DNA of 64,000 nucleotides. Origin: Deltaproteobacteria bacterium (GTDB lineage: Bacteria; Desulfobacterota; Binatia; Binatales; Binataceae). A program made the translations under genes and the position numbers. This document shows positions 1 to 64,000 of this stretch, piece after piece (position 1 is the stretch's first letter; the number at the start of each line of letters is the position of its first letter). The stretch spans positions 62,001 to 126,000 of the forward strand of contig JAKBMB010000011.1 in the NCBI GenBank assembly GCA_021831785.1, in the 5' to 3' direction. The notes under the pieces were generated by a model, which did no database searches, was not told the DNA's origin, and saw nothing but the letters and a program-made list of their open reading frames with translations.

Positions 1-633
1 CGGCAGCGCCTTGACTTTCGAGCAGTCGGCGAAGTCTTGGTGTGCCTGAACGATGTTGCTCTCCGGCACGATCATCACCGGCACTCCGTTGCGCGCGGCT
101 TGGGCGTAGTCGTTAGGCCTTTCCTGGCGCAGCTCGTTGAGAAATTCGGCGATGCCGTGCTGGCGGTGTTGACCGTCGGTGATCGTCATGTGGGCGTTAG
201 GCGGCAGCACCAAGTATCCCATCAAGCTGGGCGCGTCGCGAAACTCCAGCGTATAAACCGTGGCGGGCTGGTCGAGATTTAGCGTTAGCGGAGGAATAAT
301 ATAGTTCTCGCTGTAATGCTCCCTGAGGTAACGCCCGATGGCTCGGCTATGCGCCGGCACGAGCGGGCGGTTCAAAGCCGCCAGCGCGGCATCGGTCTGC
401 GCTCCCTTCGGAGCCGGCCGCGATTCGGCATGGTTGGCGACCCAGTTCATCGACATTACGGAAGTCAGAAATGTGCGTCGTCCCTGCTCGAAAATCACCA
501 CCGGTACGACGGCCGCGCCTTCCATCGCCTGCGCTTGCTCGCCCGCCGCGTGCTGCGCCTCTTCTATCGAGCCGCATCGTCTTACCCGTAGCCGCCCGAC
601 CGATGATTCCCTTATCTCAACTTCCTCAGGCAT
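1..633 (-). CDS. DGQHR-domain protein (DndB/DpdB-like), partial, 3' end outside window
   Basis: I translated this frame directly: 211 codons stay open from the ATG at 633 down to base 1, so the C-terminus is missing. The signature is the sequence ITDGQHRQHGI at about residues 151-161. It is preceded by a YIIPPLTLNL segment (about 111-120) and followed by QDFADCSKVK (about 199-208), the order seen in DGQHR proteins of the DndB family. DndB regulates DNA phosphorothioation operons, and relatives (DpdB) sit in 7-deazaguanine DNA-modification clusters. The start codon lies inside the stop region of the upstream zinc-finger gene (ATGCCTGA, 8-base overlap), so the two are translationally coupled. 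Whether dnd, dpd or other defence genes follow lies beyond the edge; a solitary regulator is also possible. Family assignment is fairly sure; biological role is inferred. Confidence 0.75.
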   Translation of the reverse strand, partial: MPEEVEIRESSVGRLRVRRCGSIEEAQHAAGEQAQAMEGAAVVPVVIFEQGRRTFLTSVMSMNWVANHAESRPAPKGAQTDAALAALNRPLVPAHSRAIGRYLREHYSENYIIPPLTLNLDQPATVYTLEFRDAPSLMGYLVLPPNAHMTITDGQHRQHGIAEFLNELRQERPNDYAQAARNGVPVMIVPESNIVQAHQDFADCSKVKALP

Positions 634-1171
634 AGGCGTTCTTGCCGTTTCTTGAACGGCTCGCGGCGGTTTCGCGCTGGCGCTGGCAGTTCACACAGGT
701 TCTCACGTCCGGCAGGGCCGCGAGCCGCTCCGGTGCGATGTCGCCGTTACATAGGACACAGCACGCCGGCCCAATAAACATCTCGAGCGGCTCGCATGAG
801 CGGCGCGACACTTCGAGCGCCACGCGCGCCGGTTCTTGCGGAGACCACGCTCCGCCGGTGAGAACCACCGGACGGCGTAAAACGATAAAGCCGAGCACGC
901 CCGACGGCTGCAGCAGGGAGCTCCATGTCAGATGAAACGACGGTGCGCCGCCCGAGGCAATCTGCGCCCGTCCCGACCGCTCATGCTCGCGATAGTCTAA
1001 CGCCCGCGCCGACAGCCGCCCAACGATGGTTATAGCGTCCCGGCGCACGCTTACCGAGTAGACCTCCATGCACACGCCACCGACGTTCACCATCTCGCCA
1101 AGCGCGCGGATTCGCGCCTCCGGCAAGCTGCTCCAGATGCGGCAGTCGATATCCCCACCTAGGAATTCCAT
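626..1171 (-). CDS. Protein with C-terminal DksA/TraR-type C4 zinc finger
   Basis: A 181-residue protein. Its C-terminal third carries CVLCNGDIAPERLAALPD...CVNCQ: cysteines at about 138, 141, 159 and 162 in the CxxC-x17-CxxC spacing of DksA/TraR fingers, with the characteristic I...RL.A.P between them. DksA-family proteins bind RNA polymerase through the secondary channel. Here the usual N-terminal coiled coil with an acidic tip is absent; the first 130 residues are a mixed segment that I do not recognise. It may therefore be a regulatory or structural finger rather than a true DksA. It overlaps the DGQHR gene by 8 bases and is probably co-transcribed with it. The start ATG at 1171 is the first available; a weak TTGTCA -35-like element lies upstream but no convincing -10. 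Confidence 0.6.
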   Translation of the reverse strand: MEFLGGDIDCRIWSSLPEARIRALGEMVNVGGVCMEVYSVSVRRDAITIVGRLSARALDYREHERSGRAQIASGGAPSFHLTWSSLLQPSGVLGFIVLRRPVVLTGGAWSPQEPARVALEVSRRSCEPLEMFIGPACCVLCNGDIAPERLAALPDVRTCVNCQRQRETAASRSRNGKNAYA

Positions 1172-1323
1172 ACGCTGCCTAACTTAGCTCGCACAATCAA
1201 ATGACAACTGATTATTGGCTATTGATGGCCCGGGTGTCAATCGAATGCAGAATGCGAATGGCGCTTGCTTGCCGCGCAAACGGGCTTAAACTGGGCGGCT
1301 GCATGGCGCAACCGCTTCTCGGG

Positions 1324-1380
1324 ACGAATCAGCGAGGTCGGAATGAATGAGTTAGGTCGGAACGAATCAGCGAGGATTGA
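1324..1380. repeat. Three imperfect tandem 19-base units in the 1172-1419 intergenic gap
   Basis: Three head-to-tail units of 19 bases (1324-1342, 1343-1361, 1362-1380) begin ACGAATCAGCGAGG, ATGAATGAGTTAGG and ACGAATCAGCGAGG. The first and third agree almost fully apart from their last bases; the middle one differs at several positions. The 19-base period is not a multiple of three and no convincing gene overlaps it. The rest of the gap between the two minus-strand genes shows nothing I can name. Confidence 0.6.
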
Positions 1381-1419
1381 CGCCCAGAGGGCGCGTGCAA
1401 TGCTTCGGCGGCCGCGCTA

Positions 1420-1734
1420 TCAGCGTGCGGGTAGGGTGCCGCCTTGAGACGGCAATGTGGACATCCCGGGAGCGCGTTGAGCGCCCGGCATGAACGGAGG
1501 CGCTAAAATGAGCGGAATATTGGGAATCGGCTGGGCTGGTGCCGAACTGTCTACGACTGGTGGTGGGTTTATGACGACGCTCGATGAGTTTTTGTTGCTG
1601 AGTTGCTTTGAAGATTTTTGATCCTGGTCGGTATTGTAAATCCACTCTGCGCGCAGGGTCTGTGGCCGTGCCACCACCGCGGCCGCCAGCGACAGCGCCA
1701 AAATGGCAGCGATCTCCAAGCTATTCAGCCTCAT
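1420..1734 (-). CDS. Small secreted hypothetical protein, proline-rich C-terminus
   Basis: About 104 residues from the ATG at 1734, which begins 11 bases after the stop of the TPR-glycosyltransferase gene. An upstream start at 1752 would overlap that gene. The N-terminus (MRLNSLEIAAILALSLAAAV) is a typical signal peptide or single anchor, with possible cleavage after LRA. The remainder is low in complexity: a polar stretch (QDQKSSKQLSNKNSS) and then proline/alanine-rich sequence without a recognisable domain. Its place as last gene of the flagellin/modification run suggests an envelope-associated accessory function, but I do not recognise it. Confidence 0.5.
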   Translation of the reverse strand: MRLNSLEIAAILALSLAAAVVARPQTLRAEWIYNTDQDQKSSKQLSNKNSSSVVINPPPVVDSSAPAQPIPNIPLILAPPFMPGAQRAPGMSTLPSQGGTLPAR

Positions 1735-1744
1735 AGTCCTTAAG

Positions 1745-3931
1745 CTACCCATTGCGAGCGACGGTCAGCAGAAAAGCCTCAAGCTCCTTCATCGCCTCGA
1801 GATCCTCGGTGATAGACGGCAGACGTGCGGCCACCTTTTCGCGCAGCAGACTCTTGGTTGCCGGATCGTTGGCGATCTGGATATTGACATTAACGAATTC
1901 GTCCGCGTCGCGCACCGCCAACTCCGACAGGCCCATAGCCTTGTAAAACCCGAGGCTTAGGCGACCGCGCATAAATTCGCCCGGCAGCGTTACGACCGGC
2001 TGACCGCAAGCGAGGGCCTCGATCGTCGTATTGCCGCCACTCCAATGGAACGGATCGAGCACCGCATCGGCCACGGTAAGCAATCGTAAGAAGCGGGTCG
2101 GCGACATCCGGGGGACTAATAGCACGCGCGAGGCGTTTGTTGGAAACATTGTTTTGAAACGTTCGCTCAAAACCAGGTTCAAGTGGGGGTGTTCGCTCGC
2201 GGGCAAAACGATAATGCCGCCCGGGTCGCGCCGCAAAATGTCGCTTAACGCGAGATCGAAGTCAGGATGAATCTTGAACAGGCTCTGGGCGCAGAAATAA
2301 AGCCGCGCGCCTTTGGGCAGGTTAAACTCGGCGCGTTCAGCGACGGTTTTCGGCGCGGCGGGCAGGCGGATGTACATCGGTTGCCGTTTAAGCCTGACCA
2401 GCCGCTCAGTGTAATGCTGCTCGCCGGCCTCAGGCTCCCAGTCGGCGGCCGACAGGAAATAATCGACGTTCGGAATTCCTGTCGTTACGGGATGTCCCCA
2501 GGTGGTGCACTGTACCCGCGCAAGGCGTGCGAAGGCGAGGTAGTAAGTCAACGTGTCGACCAAGACGTCGAGATAGAAGAGCACGTCGAGTAGCTCCGCC
2601 GCCACTATCTTTTGAGCTTCGAACAAATCCGGGGGGAGGGTGATGACGCGGGTTGCCCCTTCGCCCGAAGCCGAAGGGATCAATGCTGAGCGCGGCGAGA
2701 CGAAGACTACGATGTCGAACGCTTCGCGTGAGAAATTTTCCAGAATGCCGCGGAAAAGCTGACCCACGATATGCTTTTCGGGAAATGTGGTGATAAGGCC
2801 CAGGCGTACTCGTTCGCCTCGCGGGACTCCGTTTGCGCAGTGCGGCGCGTCCCAGCCTAGGCGCGGACATGCCGCGAGCAGCGCGTGCGCTATGTCGCTC
2901 TGGACTGTTGCTTCATTGCGCGCGTAGTAGCCGCCGTGGAAATTGCTTTGATTAATTTGTAAGTATGGGTCGAGAACCGGCGCGGGTGCGGCGATAAAGG
3001 CTCTCAGCTCGCGGCGCATAGCGGCCCGTTGCGCGTCGATATCTTCATTCGAACGGGGGATGACCGGAATGGTAAGGGCAAGCTTAAGGCGTATTGCCCC
3101 GTCGTCTGGCTTGAGCTTAAGCCCCATATAAAGCGCGCCCTTTGCCGCCGGTGTTTTGCCCTCAAGCGCAAACACTCCAGCGAGGTTCAGCCATCCGCTG
3201 AGATGGCGAGGATCGAGCGCGATGGAGCGGACTAAGAGCGCGTTTGCATCGTCCCATCGACCCTCCGTTTTCGCGACAATTCCTAGTCCAGTGTAGGCGC
3301 TGGGGTCTTTTGAATTCAGTGCCAGAGCTTTTTCGAAACACGTTTTGGCTTCGGCAAACTTTTGCTTCAGAAGAAACATCTCGCCAAGCCTGTTCCACAG
3401 CATCGGCTGGTCGGGCGCGGCCTCGGCGGCATGCTTAAAGAACGCTCCGGCCGCCGCGGCGTCGCCCTGTGCAAACAGCGCGCTGCCCAGGCAAAAAAGC
3501 GCGCCCGCATGGCCCGGATTTATATTGAGGGCGCGGCGCGCCGTCTGCGCGGCCGCTTCGAATCTTTTAGTGGCGTTGAGCAGACCCGACAGATTGGCCA
3601 AAGCGTCCGCGAAATCGGACTTGACCTCAACGGCTCGTCTGAAATGCGCTTCAGCCTCTTCAAACTGACCGAGGCGGGTGAAAACGACGCCCAAATTCGA
3701 GTGAGCTACCGGCTCTTGAGGGGCCAGTTCCAGGGCGGCTTGGTAGTGCAATGCCGCCACTCCCAGGCTGTTTTGCGCCAACATGCGATTTCCGGCCTGG
3801 ATGTGCGCTGTGATCTTCTCTCGCCGTCCGAGGGTCGGCTCAAGCCACACCGGAAGGCTGCGTTGGCCCTTGGCTGTCACGTTACGGAATCTCGTCGCCT
3901 CCCGGTACATTTTCCCTTCTCGCATGGTCAC
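1745..3931 (-). CDS. TPR-repeat O-linked GlcNAc-transferase-like protein (SPINDLY/OGT type, GT41)
   Basis: 728 residues. The first ~290 are tandem tetratricopeptide repeats, recognisable by repeated LGxxxxxxGxxxxAxxxxxxAxxxxP units. The C-terminal half is a GT41 (OGT) catalytic domain: a GLITTFPEKHIVGQLFRG segment near residue 380, and near 630-665 LDPFHWSGGNTTIEALACG followed by PVVTLPGEFMRGRLS, the donor-binding signature of bacterial OGT/SPINDLY proteins. Such enzymes transfer a sugar to serine or threonine, and bacterial members next to flagellin genes commonly glycosylate flagellin in the cytoplasm. Here it lies in a minus-strand run with flagellin, FliD, FliS and a methyltransferase, so flagellin is the likely acceptor (inference). 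The start could also be the internal ATG seven codons in. Confidence 0.82.
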   Translation of the reverse strand: MTMREGKMYREATRFRNVTAKGQRSLPVWLEPTLGRREKITAHIQAGNRMLAQNSLGVAALHYQAALELAPQEPVAHSNLGVVFTRLGQFEEAEAHFRRAVEVKSDFADALANLSGLLNATKRFEAAAQTARRALNINPGHAGALFCLGSALFAQGDAAAAGAFFKHAAEAAPDQPMLWNRLGEMFLLKQKFAEAKTCFEKALALNSKDPSAYTGLGIVAKTEGRWDDANALLVRSIALDPRHLSGWLNLAGVFALEGKTPAAKGALYMGLKLKPDDGAIRLKLALTIPVIPRSNEDIDAQRAAMRRELRAFIAAPAPVLDPYLQINQSNFHGGYYARNEATVQSDIAHALLAACPRLGWDAPHCANGVPRGERVRLGLITTFPEKHIVGQLFRGILENFSREAFDIVVFVSPRSALIPSASGEGATRVITLPPDLFEAQKIVAAELLDVLFYLDVLVDTLTYYLAFARLARVQCTTWGHPVTTGIPNVDYFLSAADWEPEAGEQHYTERLVRLKRQPMYIRLPAAPKTVAERAEFNLPKGARLYFCAQSLFKIHPDFDLALSDILRRDPGGIIVLPASEHPHLNLVLSERFKTMFPTNASRVLLVPRMSPTRFLRLLTVADAVLDPFHWSGGNTTIEALACGQPVVTLPGEFMRGRLSLGFYKAMGLSELAVRDADEFVNVNIQIANDPATKSLLREKVAARLPSITEDLEAMKELEAFLLTVARNG

Positions 3932-3942
3932 TTAAACTGCAG

Positions 3943-5115
3943 TCAAGCTGGTTGATGGCCATGAAACTGTCGGCGAATTAGCTGCTTGAGCTGTTCAGTC
4001 GCTGCAAGCGTCTCAGTGATCGGCGCGGCTTTTCGTTCGGCTTTGATTACGTCGATCGCGTCGGCAATGGAAGCTAGAAGCTTTCGCGCGGCCGCGGCGA
4101 ATTGTGGCTCTGCAATTGCGCGGCGTAAATCGTCCAAGAGCGGCTCGGTCTCCTCTAGCACGACCGATGCTCGCGCCGAGTAGGCTCCGCTGAGAAGTGC
4201 TCGCGCCGCCCGGCATTTGCCGGCTACCAGGTCCAATGTATCTATCATCGCCGCCTCGTAGAGACCGGCCGCAACGAGATTGGCTGCAACCGGGCGTTGC
4301 GAGCCGTTGTCTTCGTGTGCCGCCCCGGGCTGTGTCGGCGAGGATGGCTGCGGATCGAAAAAAGCCACCAGCGGTTCGGTCCAAAGCCCGTTTCGCGAGG
4401 GCTCAGCAGCGGGCTTTATTAGCCCCCGCAACATGGGGCGCGAGCAGTGAAAGGGAACGGCGCAGGGCGGCACAAATTCGGTGTAGCCGAGATTGGTTAT
4501 CGCGTAGCGGGCCGTTAGATGAACGGCGTCGAGCCAGGTATCGTCAAATAGCACCACGCCGCCGGGCAAGAGTAGATGATGCACGAGACAGAAGTCGGTA
4601 AAGCACGCGTCGAAGCGATGATCCCCGTCGATAAAGGCGAAGTCAAAGCGGCGTCCTTGTCGGAGCAGGCGTGTAAGCGCCAATAAAGACATCTCCTCAT
4701 AAAATTCGACCCGCTCTTCGAGCTCCAGCTCACCAAGCATCATGCGCGCGGCATTGTGAAAAATCGCCTTCTGAAACGGATCGACGGCAACATGGGCAAT
4801 CGGTTCTGCCCCGTTGGTCAAAAGCGCTTCGAAAATGCACAGGGTTGAGACGCCCCAGCCCATGCCGATCTCAAGCGTTCGCTGGGCGTTGACCGTGGCG
4901 CAGACCTCTTTTAGCACACGGCCGCGTTCCGCCGTTAACCCGACCGGAAAGATCTCGTTCAGACCGTTTTCTCCGGGGATTTTGCCGCTGGCGAACAAGC
5001 TGTCTAGCCGTTTACGCAGTCGTTCAAGAACTAAGTTCTGGGGCGCACGACCGGGGTTTTCGGTGGCACCCATGTCACCAACGGCCTTGAACCCGTGTAT
5101 GTGTCTGAACCCCAA
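3943..5115 (-). CDS. Class I SAM-dependent methyltransferase (Methyltransf_24-like) with helical C-terminal extension
   Basis: Up to 390 residues; an ATG 14 codons inside (MGATENPGR) is an equally good start. Motif I is TLEIGMGWGVSTLCI (about 80-94), the acidic end of strand 2 is AVDPF, and FAFIDGDHRFD plus LLPGGVVLFDDTW form the later strands. This pattern is typical of Methyltransf_24 enzymes, which often modify sugars or small molecules. The last ~130 residues are alanine-rich and helical and resemble nothing I can name. The gene ends 12 bases before the TPR-OGT gene and follows fliS, so methylation of flagellin or of its glycan is a reasonable guess, not shown by the sequence. Confidence 0.75.
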   Translation of the reverse strand: MGFRHIHGFKAVGDMGATENPGRAPQNLVLERLRKRLDSLFASGKIPGENGLNEIFPVGLTAERGRVLKEVCATVNAQRTLEIGMGWGVSTLCIFEALLTNGAEPIAHVAVDPFQKAIFHNAARMMLGELELEERVEFYEEMSLLALTRLLRQGRRFDFAFIDGDHRFDACFTDFCLVHHLLLPGGVVLFDDTWLDAVHLTARYAITNLGYTEFVPPCAVPFHCSRPMLRGLIKPAAEPSRNGLWTEPLVAFFDPQPSSPTQPGAAHEDNGSQRPVAANLVAAGLYEAAMIDTLDLVAGKCRAARALLSGAYSARASVVLEETEPLLDDLRRAIAEPQFAAAARKLLASIADAIDVIKAERKAAPITETLAATEQLKQLIRRQFHGHQPA

Positions 5116-5184
5116 CTCGTTGATCCCCCATTCTGATTTGGTTGGACGGCTGGCTTGAATTGTGCCTCGAAACGGCTGCGACTA

Positions 5185-5619
5185 TCAATCGTTTTCCTCT
5201 CCGCCACGCCCGCGTTGTTTCGCCAGATCAAGGGTGAGAAAGAGTTCATGGAGTTTCCTAAGCACACCGCTGACGCCCCGAACGTCTTCTGGCAACCCGC
5301 TGCGCCTGGCACGCGCCAGGCGGGTCATTACGAAAAGATTGAGCGCTTTGATTTGCGTGACAATGTCAGGATTCCGTGAACCATCAAGCAGCGAGGTAAT
5401 AAAGAATACGCCGAGCCAGACCTGCTCAATTAATGGCCCAATCTGTCGATGTGTTTTTTCTCTCAACGCAGCTTCGATCTCGTCGAGACGGCCCGCCATT
5501 CGGTCGTATGCGTCGCCTACGCCACGTTCGGGGCTGGATGCCGTCGTTTGCGCTCTGCGGTAGGCGCTGAGCGCCTGCGTGCTGAATCGGACCAGGTGTT
5601 TTGACTCGACTGGGGCCAT
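5185..5619 (-). CDS. fliS: Flagellin export chaperone FliS
   Basis: 144 residues, entirely helical in appearance. The N-terminus AYRRAQTTASSPERGVGDAYDRM matches the FliS start (AYxxxQxxxASPExLxxxLYDG), and the following helices (EIEAALREKTHRQIGPLIEQVWLGVFFITSLLD; LNLFVMTRLARA) follow the family order. FliS binds the C-terminus of flagellin in the cytoplasm and prevents premature polymerisation. Position directly downstream of fliD on the same strand is the usual arrangement and raises confidence. The C-terminal 20 residues are charged and extend past the conserved part. Confidence 0.8.
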   Translation of the reverse strand: MAPVESKHLVRFSTQALSAYRRAQTTASSPERGVGDAYDRMAGRLDEIEAALREKTHRQIGPLIEQVWLGVFFITSLLDGSRNPDIVTQIKALNLFVMTRLARARRSGLPEDVRGVSGVLRKLHELFLTLDLAKQRGRGGEEND

Positions 5620-5763
5620 TTGAACTTGCCAAAGACTGGAAACTCTAAACGAAAGCCGACCGCGCGGAGCTAAGCCGGTTGCGGCGGCTTTGCTTCTATG
5701 AACATCCTGACTTTTCGTCCAGCGCTCGCCGGTTACATCTCATGCTTTTTGCGTTCACCGCCG

Positions 5764-7452
5764 CTAACCCAAGAGGCTGCTACTACCGCTAGTGCTGCTA
5801 CTGGTGCTGGCCGAGCTGGAGGTGCCGCTTTCGGCCTGAAGTAGATTCAAGATTGAGGTATATTGATTGACCTGCGCCTGGAGAAGGCTGTACTGATTCT
5901 CCAGCATTGTCTGCTCCTGCTGCACTTGCTGCGTGAGTGATGAGATTTGCTGCTCTTGACCGATGACTTGGTTCTGATATGCGGTTGTTTCCGAGGCGAT
6001 CACGCCGGTGTTCGGCGTCAGCGCGTCGGAGACCAGACTATTGAGGGTGCTGTAGAGCTGACTCATCGCATTATGAACACCGGTGGGATCGCTCTGAAAA
6101 GCGGCATCGAAGGCGCTCTGGCTGAACTGGAGTTGGCCGTTGTTGCTGGTGACCGCGTTGCCGTCGATAGTGATCCCGAGCTTGGACAGATTAATGGTGC
6201 CAAGGGCCGCATTGAGCCCAACGGCCAACGACTCGAGCGGACCGTTTGCCGCTAATGGCGGCGGGTTCTGGCCGGGGACCGCGACGGTGTTCGTGTTGAT
6301 GTCGGAGAGAAGCTGGTTGTAGGCGTTCACGAAGCTCTGTAGCTGGTTGGACTCGGTGGCGGTATTTTCCGAGACCTGCACCGAGTACGGCCCGCCCGTC
6401 CCGATAAGATTGAGCGTAACGCCGGGGATCGCGCCGGAAACCGAATTGGTTCCGGAGTCCACAGCTTGGTTGCCCACCAGAAGCTGAGCGTCTTGAGCAT
6501 TTTGCACAACCGGATTGAAGGCCCCAACAGAGAATGTGTCGTTGGTGTTGAGCGTTCCGCCTGTGGCGTTAAACGAAAGCTGAAGGCCGTCGGCGACGGT
6601 AATTGCACTGCCCGCGGTATAGGTTGAAGGTATGCTTATTGTGCCGCTGTCGCCAGCCGAGTCCTTCCAAGAGAGGTTGATCGCGCTTGAGCCAATCGTT
6701 CCGCCTTGGGTAACCGTGAAGTAGAAGCCCTGGGTATCAGCCCCACTATAGGTTCCAGTCACGAGCGGTCCGTTGGAGGAGCTGTTAGCAGTACCGGTAA
6801 TGCCGCTGTAATCGACGGGACTCACGGCGGAGCTGGCAAAATTAGGAGCGGTTCCGCCCGTCAGGCTGGTCGAAACCTGAAATGCATTGGCGGCCCCGGT
6901 CTGATTGGAAACAAGCTCGAGACGATATGGAGCTGAAGGTAAGCCGGTGTCGATCACCTGCGCAGTGACTCCGATGTTGGCGGTATTGATCGCGTCCGCC
7001 ACGCCCGAGAGCGTGTCGTTGCTCGAACTGATCGTAATTTGGTTTTGCACGCCTCCAATGGTTATCGTTATGCTTCCAGTACCGGTGGTGTCGCTAGCTG
7101 AAGAGTAACCCTGAGAAGCGAGCGCTTGGGCGGTGGCCAGTTGATTGACGGTCACATCGTAGCTGCCTGGAACAGCAGTGCCGGTCACAGATGCGCTGAA
7201 CGGTGCTCCGGATTGGACCGAGACACCCATCGGAGGTGAAGAGTTGTCGTTTTGAAACGGCGCGAGGGCGCTCTGCAGCCCGGTAAGGTCCCCTTGAAGC
7301 GTCCCCAAGGTGCTGATCGCCGTCTGCTCGCCCTGAACCTGCTGATTCAATGCTCCAATGGGAACTTCGGCGGCGGCGATGATCGACTGGATTATGGTGT
7401 TGAAGTTGATATTAGCGAAATTTGGTAGGCTTATCGGAGTGGATGCGCCCAT
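5764..7452 (-). CDS. fliD: Flagellar filament cap protein FliD (HAP2)
   Basis: 562 residues. The N-terminus NFANINFNTIIQSIIAAAEVPIGALNQQ, with TAISTLGTLQGDLTGLQSAL after it, is the FliD N-terminal coiled-coil domain. The middle is threonine/serine/glycine-rich beta sequence, and the C-terminus (SLTQQVQQEQTMLENQYSLLQAQVNQYTSILNLLQ) is the second coiled coil, followed by a serine-rich tail. FliD caps the growing filament and folds incoming flagellin. A good ribosome-binding site (AGGAGA) precedes the ATG at 7452. It lies between flagellin and fliS, all on the minus strand. Confidence 0.9.
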   Translation of the reverse strand: MGASTPISLPNFANINFNTIIQSIIAAAEVPIGALNQQVQGEQTAISTLGTLQGDLTGLQSALAPFQNDNSSPPMGVSVQSGAPFSASVTGTAVPGSYDVTVNQLATAQALASQGYSSASDTTGTGSITITIGGVQNQITISSSNDTLSGVADAINTANIGVTAQVIDTGLPSAPYRLELVSNQTGAANAFQVSTSLTGGTAPNFASSAVSPVDYSGITGTANSSSNGPLVTGTYSGADTQGFYFTVTQGGTIGSSAINLSWKDSAGDSGTISIPSTYTAGSAITVADGLQLSFNATGGTLNTNDTFSVGAFNPVVQNAQDAQLLVGNQAVDSGTNSVSGAIPGVTLNLIGTGGPYSVQVSENTATESNQLQSFVNAYNQLLSDINTNTVAVPGQNPPPLAANGPLESLAVGLNAALGTINLSKLGITIDGNAVTSNNGQLQFSQSAFDAAFQSDPTGVHNAMSQLYSTLNSLVSDALTPNTGVIASETTAYQNQVIGQEQQISSLTQQVQQEQTMLENQYSLLQAQVNQYTSILNLLQAESGTSSSASTSSSTSGSSSLLG

Positions 7453-7493
7453 GAGTTACATCTCCTAAATCGATTCGTCTTGCCTCTTCGGCA

Positions 7494-7612
7494 TCATCCG
7501 GGTACGGGGCGCGCCGCCGGGGCGGATAGGCCATGATTTGGGGGGTGAGTCACGGCCGGATCTTACGACAGCCTTCGCCCCGTACCCGGATGACGCCGTA
7601 AGGCGTCATCCG
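7494..7612. repeat. 18-base inverted repeat with an overlapping 11-base hairpin between flagellin and fliD
   Basis: Bases 7494-7511 (TCATCCGGGTACGGGGCG) are the exact reverse complement of 7576-7593, with 64 bases between the arms. The right arm overlaps a second perfect hairpin, 7587-7597 with 7602-7612 (CGGATGACGCC, loop GTAA). The bases 7587-7593 belong to both stems, so the two structures exclude each other. In the flagellin transcript (minus strand) the small hairpin comes 20 bases after the stop codon, but no run of U follows, so it is not a standard intrinsic terminator. A 3' stability element, an attenuator between fliC and fliD, or a small mobile or REP-like repeat are the options. 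Confidence 0.7.
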
Positions 7613-7631
7613 AAGTTGCTTTACTTGACGG

Positions 7632-8879
7632 CTACGGGAACAGCGTTGCGAGCTGCTGAGGTATCGAGTCCGCCTGCTTGAGCACGGAGATTCCCGCCTG
7701 CTGCAGCACCATCTCCTTGGTAAACGTCGCAAACGTTTGGGCCACGTTAGCGTCTTGAATGTTCGACAGGGCTGAAGTCAGGTTTTGCTGTTCCGACGAC
7801 AAGTTCGCCGACACGGTGGAAAGGTCTTGCTCGTACGCCCCGACGTTTCCTCGATAACCCGCCAAGGTGGCAAGAGCATTGGTCGTCGCCGTGATCATAG
7901 ACTGCGCATTTGTTTGCGTCGAAATGTCAGCCAGGGAGCCGCTGCCATAGAACGAGAGCGTAATCGTCTGACCTACGGTGTATCCGTTGGTGCTGCTGAA
8001 ACCGAAGTCCAGCCCAGAGCTGTCGAGGTTGTTTACATACATGCCCGGGGTCTTGCCTACCGTGATATAGGTTCCGGTGCCGCCGTTCGAATCGGCAAGA
8101 GCGAAGGTTACATCATTACCGCCGCCGCTATCAGCAGCGACTTTCGTCACCGTGAGCGTTATATAAGCCGGGCTTGCGACCGCGAGCTTGTCGCCCGGGG
8201 TCGTCGGGGCAGTGGTCGCAACGGTGTTGGCCGTGCCGGTGTCAGCCGCATTACCCGTACCTGAAGCGAGCAGGCCCAGACTGCCGGTAGGATCGGCGAT
8301 GGCCAGGTTCTGGCTCGATCCACTGGTGTAGATTTCGGTGCCGGAAGGTACCGAGGAGGGGCCGGAGGAATTCAATAGGCCCGCGGCCGAAACGTTGGGC
8401 ATGCCGATTTGAAGCTGACTCAGCGAATTATTGTTAGGCCCCACTTGAAAGGTGGTGTTTGCACCCTGGAGCAGGCCGATGCCGTTGAACTGGCTGCTCT
8501 GCGCAATATTGTTTATTTCGTTGAAGAGCTGAGTAAATTGCGAGTTTAGGGCCGACCGCTGGGTGTTGTTGATGGTGCCGTCGGCCGCCTCCGAGGCCAA
8601 CTGCTGCATCGTCGTCAACACGTTGCCGATATTTTGCAGCGCGCCGTCGGCGGTCTGCAGCATCCCTTGGGCGTTGCTGGCGTTGGTCGAAGCTTGGCCC
8701 AACGAGCCCAAAAGACCGCTCATCTCCAACGCGACCGCGAGGCCTGCTGGGTCGATGGCGGCATTCACTATTCGTTCGCCTGTGGAGAGCTGTTGGATGG
8801 TCGTGTTGAGATTGTTTTGGTTCGCGCCGAGTGCGTCTGACGCGATCAACGCGGCTTCGTTTGTGACCAGACTTAGCAT
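7632..8879 (-). CDS. fliC: Flagellin (filament subunit)
   Basis: 415 residues with both conserved flagellin ends. N-terminal D0/D1: IASDALGANQNNLNTTIQQL then STGERI, DPAGLAVALEM, and LQTADGALQNIGNVLTTMQQLA...SQFNGIGLL. C-terminal D1/D0: YRGNVGAYEQDLSTVSANLSS, DANVAQTFATFTKEMVLQQAG then ISVLKQADSIPQQLATLF. The central ~200 residues are a threonine/alanine/glycine-rich variable region exposed on the filament and rich in candidate O-glycosylation sites, in keeping with the nearby OGT-like gene. A strong AAGGAGG site lies seven bases before the ATG. It is the only flagellin in the window. Confidence 0.93.
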   Translation of the reverse strand: MLSLVTNEAALIASDALGANQNNLNTTIQQLSTGERIVNAAIDPAGLAVALEMSGLLGSLGQASTNASNAQGMLQTADGALQNIGNVLTTMQQLASEAADGTINNTQRSALNSQFTQLFNEINNIAQSSQFNGIGLLQGANTTFQVGPNNNSLSQLQIGMPNVSAAGLLNSSGPSSVPSGTEIYTSGSSQNLAIADPTGSLGLLASGTGNAADTGTANTVATTAPTTPGDKLAVASPAYITLTVTKVAADSGGGNDVTFALADSNGGTGTYITVGKTPGMYVNNLDSSGLDFGFSSTNGYTVGQTITLSFYGSGSLADISTQTNAQSMITATTNALATLAGYRGNVGAYEQDLSTVSANLSSEQQNLTSALSNIQDANVAQTFATFTKEMVLQQAGISVLKQADSIPQQLATLFP

Positions 8880-8902
8880 TTAATTCCTCCTTGCGCCCAT
8901 AT

Positions 8903-8945
8903 CGGCGACGGCATGTGGTTTCATCAATAAGCTCGTCCGTCGCCG
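8903..8945 (-). promoter_or_regulatory. Hairpin in the flagellin 5' untranslated region
   Basis: CGGCGACGG (8903-8911) is the exact reverse complement of 8937-8945, with 25 bases between. In the flagellin mRNA it would form a 9-base-pair stem ending about 12 bases before the AAGGAGG ribosome-binding site. It could stabilise the message or modulate initiation. The sequence shows the pairing; the function is a guess. Confidence 0.45.
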
Positions 8946-8965
8946 GGTTTTTTCTCGGCTGCTTG

Positions 8966-8994
8966 TTGACGCAAAATCTTCCGATTGATAGAGT
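8966..8994 (+). promoter_or_regulatory. Putative sigma-70-type promoter of the flagellar superoperon
   Basis: TTGACG (8966-8971, five of six consensus bases), a 17-base spacer and TAGAGT (8989-8994, four of six). It would start transcription near 9001, about 50 bases upstream of the fliM1 ATG at 9051, which has a GGGAGGG ribosome-binding site. It lies in the divergent region between flagellin and the plus-strand flagellar genes. Confidence 0.5.
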
Positions 8995-9050
8995 CTCATT
9001 CAATTAGCATGGGCGGGTAGCCACACGCTCGGCTGATTAAGGGAGGGCAA

Positions 9051-9923
9051 ATGGGGGCACTCAGCGACTACGGTCTGGTCGCTTTATCGGAAACTTACAC
9101 GCTAAGCCGCCAGGAGTTGATGCTTCTGCGCGGACTCGGCAGCAAAGTTTTTGAAACGATAGGATCTAGCTTCCCACGGCTTGGTGTATCGGTAGGAATT
9201 AAGCTCCCGTCACTGAAGATCGCGACACTTGGAGAGGTCTTAGCCGCGTTGCCGTCGGGGATCGTGCTGACTGTGCGCTTCGGCGAGCGAGCCGGTGGGA
9301 TACTAGCGATGAGTGCTTCGTTGAAGGCGGCCACGATGCAGATGGTATTTGCCGGGAATCGGCAATCGAATGGCAGCGAGGGATTGACCGATTTGGAGCT
9401 GGCGGCTGTCGGCAAAATGTTGGGAAAAGCGATAGCGGACGGCTTCTCCGCCGGCTTCGCTAAGCTGTTCGGAGTGGAAGCATCTTCCACAGGCGCATTT
9501 AGCATGGAGACGATGGCTAGGGAGGCGCTCTTGGCTGAGGACAAAGTGATCAGTTTCAGCTCTTCGGTCGACGGTAGCGGTAGTGCAATGATGACCGCAA
9601 TCGAGCTTTCACCCGTAATGGCGCTACGTGGCCGGCTAAAAGAGGCAACTAAATTAGGGCCGCTCGAGCCGGAAAACTCCGTCGTGACAGCGAAGCGCGT
9701 CGGAGACGTCAGAGTCGAGCTCTCCGCGGTATTAGGGTCGTTTGTAACAAATTTCGCGGGCCTTCGCGGCGTCAAGCCCGGATGCTATATACCGCTCGGC
9801 AAGCTGCGAGGTTCTGCCGCGACCGTGGATATTTACGCGGGCGGGCGGTGTCTGGGCGCAGCAGTAGTGGTCGAAGACCGCGGGTGGCGGCGAATTTTTA
9901 TCCAACACCAGACGGAAGGTTAG
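9051..9923 (+). CDS. FliM-like flagellar switch protein (first copy) with SpoA domain
   Basis: 290 residues. The last ~85 residues (VGDVRVELSAVLGSFVTNFA then GLRGVKPGCYIPLG, and a GRCLGAAVVVEDRGWRRIFI end) form a SpoA/FliN_C beta domain. The middle segment GLTDLELAAVGKMLGKAIADGF resembles the FliM TEIELxxxxxxxxxxxE helix. The N-terminal CheY-binding peptide of classical FliM (LSQDEIDALL) is not present, and conservation is weak, so this is a divergent FliM. FliM sits in the cytoplasmic C-ring between FliG and FliN. It starts the superoperon and is followed six bases later by fliN1. A second FliM-like gene lies at 12036. Confidence 0.7.
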   Translation: MGALSDYGLVALSETYTLSRQELMLLRGLGSKVFETIGSSFPRLGVSVGIKLPSLKIATLGEVLAALPSGIVLTVRFGERAGGILAMSASLKAATMQMVFAGNRQSNGSEGLTDLELAAVGKMLGKAIADGFSAGFAKLFGVEASSTGAFSMETMAREALLAEDKVISFSSSVDGSGSAMMTAIELSPVMALRGRLKEATKLGPLEPENSVVTAKRVGDVRVELSAVLGSFVTNFAGLRGVKPGCYIPLGKLRGSAATVDIYAGGRCLGAAVVVEDRGWRRIFIQHQTEG

Positions 9924-9928
9924 GGCCA

Positions 9929-10324
9929 ATGGCTGAGCGTGAAAGCGAGCAAGCTAAGAAGAAGGCGGACGCCAATGGAAGCTCGGCGGTTGAGGAGCCG
10001 CAAGCTAGCCTAGAGGTGGCATCCGCGAGCGGCGGTCTCAATGCTGCTCTTAACGAAACGCTCAACGAAATCTCGCTGACTGTGGTAGTTGAGGTTGGCA
10101 GGACCGTGATGGCGGTGAAAGATATCTGCCGACAGTTCCGGGCGGGCAATGTTCTGCGATTGGACAAGCGAAAGGGGGAACCACTGGAAGTTCATGTCAA
10201 CGGCCTGCTTTTTGCGCGGGCTGAGGTAGTATTTGAGGGCGACCAAATCGGAGCCCGTATCATCGAAATAGTGGATGTTGACGGGGCGTCGCGGGCCAGC
10301 GGTCTGAACCACTTTGTGAGGTGA
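9929..10324 (+). CDS. fliN: Flagellar switch protein FliN (first copy)
   Basis: 131 residues from the ATG at 9929, six bases after the fliM1 stop; an earlier in-frame start would lie inside fliM1. The first ~45 residues are polar and alanine/serine-rich, as in many FliN proteins. The rest is a single SpoA domain: NEISLTVVVEVGRTVMAVKDI, then RQFRAGNVLRLDKRKGEPLEVHVNGLLFARAEVVF and IGARIIEIV. FliN forms the base of the C-ring and contacts FliH during export. The gene ends by overlapping the motA start (GTGA). This is the more canonical of the two FliN-like proteins here. Confidence 0.85.
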   Translation: MAERESEQAKKKADANGSSAVEEPQASLEVASASGGLNAALNETLNEISLTVVVEVGRTVMAVKDICRQFRAGNVLRLDKRKGEPLEVHVNGLLFARAEVVFEGDQIGARIIEIVDVDGASRASGLNHFVR

Positions 10325-11214
10325 GCAACATGAGCGAGCCGATTCCCAAACAAGAAAGTGAGAACGTGGAGCTGGTAAGCGAAGGAGGTGGCGGCTCACT
10401 GGATGTCGCAAGCATTTTAGGGATTATTTTTGGTCCCACCTGTGTGCTCGTCGGTCAATGGCTCGAAGGGGGTGATGTTAGGAGCATTTTCCAGTGGAGC
10501 GCCGGGCTAATCGTGATTGGCGCAACCATTGCCGCGTGCATGGTCTCTTTCTCGCCATTTTGTCTCAAGGCGGCAATCTTTGACCTAAAAAAAGTCATCA
10601 CGGATAATCTGCCTCATCCGTTTGACCTAATCGATCGCTTGGCAACTTACGCGCATGTCAACAAGAAAGAAGGTGGCGTTGCGCTTCAACAATTCACTCG
10701 TCACGAAACTTACCCTACGCTCATCACGGGCGTTAAACTCATTGCCAACAACGCAGAAAGGGAAAAAATTGAATCGCTTTTCGATCGACTGCTGCATGAA
10801 CGTCATCAACGCAACGCGGCCGGAGCGGAGGTTTTCCAGGCCGCGGGAGGCTACCTGCCGACTTTCGGCATCTTAGGCGCGGTTCTGGGCCTTATTCATA
10901 CTATGCATAGCCTCGCTGATCCCTCTCACGTGGGAGAAGGCGTTGCCACCGCATTTGTGGCCACCGTTTACGGCGTTGGCCTAGCGAACCTAGTGGCGAT
11001 ACCCCTAGCGCGCAAGATCAGGACGCGAGCGAAAGCGGAGAGGCTGCTCGATGCGATTGTGGTCGCGGGGATCCTGGCGATGAAAGATGGTATGTCGGCG
11101 ACCGCGCTGCGCAATTATCTCAAAGAAGGTGCTACAACCCACCCTACGAGCGGCCGCGAGAGCGGCCGACCTAGAGAACAGCAAGAACCTGATGATCGCG
11201 TCAACGCAGCGTGA
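10321..11214 (+). CDS. motA: Flagellar motor stator protein MotA
   Basis: 297 residues from GTG 10321 (an ATG at 10330 is the alternative). Hydrophobic segments fall at about 28-48, 57-77, 178-200 and 207-228, the four-helix MotA layout. The sequence AAGGYLPTFGILGAVLGLIHTM and GVATAFVATVYGVGLANLVAIPLARKI are the conserved third and fourth helices, and the cytoplasmic loop lies between helices two and three. MotA with MotB forms the ion-driven stator. The C-terminal ~40 residues are polar and extend past the family core. Coupled to fliN1 upstream, with motB following after 18 bases. Confidence 0.9.
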   Translation: MSNMSEPIPKQESENVELVSEGGGGSLDVASILGIIFGPTCVLVGQWLEGGDVRSIFQWSAGLIVIGATIAACMVSFSPFCLKAAIFDLKKVITDNLPHPFDLIDRLATYAHVNKKEGGVALQQFTRHETYPTLITGVKLIANNAEREKIESLFDRLLHERHQRNAAGAEVFQAAGGYLPTFGILGAVLGLIHTMHSLADPSHVGEGVATAFVATVYGVGLANLVAIPLARKIRTRAKAERLLDAIVVAGILAMKDGMSATALRNYLKEGATTHPTSGRESGRPREQQEPDDRVNAA

Positions 11215-11232
11215 GACGCGTCCGAAGGAAAC

Positions 11233-12039
11233 GTGGGCTTATTCGATGACTTGGAGGGGGGTGAAGAGGAGCACGACTCGGATGAGCGCTGGATTGTCTC
11301 TTATGCCGACCTTATCACCACCCTCTTCGCCCTGTTTGTTTTACTGTTCGCTCTTTCCCTGGAGGATGCGCGGCTCAGGGCAGGGATCGAGTCAGTTGCT
11401 CGTATGGTAGGCGCAAGGCCTTTGAGCGGCGGGTTGAGGCCAGGCGTGGCGCAAGGGGTCGCCGGCGCGGCTCCGTCGCACGCGACTGCTGCCCAGCCCC
11501 CAGCCGGAGCAGCGGACGCGGTTGCGCTGTCGAGACCGGATTCCGCGGCTGGGCGGACCTTCACGCGCTCGGATTTCCTTCAACTCAAGGAGATTAAAGA
11601 AAGCCTCGAGCGCGACCTCAGTACCTTTGCCGACTCCGGGGTATCGCTCAAACTTACGCCGGAGGGACTGGTCATTTCGTTGGCCGCAGCACGTTTTTTC
11701 AAAAGCGGCCAAGCCGAGATCGAGCCAGCTCAGGAGCCGGTCTTAAAGGCGGTTACCTTGAATATCGGGAACTTAAAAAATCGAATGAGAATTGAGGGGT
11801 TTACTGATTCGATTCCCATCCACAACTCTCGCTTCACGGACAATTGGGACCTTTCGGCGGAGAGGGCCGGCAACGTGCTGCGCTATTTACTCGAGCGTTC
11901 CAGCCTTGACGCAAATCGGCTTTCTCTGGCCGGTTACGGACCTTACCGGCCGATCTCAGGCAACGACACTGAAGAAGGGCGGGCGCTTAACCGGCGAGTA
12001 GACATCGTCATCCGGCCCAACGCCAGCCCCGAGCAATGA
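11233..12039 (+). CDS. motB: Flagellar motor stator protein MotB (OmpA-like C-terminus)
   Basis: 268 residues from GTG 11233. The N-terminal segment DERWIVSYADLITTLFALFVLLFAL holds the single transmembrane helix with the conserved ion-binding aspartate (SYADLITTLFA). A ~75-residue linker rich in alanine and proline follows. The C-terminus is an OmpA/Pal peptidoglycan-binding domain: IEGFTDSIPIHNSRFTDNWD then LSAERAGNVLRYLLE and GYGPYRPISGNDTEEGRALN then RRVDIVI. Together these define MotB, which anchors the stator to the cell wall. It overlaps fliM2 by four bases (ATGA). Confidence 0.92.
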   Translation: MGLFDDLEGGEEEHDSDERWIVSYADLITTLFALFVLLFALSLEDARLRAGIESVARMVGARPLSGGLRPGVAQGVAGAAPSHATAAQPPAGAADAVALSRPDSAAGRTFTRSDFLQLKEIKESLERDLSTFADSGVSLKLTPEGLVISLAAARFFKSGQAEIEPAQEPVLKAVTLNIGNLKNRMRIEGFTDSIPIHNSRFTDNWDLSAERAGNVLRYLLERSSLDANRLSLAGYGPYRPISGNDTEEGRALNRRVDIVIRPNASPEQ

Positions 12040-12920
12040 GCGAACGGCAAACAGCACCAGGTTCAGAGGGTAGCGAGCTTGAGCTTTGGCGGACGACGGC
12101 CAACGCAGAGGGGATGAGATTTGTTGCCTCGCTGCACGAGAGCGTGGCGGGCGCTCTAACTGAATCTTTGGCGCATGCGGTCAAGCTCCGATTTTCGGGC
12201 TTCGCTGTGGAAGGGCCGCTCAAGTTTTTCCAGCGCTTTCCTGAAAACACCTACGTCGTACTGTTTTGCGGCGAAGCGCTACCGCACGCCGGCGCAGTCT
12301 TATTTTCGCCGGAACTTGGTCACCGGATCATCGCCAAATGGTTTAACCTACAAAAGACATCGGAGAAAAAAGCATTCACGGCGCTTGAAGAAAGCTCCTT
12401 TTGGCGGGTGGCGGAGCGGTTGACTCAAGTATTTTTGTCGGTTTATGCGAAGGCCGGTTTGAACCAGCCGACGGTTGTCAGTCGCGGAAGACTGCGCGAC
12501 ATGACGGACGCCCTCGTCAACTTACGCGAGATCGTGGCGTTCAAGTACGCTTTGGAGATGCCGGCTGCGGAGCGAATGGGCCTGCCAATCTGTGCGGTGC
12601 TTGATACCGAGATGGCCTCGCGGCTGGTTGGACCGGAAAAAGATGATTCGCCTCCGGAGGACATATCGGTTGCTGCGCATGCGGCGCGCCACCTGCCGAT
12701 CGAAACCAGTGTGGTGCTTGGCTCATTTAGAATCTCGCTGGCCGAGTTGGCGGCAATAAAAGCGAACGACACCATACTTTTGCCCGACCCGAACGAGGCT
12801 TGGCTTGGAGCCGGCAACAGCATTAAGTTGCTCCCACTAAAAGTCGAGCTTGCGGGCGAGCAAGCGAAATTTTACGTTCTCGGCGGCGATGAAATTATAG
12901 ATGAGGAGGGGGAAGCGTAG
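12036..12920 (+). CDS. FliM-like flagellar switch protein (second copy) with SpoA domain
   Basis: 294 residues. It resembles FliM in its middle domain (GPLKFFQRFPENTYVVLFCG, then PHAGAVLFSPELGHRIIAKWF) and ends with a SpoA domain (ARHLPIETSVVLGSFRISLAELAAIKANDTILLP). It differs strongly from the first FliM-like protein and also lacks a recognisable CheY-binding N-terminus. Two FliM-type proteins flanking motAB suggest either a composite C-ring with two kinds of subunit or one protein acting in a FliY- or YscQ-like way. It overlaps motB upstream and the second FliN-like gene downstream by 20 bases. Confidence 0.65.
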   Translation: MSERQTAPGSEGSELELWRTTANAEGMRFVASLHESVAGALTESLAHAVKLRFSGFAVEGPLKFFQRFPENTYVVLFCGEALPHAGAVLFSPELGHRIIAKWFNLQKTSEKKAFTALEESSFWRVAERLTQVFLSVYAKAGLNQPTVVSRGRLRDMTDALVNLREIVAFKYALEMPAAERMGLPICAVLDTEMASRLVGPEKDDSPPEDISVAAHAARHLPIETSVVLGSFRISLAELAAIKANDTILLPDPNEAWLGAGNSIKLLPLKVELAGEQAKFYVLGGDEIIDEEGEA

Positions 12921-13203
12921 AACGGTGGACGTTCTCGCGAGGATTCGCACAGCTTGCGTCGAGGTCAACGTGGTTCTATGCCGCATGCGGTTTACGTTGG
13001 GCGAAGTTGCGACCCTCGGTTCCGGCGACGTGCTCGAAGCTGAACTAGGAGATCCGCCTGTAAACGTGGAGCTTGACGTAAACGGTAAAACGGCGGCCAA
13101 GGGCCGCTTGCTGATTCGCGACGGACTGCGATGCGTCGAAATTACGGAGGTCGGCAAGCGGCCGTTGCGAAAATTCGCGCCGCTTAAGTGGACCCGGCGA
13201 TAG
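12901..13203 (+). CDS. FliN-like small SpoA-domain protein (second copy)
   Basis: 100 residues from the ATG at 12901; a GTG at 12925 would give about 92. It is a single SpoA domain: RTACVEVNVVLCRMRFTLGEVATLGSGDVLEAEL, then VNVELDVNGKTAAKGRLLIRDGLRCVEITEV. Length and domain match a minimal FliN. It starts inside fliM2 and ends 23 bases before fliG, so it belongs to the switch cluster. The two FliN-like proteins in this operon are clearly different in sequence, so this is not a recent duplication. Confidence 0.7.
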   Translation: MRRGKRRTVDVLARIRTACVEVNVVLCRMRFTLGEVATLGSGDVLEAELGDPPVNVELDVNGKTAAKGRLLIRDGLRCVEITEVGKRPLRKFAPLKWTRR

Positions 13204-13226
13204 GTCTGACCCGGTGATAGGTCCTG

Positions 13227-14195
13227 ATGACTCTGGGCGGAATGGAAAAAGCCGCGTTACTTATTTTGGGACTCGAACGTGACGCCGTAGCGAGGGTCCT
13301 CAAACACCTTTCAGCGGAGGAGGTTCGGCGGCTATTGCACTACGTTGAGCAGCAATACTCAGGGCTCAAACCCGACGAAGATGCTACGCGAGCGACGTTT
13401 CTGCAATTTCTGAGTAGTTCCGGACCCGGACCGGGCACCCAAATTCGCGAAGCGTTAGCGATGGCATACGGAGCGGAGGGAGTCGATCGGATCTTACGGC
13501 GCGACCGTTGGCAAGCGATGGCCGAGAAAAGCTCGCCGGAGGCTCTATCGGACTTTTTGAAAGGTGAGCAGCCCGAACTAATCGCCGCCATTCTCTTTCA
13601 CCTTCCTCCTCGATTTGCGGCTGAGACTCTTTCTCGCCTGCCCGAAGAACTGAAGGTTGAGACCGTAGAGCGCATGTCCCGCGGGGTCAACATCTCGGCG
13701 GCCGGAGCGGACGCGGTGCTCGAAGCGCTCGAATTTGCGCTTTCGAGCCAATCCGGCGCGGGCGAGGATGGCCGCGACCGCGCGGTCGAGTTCACTGCGC
13801 AAGTGCTCAATCAGATGGACTCAGAACTTGCTTCCCGTGTCGTCGAAAGAATTCGCGCCCAAGACGCAGAGCGTGCGCGGGCGATTGAGCAGGAGATGTT
13901 CCATTTTGAAGATCTTCTCGGCCTCGACAAACGCGCGCTCCAGACGGTCTTGTCCGAGGTCAAGCCCGAACGCATGGCGATGGCCCTCAAGGGGATCGAT
14001 CGCGAACGCCAGCAGACGGTGTTGGCCGGCTTTACCGAGGAAAATCGAGAGGTCATCCGTGAAGAAATGGAGACCCTCGGCAGGGTTCCGATGCGTGATG
14101 TCCAGGCTGCGCGGCGCGAGATCAACGCTATCGCCTTGAGGCTGGAGCACGAGGGTAAAATCCGTGTCAGAACGGGCGAGGTAATGGTCGAGTAA
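13227..14195 (+). CDS. fliG: Flagellar motor switch protein FliG
   Basis: 322 residues, close to the usual 330. N-terminal: MEKAALLILGLERDAVARVLKHL (FliF-binding domain). Middle: FLKGEQPELIAAILFHLPPRFAAETLSRLPEE, where the usual EHPQ motif reads EQPE. C-terminal: FEDLLGLDKRALQTVLSEV, which carries the charged torque residues that interact with MotA, and RVPMRDVQAARREINAIALRLEHEGKI at the end. FliG couples stator to rotor and also anchors FliM. It is the only FliG here although FliM and FliN are duplicated. The stop overlaps the next start (TAATG). Confidence 0.92.
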   Translation: MTLGGMEKAALLILGLERDAVARVLKHLSAEEVRRLLHYVEQQYSGLKPDEDATRATFLQFLSSSGPGPGTQIREALAMAYGAEGVDRILRRDRWQAMAEKSSPEALSDFLKGEQPELIAAILFHLPPRFAAETLSRLPEELKVETVERMSRGVNISAAGADAVLEALEFALSSQSGAGEDGRDRAVEFTAQVLNQMDSELASRVVERIRAQDAERARAIEQEMFHFEDLLGLDKRALQTVLSEVKPERMAMALKGIDRERQQTVLAGFTEENREVIREEMETLGRVPMRDVQAARREINAIALRLEHEGKIRVRTGEVMVE

Positions 14196-14845
14196 TGTTT
14201 GACGCGAGAAAATTGTTAGTGGCGCTTGCGGTTTGCGGTTTTGCCGCGCAAGCAGGGGTCTTCGTCGCGCCTTCACTCGCGGCACCGGCCGGTTCAGCGC
14301 CGAGCCGCTCGAGTCCCGTTCTATCGACTTCAACTCGTCTGGCTGGGGAGCAGTTGGTTTTGCCTTCGGCGACGTTAACAGAGGGCTTGCCGACGGCCAA
14401 CCCTTATGTCGAAGCAGCGCGAAAAACGGGTGTCCCTCTCGACCTACTGGTCGCTGTAGCCGGGGCGGAGAGCGGATGGCATCCGTGGGCTTTGAACATC
14501 CGCGGGCAAGCCTATTACTGTAATTCGCGTGAAGAAGCAATGATGTTGCTGGCTGGCGCTCGCGACGCGGATGTCGGTTTGATGCAAATAAACTTCTCGT
14601 TCTGGGGCTCCCGTCTCGGCTATTCCAAGGAGCAGTTGCTGGATCCTGGGACAAATCTCATTATTGGCGGGCGGATCTTAAAGATGGCTATGGACCGACG
14701 CGGTGACTTCTGGGGACGCACCGGATCGTACCATTCGCTCAACCCTGATGAGAAAATAAAGTGGACTAAAACAGTCTATGCTTATTATTGGAAGTATTTG
14801 AACGGTATTCCAACTAACCGGGATGCACACAGTAAAATTCCATGA
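14195..14845 (+). CDS. Secreted lytic transglycosylase (SLT domain), flagellum-associated
   Basis: 216 residues with a signal peptide (MFDARKLLVALAVCGFAAQA; cleavage likely after LAA near residue 30). The catalytic domain begins about residue 70: VPLDLLVAVAGAESGWHPWAL carries the catalytic glutamate in the ES motif, and VGLMQINFSFWGSRL is the GLMQIN signature of SLT transglycosylases. Such enzymes cleave peptidoglycan glycan strands in the periplasm. The FlgJ encoded at 34080 has only the rod-chaperone domain, so this separate enzyme probably opens the wall for the rod. It overlaps fliG by one base and precedes flgB. Confidence 0.85.
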   Translation: MFDARKLLVALAVCGFAAQAGVFVAPSLAAPAGSAPSRSSPVLSTSTRLAGEQLVLPSATLTEGLPTANPYVEAARKTGVPLDLLVAVAGAESGWHPWALNIRGQAYYCNSREEAMMLLAGARDADVGLMQINFSFWGSRLGYSKEQLLDPGTNLIIGGRILKMAMDRRGDFWGRTGSYHSLNPDEKIKWTKTVYAYYWKYLNGIPTNRDAHSKIP

Positions 14846-14865
14846 ATAAACATGCGTCTATGACC

Positions 14866-14884
14866 TTGCGCAGCAGGTGCGCAA
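14866..14884. repeat. Inverted repeat TTGCGC-N7-GCGCAA between the transglycosylase and flgB
   Basis: A perfect six-base inverted repeat with a seven-base spacer in the 76-base gap before flgB. Its left arm could double as a weak -35 (TTGCGC) with TATTCT 17 bases after it, so it may be an operator over an internal promoter. The repeat is seen; the role is a guess. Confidence 0.3.
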
Positions 14885-14921
14885 ACTGTATTCTCACTCC
14901 TGGGGAAGAGGGGGAAGCTGC

Positions 14922-15266
14922 GTGAATACTGCGGGCTTTATCATGGCGTCCGCGTTGCGCGTGCGTTCACTGCGCGAATCGGCTCTGGCCGAAAATCTGG
15001 CTAATAGCGATGTTCCAGGTTATTTGCCCCGGGATATCGATTTCCGGCGCGCGCTCGACCTGACTATTAGGGATCTTCCCGATGCATCGCAGGAAAATCA
15101 AATTGCCGGCCAAGGACGGGTTGTCCTTGAGAACCTTAGGGCGGACTCCTCAGGTGTGGACGTCTCTAGTGAGCTAGGGGAAGTGTTCCAGAACTCGCTT
15201 GCCTACGTAGCAACAATGAAGCTTTTTGGCGATATGATGACCCGACTAAAGACTGCGTTTAGCTGA
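14922..15266 (+). CDS. flgB: Flagellar proximal rod protein FlgB
   Basis: 114 residues from GTG 14922, preceded by a GAGGGGG-type ribosome-binding site; a longer frame from 14877 adds 15 unconserved residues. The segment ALRVRSLRESALAENLANSDVPGYLPRDIDFRRAL is the flagellar rod signature (ENLANxDxPGY) near the N-terminus, and the C-terminus (SLAYVATMKLFGDMMTRLKTAF) forms the matching helix. FlgB is an early rod subunit in the periplasm. It opens the flgBC-fliE basal-body block. Confidence 0.9.
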   Translation: MNTAGFIMASALRVRSLRESALAENLANSDVPGYLPRDIDFRRALDLTIRDLPDASQENQIAGQGRVVLENLRADSSGVDVSSELGEVFQNSLAYVATMKLFGDMMTRLKTAFS

Positions 15267-15334
15267 GCTTGTCAACGACGATAGCCGGCCGCTCTGCTAG
15301 GTGAGGGTAGCGCGACCGGAGGGGAAGGGCGGAC

Positions 15335-15748
15335 ATGATTCAAGGGGTGTTTCAAATCGCGGCCAGCGCGCTTTCCGCAGAAGCTTTGCGGATTACGCTA
15401 TCATCGCAAAATCTGGCAAATACCGATTCGATTACGTCGCCGGAAGGTGGGGCGTACAAGCGCAAGCTTCCGGTTTTTACTTCACGGCCCGTGACGGGCG
15501 AAGATGGCGAACCGGTAGGGCTTGGGGTGGCGACGGCCGCGGTCTTTACCGATCCGTCGTCGGCGCGCAAAGAGTATGACCCGGGAAATCCGCTGGCTGA
15601 CAGTCAGGGTTTCGTTAGCAAGCCCAATGTGAACCCGGTCAACGAGATGGTGGATGTGCTGGAAGCGTCGCGAGTCTATCAAGCTAATTTAGCGGCGATT
15701 GAAAGCGCCAAAAGCGCGATGCTTTCGGCTATTAACCTGTTGTCGTAA
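15335..15748 (+). CDS. flgC: Flagellar proximal rod protein FlgC
   Basis: 137 residues. The N-terminal MIQGVFQIAASALSAEALRI, with SSQNLANTDSITSPEGGAYKRK, is the FlgC rod signature, and the C-terminal half (NPLADSQGFVSKPNVNPVNE then MVDVLEASRVYQANLAAIES) is characteristic of the family. FlgC forms part of the proximal rod. A GGAGGGGAAGGG stretch lies upstream as ribosome-binding site. It is followed by fliE after 14 bases. Confidence 0.93.
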   Translation: MIQGVFQIAASALSAEALRITLSSQNLANTDSITSPEGGAYKRKLPVFTSRPVTGEDGEPVGLGVATAAVFTDPSSARKEYDPGNPLADSQGFVSKPNVNPVNEMVDVLEASRVYQANLAAIESAKSAMLSAINLLS

Positions 15749-15762
15749 GAAGGGGAAGCGCC

Positions 15763-16047
15763 GTGGCAGGCGTTCAGGGAGTGTCAGGCCTTCCGGAGTT
15801 GGTCGCGCAGGTGGTGCAGCCGGAGGCCAAACCAGCCTCCGCCGGCGGCTTCTCGACGGTATTGGAGAGCACGAATAATCTCCTCAAGGAGGCTGACAAG
15901 TTGAGCGCCCAGTACGCAACGGGCCGGGCAGATTTGACGGAGGCTGCCGTAACGGCGGAGCACGCCGACGTATCGCTGGGTTTTCTGATGGCGATTCGCC
16001 GGCAGGCCATTCAAGCTTATCAGCAGATCATGAGCATGCCGGTTTAG
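15763..16047 (+). CDS. fliE: Flagellar hook-basal body protein FliE
   Basis: 94 residues from GTG 15763. The second half (ALSAQYATGRADLTEAAVTA-like core, then EHADVSLGFLMAIRRQAIQAYQQIMSMPV) matches FliE, whose conserved end reads A..SL.....VR.K...AYQEIM.M.V. FliE joins the MS ring to the proximal rod. The flgB-flgC-fliE-fliF order is the common one. Confidence 0.9.
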   Translation: MAGVQGVSGLPELVAQVVQPEAKPASAGGFSTVLESTNNLLKEADKLSAQYATGRADLTEAAVTAEHADVSLGFLMAIRRQAIQAYQQIMSMPV

Positions 16048-16072
16048 GCGAGCAACTAAGAAGGGCGAAGTC

Positions 16073-17749
16073 GTGGACTCTGCGCAAGTTTGGTTGAAGT
16101 GGGCCTGGGAACAAATGCTGGCCCTAAGGGCGAGAAATCGCTTGGCCTTCGATCTTGCCTGCGGTTTCTTGGTTGCGATTCTTTTCGCAGTAGCAACGGT
16201 TGCCACTTATTCGTCTGGCGGGAGCCTTGTCCTTGCCTCCAACCTCTCACCCGCTGACATGGGCGTTCTGGAAATGCGCCTCAGACGGCACGGAATTGGT
16301 TACGTTGCCGGTCAAGATTGGATACGAGTGTCCGACGGGAAGATCGGCGAAGCGAAAGAGCTGCTGTCGTCGGGCCCCGGATTTTCCGGCGGCCAGGCGG
16401 GATTTGCCTTATTCGATCGTCCGGCTTTGGGAGCAAGTGATTTCGTTGAACAGGTGGCCTATCAGCGCGCCCTTCAAGGCGAGTTAGAGCGTACCATCAT
16501 GGACATGCGGTCGGTGGAAAATGCGCGGGTTATGCTCGCGATAAATCGCCCGTCTCCCTTTGCGCTCGCGCCGGAGGAAACCTCGCATGCCTCCGTGATG
16601 CTTACGCCGGTGCCGGGCGCGATGATTGATATCGTTACCGCGCGCTCGATTGCGCATCTGGTCGCTTCCTCGCTGCCGGGTCTTAGACCAGACCAGGTCT
16701 CCGTAACGCTTAACGACGGAAGTGTGCTCTTTCCGTCACAAAACGGCGCGGAATTTTCCGAGGAGGCAGTTTTACGTCAGAAAACGGAGCGAGTGCTTGA
16801 GGACAAAGCCGAACAGATTCTTCAGAAAATCATGGGCCCGGGCCGCTACGTTGTGGAAGTTTCAGTTGAGCTCGATGAGCGGAAGCGTCAGGAGACGATG
16901 CATCTTTACGGTTTCGGGAATAAACCGGCAATCCTAAGCGAGGAACACAACGAGGAGCCGGTTGGAGAGAAAACGACGCTGGGTATCCCGGGGCTGACTT
17001 CTAATTTGCCGGTGCCTTCTGCCCTGCCTGAGCCAGCAACTCAAAACGCTACAGGTTCCGACTCCTCGGGATCTCGAACGACGCCTCGGCCCGCCACGGT
17101 CGGAGCTACCGCACTCGCCTCTCCTCCGTACTCTCGACGAGACATCGTGAATTATCGGCCCTCGACCCGCGATATCTTGGAGTCGCGTGAAGCGTTCGGC
17201 CTCAAGCGCATCTCGGTTGCAGCCGTGGTCGATGGAATTTACAAGGCCGGGGCTTTCCAGGCCCAGCCCGACGACCGGCTTAAGGAGATTAAGGATCTTT
17301 TGGTCGCCGCTGTAGGCGGAAACCCAGCTAGAGGAGACCTGGTTGAGGTAAAGAGTGCGGCCCTTGCCCATCCCTACATTCCGCCACCGCCGTCGTTCGC
17401 TGAACAACTGCGCGAGCTTTTCAGCAACCTGATGTATCTCGGGGTGGCGACGGCCGTGGGATTGGTAATTCTCGGCTTTGGAAGTTGGCTGGCGGTTCGG
17501 AGCGCTCGTAAGCGTCGCTTAGCGGGAAGGCTAAAGAAACAGATCTCGGAGATTTCCGTTGCGACTAAGCCGGTAGACAACGCCCGTGTCGAACCGAAAC
17601 CCGATCAGGATTTGAGGCTGCGCGTTAATCTGGAAGCCGAACGCAATCCGGAGGCGGTTGCCGCTATACTCCGCAAATGGATGGATGAATCAAGCGCCGG
17701 GACGAGTGGCGGTCACTCAACTTCAGGCGGATTAAGCGAGGCAGCATGA
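16073..17749 (+). CDS. fliF: Flagellar MS-ring protein FliF
   Basis: 558 residues from GTG 16073. A first membrane helix (about 27-48) is followed by the ring-building motif domain (VLASNLSPADMGVLEMRLRR; GQAGFALFDRPALGASDFVEQVAYQRALQGELERTI) and RVMLAINRPSPFA. A second helix (LMYLGVATAVGLVILGFGSW, near 463-483) leads to the cytoplasmic tail that binds FliG (RNPEAVAAILRKWMDE). FliF forms the inner-membrane MS ring. It overlaps fliH by four bases. Confidence 0.93.
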   Translation: MDSAQVWLKWAWEQMLALRARNRLAFDLACGFLVAILFAVATVATYSSGGSLVLASNLSPADMGVLEMRLRRHGIGYVAGQDWIRVSDGKIGEAKELLSSGPGFSGGQAGFALFDRPALGASDFVEQVAYQRALQGELERTIMDMRSVENARVMLAINRPSPFALAPEETSHASVMLTPVPGAMIDIVTARSIAHLVASSLPGLRPDQVSVTLNDGSVLFPSQNGAEFSEEAVLRQKTERVLEDKAEQILQKIMGPGRYVVEVSVELDERKRQETMHLYGFGNKPAILSEEHNEEPVGEKTTLGIPGLTSNLPVPSALPEPATQNATGSDSSGSRTTPRPATVGATALASPPYSRRDIVNYRPSTRDILESREAFGLKRISVAAVVDGIYKAGAFQAQPDDRLKEIKDLLVAAVGGNPARGDLVEVKSAALAHPYIPPPPSFAEQLRELFSNLMYLGVATAVGLVILGFGSWLAVRSARKRRLAGRLKKQISEISVATKPVDNARVEPKPDQDLRLRVNLEAERNPEAVAAILRKWMDESSAGTSGGHSTSGGLSEAA

Positions 17750-18459
17750 ACGCTGGAGCAGTGAACAGCGCGCAGAAACGCGACGGTGGTCCCAAACGCG
17801 GCTTGGCGCAGTCCTTTCCGAGTCTTGCGGCGCTGAAGCGTGAACGCGAGGCGGATCAAGAGGATGCCGGCCGGCGCTGGCTGGCAGAGGAAGTTGAAAA
17901 GGCTCGCAGCCAGGGGTACCAGCGCGGGTACGAAGATGGAATCAATGCAGCGAGGGCGGAAGCGGCCAAGCTCTATGAAAGCGCCCGCAGAGAGGGGTGT
18001 GAGCGTGGCGCGGAGGAAGGAAGAAAAGAGGCAGCGCGCATGATCGATGCGTTGCGAGGGGCCAGCCAAGAGCTTTCCCAAACCTACCGGAGCGTGCTCT
18101 CGGAGCTTGAGTCGTTCAGCCTGGAATTTTGCTTGGGACTGCTTAAGAGGCTCACTGGAGCGAACCCTTTGCGCAAGGCCTTCCTCATAAAAGCAATTAA
18201 GGAGGCGACGGTTGCTCTTAAGCCGGCCGGTGTCCAGGTGGTGCTGCTCAACCCGGCAGATATGGCGCTGGTCGAGGGGCTGCTCGGTGGCCTCAACGTG
18301 AAGGAGGATCCGCTGCTCGAGCCCGGCGGCTTTCGGGTCGAGGGCGGCCCGCTCTTCGTCGAAGGATCCTTGTCGGCCGCGATGGCTCAGGTGGAACAGA
18401 CGATGCTCAAGAAAAAGCCGACCAGGCACGCAATGGGGTCTCACGGAGAGCCGGCGTGA
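17746..18459 (+). CDS. fliH: Flagellar export apparatus stator protein FliH
   Basis: 237 residues. A charged N-terminal coiled coil (ARSQGYQRGYEDGINAARAEAAKLYESARREGCERGAEEG) carries the repeated GxxxG-like pattern typical of FliH, and the C-terminal half (LRKAFLIKAIKEATVALKPA then GVQVVLLNPADMALV; FRVEGGPLFVEGSLSAAMAQVE) fits the HrpE/YscL/FliH family. FliH binds the ATPase FliI and FliN. Overlaps by four bases both with fliF and with fliI, as expected for a tightly coupled export operon. Confidence 0.85.
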   Translation: MNAGAVNSAQKRDGGPKRGLAQSFPSLAALKREREADQEDAGRRWLAEEVEKARSQGYQRGYEDGINAARAEAAKLYESARREGCERGAEEGRKEAARMIDALRGASQELSQTYRSVLSELESFSLEFCLGLLKRLTGANPLRKAFLIKAIKEATVALKPAGVQVVLLNPADMALVEGLLGGLNVKEDPLLEPGGFRVEGGPLFVEGSLSAAMAQVEQTMLKKKPTRHAMGSHGEPA

Positions 18460-19754
18460 ATCTGCTTTCGGCCGAGAAACAATTAATGAATTTCACGCCG
18501 CCGGTGTTCCCGGTATGCGGCCGGCTCACGCGATCGGTTGGTCTGCTTCTGCAAGCTAGCGGACCGCCTTTGCCGGTTGGAAGTATGGTGAGCGTCGACG
18601 GAGTCATCTCTGAAGTGGTTGGTTTTCGCGAAGAAGGGTTGCTGTTGCTGGCGATCGAGGAGGCTCGGCGACTGCGGCCTGAAGCGCGAGTAGAACCGGT
18701 TCATCTGACACTTAGGTTGGGCGACTGGATTATGAGTCGCGTGCTCGACGGTCTTGGCCGGCCGCTTGACGGAAAGCCGCTGCCTTACGGCGGCGAAGAG
18801 GTTGAGATCACGCCTGCGCCGACCGAGCTGAACTCCAGAGATCCGGTTGAAAAGCCCTTCGACAGTGGCATCCGCGCAATAAACGGGCTCCTCACCCTAG
18901 GTCTAGGGCAAAAGATTGGAATTTTCTCGATGCCCGGGGCGGGCAAGTCGACCTTGCTCGCAATGATGGCGCGCGCGAGCGGCGCGGACGCGACGATCAT
19001 AGCCCTTATCGGCGAGCGCGGACGGGAAGCGCGCGAATTCATCGACGAGCTGCTCGGGACAAAAGGGCTTGAGCGTTCGATCGTCGTGGTCGTGACCGGC
19101 GATGAGCCCGCGGCAATGCGGGTCAAAGGAGCTTTCCTGGCGACCGCGATCGCGACGTGGCTGCGAAAGAAAGGACGCAATGTATTGCTGCTAATGGACA
19201 GTCTGACCCGGGTCGCCATGGCGCAGCGTGAAATCGGACTTGCCTCGGGCGAGCCGCCAACGGCCCGGGGCTATCCGCCGTCGGTTTTCGCCTTGGTGCC
19301 GCGACTGGTGGAGCAGGCCGGGGTTTTTCAAAGCGGAAGCGTAACCGGAATCTATACCGTACTATTGCACGAAGAGCAGGACATCGTCGGAGAACTGGCA
19401 AAGGGCACTCTCGACGGTCATATCAAGCTGTCCTCGAGGCTTGCGCAAAGGGGCCATTACCCAGCTATCGACGTTTTAGAATCAATTTCCCGCGTCGCGC
19501 ACCGGGTTACATCGGTCGGGCATCATCAGGATCGGACCAAGTTCATCGACTTATATTCGCGCTGGAAAGAAGCGGAAGAGCTGATCGCTATCGGCACCTA
19601 TACGCCGGGCAACAACCGGCTCATGGATGAAGCCGTGGCGATACATGACAAGCTCGACGGTTTCTTGAAGCAAGGCGTCAACGAAGGCATTTCGCTCGAG
19701 CAGAGTGTTTTCCAGCTCGATCGGACCTTGGGGGAAAATAATGCGGATACCTAG
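18456..19754 (+). CDS. fliI: Flagellum-specific export ATPase FliI
   Basis: 432 residues from GTG 18456. The Walker A loop is GAGKST within KIGIFSMPGAGKSTLLAMMA (about 150-170) and Walker B is NVLLLMDSLTRVAMAQREIG (about 240-260). GERGREAREFIDELLG and PTARGYPPSVFALVPRLVEQAG are the FliI/YscN signatures. The enzyme powers unfolding and export of flagellar proteins at the base of the apparatus. It overlaps fliJ by 14 bases. Confidence 0.95.
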   Translation: MNLLSAEKQLMNFTPPVFPVCGRLTRSVGLLLQASGPPLPVGSMVSVDGVISEVVGFREEGLLLLAIEEARRLRPEARVEPVHLTLRLGDWIMSRVLDGLGRPLDGKPLPYGGEEVEITPAPTELNSRDPVEKPFDSGIRAINGLLTLGLGQKIGIFSMPGAGKSTLLAMMARASGADATIIALIGERGREAREFIDELLGTKGLERSIVVVVTGDEPAAMRVKGAFLATAIATWLRKKGRNVLLLMDSLTRVAMAQREIGLASGEPPTARGYPPSVFALVPRLVEQAGVFQSGSVTGIYTVLLHEEQDIVGELAKGTLDGHIKLSSRLAQRGHYPAIDVLESISRVAHRVTSVGHHQDRTKFIDLYSRWKEAEELIAIGTYTPGNNRLMDEAVAIHDKLDGFLKQGVNEGISLEQSVFQLDRTLGENNADT

Positions 19755-20130
19755 TAATTTAATCGCTCGCCTCAAACGGATCCGCGGGCTTCGTTATCAG
19801 GCCGCAGCGGCCGACTTGGGCCTCAAGCAAGAGAAAAAGGCCCGCGCCGACTCCCGCTGCGTGGAGGCTTCCAGAGCAACCGAGGCTGCGACCTCGCGCA
19901 GCGAAACGCTTTCCGATCTAGCGCCACTCGGTGAGGCCCGAATCAAGCGGCTTCGGACCGTCGCCGAGCTAAAAACCGACATTGCCGTCGCGGCAAGCCT
20001 TACTGTCAAGGCCAAGGCCGCGCACGATCGAATTGGCGAGATAGAGTTAGCCGACCGTGCCCGCAGGGTGCGTTTGAAAGAACGTCGCGATGAAATGGAA
20101 GCCGAGGGGTTTTTAACATGCAAGCGATAA
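19741..20130 (+). CDS. fliJ: FliJ-like export chaperone
   Basis: 129 residues from the ATG at 19741, which lies inside the end of fliI; a longer frame from 19705 is less likely. The protein is one long charged alanine-rich coiled coil (LIARLKRIRGLRYQAAAADLGLKQEKKARADSR and so on), as FliJ is. Family conservation is low, so position between fliI and fliK carries most of the weight. FliJ escorts export substrates and activates the FliI/FlhA gate. It overlaps fliK by 13 bases. Confidence 0.7.
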   Translation: MRIPSNLIARLKRIRGLRYQAAAADLGLKQEKKARADSRCVEASRATEAATSRSETLSDLAPLGEARIKRLRTVAELKTDIAVAASLTVKAKAAHDRIGEIELADRARRVRLKERRDEMEAEGFLTCKR

Positions 20131-21812
20131 GGTTACTCGCTGCGAGCGCCACCGAGCCGATCCTCAAGCTCCACGACGGTCAGCTACCAAACGGCAGCGG
20201 CGAACAGGGCCTTCAAGAAGAGGGCGGGAACAATTTCGGCGCGCTGCTTGGCGCGGCCGTTGGTTCGCTTTCCGGCGGCGGCACATCCAGCCGACCGACC
20301 AAAGGCCCTACACATGGAAAGGGAGCCGAAGAACCGAATAGGGCCGTGCGGCACTCTGAAGCGCGCGTGTCGGGCGACAAGACCGCAGCCTTGGGTTCGG
20401 CGGTCATCCCAACAGCCGGGAAATCTGATGCGGTAAGGCAGGTTTCTCCCGTAGCGCTATTTTTGCCGGCAACGCCCAGTTCGTCTAAGCCGCCTGCGTC
20501 CTCCACCCTTAGCGACCGCGCGGCGACGGGAAGCGAGCATCGACAGGGCGGTGCGGCAGGTGGGGCGCTGCAATCTGATGGAAAATCGGGAGGCTCGTCT
20601 GGTCTCGTCTTGTTTGGCTTGAACCCGCCGCCACCCACCCTTTCAAGGCGGGAGACTTCTTCCAGCGCAAGCAACGCTTCCCAGTCGACGACCCTCTCAA
20701 GGCCGAGGAGTCTTGCCGCAGTTGGCGACAGCCGTGGTCCGGATGCGAACGGCGGCGGGGCCTTTTCGACCGGGGGAGTATCTGCTGACCCGCGCTTATC
20801 CAGTCTGGCTGCGCCTGGCGTAGCCGACTTAGCGCGTGCGAGCGAGGGGCCGTCGAGGTCGAACGTGGCTCCCAGACACCTCGACCCATCAGCGGCCAAC
20901 CCAGCGCCTGCGGGGGATTGGCCGCCCGAGACGAACGCGGCTCAGCCGGCCAGTGGCACACAGGCCGGCCATATCGAAGCCAAACATCAGAGTCGGCTCG
21001 GCAAACCAGGTGCCGTCACCTTGGAAGAGACGAGCGCCGGAGCTTCTGCTCTCGCTGCTCGGAGTCATGGACCTGAGCGGAAGAGCTCGACCGGCGGCTC
21101 GTCGGCCGGTCGAGCCACTGGCTCCGCTGAAGATTCGGCTAGTAAAAAAGCAGCCCTTGAAGAAACGATCGCCATCCAAGGTTCGGCGCGCGGCGATGCA
21201 AGCTCACAAACGTCGCAAGCCATCCAGGCTGAAAACACATCTCAGCGGGCCGCTTCAGGTCCAGGACAGTTGCTTACCAGCTCAGCCTTCGCACAAGCAA
21301 GATTTGAGAGCGTAGGCATGACAAACTCATATAAAGACAATCATAGCAATGAATCGGGCGCATTTGCCCACGTCACTGCGGGGGCCGGCTCGGAATGGAC
21401 CGGCGGTTCATCTTTCGGGCCGACTGGCACGCCAAGCGTTCAAGTTACGGTTGCCACACAGGCAGCACAAGAAACATTTGACGCGCGTTCACAGATGCGG
21501 GTTGCCTCGTTTAGGGTCGAAAGCGAGGGCTCCGCGGCGCGGGGAGTGGTGAGGGAAGGGAGCGACGGCATGTGGGCTGCGCTCCTTCCCTCCACCGCGG
21601 AGGCGGCATCGCTGACCCAAGCGCAAGTGCCGCAGCTCAGACATGCGATCGAGTCCCTCGGCTTTGTGGTCGGCGACATTTCCGTGGGCGTCAACCCGCA
21701 GGGCGCGAATAAGGAAAAGAGCGGCAACGGAAACGGAGGCGAACAGCACGCCGCGCGGCTCACCTCCGACCCAAAAAGCGGCGAGATCTTTTTTACCGAG
21801 GAGGTAGGTTGA
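20118..21812 (+). CDS. fliK: Flagellar hook-length control protein FliK (divergent)
   Basis: 564 residues, mostly low-complexity serine/alanine/glycine/proline sequence without stable fold, as in FliK central regions. The C-terminal portion (about 480-540: MWAALLPSTAEAASLTQAQV then PQLRHAIESLGFVVGDISVGVN) resembles the FliK C-terminal domain, where LRxxLxxxGL.....V pattern is usual. FliK measures hook length and switches FlhB specificity. Location between fliJ and flgD is the classical one. The identification depends mainly on place and composition. Confidence 0.7.
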   Translation: MQAIRLLAASATEPILKLHDGQLPNGSGEQGLQEEGGNNFGALLGAAVGSLSGGGTSSRPTKGPTHGKGAEEPNRAVRHSEARVSGDKTAALGSAVIPTAGKSDAVRQVSPVALFLPATPSSSKPPASSTLSDRAATGSEHRQGGAAGGALQSDGKSGGSSGLVLFGLNPPPPTLSRRETSSSASNASQSTTLSRPRSLAAVGDSRGPDANGGGAFSTGGVSADPRLSSLAAPGVADLARASEGPSRSNVAPRHLDPSAANPAPAGDWPPETNAAQPASGTQAGHIEAKHQSRLGKPGAVTLEETSAGASALAARSHGPERKSSTGGSSAGRATGSAEDSASKKAALEETIAIQGSARGDASSQTSQAIQAENTSQRAASGPGQLLTSSAFAQARFESVGMTNSYKDNHSNESGAFAHVTAGAGSEWTGGSSFGPTGTPSVQVTVATQAAQETFDARSQMRVASFRVESEGSAARGVVREGSDGMWAALLPSTAEAASLTQAQVPQLRHAIESLGFVVGDISVGVNPQGANKEKSGNGNGGEQHAARLTSDPKSGEIFFTEEVG

Positions 21813-22447
21813 TGTTTGGCGCATCTCCCACAGTTAGTAGCAATCTCGGCGTTGCCTCCCTGCCGGCGTCACAACAGGTTTCGCCCCAGGTGCCGACGGC
21901 GACCGACTTCATTCAACTGTTGATAGCCGAGGTCGAAAACCAGGATCCGACGCAACCGCAGAATCCCACGCAATATATTACGCAGATGGCATCTTTTTCG
22001 GAGCTGCAGACGCTGAGCAACATCCAGTCCGAAATCGGTGGCGGCGGCTCTCTAGCGCAAGCTTCCAGTGCGTATCTCGATCATACGGTTACGGCTCCAG
22101 GATCGAATATCGCGGTCAACAACGGTAAGGCGACGTCGATCGTGTTCACGCCCGCCGCGGCGGGCTCCTATAGCGCGAGCGTCACTAACGCACAGGGCAT
22201 CCAGGTTGGCCAAGCGAACATCTCCGTCAGCGGCGCGGGTTCGCCGCAGGCCTTTACCTGGCAACCTCCTTCGGGAACACCAAATGGACTCTATTCGGTG
22301 CAAATCCTGAACTCTTCCGGAACGCCTGTGAGCGGGCTTTCCGCGCAGGGCGCGGTGCAGGCTGTCACGCTGAGCAACGGTTCGGTCGTGCTCAACTTGG
22401 GCAGCGGATTATTGGTTCCGGCGAGCTCCGTGACCTCGGTCATGTAA
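21812..22447 (+). CDS. flgD: Flagellar hook assembly protein FlgD
   Basis: 211 residues from the ATG at 21812, overlapping the fliK stop by one base. The N-terminal signature ATDFIQLLIAEVENQDPTQP, then QNPTQYITQMASFSELQTLSNIQS, is diagnostic for FlgD (FLxLLxxQLxNQDPxxP...FVxQLAQFSxLEQ). The rest is the Ig-like FLG/TUDOR part (SYSASVTNAQGIQVGQANIS; GTPNGLYSVQILNSSG). FlgD caps the growing hook. Confidence 0.93.
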   Translation: MFGASPTVSSNLGVASLPASQQVSPQVPTATDFIQLLIAEVENQDPTQPQNPTQYITQMASFSELQTLSNIQSEIGGGGSLAQASSAYLDHTVTAPGSNIAVNNGKATSIVFTPAAAGSYSASVTNAQGIQVGQANISVSGAGSPQAFTWQPPSGTPNGLYSVQILNSSGTPVSGLSAQGAVQAVTLSNGSVVLNLGSGLLVPASSVTSVM

Positions 22448-22491
22448 TGGCCCAGCGTCAGCGTAAAAACGCCAAAAAAGAGGTGTGAACA

Positions 22492-23733
22492 ATGTCGAGT
22501 TTTTCAATCACCGAAACCGGACTGACGGCGGTCGAGACCGCGCTTAATTCAGTAAGCGATAACCTCGCCAACGCGGATACGGTCGGCTTTAAGTCGCAAT
22601 CGGCGGACTTCGAGACGCTTCTGGGCCAGAACGTCGGCAGCACTACGGTAGGGGGCGGCGTCACGGTCTCAGGCATCAGCAGCGATTTCAGCGAGGGGAC
22701 GCTCAACCAGACCGGCCAGCCGCTTGACATGGCCATCCAGGGCAACGGGTTTTTTATCTATCAGACGTCGGCGGGTCAACAGGTCTATTCCCGCAACGGC
22801 CAGTTGACGGTCGGACCGACCGGCGCGCTGCTGGGCCCCAATGGCGATGAATTGCTGGGATATACGGTCCAGGGCAACGGAAGCTTGGGCACGGTAGGAC
22901 CGATTCAGATTCCGCAAGCACTGCTCGCCCCCGCGGCTTCGACCACGGTTTCCCTGTCAGGCAACGTGAATTCCGGCGACCCGGTCATAGCCAGCACAAC
23001 CACGATCAACCCGAGCAATCCGGCGACGTACGACTATTCCGCCAGCGTCACGGTTTACGACAGCCTCGGCAATGCCCACGAGCTGACCTTCTATTTCCAG
23101 AACAACGGCCCGGACACGGTCCACACCGGGGACGTTTTATGGTCCTGGCTGGCGACGGTTGACGGGAGCACCACCGGACTGACCAACAACAGCGGGACGT
23201 TCGATTTCAATAGCAGCGGCGCGATGGTGATCGGCGCGACGCCGACCAGCGCGTTGAACGCCACTTTGACTGACGGCGCCAGCGCGCTCTCGCTCAGCCT
23301 CAATTTTAGCAACATCACCCAGTACGCTTCGGGCGACAGCGTGAGCGGAACCGCCGACGGCAACGCGCCGGCTGGACCTGTGAGCAGCCAAATCAACTCC
23401 CGGGGCCAAATCTCGGTCACCTATTCCAACGGTCAGACGGTGCAGGTCGGACAGGTTGCGTTGGCGACCTTCGTTTCTAACTCCGGCCTCGAGCTCACCA
23501 CCGGCGGTATGTACCAAGCGACCCCGAGCGCCGGGGCGATTACGGTCTCCGCTCCGGGCGCCGGCGCCGCGGGGACCGTCAGCAATGGGGCGCTGGAGCA
23601 GTCCAACGTTAGCGTGTCGGACGAGTTGGTAAACTTAGTCGTCCTGCAAAACATCTACGGCGCCAACGCAAAGGCGCTTCAGAGCGAGGATAACGTCGAA
23701 TCGACCCTGATCAACATGCCGATTCAGCCGTGA
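22492..23733 (+). CDS. flgE: Flagellar hook protein FlgE
   Basis: 413 residues. N-terminal FSITETGLTAVETALNSVSD then NLANADTVGFKSQSADFE is the rod/hook signature. GNGFFIYQTSAGQQVYSRNG follows, and the C-terminus ends GALEQSNVSVSDELVNLVVL then QNIYGANAKALQSEDN. The middle holds the FlgE D2 region (YDSLGNAHELTFYFQ). FlgE polymerises into the hook. It overlaps the fliL-like gene by four bases. Confidence 0.94.
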   Translation: MSSFSITETGLTAVETALNSVSDNLANADTVGFKSQSADFETLLGQNVGSTTVGGGVTVSGISSDFSEGTLNQTGQPLDMAIQGNGFFIYQTSAGQQVYSRNGQLTVGPTGALLGPNGDELLGYTVQGNGSLGTVGPIQIPQALLAPAASTTVSLSGNVNSGDPVIASTTTINPSNPATYDYSASVTVYDSLGNAHELTFYFQNNGPDTVHTGDVLWSWLATVDGSTTGLTNNSGTFDFNSSGAMVIGATPTSALNATLTDGASALSLSLNFSNITQYASGDSVSGTADGNAPAGPVSSQINSRGQISVTYSNGQTVQVGQVALATFVSNSGLELTTGGMYQATPSAGAITVSAPGAGAAGTVSNGALEQSNVSVSDELVNLVVLQNIYGANAKALQSEDNVESTLINMPIQP

Positions 23734-24146
23734 GCAAGATGACCGCAGTCATAGTGGGGGCGGCGTTGATTGCCGTGTGCGGCGTAGGCGGGGGAATGTT
23801 CATGTACCGCCGAAACGCCGCGGCGCGGGTCCCGGTGGACGAACCGCCGGTCCTGGTGGAGGTCGGCGCGATGACGGTGCGGCTGGCCGATCGCGGCGTG
23901 CAAAACGAGCACTACCTCAAGGCGACGCCGGTGCTCGAGGTTTGCTGCGGGCGAAGCGGCAAAGTCAGCCAAGACATGATCTACGTCCGCGACCGGTTCG
24001 TGCAGGACGCCAGCCTCTACACCTCGCAAGACCTGATGAACCCGGACGGCGTGGGGAAACTCAAAAGCGCGCTGACGGGCGACCTTAACCATCGCTTCCA
24101 CGGCGCGGTCAAGGGCGTCCTGTTTAACGAGCTGGTGATCGAATGA
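23730..24146 (+). CDS. fliL: FliL-like flagellar basal body protein
   Basis: 138 residues from GTG 23730 (ATG at 23739 possible). A single N-terminal membrane helix (TAVIVGAALIAVCGVGGGMF) is followed by a periplasmic domain containing LADRGVQNEHYLKATPVLEV and DRFVQDASLYTSQDLMNPDGVGKLKSALTGDLNHRF, which parallels FliL (YLKVxIxLE...DxLISxLSSxTxxDLxxxxGKexLKxEL). FliL surrounds the stator and supports torque. Position before fliP fits. Confidence 0.75.
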   Translation: MSKMTAVIVGAALIAVCGVGGGMFMYRRNAAARVPVDEPPVLVEVGAMTVRLADRGVQNEHYLKATPVLEVCCGRSGKVSQDMIYVRDRFVQDASLYTSQDLMNPDGVGKLKSALTGDLNHRFHGAVKGVLFNELVIE

Positions 24147-24877
24147 AGCGATGGTCGTTTGCGGCGGCGATCGCCGCGATACCGGCCAGTCCGGCTGCGG
24201 CGTGGGCCTTGACGCTTCAGTTCGACCCCGGTCCGCGTGCCGCGGAGCCGCTCGAATGGGCCGCGCTGCTGACGCTTATCGCGCTGGCGCCGGCGCTGCT
24301 GGTGATGCTCACCTCCTTCACCCGGATCGTGATCGTGCTGTCGCTGTTGCGCCAGGCCTTGGGCCTACAGCAGCAGCCCCCGAACATGGTGTTGACCGGC
24401 ATCGCTATGTTCCTGACGGTCTTCGTGATGATGCCGGTGTGGAAAACGATCAAAGCGCACGCGCTGGAGCCTTATCTTGCCGGCAGCCTGGAGCCGAGCG
24501 CGGCGCTTGCGCAGGCCGAAGCGCCGCTGCGCGAATTCATGCTCAAGCAGACGCGCAAGGAGGACATCGCCATGTCGCGCCTGCTGCTGGCCAAAGGAGG
24601 CGGCGTATTGGCCGACGACTCCGACCCGCGGCTGCTGCCGTTTTACGCGCTGGTTCCGGCCTTTATCTCAAGCGAGCTCACGGCGGCCTTTCGCATCGGA
24701 TTTCTCATCTATCTGCCGTTTATGGCGATCGATCTTGCCATTTCGGCGATTCTGATGGCGCTCGGCATGTTCATGCTTCCGCCGACGTTGGTATCGCTGC
24801 CGCTCAAGCTGCTGGTGTTTACGCTGGCCTCCGGATGGCCGTTGCTGCTGCGAGGTCTGATGCTGAGCTTCAGTTAG
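24143..24877 (+). CDS. fliP: Flagellar export gate protein FliP
   Basis: 244 residues with a cleavable signal peptide (MKRWSFAAAIAAIPASPAAA, cleavage after WA). FliP signatures: LVMLTSFTRIVIVLSLLRQALGLQQQPPN, VLTGIAMFLTVFVMMPVW, REFMLKQTRKEDI, and IGFLIYLPFMAIDLAISAILMALGMFMLPP. FliP with FliQ and FliR forms the export gate in the inner membrane. No fliO precedes it; fliL takes that place. It overlaps fliL by four bases. Confidence 0.95.
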   Translation: MKRWSFAAAIAAIPASPAAAWALTLQFDPGPRAAEPLEWAALLTLIALAPALLVMLTSFTRIVIVLSLLRQALGLQQQPPNMVLTGIAMFLTVFVMMPVWKTIKAHALEPYLAGSLEPSAALAQAEAPLREFMLKQTRKEDIAMSRLLLAKGGGVLADDSDPRLLPFYALVPAFISSELTAAFRIGFLIYLPFMAIDLAISAILMALGMFMLPPTLVSLPLKLLVFTLASGWPLLLRGLMLSFS

Positions 24878-25039
24878 GATTTCGCGTTCGGAATTCCTCA
24901 ATGAATCAAATGCACTTGCTCACGAGGTGTTGCATGAGAACCGCTCAACGAACCGCTGGCTTGGGGCGCCGGCAAAACCGAACGTAGGAAACGGCGCGGG
25001 CTTAGCCGAGCTAGCAGAGACGGACAGGAAGAGAAGGGC

Positions 25040-25315
25040 GTGTCGGCGCAGTTGGCAGGCGATCTTTTCAAAGCGGCGTTGATCGCGGCGTTAAGGATGT
25101 CCGCGCCGGCGCTGGGGCTGATGACGGTGGTCGCGATCGTGTTCGGCATGCTGCAGGCGGCCACGCAAATCCAAGATGCGAGTGTGGCGTTCACGCCCAA
25201 GTTGGTGGCGGCGTTTTTGGTGGCTTGGGTGCTTGCGGCCTGGACGGTAAACGGATTGGCGGAGTTCGTGCGCAAAACGCTCGACGCCATCCCGTGGATT
25301 ATCAGTCAATCATGA
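25040..25315 (+). CDS. fliQ: Flagellar export gate protein FliQ
   Basis: 91 residues with two membrane helices: AALRMSAPALGLMTVVAIVFGMLQAATQIQDASVAF and KLVAAFLVAWVLAAWTVNGLAEFV. The segment FGMLQAATQIQDASVAFTPK is the FliQ signature (QAxTQIQExTLSFxPK). FliQ is part of the export gate. A 162-base gap separates it from fliP, the widest within this stretch; it contains nothing I recognise apart from a 28-codon frame (24901-24987) that is probably not real. It overlaps fliR by four bases (ATGA). Confidence 0.93.
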   Translation: MSAQLAGDLFKAALIAALRMSAPALGLMTVVAIVFGMLQAATQIQDASVAFTPKLVAAFLVAWVLAAWTVNGLAEFVRKTLDAIPWIISQS

Positions 25316-26073
25316 AAAGCCTTACCTTGCCCGACGCCCTGCCGCTCGCTTTCATGCTGCTGTTCACGCGCAGCGCGGGTTTTTTCATGGCTTTGCCGCC
25401 GCTGCTGGGGGTCTCTGTGGCGGGCCCGGTGACGGTGCTTCTTTCTGCCGTGCTGGCCGGTTCGCTGCTCTGGGGCGCTGCGCTGACGCTTCCGGCGGCC
25501 GACACCGGGCTGCTGGTGGCGGGCGCGATGCTGCTGCGGGAAGCCGGCCTGGGGTTCGCGATCGCGCTGGCCACTGCGGTGATGATCGGCGCGGTGGGGA
25601 TCGCCGGAGAAGTAGTGGGCGCGCAGATGGAGCTTTCGGCCGCGGAAATTCTCAACGCGCCGATTCAGACCGCAATCACCGGCGAGTTCTTCATCGTGAT
25701 TGCCGGCTTTCTATTCTTCGGCAGCGGCCTGCACCGCGTGCTTTTTCTTGGGTTGGCCAAAAGCCTCGAGGTAGCGCCGCTGGGCGCGATGACGTTTCCC
25801 GGCCTGGGGCAGATACTCAAGGGCGCCGAGGGGATGTTTTTGCTGGGCGCGTCGATCGCGATGCCGCTGCTGGTGCCGCTGTTCATCGTAGTCCTTGCTC
25901 AGGGCGTGATTAGTCGAATATCGCCGCAGCTCAGCCTGCTTATCGGCGCGCCGGCGGCGGTCGCGATGGCCGGGCTGGGGCTGCTGTTGTTGGATGCCTA
26001 TGGCCTCGCCTGGAGCATCGAGCGGGCCTGGGCGCGGACACTGTTCACGATGCTGGCGTGGGTCAATGGCTGA
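25312..26073 (+). CDS. fliR: Flagellar export gate protein FliR
   Basis: 253 residues from the ATG at 25312. Six or so hydrophobic segments are seen: MLLFTRSAGFFMALPPLLGV near the start, VMIGAVGIAGEVVGAQMELS and FFIVIAGFLFFGSGLHRVL in the middle, and SISPQ-like VISRISPQLSLLIGAPAAVA near the end. These are the FliR features (LVxxRxxGxFxxxPxxG; GxxxGxxxxxxxxxAxxxxG). It overlaps fliQ by four and flhB by eight bases. Confidence 0.93.
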   Translation: MKSLTLPDALPLAFMLLFTRSAGFFMALPPLLGVSVAGPVTVLLSAVLAGSLLWGAALTLPAADTGLLVAGAMLLREAGLGFAIALATAVMIGAVGIAGEVVGAQMELSAAEILNAPIQTAITGEFFIVIAGFLFFGSGLHRVLFLGLAKSLEVAPLGAMTFPGLGQILKGAEGMFLLGASIAMPLLVPLFIVVLAQGVISRISPQLSLLIGAPAAVAMAGLGLLLLDAYGLAWSIERAWARTLFTMLAWVNG

Positions 26074-27115
26074 TCAAGCGGAGAGGACCTATCCGGCGCT
26101 GCCGTCGCGCCGGCGCAAGTTTCTGGAGCAGGGAGAGTTTGCGCGAAGCCGCGATTTGACGGCCGCAGCGTCCTTCCTGGCCGCCGCGATGGCGCTGAAC
26201 TGGGGCATCCCCATTATCGCCCGGCTGTTCGCGGTGATTTTCGGCGGCGGAATCGAATTTCAGGACGGAACGGTGAGGCTCATGCGAGAACTGTGGTTTG
26301 CCGCGGCGATGCCGGTGCTGATGGCCGTGGTGGCCTGCGCCGGCGCGGCTGTGGGCACGATGGTACAAGGCACGGTCTTCGCGCCGGTCAGGATGAGCTT
26401 TGAACCGTCCAGGTTAAATCCGTTTCAGTATTTCACGCGGCTGTTTTCCGCCGAGTTCTTGCTGCAGCTCGGCAAGACGGGTTTCGGGCTGCTGGCGGTT
26501 GCCGCCGTGGCCTGGAAAACGGCGCGCGCCGGCATCTTGTCTTTCCCGGCGGGCGGGATCACCGACGGCTTGACCGTGTTGGAGAGATCGACGCGGAGCT
26601 TTCTGTCTTGGAGCTGCGCGCTGATCGTATTGCTCGGGCTCTTCGACTACGCCTACCGGCGCTACCAATTCGAGACGAAGCTGCGCATGACCCGCCAGGA
26701 GTTTTTTGACGAACTGAAAGAAGAACAAGGAAACCCGCAGCTTAAGCGCCGCTGGCTCAAGCTGATGCGCCAGCGGGCGCGCAAGATGGGCGGCGTGGCT
26801 CAGGCCGCAACGGCGAGCGTGGTGCTGGTCAACCCCACCCACTACGCGGTTGCCCTGCGCTATCGGCGCGGCTTCGATCGCGCGCCGCTATGCGTCGCCA
26901 AAGGAGCGGGAGAAGCGGCGGCGCGCATCATCGGCATCGCCAAGCTCGGCGCGATTCCCGTGGTGTCCAATCCGACGCTGTGCCGCGCGTTGTTTCAAAC
27001 CATAGAGGTCGGCCAGGAGGTTTCCACCCGGTTTTACCGCGCCGTGGCCGAAGTCCTGGCCGCATTGATGCGCGCCGAGCTTAAGGCGCGCGCCGTCCGG
27101 ACGCCGGTGGGGTAG
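26066..27115 (+). CDS. flhB: Flagellar export switch protein FlhB
   Basis: 349 residues from the ATG at 26066 (inside the end of fliR). The N-terminus ALPSRRRKFLEQGEFARSRDLTAAA is the FlhB signature (KRxxxxReKGQVAxSxEL), four membrane segments follow, and the cytoplasmic domain carries the self-cleaving NPTHYAVALRY motif near residue 255. FRARIIGIAKLGAIPVVSNP-like text (AARIIGIAKLGAIPVVSNPT) leads to the C-terminus. FlhB switches export from hook to filament proteins after FliK signalling. Confidence 0.95.
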   Translation: MADQAERTYPALPSRRRKFLEQGEFARSRDLTAAASFLAAAMALNWGIPIIARLFAVIFGGGIEFQDGTVRLMRELWFAAAMPVLMAVVACAGAAVGTMVQGTVFAPVRMSFEPSRLNPFQYFTRLFSAEFLLQLGKTGFGLLAVAAVAWKTARAGILSFPAGGITDGLTVLERSTRSFLSWSCALIVLLGLFDYAYRRYQFETKLRMTRQEFFDELKEEQGNPQLKRRWLKLMRQRARKMGGVAQAATASVVLVNPTHYAVALRYRRGFDRAPLCVAKGAGEAAARIIGIAKLGAIPVVSNPTLCRALFQTIEVGQEVSTRFYRAVAEVLAALMRAELKARAVRTPVG

Positions 27116-27121
27116 GGTCTG

Positions 27122-29167
27122 ATGCCGCTCGCGCTTTCGGAATTGGCGACGCCGCTGGCCGCGGTGCTGGTGCTCAGCGGGATGCTGGCGCCGGTGGGAC
27201 CGACGCTGCTGGACATTATGTTGTCGCTGTCGCTGGCGCTGTCGGTCGCGATGCTCGTGGCTACCGCCACCGGAAAGAAGGCGCTCGACTTTTCGGCCTT
27301 TCCCACCGTGCTTCTGGCCGCGGCCTTGCTCCGGCTGTCGCTCAACGTCGCCTCGACGCGGCTTATCCTGCTGCACGGCGATCAGGGCGAGGCGGCGGCG
27401 GGCCGCGTGATTGAATGCTTCGGGCGCATGGTGGTCGGCGGCGATTACGCGGTGGGCATCGTAGTGTTCGCCGTGCTGGCGATTATCAACTTCGCCGTCA
27501 TCACCAAGGGCGCCAGTCGGGTGGCGGAAGTGGCGGCGCGCTTCACTCTGGATTCGCTGCCGGGCAAGCAGATGGCGATCGACGCGGACCTCAACTCCGG
27601 CGCCATCGGGGACCAGGAGGCGCAGCGGCGCCGGCGCGAGCTGGCGCGCGAGGCCGATTTTTACGCGGCGATGGACGGCATCGGGAAGTTCGTGCGCGGC
27701 GACGCGGTGGCCGCCATTCTGATCATGGTGATCAATCTCGGCGCGGGATTCTTCATCGGATACTTCGAGAAAGGGATGGATGCGAGCCAGGCGGTCCAGA
27801 CATATACCATCCTGACCATCGGCGATGGCCTGGCGGCGCAGATTCCCGCCCTGCTGACCTCAACCGCCGCCGGGCTCATCGTCTCGCGCACAGCGAGCGA
27901 GATGGACTTGCCGACGGTGATCGGGCAAGAGCTTTTGCGCAACCCGGTCGCGATGTGGGGCGCGGCCTTTTTAATTGGTCTGCTCGGGCTTTTGCCGGGC
28001 CTGCCGCACGCGCCGTTTCTGGTGATGGCGATAGCGCTCGCCGCGATCCAAACGTTACTCAGCCGACGCGCGGCCGGCGCGCCGGGCGACGCGCCCAAGC
28101 CCGCGCCGGCGCCGGCGCGCGGCAAGCAGGATCCCTGGCCGGACATTCTCGGGCTCGAGCTGGGCGCCGGACTGGTGCCGTTCGTCAGGGAGCCGTGGAA
28201 GCTCGCCGATCGCATCGGCAAAATCCGCGAGGCGGTCCGCGACGAGATCGGCCTCGTTATTCCCCAGGTCCGAATCGCGGACAACCTTGCGCTGGCGCAG
28301 AATGCTTACCGGATCGTGCTGCGCGGCACGGAGCTTGCGCGCGCCGAGCTGCGCGCCGGAATGTCGCTCGCGATTCCCGGCGCGGCCGGCCCGAAGTCGG
28401 ACGTCAAAGGCATCGAGACTGCCGATCCGGCCTTTGGAGTCAAGGCCTGGTGGGTGACGGGAGTTAACGAGCAGAAGGCGCGGCTGGCGGGCTATACGAT
28501 TATCGAGCCGCTGGCGGTGCTGCTGACGCATTTCAGCGAATCGGTGAAAGTTGCCGCGGCGGAAATCCTCACCAGACGCGACGCCGAGGAGTTGCTGGAG
28601 AAGGCGCAAAAGCTCGTGCCGCGCATCGTGGAGGAACTCTCCGGCCTAGGAATCTCGCTCGGCGCGGTCTATCGCGTGTTGCAAAACCTGCTTTCGCAGG
28701 GCATCGCGATCAGAGATTTTCCGGCGATTCTCGAGGCTATCGCGGCCGAAGGATCGGCGTCCAAGGAGCCGGCGGAGCTGGCCGAAAGGATCCGACCACG
28801 CATCGGGCGCATCATCTGCGAGCCGCTGCGCAGCCCGGATGGGATGCTGCGCATTCTGCCGGTCGAACCGGCGCTGGAGGAACCTTTTTTCCAGGCCTTA
28901 GCCGCGGGCGAGGCGTTTCCCGCGCGCCCTGAAGTGTGGAGCCGGGTCGAAAGCGCGGTCCGGTACGCGATCGCGAAGTCCGCGGAAAAGCACGGCGATG
29001 CGTCGCCAATCATGGTCTCGCCGCAAATTCGCCGGGCGTTCGAACGGGTGGTCAAGCGGGTCTCGCCCAGGCTCAAGGTGCTCGGAGCCGCGGACATTCC
29101 GTCCGTTATCAGGACCGAAATCGTAGGGCGGGTAGTCGCGAACGAACCGGTCGGGAAGGTCGCATGA
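27122..29167 (+). CDS. flhA: Flagellar export gate protein FlhA
   Basis: 681 residues. The N-terminal half has about eight membrane helices with the FHIPEP signature region: LLRLSLNVASTRLIL, VITKGASRVAEVAARFTLD, SLPGKQMAIDADLNSGAI, and IGDGLAAQIPALLTSTAAGLIVSR. The cytoplasmic half (from ~330) has the typical LELGAGLVPFV start and GLSLGAVYRVLQNLLSQGIAIRD-like region (LGISLGAVYRVLQNLLSQGI). FlhA is the nonameric docking ring for chaperone-substrate complexes. It overlaps fliA by four bases; the usual flhF and flhG genes are not between them. Confidence 0.96.
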   Translation: MPLALSELATPLAAVLVLSGMLAPVGPTLLDIMLSLSLALSVAMLVATATGKKALDFSAFPTVLLAAALLRLSLNVASTRLILLHGDQGEAAAGRVIECFGRMVVGGDYAVGIVVFAVLAIINFAVITKGASRVAEVAARFTLDSLPGKQMAIDADLNSGAIGDQEAQRRRRELAREADFYAAMDGIGKFVRGDAVAAILIMVINLGAGFFIGYFEKGMDASQAVQTYTILTIGDGLAAQIPALLTSTAAGLIVSRTASEMDLPTVIGQELLRNPVAMWGAAFLIGLLGLLPGLPHAPFLVMAIALAAIQTLLSRRAAGAPGDAPKPAPAPARGKQDPWPDILGLELGAGLVPFVREPWKLADRIGKIREAVRDEIGLVIPQVRIADNLALAQNAYRIVLRGTELARAELRAGMSLAIPGAAGPKSDVKGIETADPAFGVKAWWVTGVNEQKARLAGYTIIEPLAVLLTHFSESVKVAAAEILTRRDAEELLEKAQKLVPRIVEELSGLGISLGAVYRVLQNLLSQGIAIRDFPAILEAIAAEGSASKEPAELAERIRPRIGRIICEPLRSPDGMLRILPVEPALEEPFFQALAAGEAFPARPEVWSRVESAVRYAIAKSAEKHGDASPIMVSPQIRRAFERVVKRVSPRLKVLGAADIPSVIRTEIVGRVVANEPVGKVA

Positions 29168-29751
29168 ACCATATCGCGACAACGGAGAGGGACGTGACCG
29201 GCGACGGCAGTGAGGAACGGATAAAGCGCCTGGTGGAGTCTCATCTGCCGCTGGTACTGAGGGAAATGGACCGCATTTACGTCGCGCCCGGGCTCGGGCT
29301 GGAAAAAGACGACTTGCTCTCGGCCGGGGCGCTGGGACTGCTCCGCGCGGCCCAGCGCTTCGAGGCTGGCCGCGGCACCACGTTCGGGCTTTTCGCGCGG
29401 CCCTACGTTAGAGGAGCAATGATCGACGAGATCCGCCGGATGCTGCGCGGCAGCCCGCCGCCGCCCGACACGCTCTTTGCCGAGTCCGCGAATCCCTATG
29501 ACCCGGAGACGATCGGCGCGGATGCTGACGCCCTGGGCGACCCGATGCTGAGGGCGCGGGTGAAGCGTCTTATCGCGGAGCAACTGGACGACGACGAACG
29601 GCTCAGGCTGACGCTCTATTTTTATGAGGACCTGACCTTGCGCGAGATCGCCGAGATTGTCGGTCAGTCGATAAGCTCGGTGGCGCGCTCGATTTCCGGC
29701 GCCGTGGCCAAGCTCAGAAAAGCGCTTTCACAGGAGGCGAACGAAGGATGA
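29164..29751 (+). CDS. fliA: FliA-like flagellar sigma factor lacking region 3
   Basis: 195 residues, shorter than the ~240 of typical FliA. Region 2 is clear: LVESHLPLVLREMDRIYVAP then GLEKDDLLSAGALGLLRAAQRFEAGRG and FGLFARPYVRGAMIDEIRR. Region 4 is also present: QLDDDERLRLTLYFYEDLTL then REIAEIVGQSISSVARSISG. Between them lies a ~45-residue proline- and aspartate-rich stretch instead of the helical region 3, which in FliA normally follows as DWxPRSVRRKAR. It would direct RNA polymerase to late flagellar genes and be held by the FlgM encoded at 34689. Overlaps flhA and flgF by four bases each. Confidence 0.85.
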   Translation: MNHIATTERDVTGDGSEERIKRLVESHLPLVLREMDRIYVAPGLGLEKDDLLSAGALGLLRAAQRFEAGRGTTFGLFARPYVRGAMIDEIRRMLRGSPPPPDTLFAESANPYDPETIGADADALGDPMLRARVKRLIAEQLDDDERLRLTLYFYEDLTLREIAEIVGQSISSVARSISGAVAKLRKALSQEANEG

Positions 29752-30479
29752 ATGGACTCTATGTGGCAGCTTCCGGGCTGGCTGCCGAGATGGCCAAGCT
29801 CGGCGGCGAGAGCAGCAACCTGGCCAACATCTGGACGCCCGGCTTTAGGCGTTTCGAGATCATCGCGCAAGCCGGCAAGAGCGGCAGCTCGCCCTATCAG
29901 TATGCCACGACACCGTCGGAGCCGGTGCTCGCGGCGATGCCCGGACCTTCGCAGGACACCGGAGACCCGTTGGACATCTACGTCAGCGGCGACGCCTATC
30001 TCGCGGTGCAGAACCAAAACGGCGACGAACTGTACACCAGGGATGGAGCGCTTCGCGTCGCGCCGACGGCCGACGATCCGAATATGGGGACGCTCTACGC
30101 GGCCGATCGGCCCTTGCTCAAGGATGACGGCACGCAGTTTTTACTCCCCAAGGGCGGCATTACGATCTCGCCCAACGGCATCGTAAGCGTCGGTACGGTC
30201 AGTTACGGCAAGATCAAGCTGGTCGATCCGGCGGGGGAGCGGATGGTCGCCGCGGGCGGCTCTCTGTACCGGACCGCGTCGGGCAACGCGCTGCCGATCA
30301 GCGACCAAGCCGGGGTGCGCCAAGGCTTTTTGGAAATGTCGAGCGGCAACGTGGTCGGCGATATGGTGTCGGTGCTGGAGAGCGCAAGGCAGTACGAGAA
30401 CTCGCTGAGCGCCTTTCACATGATTGACGAGAACTGGAACCAGGCGAATCAGGCTTTGGCGCTTAACGTCAACGCGTGA
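29748..30479 (+). CDS. flgF: Flagellar distal rod protein FlgF
   Basis: 243 residues. MNGLYVAASGLAAEMAKLGG then ESSNLANIWTPGFRRFE is the rod signature at the N-terminus. SGDAYLAVQNQNGDELYTRDGALRV and PNGIVSVGTVSYGKIKLVDP follow, and the end (VRQGFLEMSSGNVVGDMVSV then LESARQYENSLSAFHMID) matches FlgF/FlgG proteins. Shorter than FlgG and lying immediately before it, so FlgF is the better assignment. Confidence 0.88.
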   Translation: MNGLYVAASGLAAEMAKLGGESSNLANIWTPGFRRFEIIAQAGKSGSSPYQYATTPSEPVLAAMPGPSQDTGDPLDIYVSGDAYLAVQNQNGDELYTRDGALRVAPTADDPNMGTLYAADRPLLKDDGTQFLLPKGGITISPNGIVSVGTVSYGKIKLVDPAGERMVAAGGSLYRTASGNALPISDQAGVRQGFLEMSSGNVVGDMVSVLESARQYENSLSAFHMIDENWNQANQALALNVNA

Positions 30480-30508
30480 TTTCGAGAAAAAGGGGGGAGG
30501 GTAAATAG

Positions 30509-31303
30509 ATGCTGCAAGCGCTTGAAACCGCGGCGACCGGAATGCAGGCCCAGGAGATGCGCATTCAGGTCATCGCGAACAATCTGGCTAACGCCGGCAC
30601 GATCGGCTATAAAGTCTCGCGTTCGCGCACTCAAGACCAGGTCTATCAGGACCTGCGCCTGGCGGGCACGTTCTCCTCGCCGCAAAGCTTTCTGCCGACC
30701 GGCGTCAACGTGGGTCTGGGGACGAGAATCGCGGCGGTGGACAAGGTTTTCACCGAGGGCGAGCTGCAGAACACGGGCAACCCGCTAGACCTGGCCATCG
30801 AGGGAGACGGCTTCTTGCAGGTCCAGCTTCCGGGCGGAAATCTCGGCTACACGCGCGACGGCAGCCTGCGCGTCAACCAGAACGGCCAGCTAACCACGCT
30901 CGACGGCTACCTGATAATTCCCGCGGTAACGATACCTCCCGGTGCGGAGAACGTGACCATCAGCCCGTCGGGCCAAGTTTCCGCGCAGATTAACAACGCC
31001 CCCGCGCCGACGGTGCTCGGTCAGCTCCAGCTTGTCCGTTTCGTCAACCCCGCCGGCATGCAGCCTTATGGGCAGAACCTGTTTTTGCAGGCGATCAGCT
31101 CGGGCGCGCCGCAGGTCGGCATTCCCAACCAGCAGGGCTTCGGCAGCGTTATGCAGGGCTACGTGGAGATGCCCAACGAGTCGATCGTCGAGGAGATGGT
31201 TGAGTTAATCCAGGCGCAGCAGGCTTACGAAGCCGGCTCGAAGGCAACCCAGGTGGGGGCGCAGATGATGTCCACGGCGAGCAGCATGGTGATCGTAGCC
31301 TAA
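30509..31303 (+). CDS. flgG: Flagellar distal rod protein FlgG
   Basis: 264 residues, the standard FlgG length. MLQALETAATGMQAQEMRIQ then VIANNLANAGTIGYKVSRS is the N-terminal signature, followed by DLAIEGDGFLQVQLPGGNLG then YTRDGSLRVNQNGQL, and the C-terminus NESIVEEMVELIQAQQAYEAGSKA. FlgG builds the distal rod across the outer periplasm. A GGGGGGAGG ribosome-binding site precedes the start. Confidence 0.95.
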   Translation: MLQALETAATGMQAQEMRIQVIANNLANAGTIGYKVSRSRTQDQVYQDLRLAGTFSSPQSFLPTGVNVGLGTRIAAVDKVFTEGELQNTGNPLDLAIEGDGFLQVQLPGGNLGYTRDGSLRVNQNGQLTTLDGYLIIPAVTIPPGAENVTISPSGQVSAQINNAPAPTVLGQLQLVRFVNPAGMQPYGQNLFLQAISSGAPQVGIPNQQGFGSVMQGYVEMPNESIVEEMVELIQAQQAYEAGSKATQVGAQMMSTASSMVIVA

Positions 31304-31333
31304 GCTCTCGGAAGCCCGATTAGGGAAGCGCGC

Positions 31334-32131
31334 ATGTTCGAGAACTTCAAGATCAGGTTCGGGCCGAGGCGCTCGGCGTCCAGTGTAATGAAGTCTATCG
31401 CCGCGATATCGGCGCTGGCCGTCGCGCAGCTCGCCGGCCTGGGGCAAAGCGCGGGCGCGCAGTCGCCCGCGGCGCAAGAGGCACGGGGCCAGGCGCAGCC
31501 GGCGCAACAGGCGCAGCCGACCCAACAGGCGCAACTCAAGGCGCAAATGGCGCAGCAGGTAAAGCACGAGCTGCAAAGCATCGTGCCCAAGGGCCTGCGA
31601 CTGACCTCGGTCAGGCTCGACTGCGCCCCGCCGCCTGGGGCAACGGTGAAGCAGGTGGCCCCGGGCGTGGAAACACTTTCTTCTCCGGGCTTTACGGTGG
31701 AGCTGGATGCGCCTGGGGGAACGATATATTGCTCGGCGACTGCCGGGCTTCAGGAGCAGGTCCTGGTCGCCGCGCGCAGCCTCGGCGCCGGGCAGACCGT
31801 TACTCGGGCCGACTTCCGGGTCGGGTGGAATGATGCCTTTGCCGGCAGTCCGGACATGCTTTCAACCCTCGACGGACGGGCGGTGACCCTGGTGGCGCTG
31901 CGCGCCGGCGGCGCGGTGCATTCGTCCGACCTCCAGAAAGCAATCGTAATTCATTCGGGCGAGATCGTCGCGGTGACGGTCAAAAACGGCGCGGTCACGT
32001 TATTGACCCATCTTAAGGCGATCAATGATGCCGGCGACGGCGAGGCGATCACGCTCGAGAACCCGACCAGCGGGCGGCTGGTCGCGGCCCGCGCCGCCGG
32101 CCCGGGCCGCGCGGAAATCGATCTCAGGTGA
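31334..32131 (+). CDS. flgA: P-ring assembly chaperone FlgA
   Basis: 265 residues with an N-terminal signal region (IAAISALAVAQLAGLGQSAGA; cleavage around residue 44), then a glutamine/alanine-rich spacer. The C-terminal ~135 residues hold a SAF domain: VLVAARSLGAGQTVTRADFR, RAVTLVALRAGGAVHSSDLQ and GEIVAVTVKNGAVTLLTHLKA, ending SGRLVAARAAGPGRAEID. FlgA helps FlgI assemble the P ring in the periplasm. Placement between flgG and flgH supports the assignment. Confidence 0.85.
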   Translation: MFENFKIRFGPRRSASSVMKSIAAISALAVAQLAGLGQSAGAQSPAAQEARGQAQPAQQAQPTQQAQLKAQMAQQVKHELQSIVPKGLRLTSVRLDCAPPPGATVKQVAPGVETLSSPGFTVELDAPGGTIYCSATAGLQEQVLVAARSLGAGQTVTRADFRVGWNDAFAGSPDMLSTLDGRAVTLVALRAGGAVHSSDLQKAIVIHSGEIVAVTVKNGAVTLLTHLKAINDAGDGEAITLENPTSGRLVAARAAGPGRAEIDLR

Positions 32132-32141
32132 GGCGGGCGGG

Positions 32142-32846
32142 ATGAAGCGTTGTGCGCTCTTGCTAATGTTCTGGGCAGGCGTGGCCGCCGGCTGCTCGAC
32201 GTTTCGCGTCGTCGAACACCCGCCGACGGAAAAAATGGCCAAGAGCCTGGAGGTGCCTCCGGCTCAGACAGTAAATCCACCGGCGCCAGGCGACGGCTCG
32301 GTCGGCGTGGACGAGATCATGTCGAACCTGGTCGCCGACTACAAGGCGTTTCGCGTCGGCGACGTGGTGACGGTGCAGGTGAACGAGTCGCTGGCCGGCA
32401 CCACCGGCGCTAACTCCGCGCTGGGCAACCAGACCAGCGTGAAGGGCGGCCTTACCAACCTGTTCGGTCTTGAGCACTATCTTTCACTGCACACGTTTTT
32501 GAATCCTTCAACCTTGGTGAATACGTCGTATCAATCTTCCGAGACCGGCAATGGCACGATGAGCGCGACCGACACCTTCGTCGGCAACGTTAGCGCCGTG
32601 GTGACGCACGTGACACCGGAAGGAAATCTTATTATCGACGGCGAACGGCGAGTGAGGATCAATGGGGAAGACGACCTGCTGGTGGTCAGCGGCGTGGTCA
32701 GGCCCCAGGACATCAATTCGAGCAATCAGGTTCCGTCGTCCTCGGTGGCCAACCTGCGCTTAGCACTGACCGGACAAGGGCAAGTGCGCGATCAGCAGGG
32801 CTTCGGTTGGGGCGAAAGGATACTGTCGTGGGTATGGCCCTTCTGA
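32142..32846 (+). CDS. flgH: Flagellar L-ring lipoprotein FlgH
   Basis: 234 residues from the ATG at 32142. The N-terminus MKRCALLLMFWAGVAAGCST contains a lipobox (VAAGC), so it is lipidated and sent to the outer membrane. FRVGDVVTVQVNESLAGTTGANSALG, VTHVTPEGNLIIDGERRVRINGE and VSGVVRPQDINSSNQVPSSSVANLRL are the FlgH signatures. Its presence, with FlgI, shows a Gram-negative envelope. It overlaps flgI by 19 bases. Confidence 0.94.
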   Translation: MKRCALLLMFWAGVAAGCSTFRVVEHPPTEKMAKSLEVPPAQTVNPPAPGDGSVGVDEIMSNLVADYKAFRVGDVVTVQVNESLAGTTGANSALGNQTSVKGGLTNLFGLEHYLSLHTFLNPSTLVNTSYQSSETGNGTMSATDTFVGNVSAVVTHVTPEGNLIIDGERRVRINGEDDLLVVSGVVRPQDINSSNQVPSSSVANLRLALTGQGQVRDQQGFGWGERILSWVWPF

Positions 32847-34075
32847 GAAGCGCGCTCGCTTATCTGAGGCGGTGCTGGGTGATTCCGCTCGCGATCGCGG
32901 TGGCGATGACCGGCGCGGCGCAAGCGCTCGCCCAGAGCTCGATGATCTCGCTGCCCGATGCTCAGCGGCCGCAGTTTGATCCGCCGCCTCACGGCGTGCT
33001 CGGCTTTTCGCAGGGCGAGAGGCTGGGAGAAGCTGCGATCGCCGACTTCGTTCATGTGCGCGGGGCGCGCGTCAATCATCTGCAGGGACTCGGAATCGTC
33101 GCTGGGTTGCAGAATACCGGCGACAACCAGATGGCGCTTTACTCGATTCAACTCGTGCTCAATACCCTCGCGCACGAAGGCGTTACTTTGCCGCCGAGCT
33201 TGCTGACGTCGCCCCTGATGATCATGCCGATCGACCTTGCCAGCGTAACGGTGACGGCCGAAATGCCCTCCTACTCGCGCAAAGGAACGAGGCTTGACGT
33301 GTGGGTCTCGGCCCTCGGCAACGCGAGCTCGATTCAGGGCGGCAACCTGCTCATGACCCCGCTTAAAGGGACCGACGGGCAGGTTTACGCGGTGGCCCAG
33401 GGACCGGTGTCAATCGCCGGCTATTTCGCCGGAGCGATGGGGGCGTCGATCAGCACGAATTTTCAAACTTCGGGCCAGATCCTGCTGGGCGCGACGGTCG
33501 AGCGCCAGGTCGCCGGCAGCTTTTCCAAAGAATCGGCGGTACAGCTCGATCTGGAAGACCCTGACGCCGAGCTAGCCGAGGCCATCGCCTCCGCCGTTCA
33601 TGACTATTTCAGAGACAGCCTGGCTGTTGTCGAAAGCCCCGGCAGTGTCAAAGTGGAGCTGCCGGCCGGAATGTCGCCCGCCACCCTGGCCGCGGCTTTG
33701 GGCAAGATAAAAATCAATCCGCCGATGTCGGACAAGGTCGTGGTCAATGAAAAGACCGGGACGGTGGTGATCGGCGGCGATGTCACGGTCGGCAAAGCGT
33801 CGGTGTCGTACGGCGACTATACGGTAACGATTCAGCCCCAGCTTCAGGTGTCACAGCCTAACGCTTTTGCTACGGGCCGCACGGTGGCGCTGCGCACGGC
33901 GCGAGTGGGCCTGAAGCAGCAAAAGTCGCGCTTTTTTATGACCCCGCAGGGAGCCTCTGTCGGGCAGGTTACGGAAACGCTCAACGCGGTGGGGGTGAAG
34001 CCGACCGACACCGTGGCAATCTTCGAGGCGCTTAAACAGGCCGGCGTGCTATACGGCCGGCTAGTCGTGAGGTAA
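32828..34075 (+). CDS. flgI: Flagellar P-ring protein FlgI
   Basis: About 415 residues from GTG 32828 (ATG 32834 is equally possible), with a signal peptide ending near ALAQS. Family signatures: RVNHLQGLGIVAGLQNTGDN, MPSYSRKGTRLDVWVSALGN then ASSIQGGNLLMTPLKGTDGQ, VYAVAQGPVSIAGYF, and the end TETLNAVGVKPTDTVAIFEALKQAGVLYGRLVV. FlgI forms the periplasmic ring around the rod. Confidence 0.95.
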   Translation: MGMALLRSALAYLRRCWVIPLAIAVAMTGAAQALAQSSMISLPDAQRPQFDPPPHGVLGFSQGERLGEAAIADFVHVRGARVNHLQGLGIVAGLQNTGDNQMALYSIQLVLNTLAHEGVTLPPSLLTSPLMIMPIDLASVTVTAEMPSYSRKGTRLDVWVSALGNASSIQGGNLLMTPLKGTDGQVYAVAQGPVSIAGYFAGAMGASISTNFQTSGQILLGATVERQVAGSFSKESAVQLDLEDPDAELAEAIASAVHDYFRDSLAVVESPGSVKVELPAGMSPATLAAALGKIKINPPMSDKVVVNEKTGTVVIGGDVTVGKASVSYGDYTVTIQPQLQVSQPNAFATGRTVALRTARVGLKQQKSRFFMTPQGASVGQVTETLNAVGVKPTDTVAIFEALKQAGVLYGRLVVR

Positions 34076-34079
34076 GCCG

Positions 34080-34574
34080 ATGAAAGTTAATGTGCCGGGT
34101 TTCGACCGTCCCATATTTCAACCCAGCGCGGCGGTGAAAGACGGCCCCTCGGTGAGGGCAGCGCGAGGGTTCGCCGGGCTATTCGGCAAAATGGTGGCCC
34201 ACGAGCTGCTAAAAGGGGCTAGCGACGAGAGCAACGGCCTGATGGGTATGGGCGACGGTCCGGCCTCGGAAATTTACGGCGCTTTTCTCGAAGACACCCT
34301 GGGCAAAGTGCTCGCTGAGTCGCCGGCGATGAAACCGTTGGTGAACCAGATTCGGCATGAGTTGCAAAGGCACGGCAACCCCGGCTCCGACGCCAGGCCG
34401 AACGCCGACCAACGACGGGCGCTTTCCGCCGCCCTAGATAGCCTTGGCTCGGGCTTAAGCGGCATTTCCGCGCTCTTTAACTTGCCGCACGACAGCCGCG
34501 GGCCGCTTTTGTTGCCGCCACCCCCGGGAGTCTATGCGCCAGCTTCTCATCTGCCGCCTCCTCCCGAAAGGTGA
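34080..34574 (+). CDS. flgJ: Rod-assembly protein FlgJ, N-terminal domain only
   Basis: 164 residues. ARGFAGLFGKMVAHELLKGA, then MGDGPASEIYGAFLEDTLGKVLAES, resembles the rod-binding N-terminal domain of FlgJ (FExxFLxxMLKxMR...ExxxxxxMLDxxLA). The muramidase domain of enterobacterial FlgJ is absent; the C-terminus is low-complexity proline-rich sequence. The lytic transglycosylase at 14195 probably supplies that activity. It follows flgI by four bases. Confidence 0.75.
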   Translation: MKVNVPGFDRPIFQPSAAVKDGPSVRAARGFAGLFGKMVAHELLKGASDESNGLMGMGDGPASEIYGAFLEDTLGKVLAESPAMKPLVNQIRHELQRHGNPGSDARPNADQRRALSAALDSLGSGLSGISALFNLPHDSRGPLLLPPPPGVYAPASHLPPPPER

Positions 34575-34618
34575 TTGCAGCGCACGAAAGTATGGCGAAG
34601 CCGCCTTTGCCGCCGGCG

Positions 34619-34648
34619 TTGAGAAAAAGTGAAGCTTTGATCGATATT
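34619..34648 (+). promoter_or_regulatory. Putative promoter of the flgM-flgK-flgL block
   Basis: TTGAGA (34619-34624), an 18-base spacer, then GATATT (34643-34648); a TATTAT overlaps the latter at 34645-34650. It lies in the 114-base gap between flgJ and flgM, the first real break in the run since flgF. It resembles a sigma-70 site; I see no good FliA-type GCCGATAA element. Confidence 0.35.
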
Positions 34649-34688
34649 ATTAGGTGAAAGCGGCGCTACATCGAGCAAAGAGACTGCC

Positions 34689-35003
34689 ATGTCAAACGTG
34701 ATAAACGGAGGAATACCGCCAAAGGTCTTGCCGCCAGGCGTAGCGGAGGCCGGCCGCGAGGTGGTGAACAGGGGATCTTCTCAACGGTCTACCGGCGCCC
34801 AGACGGACCAGCCTGCCGCTCTGAGCCAGTTCTCCGGCGAGGCTGAAACGCTGGTTTCGATGGTTAACCAGCTCAAAACGATGTCACCCCCGGTGAGGTC
34901 GAACCTGCTGGCCGGGCTAAAAAAGAGCATCGCCACGGGTAGCTACAGTCCGAACCCGGAAAAGGTCGCCGGTGCGGTGACCAAAGCGTTGGCAAATGGC
35001 TAA
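34689..35003 (+). CDS. flgM: FlgM-like anti-sigma-28 factor
   Basis: 104 residues. The first half is polar and probably disordered; the second half (SGEAETLVSMVNQLKTMSPP then VRSNLLAGLKKSIATGSYSPNPEKVAGAVTKAL) matches the FlgM C-terminus, with the IxxGxYxxdxxkVAxxxl pattern. FlgM binds FliA until the hook is complete and is then exported. The location just before the flgN/flgK/flgL genes is typical. Overlaps the next gene by eight bases. Confidence 0.8.
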   Translation: MSNVINGGIPPKVLPPGVAEAGREVVNRGSSQRSTGAQTDQPAALSQFSGEAETLVSMVNQLKTMSPPVRSNLLAGLKKSIATGSYSPNPEKVAGAVTKALANG

Positions 35004-35235
35004 TTTTCGGGCCTTGGCATCAGGTCTTGGCACCACCCAGGGGGCGCTTGTGGTAGCGGCCGAGATCGCTTCGCTGGCCGAGCGTCTAAAGGACGCTACC
35101 TATCGCGCCGACCAGGCAGGCGAACTGCTGGCTATCCGCGACGGCCTCGAACACGTGGGCTTGGTGCTCAGCCGGCTGCGCCATGGGGTAAAGCGGCGTA
35201 TTGCGGAGCTGGAGGGCGTGCTCGGGCAGCAGTAA
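34996..35235 (+). CDS. Small helical protein in the FlgN position
   Basis: 79 residues, predicted helical: GALVVAAEIASLAERLKDAT then YRADQAGELLAIRDGLEHVGL and VLSRLRHGVKRRIAELEGVL. FlgN chaperones FlgK and FlgL and is normally encoded between flgM and flgK, as this gene is, but FlgN has about 140 residues. A short FlgN-like chaperone is the best guess; the sequence alone does not prove it. Confidence 0.45.
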   Translation: MANFRALASGLGTTQGALVVAAEIASLAERLKDATYRADQAGELLAIRDGLEHVGLVLSRLRHGVKRRIAELEGVLGQQ

Positions 35236-35253
35236 AGGGGGGGGACATTTAGG

Positions 35254-36618
35254 ATGTCCGGCGATATAATCTCCATCGCGCAAACCGGCGTAGATGCCGC
35301 CCAAGAGGCGTTGGCAACGATCTCGTCGAACATCGCCAATGCTTCCGACGCGAATTACTCAACGGAATCCGTCAACCTTGCGCCGCTTGTTGGAGCCGCC
35401 GGCGCGAGCGACGGGGTCCAGGTCACCGGAATTCAAGCGGCTCGGCTTCCGTTTATCAATTCCCAGATCAACGAGGCGCAGTCGCAGGAATCGTACAACA
35501 CAAGCTATGCTCAGCTCGCGCAGATTGGGGAGAGCTTTCTCTCGGCGCAGTCGGGCCAAGACCTCGGCGCCACGATTCAGAACGTCTTCAACGCGTTCAC
35601 GAATCTCTCGGCCTCGCCTGAGGATATGAGCGTGCGCCAGTCGGTGCTCTCCGCGGCACAGAGCTTTGCGCAGCAGTCGCAGACCATCGATAACGGCCTG
35701 GCTCAGACGGAGAGCAACGCGCTTGCCGGATTGCCTTCGGTCATTGGCCAAGTCAATGACCTGGCCGGCCAGATGGCGCAGCTCAATACCCGGATTCAAT
35801 CCGCCGAGGCCGCGGGCGGGCCGGCTTCATCCGGCGCGCCGGCGCTCGTGGACGAGCGCAACGCGACCGCTCTGCAATTGGCCAATTTGGTTGGGGCTAG
35901 CACTGACAGCAACGGGAACGTGACGATTGGCGGTATGCCGCTGGTTTCCGGGTCGCAGGCTTTTGCCCTCGAATTGAGCGTATCCGGCACCGGTGCGACG
36001 CTTCAAATAAAGCTTCCCCAAGGCGACCTTGCGCTGCAAAACAGCCAGGCCGGCGGCCAGGTGGGAGGCACTATTGCCGCGGTCTCGGCGATTTCCCAGG
36101 CCATGGCGCAAGTCAACGATCTGGTCGATGGCGTGGCCAACGCGATTAACCAGAAACAGCAAACCGGCTACGGGTTGGACGGCAGCACCGGAAACCCGCT
36201 GTTCGTCATTCCATCCGGCGGCGGTCCGATACAGGTCAGCTCGTCTTTGACGCTGGACCAGATCGCTGCGGCGCAGACCGCCGCGGGTGTTCCGGGAGAC
36301 GGGTCGAATGCCGCGGCGATCGCCGGTTTGCAAAACTCCAATGGGCTGGACGCCCAATTTCCCGACAGCACGGCGGCGCAAGCCTGGTCCCAGCTCAGCG
36401 CCACCTTCGGCGCGCAGGTGCAAAACGCCACGCAGCAGCAGTCTCAGGCGCAGGACCTGCTTCAATCGCTCCAGCAGCTTCAAAGCTCGGTCAGCGGCGT
36501 TTCGCTTAACCAGCAGTTGACGATGCTGCTTCAGTACCAGAACGCGCTGGAAGCATCCGGCAGGGCTATCTCCGTGGGGCTCAATCTGACCCAGTTTCTG
36601 CTCACGAATCTTCCGTGA
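35254..36618 (+). CDS. flgK: Flagellar hook-associated protein FlgK (HAP1)
   Basis: 454 residues. The N-terminus IISIAQTGVDAAQEALATIS then SNIANASDANYSTESVNLAP is the rod/hook-type signature with FlgK-like spacing, followed by TLGATIQNVFNAFTNLSASPED-like text (LGATIQNVFNAFTNLSASPE) and QVNDLAGQMAQLNTRIQSAE. The end GVSLNQQLTMLLQYQNALEA is the FlgK C-terminal helix. FlgK is the first hook-filament junction protein. It overlaps the longest possible flgL frame by four bases. Confidence 0.92.
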   Translation: MSGDIISIAQTGVDAAQEALATISSNIANASDANYSTESVNLAPLVGAAGASDGVQVTGIQAARLPFINSQINEAQSQESYNTSYAQLAQIGESFLSAQSGQDLGATIQNVFNAFTNLSASPEDMSVRQSVLSAAQSFAQQSQTIDNGLAQTESNALAGLPSVIGQVNDLAGQMAQLNTRIQSAEAAGGPASSGAPALVDERNATALQLANLVGASTDSNGNVTIGGMPLVSGSQAFALELSVSGTGATLQIKLPQGDLALQNSQAGGQVGGTIAAVSAISQAMAQVNDLVDGVANAINQKQQTGYGLDGSTGNPLFVIPSGGGPIQVSSSLTLDQIAAAQTAAGVPGDGSNAAAIAGLQNSNGLDAQFPDSTAAQAWSQLSATFGAQVQNATQQQSQAQDLLQSLQQLQSSVSGVSLNQQLTMLLQYQNALEASGRAISVGLNLTQFLLTNLP

Positions 36619-36635
36619 CGTTGCAGGAGGGCGCC

Positions 36636-37517
36636 ATGGGTTCCGATATTTTCTTCGCCAACTCGGTTGCGCAAGACCTTAACAACGTCTTCGACAATAT
36701 CCAGAACATCGAGCGCCAGATGGCGACGGGTGTGGCAGTTAACCAGCCCTCCGATAATCCGGCCGCATGGGGAGAGGCGCAAATTCTGGCGGTCGATCAA
36801 TCGGCGCTGTCCAATGACGGCACTTTGGCGGGCAACGCCTTGAACCGCTTGGAGGCCGCGGGCAGCGCGCTCCAACAAGCCTCGCAAGCCTTGGATCAGG
36901 CGATCTCGGTCGCCACCGAGGGCTCCAATGGTACGCTCTCGGCCACGGATACGAGCTCTTTGGCGACCACCGCTCAGGGTCTACTCGCTCAGATCGTCAA
37001 TGCCGCCAATTTTCAATATGACGGCGTATCCGAGTTTGCCGGCACGGCTTCCGGCACGCCGGCATACAACTCCTCGGGCGACTACCAGGGCAACAGCGGC
37101 AGCAACGCGGTTACGTTTTCCGACGGAACCAGCGTGACACTCGCCTTTGATGGTACACAAGCGTTCGGTGATGCTGCCTCGAATACCGGGGCTATGGGCG
37201 CGCTGAGCGCTTTGGTCGCCGCATTGAATAGCGGCTCGCCGAGCACGGTTGCCGGCACTTTGCCGCAGCTTCAAAGCGCTCTGACGTTATTGAGCAACTT
37301 CACGGCCGCGGTTGGCGGCTCGCAGCAACTCCTTCAGAGCGTTCAAACGCAGGCCAGCGCCACCAACACCCAGCTTCAAAGCAGCGAGAGCACGCTGGTG
37401 GATGCCAACCTGGCTGCCGATGCAACGGCCCTTTCTCTGGCGCAGTTGCAACAGGAGGCTTTGACGAGCCTGGCCTCGAGTATCGGTAAAAGCTCGCTGG
37501 TCAACGTCCTGGCGTAA
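36636..37517 (+). CDS. flgL: Flagellar hook-associated protein FlgL (HAP3)
   Basis: 293 residues from the ATG at 36636, which has a GCAGGAGG site eight bases before it. The N-terminal D0/D1 (LNNVFDNIQNIERQMATGVA then VNQPSDNPAAWGEAQIL) is the flagellin-like HAP3 pattern, the C-terminal (SSESTLVDANLAADATALSL then AQLQQEALTSLASSIGKSSLVNVL) the matching helix. FlgL joins FlgK to the filament. It is the last gene of the flagellar superoperon. Confidence 0.9.
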   Translation: MGSDIFFANSVAQDLNNVFDNIQNIERQMATGVAVNQPSDNPAAWGEAQILAVDQSALSNDGTLAGNALNRLEAAGSALQQASQALDQAISVATEGSNGTLSATDTSSLATTAQGLLAQIVNAANFQYDGVSEFAGTASGTPAYNSSGDYQGNSGSNAVTFSDGTSVTLAFDGTQAFGDAASNTGAMGALSALVAALNSGSPSTVAGTLPQLQSALTLLSNFTAAVGGSQQLLQSVQTQASATNTQLQSSESTLVDANLAADATALSLAQLQQEALTSLASSIGKSSLVNVLA

Positions 37518-38038
37518 TATCTCGAGGGGCGGACGCGCCTTGTATGTTGCGACGGCTGCAATAGCTTTCGCGACCTACTGAGGACTGCACCATACAGTGA
37601 CAGGCAAACTCTGAGCTTGGCCTTCTACCGTGGGACAGGCTTTAGCCTGTCATTTCAGGCTGGAAGCCTGAGCCATCCCCATCCTCATCTTCCGCCGCGC
37701 TGTCGAACAAGAAAATCGACGGTCTCGGGCGGAGGAAGGCCGGTAAGAGGGCGCGGGCCTTGCCCGCACAGCGAGCACGAGGTCACCACGACTGCGCGCC
37801 TTATCAATATTTTGCAGTCCTCAATAAGTTGCGCCCGGATTTCTCACCGCACGAGAAAAACGTCATCCTCTCGGTTCTGCGGCAGGGTTCGTTACCTCGA
37901 AATTCCCGCGTTGAGGAGCCAAAGGCTTGTCCTCGGTCCTTATGCTCGCGGCGGGAACCGGACGACAAGTCCTTATCTGGCGGAAAACGCAAGCGGCTGC
38001 CGAAAAGGATCGGAACGTCGAGCAGGGACGTAGGTCTA
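37518..38038. other. Intergenic gap with three short palindromes
   Basis: No gene is supported between flgL and the FTR1 gene on the opposite strand. Two adjacent hairpins share the same half-sites: ACAGGCT-tt-AGCCTGT (37635-37650) and CAGGCT-gga-AGCCTG (37656-37670). A third is GCGGGC-ctt-GCCCGC (37753-37767). These look like REP-type repeats and may terminate the two convergent transcripts, although no T-run follows. The rest of the gap shows nothing recognisable. Confidence 0.6.
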
Positions 38039-38857
38039 TTAGGCTTTAGAGGCGGGGGAGGCTACCACAGGCCACAGGCGCTGGATAAAGCCCGCGGCCA
38101 CCACTACCAGCAGCAGCGCCAACTGGGCACTGAGGCTCTGAACGGTTGGGAATAGGCCCAAAATTTTGATCGTCGGTATCTGCGCCACGAGCGTTGCGTG
38201 AAGTATCCCGGCCTCCTGTAAGCTCGCGATTCCCTGGCCGACGAACACCACGGCAAGAGCGCCCAATAGCGCCGACGTCACGCTGAAAAACCGACCGATC
38301 GGCAACCAGGACGCCGCCCGTTGCAAAACTATTGCGAGCACCACTAGGCCGAAGGCCGCCAGCACGATTCCACCCGTTACCGCCCGTCGCTCGCTTCCCT
38401 GGTCAGCCCCGGCCAGCAGGGCCTGAAAAAATACGATCGTTTCCGCTCCCTCACGCATCACCGCGGCAAACGCGGTCAGCGCAAGCGCTGCTGCCGGCGT
38501 GTAACTATGGGACGCATGTTCGACCCGCGACCTAACAAATGCCTTCCAGTTTCCGGCCTGTCCGCGAATCCCGAGCCACGAGCTTACGTACAGCAAAGTT
38601 GCCGCGCCGAGGAGTTGAAACACCCCCTCAAGGCCGTCGCTGGCATTGTCGCTGAGCAAATCGCCGAGTGACCATGCCAGGCATACGCTGGCCAAAACCG
38701 CCAGAGCCGCGCCCAGATAGATACTCCTTACTGCGCGCCGGTTTCTCAGTTGGCCGACCGCCGCGGTCAACGCGACCACGACCAACAAAGCCTCGAAGCC
38801 TTCGCGCAGAAGTATTCCGGTCGAATAGAGGAAGTAGGCAGCCGTCGTTGAAGTCAT
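38039..38857 (-). CDS. FTR1-family iron permease
   Basis: 272 residues from the ATG at 38857 (a GTG one codon earlier is possible). Seven hydrophobic segments. The two diagnostic REGxE motifs are present: ILLREGFEALLVVVALTA (about 16-33) and AAVMREGAETIVFFQALL (about 133-150). FTR1 proteins import iron across the inner membrane, in bacteria often with a periplasmic partner (P19, EfeO) and peroxidase; none is encoded next to it. A Fur-like site lies 28 bases upstream of the start, suggesting iron-repressed expression. Confidence 0.85.
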   Translation of the reverse strand: MTSTTAAYFLYSTGILLREGFEALLVVVALTAAVGQLRNRRAVRSIYLGAALAVLASVCLAWSLGDLLSDNASDGLEGVFQLLGAATLLYVSSWLGIRGQAGNWKAFVRSRVEHASHSYTPAAALALTAFAAVMREGAETIVFFQALLAGADQGSERRAVTGGIVLAAFGLVVLAIVLQRAASWLPIGRFFSVTSALLGALAVVFVGQGIASLQEAGILHATLVAQIPTIKILGLFPTVQSLSAQLALLLVVVAAGFIQRLWPVVASPASKA

Positions 38858-38884
38858 CACGTCAGAAGCTGATGCAGCGACTTT

Positions 38885-38903
38885 GAAAATGAGAGTGATT
38901 CTT
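38885..38903. promoter_or_regulatory. Putative Fur box upstream of the FTR1 permease
   Basis: GAAAATGAGAGTGATTCTT matches 13 of 19 positions of the classical Fur consensus (GATAATGATAATCATTATC). It lies in the promoter region of the FTR1 gene, on the side where a repressor would block transcription. The match is by eye and the site is untested. Confidence 0.5.
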
Positions 38904-39216
38904 AATATTGCTGATACCCATCTTGAAGCGCGCCGCGCGCCCTGTCAAGCCGAGAGCCGCCGCCGCTTGGACGGTTCTGCAGCGTGAGCTTCACGAGGCG
39001 CCCGTCACGTGCGGCACGAAAATAAGGCGATGGCCGCTCGCGCTGCCGGCGAGGCCGTTTTTCCAGCATAGCCGGCAAGCCGTGCACGGTCGTTGGCGTT
39101 TAGAGAAAGTCGCGTGGAACCGGCCTCATTAAACCCCGGGGAGCTGAATTTCCCGGCGCCTGAGCGTCAATAATTTTGCTAGCGCCGCGACCGTCAAGGA
39201 GCGCTAAAATAGCCGT

Positions 39217-39720
39217 ATGAATCTGGAGGGAAACCTGTTGGTCCGCCGCGTTGTGGCAGCGATAGCAATGAGGATTGTACGGCTAGCGAGAGTGATCGCG
39301 CTTTTGGCGATGGTCGTGCTTGCCGCGCCGAACTTGGCCCCGGCTTTCGATTTCTCCTCGTTGCTGGGCAGCAGCGATACGCCCCGGTTCAAGATAATTC
39401 ACGTCAACGACCTCGCGGGCCTGAGGGCGTCGCATCAGCAGAAAGTCGTCGTTCTCGACGCGAACTATCCGCCAGTTCGCAACGACGAAGGCGTGATACC
39501 CGGCGCGGTGATGCTGAGTTCCGAGAGCAGCTACGACGTGACCAAAGAGCTTCCGCACGACAAGAGCGCAAAGCTCGTCTTTTATTGCCATAATAAGGCT
39601 TGAACGTCCTCGCATACGGCCGCCCGGCGGGCGATCGAAGCAGGATACCAAGACGTGAGCGTGATGCCTGAGGGGATCGACGGTTGGAAGGCAGCCGGTC
39701 AACCTGTGGCCCGACCGTAG
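39217..39720 (+). CDS. Secreted rhodanese-like protein with in-frame UGA (probable selenocysteine at residue 129)
   Basis: The frame from ATG 39217 runs 128 codons, meets TGA at 39601-39603, and continues without frameshift to TAG at 39720 (168 codons). Upstream of the TGA: a signal peptide (cleavage near NLAPA), VVVLDANYPPVRNDEGVIPGAVML, and VFYCHNKA. Downstream: TSSHTAARRAIEAGYQDVSV then MPEGIDGWKAAGQPV. The two halves together make one complete rhodanese domain. In relatives the loop reads YCxxxxC-x2-S-x2-AA, and the second cysteine falls exactly at the TGA (C124-x4-U129). Selenocysteine-containing rhodanese-like proteins are known. A GC-rich stem-loop is possible 7-31 bases after the UGA. 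The alternative is a nonsense mutation in a pseudogene. A TAAAAT lies so close to 39217 that the ATG at 39268 could be the true start. Confidence 0.65.
39610..39634 (+). promoter_or_regulatory. Candidate bacterial SECIS-like stem-loop
   Basis: Downstream of the UGA at 39601-39603, TCGC (39610-39613) can pair with GCGA (39631-39634), and inside it CCGC (39620-39623) with GCGG (39627-39630) around loop CCG, leaving a six-base 5' bulge. An alternative three-pair stem GCC/GGC gives loop GCCC beginning with G. The loop lies 20 bases after the UGA, within the range expected for bacterial SECIS elements. No folding calculation was possible. Confidence 0.3.
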
Positions 39721-39856
39721 CGGTCCAGTTAATGTGGCATCAAGCGCCTGCTCGGGTGTTCTCGCGACTTGCTACGCTTGAGATCACTGGTCCGCGGGGG
39801 GCCGCTGGCCGAGGGGCGATTTGACTCAGAGTGCCCAGGGTGGTTATTGCTTGACG

Positions 39857-39997
39857 GTGAAGCGACCCGAGGAGCGAGTAAGTTGGGCTGCTAGCGAGCA
39901 ACTTGGGGTGGTAAGGTTGGAGTCGCCGGCTCGTATCGACGGCGCGGAAATCGATCGAGCCCGGGCGAAGCGGCGTATAGAGATGCTTGCCGAATGA
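39857..39997 (+). CDS. Possible short ORF overlapping the acyl-CoA dehydrogenase start
   Basis: A 46-codon frame from GTG 39857 ends in TGA at 39995-39997, sharing ATGA with the following gene. The product is charged ([17 protein letters not shown] at the start, [13 protein letters not shown] at the end) and matches nothing I know. The four-base overlap is the pattern of a real upstream gene, but there is no clear ribosome-binding site and the length is small. Confidence 0.2.
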
Positions 39998-40881
39998 CTA
40001 GCCAAGTTAACGTAATCGGCGTGATCGGCGCCGGTCATATGGGCGCTGGAATCGCCGAGGTCGCCGCTCAGGCGGGTCTCGAAGTCCTGCTGACTGACGT
40101 TGACCGCGATGCATGCGCGCGGGGGCTTAATCGAATTGCCTATAACGTGGATCGGGCGGTCTCGCGGGGCCGCCTCGGGTCCGAGGCGCGCGACGACCTG
40201 CTCGGCCGTATCAGGATCACGCTCGAGCCCAAGGACATGGCGCGGACCGCTCTCGTGATCGAAGCTGTGGTCGAGGACGAGAGCGTCAAGGCGCCGATTT
40301 TTCACGAGCTTAACCGGCTTTGCCCGCCGGAGGTGATTTTCGCCTCGAACACCTCGTCGATCTCGATCACGCGGATGGGCGCGCGCAGCGGCCGGGCGCA
40401 GCGCTTTATCGGCATCCATTTTATGAATCCGGCGCCGGTGATGAAGCTGGTCGAGATCGTGCGCGGCCTTGCGACTTCGGACGAAACCTACGCCGCGGCT
40501 CAAGCCCTGGTGCAGCGCCTGGGTAAGGTGGCGATAACGGCGCAGGATTGTCCCGGTTTTATCGTCAATCGCGTCTTGCTTCCGATGATCAACGAGGCCA
40601 TATTCGCGCTCTACGAAGGGATCGGCGGGGTGGTTGACATCGACACCGGGATGAAGCTCGGGACCAATCAGCCGATGGGTCCGCTTGAGTTAGCTGATCT
40701 GATCGGCCTCGACACATGCCTTGCGGTTATGGAGGTGCTCCATAAGGGGCTTGGCGACGACAAGTACCGCCCTTGTCCCCTGCTCAAAAAATATGTGGAT
40801 GCGGGCTATCTGGGGCGCAAGACCAGCCGTGGTTTCTACCGTTACGGCGAGCAGGGCAAGCCGGTTGCCCCTGGCATCTGA
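39994..40881 (+). CDS. 3-hydroxyacyl-CoA (3-hydroxybutyryl-CoA) dehydrogenase
   Basis: 295 residues, the length of single-domain-fused bacterial HBD enzymes. The NAD-binding fold starts [20 protein letters not shown] (about 9-28). [13 protein letters not shown] and [11 protein letters not shown] follow, then [19 protein letters not shown] with the catalytic histidine and glutamate, [18 protein letters not shown], and the C-terminal dimerisation part [22 protein letters not shown]...[14 protein letters not shown]. It oxidises 3-hydroxyacyl-CoA with NAD(P), in fatty-acid beta-oxidation or butyrate-type metabolism. No partner thiolase or hydratase is adjacent. Confidence 0.92.
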
Positions 40882-41037
40882 GCGAGCTCAACCCATGACG
40901 ACCTGGGTGCCCGTTCTTTGCCGGCGTGCGACAGGGCGTATTGGCGTCTGACCTTGTGCGTCAAGCGCAGCCAACAAGGTTTGGACTGCGGCGCGCGATG
41001 ACCTCAAGCGCGGTTTACGCAAAAAGGAGGAACGTCT

Positions 41038-41271
41038 ATGGCGATGAAAGCGTACATTTTGATCGACACCTCCCCGGGCAAAGCTAAGGAGGTGTCGCAA
41101 AAGCTAAGGGCAGTGCCCGGAGTGAGCTCCGCACACGCGGTCACCGGACCTTACGACATTATCGCCGTGGCTGAGGCGGCCGACGTGTCGTCGCTGGGCG
41201 AATTGGTGGTACATAAAATCCAGAGTATCGTTGGGGTTACCCGAAGCCTAACTTCGATTATCGCCGATTAG
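41038..41271 (+). CDS. Stand-alone Lrp/AsnC ligand-binding (RAM) domain protein
   Basis: 77 residues with a strong AAAGGAGG site before ATG 41038. The sequence AYILIDTSPGKAKEVSQKLR, then AVPGVSSAHAVTGPYDIIAV and LVVHKIQSIVGVTRSLTSIIA, is the alpha/beta RAM domain that binds amino acids in Lrp/AsnC regulators. The DNA-binding helix-turn-helix is absent. Such single-domain proteins form oligomers and may sense metabolites or modulate full-length Lrp. No neighbour reveals the target. Confidence 0.85.
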   Translation: MAMKAYILIDTSPGKAKEVSQKLRAVPGVSSAHAVTGPYDIIAVAEAADVSSLGELVVHKIQSIVGVTRSLTSIIAD

Positions 41272-41514
41272 GCGAAAGACCGCGGTCAAGGGGGCATAGA
41301 TGATACTTGACAATCACCGCGGGATTGGGCTCCGGTAGGTTAACAGAGAGCTGCGCGAGAGACCGGACTTGGTACGGCCATCAAGAGTGCATCAGCGCGA
41401 AGCAGGGCGTTCCACGGCGCGCTTTAGGACCGGGCAAGCACTTTTATCCTCAAGCTCGCCGACCTGCTGGACTGCGAGAATCAAAAAGAAGCCGGAAGCA
41501 AGGAGGGTAGCTCG

Positions 41515-42045
41515 ATGGCCGAATTGCCTGTGATCGAGCGGTTGCGTAAAGAAGCCGAGACTATCCGCCGCGAATTAACGATCGATTTACCGCGCGAGTT
41601 GGAGCGCGCGCGAGCCCATGGCGACCTTTCGGAAAACGCCGAATACGCCATGGCCAAACAGCGCCAGGAGTTCTTGCGCGCGCGGTTGTCCAACGTTGAG
41701 GTGCGAATCGCCGAGTTGTCGCGGATTAACGCCGACTCGGTGCCCCGCGACAGCGTGGGCCTGGGCAGCAAAGTGTGGCTTGAAGACCTGGACGATGGCA
41801 AAAAAGTCGAATTCGAGATCGTCGTGCCCGAGGAAGTCGACGCCGGGCTCAACCGAATCTCGCTTTCTTCTCCGCTGGGCAAGGCTCTGTTGGCCAAAGG
41901 CGCAGGGGATGAAATCGAGGTACACACGCCGAAGGGGAAGCGCGCCTATCTGATTCGCAAACTGGTAACGATTCACGACCAGATGGCCGGGGATGGGAGA
42001 CCGCGCGACGCCAACTCCCTCGATAAACCCGGCTCCGGCAGCTAG
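41515..42045 (+). CDS. greA: Transcription elongation factor GreA
   Basis: 176 residues. The N-terminal coiled coil carries the acidic-tip motif RAHGDLSENAEYAMAKQRQ (about 38-56), which stimulates RNA cleavage by backtracked RNA polymerase. The C-terminal FKBP-like domain follows: GLGSKVWLEDLDDGKKVEFE, LSSPLGKALLAKGAGDEIEV and VHTPKGKRAYLIRKLV. The last ~20 residues are an extra polar tail. The 240 bases before it hold nothing I can name. Confidence 0.92.
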   Translation: MAELPVIERLRKEAETIRRELTIDLPRELERARAHGDLSENAEYAMAKQRQEFLRARLSNVEVRIAELSRINADSVPRDSVGLGSKVWLEDLDDGKKVEFEIVVPEEVDAGLNRISLSSPLGKALLAKGAGDEIEVHTPKGKRAYLIRKLVTIHDQMAGDGRPRDANSLDKPGSGS

Positions 42046-42267
42046 ACACAAGTCGCGGGTCATCGCCGGCGCCGGCTCAGGCGGCTTGAAGCGCCGGCCC
42101 TCAAGCGCCCGCAAAATTAGCGGCCAACGGCCTTAAGGGCTTAAGCCTGGCGCGATGAGAGGCGGATGTTGGGACGGCGAGCGCGAAGCTACTCGTCTTG
42201 GCCAGGCGGCGCCGCGGTGCCTTTATGGGCATTGCTCGGTGACTCTTGCGCGGTGCCGAGCGCGCGC

Positions 42268-44091
42268 TCAAGAGGACGTGCGCTCGGCGCCAAACATGGA
42301 TTCGATTTCTTTCTGATGATGGCGTTGAATGACCTTGCGCCGCACTTTGAGGGTCGGCGTTAGTTCGTCGCGTTCTTGCGAGAAGCTTTGGTCAATCAGG
42401 TAGAACGCGCCAATCCGCTCGTGGCTTGCCAAGTTGCGATTAATCTCGCGCAGGCGGCGCGAATAGAAGTTGCGAATCTCGGCGTTGCGCGCAAGCTCGC
42501 TATGTTCGGCGTGTTCGAGCTTGTGCTCCTTCGCGTAACTTTTTAGGGCGTCGAAATCGGGCACCAGCAGCGCGCCCAGATGCTTGCGGTCGTCGCCGAC
42601 CACGCAGGCCTGTGCGATAAAGGGATCGCTGGTAAGCTTGCCTTCCAGATAAACCGGCGAAACGTTCTTACCGCCGGACAACACGATAATCTCTTTTTTC
42701 CGCTCGTGGATCGCGATAAATCCCTCGGCGTCAATCGTTGCCAGATCGCCGGTGCGAAGCCAGCCGTCCGGATCGAGGACCTCGCGGGTTTCCTCCTCGC
42801 GCTTGTAGTAGCCCTTCATCACGCTTGGTCCCCTGACAAGCAGCTCGCCGTCGGGAGCCAAAGCGACCTCGACGTTCGCTAGCGGCAGACCGACCGTGCC
42901 GGGTCGGGTCCGCCCGTGAAGATTTACCGACACCACCGGTCCGGCCTCGGTAAGACCGTAGCCTTCGACGATCGGAACTTCAGCCGCCGCCAGAAAACTG
43001 AAGGTGTCGAGCGAAAGCGCGGCGCCTCCACAGATGAGATAGCGCAGGCGCGCGCCGAATAAAGCGCGAATTTTGGCAAACACCAGCCGGCGAAACAAAG
43101 CCATCCCAAGCGCGATATGCGCCGGCGGCCGCTTCCCACGAAAGCGAAATTCGGCCGCCCGGCTGCCGACCCGCATCGCCGCTTCGAACAGCTTTCTTCG
43201 ATACGCCGGCGCTTCTTCGACCGTGCGCCTGACCCGGTCGCGGACTACTTCCAGCAAGCGCGGCACGGTAAGAAAATGTGTCGGCTGGACCTCGCGCAGG
43301 TTCTGCGCCAGTTGGGAGAGCCCTTGAGCGTATGAAATCACGCCGCCGACGGCCAGCGGAGTGTAATAACCCGCGGTCCGCTCGAAAGCGTGCGCCAAGG
43401 GTAAAAAGGAAAGCAACTCATCGCTGCCGGAGAGACTTATCGCCGTGGCACTGGCCTCGCAGTTGGCCAGCAGATTGCCGTGCGTCAGCATTACGCCCTT
43501 GGGCGAGCCGGTGGTGCCCGAGGTATAGATGATCGTTGCCAGGGAATCCCGGCTGCCTTCGAATTGCGCAGCCGGCTGCTCGCTGTCGAAGGCGCTAAGC
43601 GCAAGCATCGCCGGCGTTGAGCCCGGTCCGCCTGCCGACTGCTGTCCGCCGCCATCGGGATGCATCTGCACGATATACTTGAGCGCCTTGAGGCCGCCGC
43701 TTAGCGCCGAAATCTTTTGCGCAGCCGCCTCGCCGTAGACCGCGGCAACAGAGGCCTGCGAGTCGTTGAGGATAAACTGGGTTTCCTCCGCGCTGATCGT
43801 GGTGTAGAGCGGCACGATCGCGGCGCCCAACCCCAGTCCCGCCTGATCGACGACCACCCATTGTGGGCAGTTCTCGGCAATAATCGCGATCTTGTCGCCG
43901 GGCTTAAGCCCGAGCCTGAGCAAGCCGGCGCGTATGCGCCCCGCCGCCTTGGCCACTTCGGCCCACGTGTACGCGCGCCACTCTGCGCCGTACTTTTCCT
44001 TAAGAAAAGGGCGCTCACCAAGCGCCTGGGCCTGGCGCTCGAAGAGCGCGCCGATGGTCGCCTCGGGAATCGTTCGGCTCATGGCAAGCAT
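42268..44091 (-). CDS. Long-chain acyl-CoA synthetase (AMP-forming, FadD15-like)
   Basis: 607 residues. The P-loop is TIIYTSGTTGSPKGVMLTHGN (read as IYTSGTTGSPKG then VMLTH, about 187-207), the adenylate site is VEGYGLTEAGPVVSVN and GWLRTGDLATIDAEGF, and the C-terminal lysine region is IKTSGGKNV-like (IIVLSGGKNVSPVYLE). These define an AMP-binding long-chain acyl-CoA synthetase. It activates fatty acids for degradation or lipid synthesis. It is convergent with greA and divergent from ctaA; the 440 bases upstream hold no clear promoter. Confidence 0.92.
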   Translation of the reverse strand: MLAMSRTIPEATIGALFERQAQALGERPFLKEKYGAEWRAYTWAEVAKAAGRIRAGLLRLGLKPGDKIAIIAENCPQWVVVDQAGLGLGAAIVPLYTTISAEETQFILNDSQASVAAVYGEAAAQKISALSGGLKALKYIVQMHPDGGGQQSAGGPGSTPAMLALSAFDSEQPAAQFEGSRDSLATIIYTSGTTGSPKGVMLTHGNLLANCEASATAISLSGSDELLSFLPLAHAFERTAGYYTPLAVGGVISYAQGLSQLAQNLREVQPTHFLTVPRLLEVVRDRVRRTVEEAPAYRRKLFEAAMRVGSRAAEFRFRGKRPPAHIALGMALFRRLVFAKIRALFGARLRYLICGGAALSLDTFSFLAAAEVPIVEGYGLTEAGPVVSVNLHGRTRPGTVGLPLANVEVALAPDGELLVRGPSVMKGYYKREEETREVLDPDGWLRTGDLATIDAEGFIAIHERKKEIIVLSGGKNVSPVYLEGKLTSDPFIAQACVVGDDRKHLGALLVPDFDALKSYAKEHKLEHAEHSELARNAEIRNFYSRRLREINRNLASHERIGAFYLIDQSFSQERDELTPTLKVRRKVIQRHHQKEIESMFGAERTSS

Positions 44092-44531
44092 TTCCCCGCG
44101 CCGAGGCGCAATCGTCCGGCAAGCCGGATTGTGCCGACGATGTCGGTGGTTAAGACCGGCAGGCGGTGGCCGGCGGACTTCATCCGAAAGGCGGTTGTGA
44201 CGCTACACAGCGGAATCATAATGGCCTGGCCCGTGCCCTGATTGCTCATGGATGCGGATAGTCGTCATGTGCTGTGCGCGCCTCTCAGCGGCGTGACGCC
44301 CGCGCTTGCGCGACGAGCATGATACCGCACCGGCTTGCATGATCACCGAGCGGCTTGGAGGTAAAGCCATATCCCCGTACCGAACAGTGGGTTGAGCCGC
44401 AAGGGCGCTTTAAATCGCATTCCCTCCCCGTTCAGGATAGGTAATAATAAGAGCCTCAAGCGCGTCAAGTGCGGCGGTCTTGCTTTCGCGGGGGCTGAGA
44501 AGATGCAGATAAGCCATGGGCGGCGGTTTTG
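44092..44531. other. Divergent intergenic gap between acyl-CoA synthetase and ctaA
   Basis: About 440 bases without a supported gene. There is an AT-rich patch (GGTAATAATAAG near 44450) that might carry a -10 for ctaA, but no matching -35 at proper spacing. Nothing else is recognised. Confidence 0.4.
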
Positions 44532-45527
44532 ATGTCTGAGCGCGCAGAACCTCGGCATGGGCCAAAGGCGAGCGCCGTCCACCGCTTCGCGCTGTTCACC
44601 GCCGCGGCAACTTTCGCGCTGATTTTTGTCGGCGGCTTGGTGACTTCGACCGGCTCGGCGTTAGCCGTACCGGACTGGCCGCTCTCGTTCGGCGGCTTGT
44701 TTCCTCGGATGACCGGCGGAGTGCTCTACGAACATGGCCATCGTATGGTCGCCGGGCTGGTGACGATTCTCACCTTGATGCTAACGGTGTGGATCGTGCG
44801 CCGGGAGCCGCGCTATGGCGTGCGGTTGATGGCGGTCAGCGCCTTGTGTTTGATTCTTGTGCAAGCGCTGCTGGGGGGGCTCACCGTGCTATTCAAGCTG
44901 CCCCTTGCGATAGCAGTTGCGCACGCCGCCTGCGCGCAGGCTTTCTTTTGCCTGATGGTTGCCTTGTGCGTCGTCACCAATCCGCACTGGACCGAGGGCG
45001 AGGCGCGCGTGGTCGACCGGGCTTCGCTCCCGCTGGCGAGCTTGGCCGCGTTGACCACGGCCGTCATATATACGCAGATTTTGGCCGGCGCGCTGATGCG
45101 CCATATGGGTGCCGGGCTGGTGATCCCCGACTTTCCGCTCTCCTTTGGCCGTCTCGTGCCGCCGCGTTTTCCGGCTCCTGTGGCGGTCAATTTCGCTCAT
45201 CGCGTGGGCGCGCTCTTAGTAATCGTCCTGGTCGCCTGGACGGTGGCTAGGGTGGCGCGTTTTTACCGCCATCAGCTCCGGCTTTACCGCATAGCGCTCG
45301 CGCTCGGGGCGTTGCTGGCGGTGCAAATAAGCCTGGGCGCGCTGACGGTCTGGAGCGGCCGGGCCGTGATCCCGACCACGGCTCACGTCGCGATCGGGGC
45401 GGCGCTGCTGGCGGTGAGCTTGACGCTTGCGGTTAGGGCTCATCATCTGACGCGCGCGCATACCGCGAGCAGCGCGGCCCTGGATCGCGCGGAGATGGAG
45501 ACGGCTCAAGGACGGGCTGGCGCGTGA
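44532..45527 (+). CDS. ctaA: Haem A synthase CtaA (COX15)
   Basis: 331 residues from the ATG at 44532. Eight hydrophobic segments. SAVHRFALFTAAATFALIFVGGLVTSTGSALAVPDWP is split over the first helix, with GGVLYEHGHRMVAGLVTILT (haem-ligand histidine motif), then LLGGLTVLFKLPLAIAVAHA and VAVNFAHRVGALLVIVLVAW in the second half. It oxidises haem O to haem A in the membrane for aa3-type cytochrome oxidase. The stop overlaps ctaB by four bases. Confidence 0.92.
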   Translation: MSERAEPRHGPKASAVHRFALFTAAATFALIFVGGLVTSTGSALAVPDWPLSFGGLFPRMTGGVLYEHGHRMVAGLVTILTLMLTVWIVRREPRYGVRLMAVSALCLILVQALLGGLTVLFKLPLAIAVAHAACAQAFFCLMVALCVVTNPHWTEGEARVVDRASLPLASLAALTTAVIYTQILAGALMRHMGAGLVIPDFPLSFGRLVPPRFPAPVAVNFAHRVGALLVIVLVAWTVARVARFYRHQLRLYRIALALGALLAVQISLGALTVWSGRAVIPTTAHVAIGAALLAVSLTLAVRAHHLTRAHTASSAALDRAEMETAQGRAGA

Positions 45528-46426
45528 GTCATCCGGCTGCCGATACGGCGTTAGGAATGGCCCGCCCGCTCAATCGAGCGGGCGACTACCTTGCGCTGAC
45601 CAAGCCGCGCATCGTCGCGATGGTGCTGGTGACGTCATCATCGGGCTTCTATCTCGCGTCCGGCGCCGCGTTAGATTCCTTTCTGGGCGTAAAATTGGTG
45701 CTGGGAACTGCGCTCTCTGCCGCCGGCACGCTCACCTTAAACCAGTACATGGAACGGCGGGCCGACGGCCTGATGCTGAGGACGCGCGGCAGGCCTTTGC
45801 CCGACGGCCGTTTGCGCCCGATCGAGGCGCTGGTCTTCGGGCTTAGCTTGATGGCGAGTGGATGGGTGGTGCTTGCCGCCACGGTCAGTTGGCCGGCGGC
45901 GGCGATTACGGCCGCCGTGGGCATGATTTACCTGCTCGCGTACACGCCGCTTAAATATCACTCGGCGTTCTGCACGGTGGTCGGCGCGGTCTCGGGAGCC
46001 CTGCCGCCGGTGGCGGGCTGGGCGGCGGTAAGCAGCCTGGCCAGGCCGGCGCCTTGGCTGCTGTTCGGGATCATGTTTTTCTGGCAATTTCCGCACACCT
46101 TTGCGATCGCTCGGCTCTATCGCGAGGACTTCGCGCGCGCGCGCGTGCGTTTTTTGCCGGTGCTCGACGAAGAGGGATGGTTGACTGGCCGACGCGTGAT
46201 TGAAACTTGCCTGGCCCTGTTTGCGGTGAGCGTGCTGCCGGTGTTTGCGGGTGTCGCGGGCCGGGTCTACGGTCTGGTGGCCGTAGCGGCGGGAGCCGCG
46301 ATGCTCTTTTACGGCGTCACCATGGCGTGCCGGCCGAGCGAGCGAAATGTCGCGCGCCGCCTGCTATTCGCCTCGCTAATCTATCTGCCGCTGGTTCTGC
46401 TCGCGCTGATTCTCGACCGCGCCTGA
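45524..46426 (+). CDS. ctaB: Protohaem IX farnesyltransferase CtaB (haem O synthase)
   Basis: 300 residues from GTG 45524. DYLALTKPRIVAMVLVTSSSG is the family start, NQYMERRADGLMLRTRGRPL is the prenyl-diphosphate/Mg binding motif, and YTPLKYHSAFCTVVGAVSGA then LPPVAGWAA lies in the later helices. Eight or nine membrane helices. It farnesylates haem B to haem O, the step before CtaA. The two genes overlap and form an operon. Confidence 0.94.
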   Translation: MSHPAADTALGMARPLNRAGDYLALTKPRIVAMVLVTSSSGFYLASGAALDSFLGVKLVLGTALSAAGTLTLNQYMERRADGLMLRTRGRPLPDGRLRPIEALVFGLSLMASGWVVLAATVSWPAAAITAAVGMIYLLAYTPLKYHSAFCTVVGAVSGALPPVAGWAAVSSLARPAPWLLFGIMFFWQFPHTFAIARLYREDFARARVRFLPVLDEEGWLTGRRVIETCLALFAVSVLPVFAGVAGRVYGLVAVAAGAAMLFYGVTMACRPSERNVARRLLFASLIYLPLVLLALILDRA

Positions 46427-46548
46427 GAAGCTGCGGCAAGCTCAGTGCTCTGCTCCATGGATATCGATTCGGAATCCTACGCCCTCACCCTGACCCTCTC
46501 CCGCAAAACAACGCGGGCGCGGGGACAGAAAGCGCGCCCATCCTATCA

Positions 46549-46629
46549 CCTCTCCCGCGCGCGCGGCGGAAGGCCGCGTGCGCAAGCCGGGAGAGGTCGG
46601 ACCGCGATTTACTTCGTAAATCCCGGTCC
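46549..46629. repeat. REP-like repeat element with two hairpins between ctaB and the DUF420 gene
   Basis: CCTCTCCCG (46549-46557) pairs with CGGGAGAGG (46588-46596), with a nearly self-complementary GC-rich interior (GCGCGCGGC with GCCGCGTGCGC). A second hairpin follows: GGACCG-cg-ATTTAC-ttc-GTAAAT-cc-CGGTCC (46599-46629). CCTCACCCTGACCCTCTCCC upstream (46483-46502) echoes the same unit. Such CCCTCTCCC/GGGAGAGG modules are typical dispersed intergenic repeats; no other copy lies in this window. Confidence 0.6.
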
Positions 46630-46681
46630 GGGTGATGGGGGAATAGCGCTAAAGGCGTTAGGCATGGGCGCGGATTGAGCA

Positions 46682-47113
46682 ATGCTCTCGCTTGACGATC
46701 TGCCGGCGCTCAATGCCGGTTTGAACGGGCTTGCGGCTTGTCTGCTCTTGGCAGGCTACGCTTTCATTCGTCGCCGGCACATCCCGGCCCATCGCGCGTG
46801 CATGGTTTCGGCGTTCGTAGTTTCCAGCGCCTTCCTTGTTTCCTACTGCATCTACCATTATCACGTCGGTGACGTCCCCTTTCGCGGTCGCGGATGGGTC
46901 CGTCCGCTCTATTTCACGATTCTGATCACTCACGTAAGTTTGGCGGTGACGATAATCCCGCTGGTCTTGATTACGCTGTGGCGCGCTATTACCGGGCGCT
47001 TTGCCGCGCATCGTAAGATCGCTCGCGTGACCTTTCCGCTCTGGCTCTACGTATCCGTCACGGGGGTCGCCGTCTATCTGATGCTCTTCCGCTGGTACGC
47101 GGCCAAAGGCTAA
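46682..47113 (+). CDS. DUF420 membrane protein (CtaM-like)
   Basis: 143 residues with four membrane helices: LNAGLNGLAACLLLAGYAFI, HRACMVSAFVVSSAFLVSYC, FTILITHVSLAVTIIPLVLI and FPLWLYVSVTGVAVYLMLF. The sequence YHYHVGDVPFRGRGWVRPLY and FTILITHVSLA carries the conserved histidines of DUF420. Members such as CtaM are needed for assembly of aa3-type haem-copper oxidases. Placement after ctaA-ctaB supports this role, although a 255-base repeat-bearing gap intervenes. Confidence 0.85.
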   Translation: MLSLDDLPALNAGLNGLAACLLLAGYAFIRRRHIPAHRACMVSAFVVSSAFLVSYCIYHYHVGDVPFRGRGWVRPLYFTILITHVSLAVTIIPLVLITLWRAITGRFAAHRKIARVTFPLWLYVSVTGVAVYLMLFRWYAAKG

Positions 47114-47316
47114 GGCTTCGGCGCGCGCTCGCACTTGGATTCTCTTAACTCGCGCCCGCACCCTGCGCGGAGTATGCTCATGCTGGAAGGGCTTGGCGGC
47201 TGCGAGGGCCGAGCACCAGCGGGATTGGGCACGTAGCTGGTAGGTATCAAAGCTCCGTCCAGGGTCTGATAGTCTCGCGGCTGCGACGGCGTGTATAGCT
47301 GCGGAGTCAGAAAGCG

Positions 47317-47748
47317 ATGAAAGAGAGACTTCAGGGCGATCTCAAGATTTCGATGAAAAGCGGCGACACGATCCGCACCATGACTATACGCGGCGTGCTC
47401 GCTGAAGTTACGCGGCTGGAAAAGGAATTGCGCCGCCCCGCCAATGAAACCGAAGTCCTTCAGGTGATCAAGCGAGAACGCTCCCAACGCGACGAGGCGC
47501 TCTCGTTCGCGCGCCAGGGCGGGCGCGCGGACCTCGTATCGCAGTATGAAAAGGAAGCCGAGGTGCTCGACGGCTATATGCCGGCGAAGCTCGATCCGAC
47601 CGAGCTTAAGGCGGCGATCTCGGCGGAGGTCGAGAAGGGGGAGCTTCAACTCGGCAGTATTATGAAGGCACTTAAGGCCCGCTTCGGCGCGCGCCTGGAC
47701 GGCAAGACCGCAAGCGAGATGGTCAAGCAGGCACTCGGCCAAGGGTGA
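47317..47748 (+). CDS. GatB/YqeY domain protein
   Basis: 143 residues. MKERLQGDLKISMKSGDTIR then TMTIRGVLAEVTRLEKEL is the YqeY start (the K-rich helical part), followed by LVSQYEKEAEVLDGYMPAKL, DPTELKAAISAEVEKG and GKTASEMVKQALG. The fold matches the tail of GatB; in amidotransferases it contacts tRNA, while the free protein's role is unclear. It is followed by the epoxide hydrolase after 16 bases and may be co-transcribed with it. Confidence 0.88.
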   Translation: MKERLQGDLKISMKSGDTIRTMTIRGVLAEVTRLEKELRRPANETEVLQVIKRERSQRDEALSFARQGGRADLVSQYEKEAEVLDGYMPAKLDPTELKAAISAEVEKGELQLGSIMKALKARFGARLDGKTASEMVKQALGQG

Positions 47749-47764
47749 AACAGATGGGGCCTCG

Positions 47765-48922
47765 TTGAATCCGCAACGCGCAAAACCATTTAAAATCACC
47801 GTGGCGCAGGAAGCGCTGGACGACTTGCGCGAGCGTTTGGCGCGCGTGCGCCTGCCCGATGAGGTCGCCGAAGCAGACTGGGAGTACGGCACTAATCTGG
47901 CCTACATGAAAGAGCTTTTGGATTACTGGCGCAACACCTACAACTGGCGCCGTCACGAGCAAGAGCTCAATCGCCTAAGCCATTACACGGCCGAGGTCGA
48001 AGGCCTCGAGATCCACTTTGTCCACCAGGTGGGACGCGGACCGCGCCCGAAACCGCTTTTGATGCTGCACGGCTGGCCAGGTTCGGTATATGAATTTATG
48101 CGCATCGTGCCGCTTTTGACCGATCCGGCGGCGGGTGGCGCGGCCGCCGGTGACTCGTTCACCGTGATCGCGCCGTCCTTGCCGGGCTACGGCTTTTCTG
48201 AACGGCCTTGCGCGCCAGGGATGAACGTTGCGGCGATCGGCGAAATAATGTTTAAGCTTATGACCGAGGCGCTCGGCTACCAACGCTTCGCCGCGCAAGG
48301 CGGCGACTGGGGCGCGGTTGTCGCTTCGCGCCTGGCCAAGGCGCATCCGGAGCACGTTCTCGGGTTGCATCTTAATATGGTTGGAGCGTTTCCGGCCCAA
48401 GGGCGGAATTTTTCAAGCTTGGGCGAGGCGGAGACGCGGTTCCTCGAAGAGGCCGAGCGTTTTCGCCGCGCCGAAGCGGGATATCAGGCGATTCAAGGCA
48501 CCAAGCCGCAGACGCTCGCCTACGCACTCAACGATTCGCCGCTAGGACTGGCGGCCTGGATTGTGGAGAAATTCAGAACCTGGAGCGACTGCGGGGGCGA
48601 GGTTGAGCGCTGCTTTAGCAAGGACCAGCTCCTGACCAATGTTCTTATTTACTGGTTCACCGAGACCATAGGCTCGTCAATCCGCCTATATTGCGAGGAG
48701 CGTCGCCGCCCCTGGCGCCTGGCGCCGGGAGAGAAGGTGGAAGTGCCGACCGCGCTGGCGGTATTTCCTAAGGAAATACTGCGGCCGCCCAGGAGCTGGA
48801 TCGAGCGGCTGTACAATCTCAGGCGCTGGACGGAGATGGCCTCAGGCGGCCATTTTGCGGCGATGGAGCAGCCCGAGGCCCTGGCCGCGGATATCCGGGC
48901 CTTTCTGCGTGACTTAAACTGA
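47765..48922 (+). CDS. Epoxide hydrolase (alpha/beta hydrolase, EphX-type N-terminus)
   Basis: 385 residues from TTG 47765. The N-terminal EHN region (FKITVAQEALDDLRERLARV then RLPDEVAEADWEYG) is typical of microsomal-type epoxide hydrolases. HGWPGS (about 102-107) forms the oxyanion hole, GGDWGA (about 179-184) holds the nucleophilic aspartate, and GGHFAAMEQP near the end holds the catalytic histidine. It opens epoxides to diols. No pathway partner is adjacent. Confidence 0.9.
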   Translation: MNPQRAKPFKITVAQEALDDLRERLARVRLPDEVAEADWEYGTNLAYMKELLDYWRNTYNWRRHEQELNRLSHYTAEVEGLEIHFVHQVGRGPRPKPLLMLHGWPGSVYEFMRIVPLLTDPAAGGAAAGDSFTVIAPSLPGYGFSERPCAPGMNVAAIGEIMFKLMTEALGYQRFAAQGGDWGAVVASRLAKAHPEHVLGLHLNMVGAFPAQGRNFSSLGEAETRFLEEAERFRRAEAGYQAIQGTKPQTLAYALNDSPLGLAAWIVEKFRTWSDCGGEVERCFSKDQLLTNVLIYWFTETIGSSIRLYCEERRRPWRLAPGEKVEVPTALAVFPKEILRPPRSWIERLYNLRRWTEMASGGHFAAMEQPEALAADIRAFLRDLN

Positions 48923-49062
48923 GGAACGCGCGAGCATCGAGATCGTGCGCGCCCGGCTGACGGCATCGGAACCTCGCGAAGCGGGAATTAACGCGCCGAT
49001 CATCGTCGCCTCCGCGTCGCGGCGCCAATAAGACGGCGGCGAGTGCGCGGCCGTTGCGATAA

Positions 49063-49419
49063 ATGAATAACACGATGACGCCACTTAGCGTGCAGGACCG
49101 GATTTTGGTCGTTGACCGCAGACTGTTTCGCGAAGACACGACGCGGCTGTTTGTGGGCGTGGTTGAGGCCTACGACAAATATGTCGTCAGGGCGCGGGGC
49201 TACACTTATTTTGTCGATCCGTATCAGGTCGGCGGCACCGGCCGGCGAGTTGAGGAACGCGTCCGTTTAGTGTCGCTTTTGGCAGGCGAGGTGGTCTACG
49301 CACTGCCGTCTGACACGGACGTGCCGAGCGTGCAGATCAAATGCTCTCCCAAGGCTTTAGTGCTGACCGACAATAAGAGCGTAACGCTGGACCTCAGCGA
49401 ATGGCTTTACAGAGGCTAG
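49063..49419 (+). CDS. Uncharacterised 118-residue beta-rich protein
   Basis: I do not recognise this protein. The sequence (QDRILVVDRRLFREDTTRLF, then VGVVEAYDKYVVRARGYTYF and LVSLLAGEVVYALPSDTDVP) suggests a small all-beta, Sm/SH3-like fold. No signal peptide or membrane segment is visible. The frame is clean and codon use looks like its neighbours. It lies at the left end of an accessory patch, with no coupling to either side. Confidence 0.6.
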   Translation: MNNTMTPLSVQDRILVVDRRLFREDTTRLFVGVVEAYDKYVVRARGYTYFVDPYQVGGTGRRVEERVRLVSLLAGEVVYALPSDTDVPSVQIKCSPKALVLTDNKSVTLDLSEWLYRG

Positions 49420-49451
49420 GGGCTCCGACCAGCGCCGCCGCCTGACGCGCG

Positions 49452-49574
49452 ATGGGCCCGGGCAGTGAAGAGCGCTCACTGCCGGAAATCATCATCGGCC
49501 ATATCTCCGCCCGCCCAGGCTCGGTGGAAGATCGGCAGGCCGATCTGTTCAAGACCAAGGCGGAGGGAGGCTAA
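49452..49574 (+). CDS. Possible 40-residue ORF, perhaps a gene remnant
   Basis: ATG 49452 to TAA 49574. The product begins MGPGSEERSLPEIIIGHISA and ends RQADLFKTKAEGG. It has the look of a C-terminal tail of a larger protein, since a stop (TGA 49443-49445) closes the frame just upstream. It could be debris of a lost gene such as those that accompany DUF499 ATPases. I cannot confirm that. Confidence 0.2.
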   Translation: MGPGSEERSLPEIIIGHISARPGSVEDRQADLFKTKAEGG

Positions 49575-49582
49575 AAACTCCG

Positions 49583-50147
49583 ATGAGTTGGGACAACTTG
49601 CTGAGCGGCCTACTCGGTTCCGTTATCGGAGGGATCATTGGTGCAATTGTCGGCTTTCTTGGGTCACGCCGTCTGCAGCGAGACACCGAAGAGAGCCAAC
49701 GAAAGGCGGCGGGCCGCGCCGTATTAGCTGAGATGTTCACGAACGCCGATCGTGCCCTCAGCGCCGAATCGACCCGGGTGCTTCATGAATTTCTGGACGC
49801 CGCTTGGCGGGCTCAGTTACCTCTAGTTGCCCGGTCATTAACGTGGCCGAATCTGAAAAAGGTCGTCAGCGCCTACGACGCTGCGGCTAGAGCGTTTGAA
49901 AACGCAGAGAACGAGACCCGAAAATTGGACGACAGGCAACGCGCTATACGCGAGCAGCCGTGAAATCGAGAAGCGGCGTCGAAAGATCGACGCGTGGTTT
50001 AGAACAGTAGCGCGCGAGTGGGTTGAAGCAATGCGCGTGCTTCGGAGCGCAACTATCGATTGTGACGAGCGCCAGGCTTTTGACGAAGATTTTCGCAAGC
50101 TCGAAGAGCGGTTGAAGTCCGCCAATGCCTTGGGAGAACTCGACTAA
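49583..50147 (+). pseudogene. Membrane-anchored hypothetical protein interrupted by a frameshift
   Basis: Frame one (49583-49963) gives 126 residues: a membrane helix (LLSGLLGSVIGGIIGAIVGF) then a helical cytoplasmic part (AVLAEMFTNADRALSAESTR, PNLKKVVSAYDAAARAFENA), ending early at EQP. Frame two, one base over, continues without gap from about 49940 (ALYASSREIEKRRRKIDAWF then VAREWVEAMRVLRSATID) to TAA/TAG at 50147. Read together they form one plausible ~185-residue helical protein. A single-base indel near 49930-49950, real or a sequencing error, explains the break. Function unknown. Its stop overlaps the DUF433 start. Confidence 0.6.
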
Positions 50148-50389
50148 TGGAAATTCGGCACCATCTTTTTGATCGCATCACGATGGACCCCGAGAAGTGC
50201 TTCGGGAAGCCGTGTATCCGGGGAATGCGGATTCCCGTGACCACCGTGCTCGCATTTTTGAGCGGCGGCATGAGCATCGAAGAGATGCTCAAGCAATGGC
50301 CCGAGCTGGAGCGCGAAGACATTTACCAGGCGCTCGGTTTCGCCGCCGCCCTGATGGAGGAGAAGGTCGTTCCGCTGGAGCACCAGTGA
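50147..50389 (+). CDS. DUF433 antitoxin
   Basis: 80 residues. [20 protein letters not shown] then [20 protein letters not shown] is the DUF433 signature (DPxxxxGxPxIxGTRIxVxxIL..L..G.s.eEi), followed by the helix-turn-helix part [22 protein letters not shown]433 proteins act as antitoxins and DNA-binding autoregulators paired with DUF5615 proteins. It overlaps the next gene by four bases (GTGA). Confidence 0.88.
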
Positions 50390-50760
50390 AATTCCTCCTC
50401 AACATGAATCTGCCGCGGGCGCTTGGACGAATGCTCGCTCCCGCAGGCCACGAGTGGCGGCACGCCGGGGACATCGGAGTGGCGCGAGCGAGCGACGCGA
50501 GCATCCTCGCCGAAGCAAAAAGTCGAAAAGAATGCGTGATCACGCACGATCTGGATTACGGACAGCTGCTCGCCTTCTCCGGTGATTCAGCGCCATCGGT
50601 GCTGATTCTCCGCGTGCGTTGTGCGGACACCAGGTCAATGCATGAGCGAATGACAAGTGCTTGGGGCCCGATCGAAGAAGCGCTCACAAGCGGCGCCGTC
50701 GTTGTGATCGAAGAGGCGGCGACGCGCATACGCCGATTGCCCATCGCGAAGGACCAGTGA
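50386..50760 (+). CDS. DUF5615 PIN-like toxin
   Basis: 124 residues from GTG 50386. [20 protein letters not shown] then [20 protein letters not shown] is the DUF5615 start (xFLxDxxLPxxLxxxL...GH.....D), although the first acidic residue reads N here. [20 protein letters not shown] carries the conserved D-x-D/x pair (THDLDYG). PIN-like proteins are often RNases. With the DUF433 gene it forms a type II toxin-antitoxin pair. Loss of the first aspartate could weaken activity. Confidence 0.85.
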
Positions 50761-50800
50761 CCAAGAATAACTCTGCGGGGGATCTGAAACATTGCCAACC

Positions 50801-51043
50801 ATGAGCAAACTCGCGTGGACGCCTTGGCATAAGGTCGTCAAAATTCGTCCGGACCTGAAGTCCGGCGAGCTTTCGCTGAATATCTTCGCGGCTGATCTCT
50901 ATGATGTGGCGATGGGCAAGGCGACGCTGGTCTATCAGGACGCGCGCGAGTTCTTCTCGCGCGCCTATCCGACCTTCAACCTGCGCGAGCTACCGGCGGT
51001 CAAGGAATTCATCGAGCATATCGGTATTGAGGACGGCTCATGA
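50801..51043 (+). CDS. DUF499-type protein, N-terminal fragment only
   Basis: 80 residues from ATG 50801. WTPWHKVVKIRPDLKSGELS then LNIFAADLYDVAMGKATLVYQDAREFFSRAYPTFNLREL resembles the N-terminus of DUF499 ATPases (WxxVxxLRxDLxxGELxxxxFAADLxxVxxGxAxxxYxdPxeFFxxTYPTxxLrxL). Full proteins have ~1000 residues with a P-loop just after this point; here the frame ends after 20 more residues. DUF499 ATPases accompany DNA methylases and helicases in defence operons, so this is probably a relic. It overlaps the PKD gene by four bases, which hints that the short form is still translated. Confidence 0.55.
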   Translation: MSKLAWTPWHKVVKIRPDLKSGELSLNIFAADLYDVAMGKATLVYQDAREFFSRAYPTFNLRELPAVKEFIEHIGIEDGS

Positions 51044-51474
51044 AGAAGGGCGCGGCGTCCGGTGGGATTGCTCGCCTAGGCAGCGTCGGTGCGGGGTTGA
51101 CGGCGCTTTGTCTGAGCGTTTTTATTCCATTATCATGGGTTGGTGTGAATGCCGCGCGCGGCCAAGCGGCGGCGGGGACACCGGCGCAGAGCGGTGTCGG
51201 CTCGCCTGAGATTCTCGGCGTTGCTCTGGTTCTGGTGCCGGCATATGGGCGGGCGCCGCTGACGGTGGCGGTTAGCGCCCGCGTGAGCGGTGTGCAGCGC
51301 ATGGAGGATGCGGGCTATCATTGGAACTTCGGTGACGGCGACGCGCTGGTCGCCCCGCCCCAGGTGGTCACTCATACCTACCGGCAGCCGGGCTCCTACG
51401 TCGTAACGGCCATAGTAACCACGGCGGACGGCCGTTCGGCCAGCGGCAGCGCCGGTGTAATCGTTGCGCCGTAA
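51040..51474 (+). CDS. Secreted PKD-domain protein
   Basis: 144 residues. An N-terminal membrane or signal segment (VGAGLTALCLSVFIPLSWVG) ends around residue 45. The rest is one PKD/Ig-like domain: APLTVAVSARVSGVQRMEDAGYHWNFGDGDALVAPP is split by the signature WNFGDGD, then QVVTHTYRQPGSYVVTAIVT. PKD domains mediate protein or polysaccharide contact outside the cell. No catalytic domain is attached. Start chosen at the ATGA overlap. Confidence 0.8.
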   Translation: MKKGAASGGIARLGSVGAGLTALCLSVFIPLSWVGVNAARGQAAAGTPAQSGVGSPEILGVALVLVPAYGRAPLTVAVSARVSGVQRMEDAGYHWNFGDGDALVAPPQVVTHTYRQPGSYVVTAIVTTADGRSASGSAGVIVAP

Positions 51475-51536
51475 GGCGTCAGGTCACGTCGGTCTCTGTC
51501 TTGGAAGTTGTGCGTTGGGGGAGTTTGAAAGGGGCT

Positions 51537-52070
51537 ATGCGAGCGAGGTTAGAGCCTGGGTTCATAAAGCGAGTTGTACGTTTGGCAGGCGTTTTTGGGC
51601 TGATAGCCTTGAGCAGTGGGCTTATCGCGGGTTGTTTCGGCCAAGCAGCGCAGGAAAATCAACGAATACTGCAGCAGCAGCAGACTGAACTGGAGCAGAT
51701 GCAGCGCGATCTAGCGACTTTGCAAGCGCAGACAGGAGGCGTCAATCCAGCCCCGGTCCCCAGCGCGCCCGCCCCGAGCGCGCCCGGTGGCTGCGACTCG
51801 CAGTTGGCGAAGAGGGCTGCCGAACGGGGCGCGAGAGAGATGAAGGCCGGTGATCTCAAGCAAGCTTTGGGCTATTACCAGGACGCAGCCTCGGCGTGTC
51901 CAAGGAATGCGGAAACGGAGCTTAAGCTGGGCCAGGTCTATGAGGCGATGGGGCAGCGCGCCTTTGCCCGAGAGCATTATCGGCGCGCCGAGGTGCTGGC
52001 GGTCCAGAACAACCCCGAGCTTGCTGACCGCGCGCGAAAAGCACTGGCGCATCTCGAACCGCAGCAATAG
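51537..52070 (+). CDS. TPR-containing lipoprotein
   Basis: About 177 residues from ATG 51537 (a TTG at 51501 would add 12). The N-terminus has a hydrophobic stretch ending in the lipobox LIAGC, so it is a lipoprotein. A glutamine-rich coiled coil (ENQRILQQQQTELEQMQRDL) is followed by a proline/serine linker and tetratricopeptide repeats (KAGDLKQALGYYQDAASACP; AETELKLGQVYEAMGQRAFA then REHYRRAEVLA). Such proteins resemble YbgF/CpoB-like envelope scaffolds. The precise role is unknown. Confidence 0.75.
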   Translation: MRARLEPGFIKRVVRLAGVFGLIALSSGLIAGCFGQAAQENQRILQQQQTELEQMQRDLATLQAQTGGVNPAPVPSAPAPSAPGGCDSQLAKRAAERGAREMKAGDLKQALGYYQDAASACPRNAETELKLGQVYEAMGQRAFAREHYRRAEVLAVQNNPELADRARKALAHLEPQQ

Positions 52071-52294
52071 CGGCGGCGTGCGGCGCGTCGGTAAGTGATG
52101 GCCGCTGCGCATGCTTTGAGGGGTGGTTTGCCTGAGGCCGTAAGGGTTTGGCTGCGAGTGCTTGCTCGACGAGATGTCGTAATTTTAACCGAATAGGTCG
52201 TCTAATCGAGCCGTAAGGCGGCAAGGACATTCCGCTTTCGATTTGACCCAGAGCAACGGAGAACATCTGAGCGAGGAGAGAGGATGAGCATCCG

Positions 52295-53083
52295 ATGAGC
52301 CCTGCGAGCAAAGACCCGTTCAGCGTCGATGGCAAGGTGACGATTGTGACCGGCGGCGGTACCGGGATCGGCGCGGCGATCGCCGAGCAATTCGCCCTTC
52401 GCGGGGCGCCGGTGCTAATCGCCAGTCGCAAAGCCGAGCATCTGGAGCCCACGCGAGACAAGATTCGCAGCGCGGGCGGCAAATGCGAGATGCTGACCTG
52501 CGATGTCAGGGACTTACAGGCGTGTCAAACGATGGTTGGCGAGACGGTCAAGCACTTCGGCCGGCTTGACGTGCTGGTCAACAACCATGGCGCCGGTATC
52601 GCCGCACCCTCGTTGGAGCTCAGTCCGAACGCATGGCGGGCCGTGGTGGCAATAAACCTGGATGGCGTGTTTTTCTGTGCGAAGGCGGCGGCGAGCCGGT
52701 TCATGGAGCAAGAGACCGGCGGCTGCATAATTAATATCTCGTCGATTGCCGGTATCTCGGGGTCCTCTACGATGCCGTCGTACGGCGCTGCGAAGGCGGG
52801 TGTGGTGAACCTTACCAAGTCGCTGGCGGCGGAATGGGGCGCACAGGGGATTCGAGTTAACTGTATCGCGCCGGGACCGATCGACACCGAGGGCGCCGCG
52901 CCGCGGGTGTGGCCCAACGAGGCGGTCAAGCAGGCGGTGGCGCGCTCGCGCGCGTTGGGGCGTTTCGGGCGCGTCGAGGAAGTCGCCTTACCCTGTCTTT
53001 TCTTGGCTTCGGCGGCGGCCGCTTATGTCACCGGCGCGACGCTGGTAGTGGACGGCGGGGAGAGCCTGCGCCATGGGTTTTGA
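52295..53083 (+). CDS. Short-chain dehydrogenase/reductase
   Basis: 262 residues. The dinucleotide motif is TGGGTGIG (about 20-27), followed by DVRDLQ, NNHGAG, the catalytic serine in NISSIAG and the YGAAK active site (about 163-167). INCIAPGPIDT and GATLVVDGGE complete the classical SDR pattern. It most resembles 3-oxoacyl or 2,4-dienoyl-CoA reductases. With the two MaoC-fold genes downstream it suggests acyl-CoA oxidation or synthesis; the substrate is not readable from the sequence. Confidence 0.9.
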   Translation: MSPASKDPFSVDGKVTIVTGGGTGIGAAIAEQFALRGAPVLIASRKAEHLEPTRDKIRSAGGKCEMLTCDVRDLQACQTMVGETVKHFGRLDVLVNNHGAGIAAPSLELSPNAWRAVVAINLDGVFFCAKAAASRFMEQETGGCIINISSIAGISGSSTMPSYGAAKAGVVNLTKSLAAEWGAQGIRVNCIAPGPIDTEGAAPRVWPNEAVKQAVARSRALGRFGRVEEVALPCLFLASAAAAYVTGATLVVDGGESLRHGF

Positions 53084-53157
53084 GGGCCAGGTGGCCCGTC
53101 GGCCCGCGAGCGCATTGGTGCAGTACACAGCGCGTTATACCGATAGTGGAGGGTCCG

Positions 53158-53616
53158 ATGGCGGATAAAAGCGCGATAGACAAGAGCGGCAGACCATTTA
53201 AGATGCCTATCGAGTGGGGCAAGGTGCGCGAGTTCGCCCGCGCAATCAAGGATCCCAACCCTGCATACTTCGATCCCGAACCGGCGCGGCGCGAGTACGG
53301 CGGCGTGCCGATACCGGTCACCTTCCTGATGACCAGCGCCTTCTGGCAAGACGAGTACTCGATGCCGGCCGTGCAATTTGACCTCGGCCGGGTGCTGCAT
53401 GGCGAACAGGAATTTGAGCTACTCAAGCCAATCTATGTTGGCGACGTGCTTACCGGCGTTACGCGAGTCGCCGATGTCTACGATAAGGCGGGCAGCCGTG
53501 GCGGCACGATGACGTTTACCGTGCTGGAAACGACGTATACCAAGGAAAAGGGTGAGCGGGTGGCGATCTCGCGCTCGGTGATCCTTGAAACCGGCCAACC
53601 GGTCAAACCCGGTTGA
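53158..53616 (+). CDS. MaoC-like protein, FAS1-type N-terminal dehydratase half
   Basis: 152 residues. IEWGKVREFARAIKDPNPAY then FDPEPARREYGGVPIPVTFL matches the N-terminal dehydratase domain family (hot-dog fold) seen in the HadA/HadC subunits of (3R)-hydroxyacyl dehydratases, and LHGEQEFELLKPIYVGDVLT is the later strand. Such a domain lacks part of the catalytic site and works with a second MaoC protein, which is encoded 91 bases downstream. Together they probably form a hydratase for 3-hydroxyacyl-CoA/ACP. Confidence 0.85.
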   Translation: MADKSAIDKSGRPFKMPIEWGKVREFARAIKDPNPAYFDPEPARREYGGVPIPVTFLMTSAFWQDEYSMPAVQFDLGRVLHGEQEFELLKPIYVGDVLTGVTRVADVYDKAGSRGGTMTFTVLETTYTKEKGERVAISRSVILETGQPVKPG

Positions 53617-53706
53617 ACCAATTGCGGCGGCGAGCGCCGCGCGTTCCTTAGATGCTGCTCCGATCCGGCCGGGGCGATGCGGCCGGTGATTCGACGAGTA
53701 AGGATT

Positions 53707-54129
53707 ATGGGGCAAAAATTAAGATTTGACCAAGTTGCCGTCGGCGATGAAATTCCGGCTCTAACCGTGGAAAGTGTGTCGCGGATGGACTTCGTGCGTT
53801 ACGCGGGCGCGTCCGGCGACTTCGTTCCGTTGCACTACGATCAAACCTTTGTCGAAGCAGTCGGCATCCCGACCGTCTTCGCTCAGGGGATGTTCACGGC
53901 TGGTCTTTTGTCGCGATGTCTAACCGACTACGCCGGCGTCGGACAGGTACGGCGCTTCAGAGTGCGCTTTACCACCCGCGTATGGCCCGGAGATACGGTT
54001 ACCTGCCGCGGCAAAATAACCAAGAAGTACCAGGAGCAGGGGGAAAACCGAATCGACGGGGAGCTCGAAGCGACAAATCAAAAGGGAGAGGTTGCCGTCA
54101 AGGGCTCGTTTGTCGCTGCGGTCGGGTAA
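53707..54129 (+). CDS. MaoC-like hydratase (HadB-like)
   Basis: 140 residues from ATG 53707 (30 more residues possible from 53677). It holds YAGASGDFVPLHYDQTFVEAVGIPTVFAQGMF, read as the hydratase motif YAxxSGDxxPxHxD (about 32-46) with the catalytic aspartate and histidine, then LRRFRVRFTTRVWPGDTVTC-like text (VRRFRVRFTTRVWPGDTVTC). It is the catalytic partner of the preceding MaoC-type gene and probably hydrates 2-enoyl-CoA or dehydrates 3-hydroxyacyl thioesters. Confidence 0.87.
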   Translation: MGQKLRFDQVAVGDEIPALTVESVSRMDFVRYAGASGDFVPLHYDQTFVEAVGIPTVFAQGMFTAGLLSRCLTDYAGVGQVRRFRVRFTTRVWPGDTVTCRGKITKKYQEQGENRIDGELEATNQKGEVAVKGSFVAAVG

Positions 54130-54715
54130 TTATCCGTCGGTGTCGGGCAGCCTCCGATTCATCGGCGAGCGCCCCGGCGAATTACCAGATCTCGCCGGAG
54201 AACGCCCGCAAAACGGTCGCGTCGCCGGTATCGACCCTTACAAAGCGACGCAATTGACCGCCTTGTTACCCGCTGGAACCTCCCCCGAGAAAAACCACTA
54301 ACAACCCTTGCATTATGGGGGACGGATTAGCTATATGCCCTATCCTGCCCGCCGCGCCGACGTCAAAGCAGAAATGCCCATTCAGACGAGGCGAGACGTT
54401 TGAATCTGCGCAAGACCCGAACGAGGTAGAGCGGAGATTCGTCTCGGTTCCGTCGAGAAGGGCCTTTAGGGAAGCGTAGCTTAGTGGGCCGGGCGATCGG
54501 CCCCGCCGGGGACCCGATCTGGTATGCTGCACTGTCCGAAAGCTCGCGCGTGGTCCGGCCTTCGTCGCCTTCGCTGCCCAATTGCCCGGATCCAGCACGA
54601 ATACGGGTTTGATTGTTGCGTATGTGGTCCTTTAATGGTACTTAAATTGGGTTTAATAAACGGGCGCACGGGCGTCGAGGCCACGTGAGCCATTAACGCA
54701 AAGGGGGTCAAGTGC
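54130..54715. other. Intergenic gap without a supported gene
   Basis: About 585 bases. Several open frames exist on both strands, but none has a convincing start, composition or domain; the 110-codon minus frame at 54266-54598 is arginine/serine-rich and looks like a shadow. AT-rich sequence just before 54716 (TTTAATGGTACTTAAATTGG and TTTAATAAAC) may hold the promoter of the next gene. Confidence 0.4.
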
Positions 54716-55024
54716 ATGAAGACTGCTAGAGCTGGACGACTTGCGGCGGTGCTGCTTTCGTTGGCAATTGCCGGCGCTTCCGGCGTGTCGGCTTGGGCGC
54801 AGGAAAACGCGATGCAGAAGGAGCAAGCGGAGGCCATGGCGGCCAAGACTAAGAAGCTGATCGATAAGGCAGCCAAAGACGGCAATCGCAAGCGCTATGT
54901 AAAGCACGCGAGGGCGCTCTATGCGGCCGGCGAGGATGCGATGAAAGACGGTGACTACGACACCGCCATAGGCATCTTCCATGAAGCCGATCACGTGGCG
55001 CGCGAGGCTTGGCTCCCCTTCTAG
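54716..55024 (+). CDS. Small secreted helical protein
   Basis: 102 residues with a clear signal peptide (RLAAVLLSLAIAGASGVSAWA, cleavage near residue 28) and an AAGGGGGT ribosome-binding site. The mature ~74 residues are charged and helical: EQAEAMAAKTKKLIDKAAKD then YVKHARALYAAGEDAMKDGD and DTAIGIFHEADHVARE. The helix-turn-helix repeats resemble a small tetratricopeptide-like or CAP-like fold, yet I recognise no family. Probably periplasmic. Confidence 0.65.
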   Translation: MKTARAGRLAAVLLSLAIAGASGVSAWAQENAMQKEQAEAMAAKTKKLIDKAAKDGNRKRYVKHARALYAAGEDAMKDGDYDTAIGIFHEADHVAREAWLPF

Positions 55025-55495
55025 GTAAGGGCTCGATTGGATGAATCTGACGCGCCCCGTGGCGACGGCGCGTCTTGGCAAGGGCGGGAAAATCGCCGGT
55101 CGGCGGGGCCTTGGGCTGCAGCCGTGGTTATCAAGGGGCAGCCGGCTTAGCTGCACCTGAAGGCCAGGCACGGCTAGAGCTAACGTAGTTTCGCCGCAGT
55201 TGCCGGGGCGCCGCCGTCGGCGTGTTGAGCGGGCGGATGCATGGGAACGACGGCTTGACGCGTAGAAAGAAATAACGCCGCCCAGCTTTGGCCTGCCGAT
55301 CGGTATGGAGCGCTGCGGGGCAATAGCTGGCGTTTTAAGCTCGCCGATAAGGAGTGGGGATTAGAGCTTCCTCACAAGAGCCGGTTTTTGGCGGACCCCG
55401 CAGAACGTAAGCGTGATGTTCTAGAGTCCGTTTTTGAGATTTCGGCTTCGCAAGTGCTACCTTGCGGGGCTACCGTTTCCTTCTTCCATTTATTG

Positions 55496-55533
55496 ACGGC
55501 GCGTTGCAGACCGTCCGGTCTGCAACGCGCCGT
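55496..55533. repeat. Perfect palindrome with 18-base arms upstream of rimP
   Basis: ACGGCGCGTTGCAGACCG (55496-55513) is the exact reverse complement of 55516-55533, with only TC between; folded, the loop would be GTCC on a 17-pair stem. No T-run follows on either strand, so it is not an intrinsic terminator by rule. It could be a transcription-blocking structure, a recombination or protein-binding site, or the remains of a mobile repeat. Confidence 0.75.
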
Positions 55534-55589
55534 GTTGGCGAAACGCATGGCCAAGGCGCGCCACCCGGCATCGCGCGCGGATGGTCAAC

Positions 55590-55618
55590 TTGAAAGATTG
55601 TTTCATTTAAGTTAACGT
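55590..55618 (+). promoter_or_regulatory. Possible promoter of the rimP-nusA-infB operon
   Basis: TTGAAA (55590-55595, five of six consensus bases), a 17-base spacer and TAACGT (55613-55618, only three of six). It would start RNA just before the leader hairpin. The -10 is poor, so this is a weak candidate. Confidence 0.3.
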
Positions 55619-55630
55619 AAAGAAGTAAGG

Positions 55631-55651
55631 TGGGCTTCGGGCCCATTTTTT
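55631..55651 (+). terminator. rimP leader hairpin followed by a T-run
   Basis: TGGGC-ttcgg-GCCCA (55631-55645) followed by TTTTTT (55646-55651), ending 12 bases before the rimP GTG. The same hairpin-plus-T-run is found immediately before rimP in many Proteobacteria (the rimP-leader motif) and is thought to attenuate the nusA-infB operon; NusA itself could set the read-through. Simple termination of an upstream transcript is the alternative. Confidence 0.7.
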
Positions 55652-55663
55652 GTTGGCGCGACC

Positions 55664-56152
55664 GTGTCTGCGATAGTGGTACAGCTTGAGCCGATGGCGC
55701 ATAGAGTGGCCGAATTGCTTGAGCCTCACATCGAGCGCCAGGGTTTCGAATTGGTGTGGATCGAATGCAAGAGGTCCTCTAAAGGAGGGTTTTTGCGGCT
55801 TTCGATTGACCGGCCGGGCGGTGGGATCACGCTGGACGAGCTGGAGAGCGTCAGCCGCGTGCTTGACGGGATGTTGGACGTCTATGACCCCCTCGAGGGC
55901 AGTTACGTGTTGGAGGTCTCGTCGCCCGGCGTTGATCGCCCGCTCTCGCGGCTGGGCGACTTCGAGGCTTCTCGGGGTCAGCGGGTGAGAATCTATGTAC
56001 GGGCGCCGCGCGGCGGCCAGAAGACGTTTTTGGGACCGCTTGCGGCGGTGAGCCCCGAGGCCATTGAAATTGACGATGAGTTTAGCCGGCAGCGGCAAAG
56101 GGTTGAGTTCAGCGAAATCAAGGCGGCTAACCGCGAATACGAGTTCGAATAA
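55664..56152 (+). CDS. rimP: Ribosome maturation factor RimP
   Basis: 162 residues from GTG 55664. RVAELLEPHIERQGFELVWI, LRLSIDRPGGGITLDELESV and SRVLDGMLDVYDPLEGSYVLEVSSPGVDRPL (here split as VLEVSSPGVDRPL) are the family signatures, with a C-terminal SH3-like part (IEIDDEFSRQRQRVEFSEIK). RimP binds the 30S subunit during assembly. First gene of the conserved cluster. Confidence 0.95.
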   Translation: MSAIVVQLEPMAHRVAELLEPHIERQGFELVWIECKRSSKGGFLRLSIDRPGGGITLDELESVSRVLDGMLDVYDPLEGSYVLEVSSPGVDRPLSRLGDFEASRGQRVRIYVRAPRGGQKTFLGPLAAVSPEAIEIDDEFSRQRQRVEFSEIKAANREYEFE

Positions 56153-56285
56153 TTAGAAATAATTATTATTGATCGCGGCCGAACGGCTGCCGGACAGGCA
56201 CGGCGGGAAAGGTCTTGAAACGTAGGGCTGTCAAGGGCGATGCGGATTGCGCAGCGAACGACTCCCGCGAGTCTGAGGAGACGCG

Positions 56286-57692
56286 ATGCAAATCGATCTG
56301 AGCCGCGTTATCGATCAGGTCTCGAAAGAGAAGGGTATCGAAAGGACGATCGTCGTCAAAGCGATCGAGGAGATGATGCTGTCGGCGGCCAAGCGGACGT
56401 TTGGCGCCGATCGTCGTTTTGAGGCTCGCTTCAACCCGGAACTGGGCGAGGTCGAGTTGTTCGAGATTAAGGACGTGGTCGCGGCGGTGGCGAACCCGGC
56501 CTTCGAAATCGAGCTCGGCGCGGCGCAAGCCAGCTATGACGCGGAAGCCCGGGTGGGCGATCAAATCCTCATCAAGCTGGATACCGCGGCGATGGGCCGA
56601 ATCGCCGCGCAGGCTGCCAAGCAGAACCTTATCCAACACATACGCGACGCCGAACGTAAGCAGATTTACGGCGAGTTCAAGGACCGCAAAGGCGAAGTAA
56701 CCTCGGGAATCGTACAGCGCTTCGAGCGCAAGAACATCATCGTAAACCTGGGCCGGACCGAAGCGGTGTTGCCCGAGAAAGAGCAGATTCCACACGAGCG
56801 TTATCGGCAAGGAGACCGAATCCGCGCGCTAATTCTAGACGTTCAGCTTACCGAGCGCGACTTGGTAATCGTGCTTTCGCGCACGGCCGAGGAATTTCTG
56901 CGCAAGCTGTTTGAGCAGGAGGTGCCGGAGGTCTATGAAGGAATTGTCGAGATTCGCCAATGCGCGCGAGAACCCGGAGCACGGGCCAAGGTCGCGGTTT
57001 ATTCCAAGGACTCGGACGTCGACCCGGTTGGCGCGTGCGTAGGGATGAAGGGCACGCGTGTGCAGGCAATCGTTCAAGAGCTGCGCGGAGAAAAAATTGA
57101 CATTGTGCCGTGGGCCGAAGACCAGGCCGAGTTGGTATGTCGCGCTCTGGCGCCGGCCAAGGTCTCGAAGGTCATCCTGGACGAAGAAGAACGCTCGATG
57201 GAGGTGATCGTGCCGGACGACCAGCTTTCGCTTGCGATCGGCAAACGCGGGCAGAACGTACGTCTGGCCCATCGCTTGACCGGCTGGAAGCTCGAGGTCC
57301 GCGGCGACTCGGAGGCGGAAGAGGAAGCCCGCGCGGCGCGAGCCTCGCTTAACGCGATTCAGGGCGTCGGCGAGATTAACGCCGAATTGCTCTACCAGTG
57401 GGGTTTGCGCTCCGCCGAGCAACTGGCTGAGACCGAGGAGGAGACGGTCGAGATTGAGGGAATCAGCCCGGAGCGCGCGCACCAGCTAATCCAGGCCGCG
57501 CGCGCTCACGTCGAGAAAAAGCAGAAAGTCCTGCAACAGGCGGCTGAGCAGGCCGTTTCGGCGGTCTCGCCTTCCGAGGCGCAGGAGGCCGCCTCGCCGG
57601 CGCAGGCTCCCGATGTGGAGGAAGCCGCCGACAGCCCGGCGGTGAACCTAAGCCCGAGTGAGACAAGCGCCGACGCCGAGGTCAAATCGTAA
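56286..57692 (+). CDS. nusA: Transcription termination/antitermination factor NusA
   Basis: 468 residues. N-terminal RNA-polymerase-binding domain (VIDQVSKEKGIERTIVVKAI), S1 domain (about 135-200: EVTSGIVQRFERKNIIVNLG then RTEAVLPEKEQIPHE), KH1 and KH2 (DPVGACVGMKGTRVQAIVQE then LRGEKIDIVPW; LSLAIGKRGQNVRLAHRLTG), and a helix-hairpin-helix repeat near 355-405 (IQGVGEINAELLYQWGLRSA). The last ~60 residues are an acidic alanine-rich tail. It overlaps ylxR by 35 bases. Confidence 0.96.
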   Translation: MQIDLSRVIDQVSKEKGIERTIVVKAIEEMMLSAAKRTFGADRRFEARFNPELGEVELFEIKDVVAAVANPAFEIELGAAQASYDAEARVGDQILIKLDTAAMGRIAAQAAKQNLIQHIRDAERKQIYGEFKDRKGEVTSGIVQRFERKNIIVNLGRTEAVLPEKEQIPHERYRQGDRIRALILDVQLTERDLVIVLSRTAEEFLRKLFEQEVPEVYEGIVEIRQCAREPGARAKVAVYSKDSDVDPVGACVGMKGTRVQAIVQELRGEKIDIVPWAEDQAELVCRALAPAKVSKVILDEEERSMEVIVPDDQLSLAIGKRGQNVRLAHRLTGWKLEVRGDSEAEEEARAARASLNAIQGVGEINAELLYQWGLRSAEQLAETEEETVEIEGISPERAHQLIQAARAHVEKKQKVLQQAAEQAVSAVSPSEAQEAASPAQAPDVEEAADSPAVNLSPSETSADAEVKS

Positions 57693-57969
57693 GCCGATTC
57701 GCACCTGCCTCGGGTGCCGCGAAACCGATCTCAAGTCGGCGCTGGTGCGCTTTGTCGCGGACGCCGGAAGTGCGCACATCGCCGCCGCCGCCCAACTTAG
57801 CGGCCGCGGCGGTTATCTACATCCGCGAAGGCGATGCGTCGGGCTTTTCGTTGCGGCCAAGCGCAAAACCTTCGTCTCGCTCAGGCAAGGCCTGAGCCGC
57901 GCCGAGCGGCAGGCGCTTGCGGAGAAGCTCGAACATCTGGTTAGCTTGTCAGACAAGGGTCAAAGTTAA
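57658..57969 (+). CDS. ylxR: YlxR-family RNA-binding protein (DUF448)
   Basis: 103 residues from GTG 57658, inside the end of nusA. The signature [20 protein letters not shown] then RFVADAG and [20 protein letters not shown] matches YlxR (RTCxxCRxxxxKxxLxRxV...GRGaYxc....c...A). YlxR sits between nusA and infB in most bacteria and may act as an RNA-binding regulator. A later in-frame start is possible. Confidence 0.9.
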
Positions 57970-57979
57970 GTTAACGACA

Positions 57980-60895
57980 ATGGCGCGAAAGAGAATCAAG
58001 ACCCTGGCGGCCGATTGGGGCGTCAGCGTCGAAGAGATGTTGGCAAGCTGCAAACGCCTTGAACTTGGCGGCGTGCGCTCCGAGTCGAGCTTGCTTGGCA
58101 TGGACGAAGCAGAGCGCGTGAAGGCGGAGCTCGACTCTCAAGCCCATCGGGCCGAAGCCCTTCGCCGCGAAGAGGTTTTCGAAACCCAGTCGGGAGTGAT
58201 GGTCGAAAAGCGCCTGGCTGCCAACGTGGTGAGGCGCCGCCATGCCGAGCCGCCGCCGTCAAGGCCTGAGGATACGTTTGCATTTGGCGTGGAACCGGCC
58301 GGCGAGGCGGCGGCGAGCTTGTTTCTCGAAGATGTAAAGAGCCTCGAGTCCGAGGCGCCACCGGGGATAGGCCTGCCGGCTGGGTTGGAGGCGGCTGCGG
58401 AGGGAGAAAGCGTGACGCTGCAGGCGGCGTTCGAAGTGGCCGGGGTCGCCCCGGTTGCGGTCGAACAGGTACGGCCGCCGGAGACCGACCTCGGCCAAGG
58501 TGCTACATCCCCGGCGGGCTCGCGCACCGGCCCGGAAGCGGTCGCGAGCGAGGAACAGCACGCCCAAAAGCAGGATGAAGCTCGAAGCGGAGCGCGCGAA
58601 GCGCAGCCTGGCGCTCTCGAACGCGCCGGCGAGCGTGATCGCGAACGGCTCGCCCAACGTCCGCTGCAGCCGACACCCGCTCAACGCCCGGCCAAAGAGG
58701 AGGTCAGACCGCCTAGCGTTAGCGCCTTCAACCTGAGGCCCGCTGCGCGCCCCTCGGGCCCGAGTCTGGATGATCTCGCGCAGCGCGGACCACGGGTCCT
58801 CGGCAAGATAGATCTGCACAAGGCGCCCCCGCCGCCCGCTCCCGCGGTCGGCGCCCGGCCTGCCGCCCAGACCGCCGGCGCAGCGCCGGCGCCCGGCGTG
58901 GGTGTGGACATAGGTTTGCCGGGCGCGGCTAAGCCGGGCGCCCGCGTGCTCAAGAAAAAGCGCGTCGTCAAAAAGGACAGCAGCGAGACACTCTCCGAGC
59001 GCGAAGTGCGCGGATTTCGCTTTCCGAAGAAAAAGCGCGCTTTACCGGGTAAAGAGCAGAAAAAGACCACGATCACCACGCCCAAAGCGTCCAAGCGCAC
59101 GCTGCGAATCGCCGAGGGAATTTCCGTCGGCGACTTGGCCCACAGCATGGGGATTAAAGCCGCGTCGGTGATCAGACAGCTCATGGACCTGGGAACCATG
59201 TCCACCGTGAATCAGTGGCTGGACGTTGACACGGCGGCGCTGGTCGCCGGTGAATTCGGCTACCAGGTGGAAAGCTCCGCGCTTGATGTGGACTCGCTGA
59301 TGAGCGAAGAGGTCGAGGCTCCGGCCGGACAGCTTGCGCCTCGCCCGCCGGTGGTTACCGTGATGGGGCACGTCGACCACGGCAAAACCTCGCTGCTCGA
59401 TGCGATTCGGCATAGCAACGTTGCCGCCGGCGAGTCGGGCGGAATCACCCAGCATATCGGGGCCTACACGGTGAGCGTCAACGGCCACACGATCACCTTT
59501 ATTGACACGCCGGGCCATGAGGCGTTCACCGGGATGCGCGCGCGTGGGGCCAAATTAACCGATATCGTGGTGTTGGTGGTAGCCGCGGATGAGGGCATAA
59601 TGCCGCAGACCGAAGAAGCGATCGACCATGCGCGAGCGGCCCGGGTGCCGATTGTGGTGGCGATCAACAAGATTGACCGTCCCGACGCCAATGTTGAGCG
59701 TGCCAAGCGCCAATTGGCGGAACGCGGCCTTGCGCCCGAAGAATATGGCGGCGATACGATTACGGTGGCGCTCTCGGCGCGCACCGGCGAAGGTATCGAC
59801 CACTTGCTCGAGATGATCTTGCTGCAAGCCGAGGTGCTGGAACTCAAGGCCAACCCCAAGCGCCTCGCGCGCGGCAGCGTGATCGAGTCCAAGCTCGACC
59901 GCGGGCGTGGGCCTGTGGCAACCGTTATGGTCCAGGACGGAACGCTGCGCCAAGGGGACGCGTTTGTCTGCGGAACATCATTCGGCCGTGTTCGCGCCAT
60001 GATTGACCATCGCGGCGAACGCATGCAGGAAGCGGGTCCGTCAATCCCGGTGGAGATCTTCGGCCTCTCCGGCGTGCCCGAGCCCGGCGCCGCGTTTAAC
60101 GCTGTCGACGAAGAGGCCAAAGCGCGCCAGATAGCGGAATTGCGCCAGGGGAAACAGCGCGAGGGCGACCTACAGAAAACCAGCCGTCTCTCGTTGGAAG
60201 AGCTCAGCCAACGCATGAAGGCTGGGGAGTCGCGGGAGCTTAAGGTGATCGTCAAGGGCGACACCCAGGGCTCCGTGGAGGCGCTTAGCCAGGCGCTGCG
60301 CCGGCTGGCCACCGAAGAAGTCAAGCTCGACGTGATTCACGCCTCGGTCGGTGGGGTCACTGAAACCGATATCACCTTAGCGACGGCTTCAAAGGCGATT
60401 GTGGTGGGCTTTAACGTCCGCCCGGAGCCGAAGGCCGCCGCGCTCGCCGAGGCCGAGGGGGTGGATATCCGACTCTATTCGGTGATCTATCAGGCCCTTG
60501 ACGAAGTGCGCCAGGCGATGGAAGGGCTGCTTGCTCCAAGCTATCGCGAAAAGTCCCTGGGTCGCGCCGAAGTGCGGCAGGTTTTCACCGTCTCGGGGCT
60601 TCGCGTCGCGGGCTCGATGGTATTGGAGGGCAAGATCGCGCGCTCGGGCCAAGCGCGCCTAGTTCGTGACGGCCGCGTGGTCTGGGAGGGCAAGATTGGG
60701 TCTCTCAGGCGATTCAAGGATGACGTGCGGGAGGTGCAGGCCGGGTACGAATGCGGTCTCGGTCTTGAGAACTTCAACGACGTAAAGCCGGGAGACATTA
60801 TTGAGGCCTTCGAGCTTGAAGCAGTGGCGCGTCGCCTGACTGCGCCGAGCCGAGGGTTTTCGACCGCGGAAGTTGGGCTGGAAAAGCAGCTCTGA
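57980..60895 (+). CDS. infB: Translation initiation factor IF-2
   Basis: 971 residues from ATG 57980. The N-terminal IF2_N motif ([20 protein letters not shown]) is followed by a long alanine/proline/glutamate-rich linker (about 90-330) and a second IF2_N region ([21 protein letters not shown]). GTPase motifs: GHVDHGKTS (G1), GITQHIG (G2), DTPGHEAF (G3), NKID (G4) and SAR. Domain 2 and the C-terminal tRNA-binding domain ([40 protein letters not shown]) follow. It recruits fMet-tRNA to the 30S subunit. Confidence 0.96.
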
Positions 60896-61003
60896 GCGCC
60901 GAGTTGCGACGTGCGCGATGCCTTTCGGCCGGCCACCGGGGTTGGCCGGATAAGGCTGGCCCTCGACGCGGATGGTTGATCGCCCGCAAGGGCAGGTGCC
61001 GGC

Positions 61004-61291
61004 ATGGTGGTCGGGATATTGCGTTTGACCCTGGTCTTACCCGAGAACCAATCGCTCAAGGGCAAGCGTCAGGTCCTGCGTGCCGTAAAGGACCGCGTGC
61101 GGAACAAGTTTAACGTGTCAATCGTCGAATCCGACCACCATGACTTCTGGCAGCGCGCCGAACTCGGGATCTGTCAACTAGGCACTGACCGCGCATTTGT
61201 CGATAGCGCACTGCGCCAGGTGGTTAATTTTATTGACTCTTTGCGGCTGGCGCTGCTCGGCGAGGAGCATCTGGAGATCCTTAACTGCTGA
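61004..61291 (+). CDS. ylxP: YlxP-family protein (DUF503)
   Basis: 95 residues. MVVGILRLTLVLPENQSLKG then KRQVLRAVKDRVRNKFNVSIVESDHHDFWQRAEL matches DUF503, whose conserved core reads SLKxKRxxLxxIxxRLRxxFNVSVAExxxxDxWQxAxL. It usually lies between infB and rbfA, as here. Its role is unsettled; ribosome assembly is suspected. Confidence 0.92.
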   Translation: MVVGILRLTLVLPENQSLKGKRQVLRAVKDRVRNKFNVSIVESDHHDFWQRAELGICQLGTDRAFVDSALRQVVNFIDSLRLALLGEEHLEILNC

Positions 61292-61711
61292 GGCGGTCGG
61301 CCTCCGACCTGCGCCTGCGCAAGCACGGCCGCTTAGCTGCACAGGTCGCAAGCGCGTGGGGAGGCTCTCCCTGAGACCAACGAAGCTGTCCGATATCGGC
61401 GAGGCTTCGCGCGGTTGCCGGAGTTTTAGGGTAGCGCTCGCTTTGACATATGCGCCCGGGGCTTTCGAACGCGCCGCGGTGTGGAACGACGAGAGGCGCG
61501 ACGGCGACGGCCTAGGCAGTTACGCCGGCGCGTATGCGTGCAGGTTGCTGCCGGACGACCGCTCGCTATATTGCTCCGTACCCGGGTGCGCTGGTGCTGC
61601 GTAAATGCGGGTTGGTTCACAGCATCGCCAGGCCTGCAAGAGCTCAGGTTTCGTTGGCCGCGCGAGCCGGCGCTAACGCTATTGCGCTCATGCTATTGAT
61701 GGACTACGCCG
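61292..61711. other. Gap between ylxP and rbfA without a supported gene
   Basis: About 420 bases. Frames of 60-135 codons run through it on both strands, but all are arginine/alanine-rich, none shows a domain, and most overlap each other. A degenerate gene could have been here; I see nothing that I can name. Confidence 0.35.
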
Positions 61712-62071
61712 ATGTCATTGGACGAGCAACGCAGGCGGCCGGAGCGGGTTGCCGAAGCGATACTGCGAGAGATCGCAGGGATGTTGCAGCGCGAGATCAA
61801 GGACCCAAGGCTGCGGGGTGTCACGCTGACGCGCACCGAAGTTAGCGCCGATTTGCGCCACTGCCAGGTCTTCTTTTCGCACTTGGAAGGCTCGGCCAAA
61901 GCCGCACAGGCGCTCGCCGGCTTCGAGCGCGCCGGCGGTTTTATTCGCCAGCATATCGGGCGTCTGCTCGGCCTGCGCGTTACGCCGCAATTGACCTTCA
62001 GTTTCGATTACAGCGTTGAAAACGCGGTCCGTATAGACTCGCTTTTGCGCTCCTGCGGGCCGAAGCGTTAG
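61712..62071 (+). CDS. rbfA: Ribosome-binding factor A
   Basis: 119 residues. RPERVAEAILREIAGMLQRE then IKDPRLRGVTLTRTEVSADLRHCQVFFSHLEG is the RbfA pattern (DPRL..vtVT.VevS.DL..A.vyvs), and GFIRQHIGRLLGLRVTPQLT then FSFDYSVENAVRIDSLL ends it. RbfA acts in 16S rRNA maturation on the 30S subunit. Stands in the usual place before truB. Confidence 0.93.
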   Translation: MSLDEQRRRPERVAEAILREIAGMLQREIKDPRLRGVTLTRTEVSADLRHCQVFFSHLEGSAKAAQALAGFERAGGFIRQHIGRLLGLRVTPQLTFSFDYSVENAVRIDSLLRSCGPKR

Positions 62072-62236
62072 CCGGAGGCCTAGGAATTAGGCATGCTCCG
62101 GCGAGCAAATCTATTCCGGTATCAGCCCCGGGTGTTTAGCGAGCGGTTGGCAACGGGTTTGATGGCGCTTTTCTTCATGATAAACGGTCGCATTGACGCG
62201 AACCCGGCAAAAGATATAGGCCGGGCGGCTGGGTAA

Positions 62237-63274
62237 ATGAAGCTATTCGCCGGTCCTGACATGCCATCGTCTCGTCGGTTTCAGACTCAGAATGCTGGCG
62301 CCGGTAAGCGCGGCATGACGCCGTCCGTCTATCCGACTGACGGCATTTTGCTTATCGATAAGCCTACGGGCCTGAGCTCGGCCGAGGTTGTGCGGCGAAT
62401 CAAGGCGTGGGTTAGACCCGAGCGCGTCGGTCATGTGGGAACGCTTGATCCCCTTGCGAGCGGTCTTTTACCGGTCGTTATCGGCGAGGCCACCAAGCTG
62501 GCGCCGTTCCTGGAGACGGCTGACAAGGAGTACCACGGGATAATTCAGCTTGGGTTGGAGACCGACACGTTGGACAGCGAGGGTCAAGTTACGGCGCGCG
62601 CCCCAGTGCCTGCGCTCGATTCGCCGACCCTGGCCCGCGTGGAGGGCATGTTTTCGGGCGAGGTTACGCAGACCGTACCGATCTTCTCGGCGGTAAAGCG
62701 CCAAGGCCAGCCGCTTTACAAGCTTGCGCGCCGGGGGCTCACAATCACGCCCCCGGCGCGCACCGTAACGATTCGATCGCTGCGTCTGCAAGCGGTGGCC
62801 GAGGACAGGCTGAGCTTCGTGCTGGTCTGTTCGAAGGGCACCTATGCGCGCGCGCTGGCGCGCGATATCGGCCGAGCGCTGGGCAGCGTGGCATTGTTGG
62901 CCGAGTTAAAGCGTACTTGCAGCGCCGGCTTCTCGCTCGACCAAAGCTGCGCCCTCGACGACGCCCTGGCAACTCTTAAATGCCGCTTTGGCCACGATAG
63001 CCGCGACGATTTCGGGTTGTTGATCGCGATGCGCGACGCACTTGCGGATTTGCAGCAAGTATCCGTGGATGCGACGACTGCGCGTCGTTTGCGCAACGGC
63101 GACGCGTCCGTATTGGAGCTTCCCCAGGCGCTGGAGACGGTCGAGCCGAGGCCGGTCAAAGTGCTTCTTGGCGGCGACCTAATCGCAATTGCTGAGCTCC
63201 GTAGCGGACGGAGCCGACTTTTGCGAGTTTTTAGGCCTAAGCCTGGTGACCTTTACTCCTCAGAAAGTGTATGA
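62237..63274 (+). CDS. truB: tRNA pseudouridine(55) synthase TruB
   Basis: 345 residues from ATG 62237; the ATG 26 codons in (MTPSVYPTDGILLIDKPTGL) is nearer the conserved start. GILLIDKPTGLSSAEVVRRI then VGHVGTLDPLASGLLPVVIG contains the catalytic aspartate (GTLDPLASG). YHGIIQLGLETDTLDSEGQV, PIFSAVKRQGQPLYKLAR and the CSKGTYARALARDIG loop follow, then a PUA-like C-terminus. It makes pseudouridine 55 in tRNA. Confidence 0.94.
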   Translation: MKLFAGPDMPSSRRFQTQNAGAGKRGMTPSVYPTDGILLIDKPTGLSSAEVVRRIKAWVRPERVGHVGTLDPLASGLLPVVIGEATKLAPFLETADKEYHGIIQLGLETDTLDSEGQVTARAPVPALDSPTLARVEGMFSGEVTQTVPIFSAVKRQGQPLYKLARRGLTITPPARTVTIRSLRLQAVAEDRLSFVLVCSKGTYARALARDIGRALGSVALLAELKRTCSAGFSLDQSCALDDALATLKCRFGHDSRDDFGLLIAMRDALADLQQVSVDATTARRLRNGDASVLELPQALETVEPRPVKVLLGGDLIAIAELRSGRSRLLRVFRPKPGDLYSSESV

Positions 63275-63334
63275 TAAACGAGAAGACGAAAAGTCAAAGA
63301 AAATTAGAGAAAAGAGGAAAGCAGTTAGGGTTCG

Positions 63335-63604
63335 ATGTCTTTTGTGGCCGCCAAAAAGCGGGAAGTCGTAGCCGCCCACGCGCGCTCGCCTCGGGACAGC
63401 GGGTCACCGGAGGTGCAGGTGGCGCTGATGTCGGCGCGGATTGAGGAGTTGTCAGGCCATTTCCAGCGGCATGCCAAAGACCATCATTCGCGTCGCGGCA
63501 TGCTGAGGTTGGTGGCCAAACGGCGCCGGCTTCTAGAGTATCTGCGCTCCCGTGATTTCGACCGATACAAGGCTCTGATCGAAAAGCTGGGTATCCGAAG
63601 ATAG
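63335..63604 (+). CDS. rpsO: 30S ribosomal protein S15
   Basis: 89 residues, the exact family length. [20 protein letters not shown] then [20 protein letters not shown] and [20 protein letters not shown] then [10 protein letters not shown] is the S15 sequence pattern. It binds the central domain of 16S rRNA. Preceded by a GAGGAAAG ribosome-binding site and followed by pnp, the standard rpsO-pnp pair. Confidence 0.96.
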
Positions 63605-63737
63605 GGTTCGGGTCCGTTTTTCCGGTCCATTGGCGACACGGCCTTGTCTGATGATCAATGCCGCGACCGCGAACGGGCCGGAGGTTCGCTCGTCCAGCCT
63701 CGGCGCCCTCCTCTTTCTCGCCGGAGTGGGTTTCTTT

Positions 63738-64000
63738 ATGTACAAAAAGCTAGAGATTGAATTTTGCGGCCGGTCGCTCTCACTAGAGACCGGGCGACTG
63801 GCGCGTCAAGCTCACGGGGCCGTGCTGGCGCAATACGGCGAGACCATAGTGCTGGCCACGGTGGTATCGTCCCAGGAGGCCCGCGAGGGCATAGATTTCC
63901 TCCCGCTGACAGTTGATTACCTGGAAAAGACCTCCGCCGCCGGCCGGATTCCGGGCGGGTTTTTTAAGCGCGAAGGGCGTCCGTCGGAAAAGGAGATTCT
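63738..64000 (+). CDS. pnp: Polyribonucleotide nucleotidyltransferase, partial (3' end outside window)
   Basis: The first 87 codons, from ATG 63738. [20 protein letters not shown] then [40 protein letters not shown] and [14 protein letters not shown] match the first RNase PH-like domain of PNPase exactly in order. PNPase degrades RNA 3' to 5' with phosphate. The 133-base gap after rpsO has no recognisable structure that I could read with confidence, although pnp leaders often carry an RNase III-cleaved stem. Confidence 0.92.

Follow-up and report, generated by a model that had tools for sequence, protein, structure and literature searches.

In an ordinary rhodanese, a cysteine in the loop carries the sulfur. 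Rhodaneses with selenocysteine (Sec, U) are on record as well, as the first-pass annotation of the present locus had stated, and Table 1 of a 2026 review lists 119 families that include five rhodanese forms (PMC13188914). The motifs given in that table are other ones, however (UxxS, UxxG, CxU, and UxxxxU), and none of the five forms is CxxxxU, the motif of the gene described here. This gene is found on the forward strand at positions 39217–39720 of the window, which is the whole stretch of 64,000 nucleotides that was analysed. Forms 1, 2, and 4 of the table resemble the window protein in having a PF00581 domain with one Sec, but their motifs (UxxS, UxxG) start with Sec, whereas the Sec of the window protein follows a conserved cysteine (PMC13188914).

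Among the NCBIfam models, the window protein best matches the rhodanese part of TsoB (NF045694, "form 5"), with 49.4 bits over residues 38–165 on positions 23–157 of a model of 572, well short of the membership cut-off of 805. Both proteins share the spacing between the two reactive residues (UxxxxU in TsoB and CxxxxU in the window protein), but TsoB has Sec at the first position, where the window protein has cysteine, and TsoB resembles a rhodanese/DsbD fusion, whereas the window protein is a single domain without the DsbD part. Rhodanese_LYCAU (NF041203, "form 3") is a small rhodanese-related family in which, as in the window protein, a cysteine comes first and Sec second; its spacing is C-x-U instead of C-x4-U, and the window protein scores 38.1 bits against a cut-off of 115. 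Residues 114–165 of the window protein also match PQQ_CXXCW (TIGR03865) with 42.2 bits, below the cut-off of 128.05, and this family is not named as a selenoprotein in the NCBIfam library. Among solved structures, E. coli YgaP (5hbo) has a fold that matches the predicted fold of the window protein (E 4.4e-5).

Selenocysteine-containing rhodaneses or sulfurtransferases are also listed in four further papers (PMC9312934, PMC2398784, PMC1088965, and PMC5029168), and the motifs, where these listings give them, differ from CxxxxU. Since several of the listed entries come without a motif, an overlap with CxxxxU is possible. A term search for "rhodanese" in the main text of the deep-Sep paper had no hits (PMC12013277), and an open-access search for TsoB together with selenoproteins found only the 2026 review (PMC13188914). 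Open-access searches for rhodanese and selenocysteine in Myxococc-, for rhodanese CxxxxC, and for selenoprotein CxxxxU found no paper, while Binatota and selenocysteine returned only a paper on methane cycling in sponges. For TsoB the review cites Haft and Tolstoy (2025), and CxxxxU rhodaneses could be mentioned there. As far as the 119-family table of the review goes, C-x4-U is a Sec motif that is absent from it (PMC13188914).

The features of the locus, in coordinates of the window, are as follows.

39217–39720, forward strand: coding frame of the Sec-rhodanese; homologues align through the UGA.
39225–39229, forward strand: GGAGG, a possible ribosome-binding site 8 nt upstream of the candidate TTG start at 39238, read directly from the sequence.
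39268–39348, forward strand: putative export signal, the hydrophobic N-terminus (residues about 18–44), from the sequence and an AlphaFold helix at residues 3–36.
39430–39696, forward strand: rhodanese domain (PF00581, residues 72–160), from a profile match and the predicted fold compared with solved rhodaneses.
39586–39588, forward strand: TGC, Cys124, the rhodanese-loop cysteine and first residue of C-x4-U; cysteine in 39 of 39 orthologues.
39601–39603, forward strand: TGA, predicted selenocysteine codon, residue 129; UGA in 28 and cysteine in 11 of 39 orthologues.
39621–39633, forward strand: predicted bacterial SECIS hairpin, with a 5 bp stem (39621–39625/39629–39633) and a GGC loop (39626–39628), 22 nt after the UGA.

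By open reading frame reading, the TGA at 39601–39603 is the only in-frame stop inside the coding frame, which is terminated by TAG at 39718–39720. The read-through protein comprises 167 amino acids and one domain. Its match to PF00581 (45.5 bits against a cut-off of 22.2; E 1.1e-11) includes the UGA at residue 129, which agrees with the original reading that one rhodanese domain is completed across the TGA without a frameshift. The catalytic loop cysteine of rhodaneses is present as Cys124. The AlphaFold model has a mean pLDDT of 90.2, and a Foldseek search with it gave 65 PDB matches at E ≤ 0.001, led by the rhodanese-like 2hhg (E 8.2e-7). In the aligned solved chains 6mxv and 2hhg, the loop has two residues fewer than in the window protein and lacks the partner cysteine. 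Translation could start at ATG 39217, TTG 39238, or ATG 39268. The N-terminus is probably an export signal, judging from the sequence and the predicted helix.

A protein search across 116 genomes, including the window's own, yielded 40 read-through rows. Weaker rhodanese matches were taken in for L056, L057, and 13 regions, and others were left out. L056 (genome G086) had no match at E 1e-6 among the fetched stretches, and L057 (genome G097), a distant paralogue with 30.8% identity, was not counted among the orthologues. The latter has a histidine at the residue-129 column, and its UGA falls on the nucleophile position (FYUACPHHLAS). In the remaining 39 orthologues of the window's class, the column of residue 129 holds UGA in 28, counting the window gene, and cysteine in 11. 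These are the only two states, so the second cysteine of the cysteine homologues does fall on the UGA, as had been predicted. The UGA copies come from 28 genomes and the cysteine copies from 11; in three genomes, G007 (L032), G030 (L030), and G035 (L028), one copy of each kind is found close together in one locus. The first cysteine of the motif is kept throughout the 39 orthologues, and its column is invariant across the 34 rows of alignment A1. The proposed replacement of cysteine by Sec is thus borne out, with the refinement that it concerns the second cysteine of C-x4-C and leaves the rhodanese nucleophile in place. As side observations, the codon before the UGA is CAT, and never CAC, in all 18 class members that have a histidine there, and the base after the UGA is mostly A; both could perhaps belong to the recoding context.

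A nonsense mutation or a sequencing error, leaving a pseudogene or a truncated protein, could in principle account for the in-frame TGA, as a single assembled base can be wrong and a stop at this point would leave an open frame of 128 amino acids. UGA nevertheless stands at the same column in 27 further genomes of the class, one of them of the same genus, and in Myxococcota and other lineages besides. This recurrence speaks against a base error. The sequence after the UGA is intact and conserved, and a synonymous constraint tied to the UGA (described below) also argues against this explanation. The first-pass annotation had called a chance nonsense mutation less likely, and on this evidence we regard it as extremely improbable.

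The genome that contains the window (3.68 Mb, 34 contigs) is 96% complete and belongs to the Binataceae, a family within Candidatus Binatota. A search for selA, selB, the tRNA-Sec gene, and selD, which had been proposed together with the selenoprotein reading, recovered all four. SelA (582.5 bits), SelB (377.8 bits), and SelD (382.7 bits) score over their curated cut-offs, and the SelB and SelD genes adjoin on contig C4. The tRNA-Sec scores 71.4 bits against a cut-off of 47, and ARAGORN calls it tRNA-SeC with the anticodon tca. Two further places in the genome lie just above the cut-off of the tRNA-Sec model (49.2 and 49.1 bits); at E ≤ 0.001 the same model finds matches in 14 of 14 control genomes, five of them over the cut-off. 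The SelD gene (L015:1501-2427) itself has one in-frame TGA, in the context AAGUAGKL, and is likely to encode a selenoprotein. The SelD motif listed in Table 1 of the review is UxxK (PMC13188914).

SelA was found at E ≤ 0.001 in 27 of the 28 genomes with a UGA copy, with scores over its cut-off in these 27, compared with 69 of the 88 others. Because SelA is this common in genomes without a UGA copy, co-occurrence alone is weak evidence. In G073, the one UGA genome in which the SelA search found nothing, a tRNA-Sec match reaches 81.4 bits. Seven of the eight genomes with only a cysteine copy have SelA, and none was found in the eighth, G069.

The conserved tail requires read-through of some kind, and this would also be obtained if the UGA were read as another amino acid, through suppression or an altered code, with no Sec inserted. 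This is very improbable. TGA is found at the end of 21 of the 39 open reading frames of at least 250 amino acids in the window (mechanically called frames, some of them spurious), and UGA thus looks like a normal stop here. Moreover, the column alternates with cysteine, and the full Sec apparatus is accompanied by a hairpin of the SECIS type.

A GC-rich stem-loop had been suggested 7–31 bases downstream of the UGA, and one is present there, with its stem at 39621–39625/39629–39633. In the bacterial SECIS model of the review, the loop has 3–9 nt with a G in its first two positions, the stem has 4–16 bp, the spacing is 16–37 nt, and the minimum free energy is at most −7.5 (PMC13188914). The window hairpin falls within these published ranges, with its GGC loop, 5 bp, 22 nt, and a minimum free energy of −18.3 for 39601–39650. 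Across 44 distinct UGA sequences, a stem of seven pairs has 92.5% of its cells paired, compared with 27–62% in versions slid along the alignment. Failures in these sequences number five for each of the two outer pairs and 11 for the innermost pair; in the window sequence, columns 20 and 34 do not pair, and five consecutive pairs are left. The clearest pair is that of columns 21 and 33, which are both third positions of alanine codons and pair in 44 of 44 UGA sequences (34 C-G, six U-A, two U-G, and two A-U) but in only three of the 11 cysteine sequences.

The codon choice under the hairpin points in the same direction. Across codons +6 to +10, GCC GCC CGG/CGT CGG GCG is the usual series in the UGA members, whereas the cysteine members mostly have GCC GCG CGC CGC. 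GCC at +7 is found in 28/28 UGA members and 2/11 cysteine members (p 2.6e-7), CGG at +9 in 27/28 and 1/11 (p 1.8e-7), and CGC at +8 in 0/28 and 7/11 (p 2e-5), these p-values being guides only because related sequences are not independent. Among the 93 arginine codons elsewhere in the UGA genes, CGC is the most frequent (40), followed by CGG (22), CGA (11), AGG (8), CGT (7), and AGA (5). The predicted hairpin is held by synonymous codon choice, and in UGA members only.

The covariation score of the seven-pair stem is 0.200, against a mean of 0.108 in shuffles and a value as high in none of 500 shuffles. Of five pair measures, two do not stand out: the count of pairs changed on both sides was reached by 314 of the 500 shuffles, and the cells changed on both sides number 13, compared with 15 when the stem is slid by −2. 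The covariation term of RNAalifold is small (−0.29), and the gain in folding energy over mononucleotide shuffles is modest, with a mean z of −1.2 for UGA sequences compared with 0.0 for cysteine sequences. A longer, two-stem SECIS was rejected, as the lower of the two stems is poorly conserved (73% of cells), and an Rfam scan of 39000–40000 gave one weak match that was judged to be chance.

With the orthologue column, the Sec machinery, and the hairpin all in its support, the earlier suggestion of a probable selenoprotein that arose by replacement of cysteine gains in strength. On the comparative evidence, the UGA at 39601–39603 is almost certainly recoded as selenocysteine.

The class extends beyond the close relatives of the window's genome. 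When the genome_contigs collection, which by its own description covers 84,980 species, was scanned with the pattern, 46 loci were obtained. By reading of their translations, 37 are rhodaneses and nine are chance matches (L061, L063, L069, L077, L079, L086, L088, L092, and L096); about seven chance loci are expected by arithmetic. One of the rhodanese loci (L090) is from a Candidatus Binataceae MAG; beyond Binatota-type MAGs, there are ten Myxococcaceae, Archangiaceae, or Myxococcales records and two further Myxococcota MAGs. Three Desulfuromonadales and one planctomycete are also among the pattern loci, both groups on long branches. Given such branches, L067 and the Desulfuromonadales rows L059, L082, and L100 may represent separate rhodanese families. 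L083 comes from a genome labelled as a betaproteobacterium (G123), yet it is placed within the same-family Binatota sequences in the tree. SelA was found in 16 of the 17 pattern-locus genomes outside the set of relatives, the SelA search being negative in G123. A tree of 56 sequences and 109 columns, in which the Sec column was masked and many forks are unresolved, requires three changes between Sec and cysteine, two of them forced by well-supported branches, which argues that the two residues have been exchanged more than once.

Taken as a whole, the locus very probably encodes an exported, single-domain Sec-rhodanese, which would likely work by persulfide/disulfide redox chemistry between Cys124 and Sec129. 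The UGA would be decoded by SelA, SelB, tRNA-Sec, and SelD under the direction of a SECIS hairpin inside the coding sequence. In the exported protein, Cys124 would serve as the usual loop cysteine of rhodaneses and Sec129 as its partner, with four residues between them. Outside the cytoplasm, Cys124 could take up sulfane sulfur or attack a disulfide or persulfide substrate, and Sec129 could then resolve the intermediate through a Cys-S-Se-Sec bond (selenenylsulfide). A periplasmic thiol reductant, perhaps from a DsbD/CcdA-type pathway, would reset the enzyme, and selenium would speed the resolution step. A selenenylsulfide or disulfide step is suggested by the retention of the loop cysteine together with a second residue that is always cysteine or Sec. 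That TsoB, with the same spacing, is named a rhodanese/DsbD fusion would fit an electron supply by a DsbD-like route.

The protein could also be a selenoprotein and still act as a plain thiosulfate or persulfide sulfurtransferase, with the sulfur carried by Cys124 and Sec129 tuning the loop or guarding against over-oxidation. This is conceivable, if somewhat unlikely: the catalytic-loop cysteine is invariant and the fold is that of an ordinary rhodanese, but the partner column holds nothing other than cysteine or Sec in any of the 39 orthologues, and this restriction suggests redox chemistry at that position over a structural role. Thiol/selenol redox chemistry of the Cys124–Sec129 pair, as read from the logic of the motif, is the reading that we moderately favour.

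The neighbours of the window gene, an FTR1-family gene upstream on the opposite strand and a 3-hydroxyacyl-CoA dehydrogenase gene downstream, do not suggest a function for it. In at least 12 of the 37 pattern loci, which are at most 8 kb long, a homologous gene is found downstream on the same strand (L064, L065, L071, L074, L081, L083, L084, L089, L090, L091, L093, and L101). The copy in L101, the one representative that was scanned, encodes an OPT-family transporter (PF03169, E 3.4e-88). An OPT-family transporter, rather than a thioredoxin or DsbD gene, is the commonest neighbour in Binatota-type loci. This arrangement raises the idea that the protein handles selenium or metal(loid)s, binding or carrying Se, As, or Hg outside the cytoplasm, for example in uptake with the transporter. 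By general chemistry, a cysteine and a Sec in close proximity would be good ligands for soft metals. The downstream OPT-type gene was seen only in Binatota-type loci, however, the window has no OPT-family gene next to its Sec-rhodanese, and nothing ties the protein directly to metals; we consider a role of this kind improbable.

The relatives also have another rhodanese family, 29–37% identical over the matched stretch, in which seven of the 13 regions examined carry UGA at the C-x4-U column. In the two members that were scanned, the rhodanese is joined to an ion-channel domain (PF07885, E 1.1e-11 and 2.1e-14). The rhodanese-channel fusion (L119–L134; e.g., L119, L111:400-1299) is found in 16 of the 116 genomes, with exactly one TGA each, and the genome of the window has none at E 1e-30. 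Fourteen of the 16 fusions have YC-x4-U and, further along the same frame, a GYGD pore motif; L132 starts at a contig edge, and L134 is not matched by this pattern. In the DNA after the UGA, GAGCAGGC-GGTC-GCC-like hairpins seem possible by eye in several members. The fusion is possibly a selenocysteine-bearing protein with a K+-channel-like pore. More speculatively, the C-x4-Sec rhodaneses might form an undescribed class of redox modules in Binatota, Myxococcota, and others, with an exported branch and a branch of selenenylsulfide-gated, K+-channel-like proteins that sense persulfide or redox state. UGA-containing rhodaneses of the CxU type also occur in the relatives (L110, L113, L115, L116, and L117), and L115, in which the rhodanese is joined to a VTT (DedA-like) domain, comes near NF041203, with 86.6 bits against the cut-off of 115.

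UGA rhodanese genes with their RNA signal occur in dozens of related and distant bacteria, and an annotation that stops at the UGA would truncate the Sec-rhodanese gene in many Binatota and Myxococcaceae genomes. The channel fusion, if real, would place selenium at the sensor of a redox-sensitive channel, and it would be a selenocysteine-gated ion channel if the gating reading is true. As Sec and cysteine orthologues coexist, even within one genome, the family provides a natural test of what a thiol enzyme gains from selenium.
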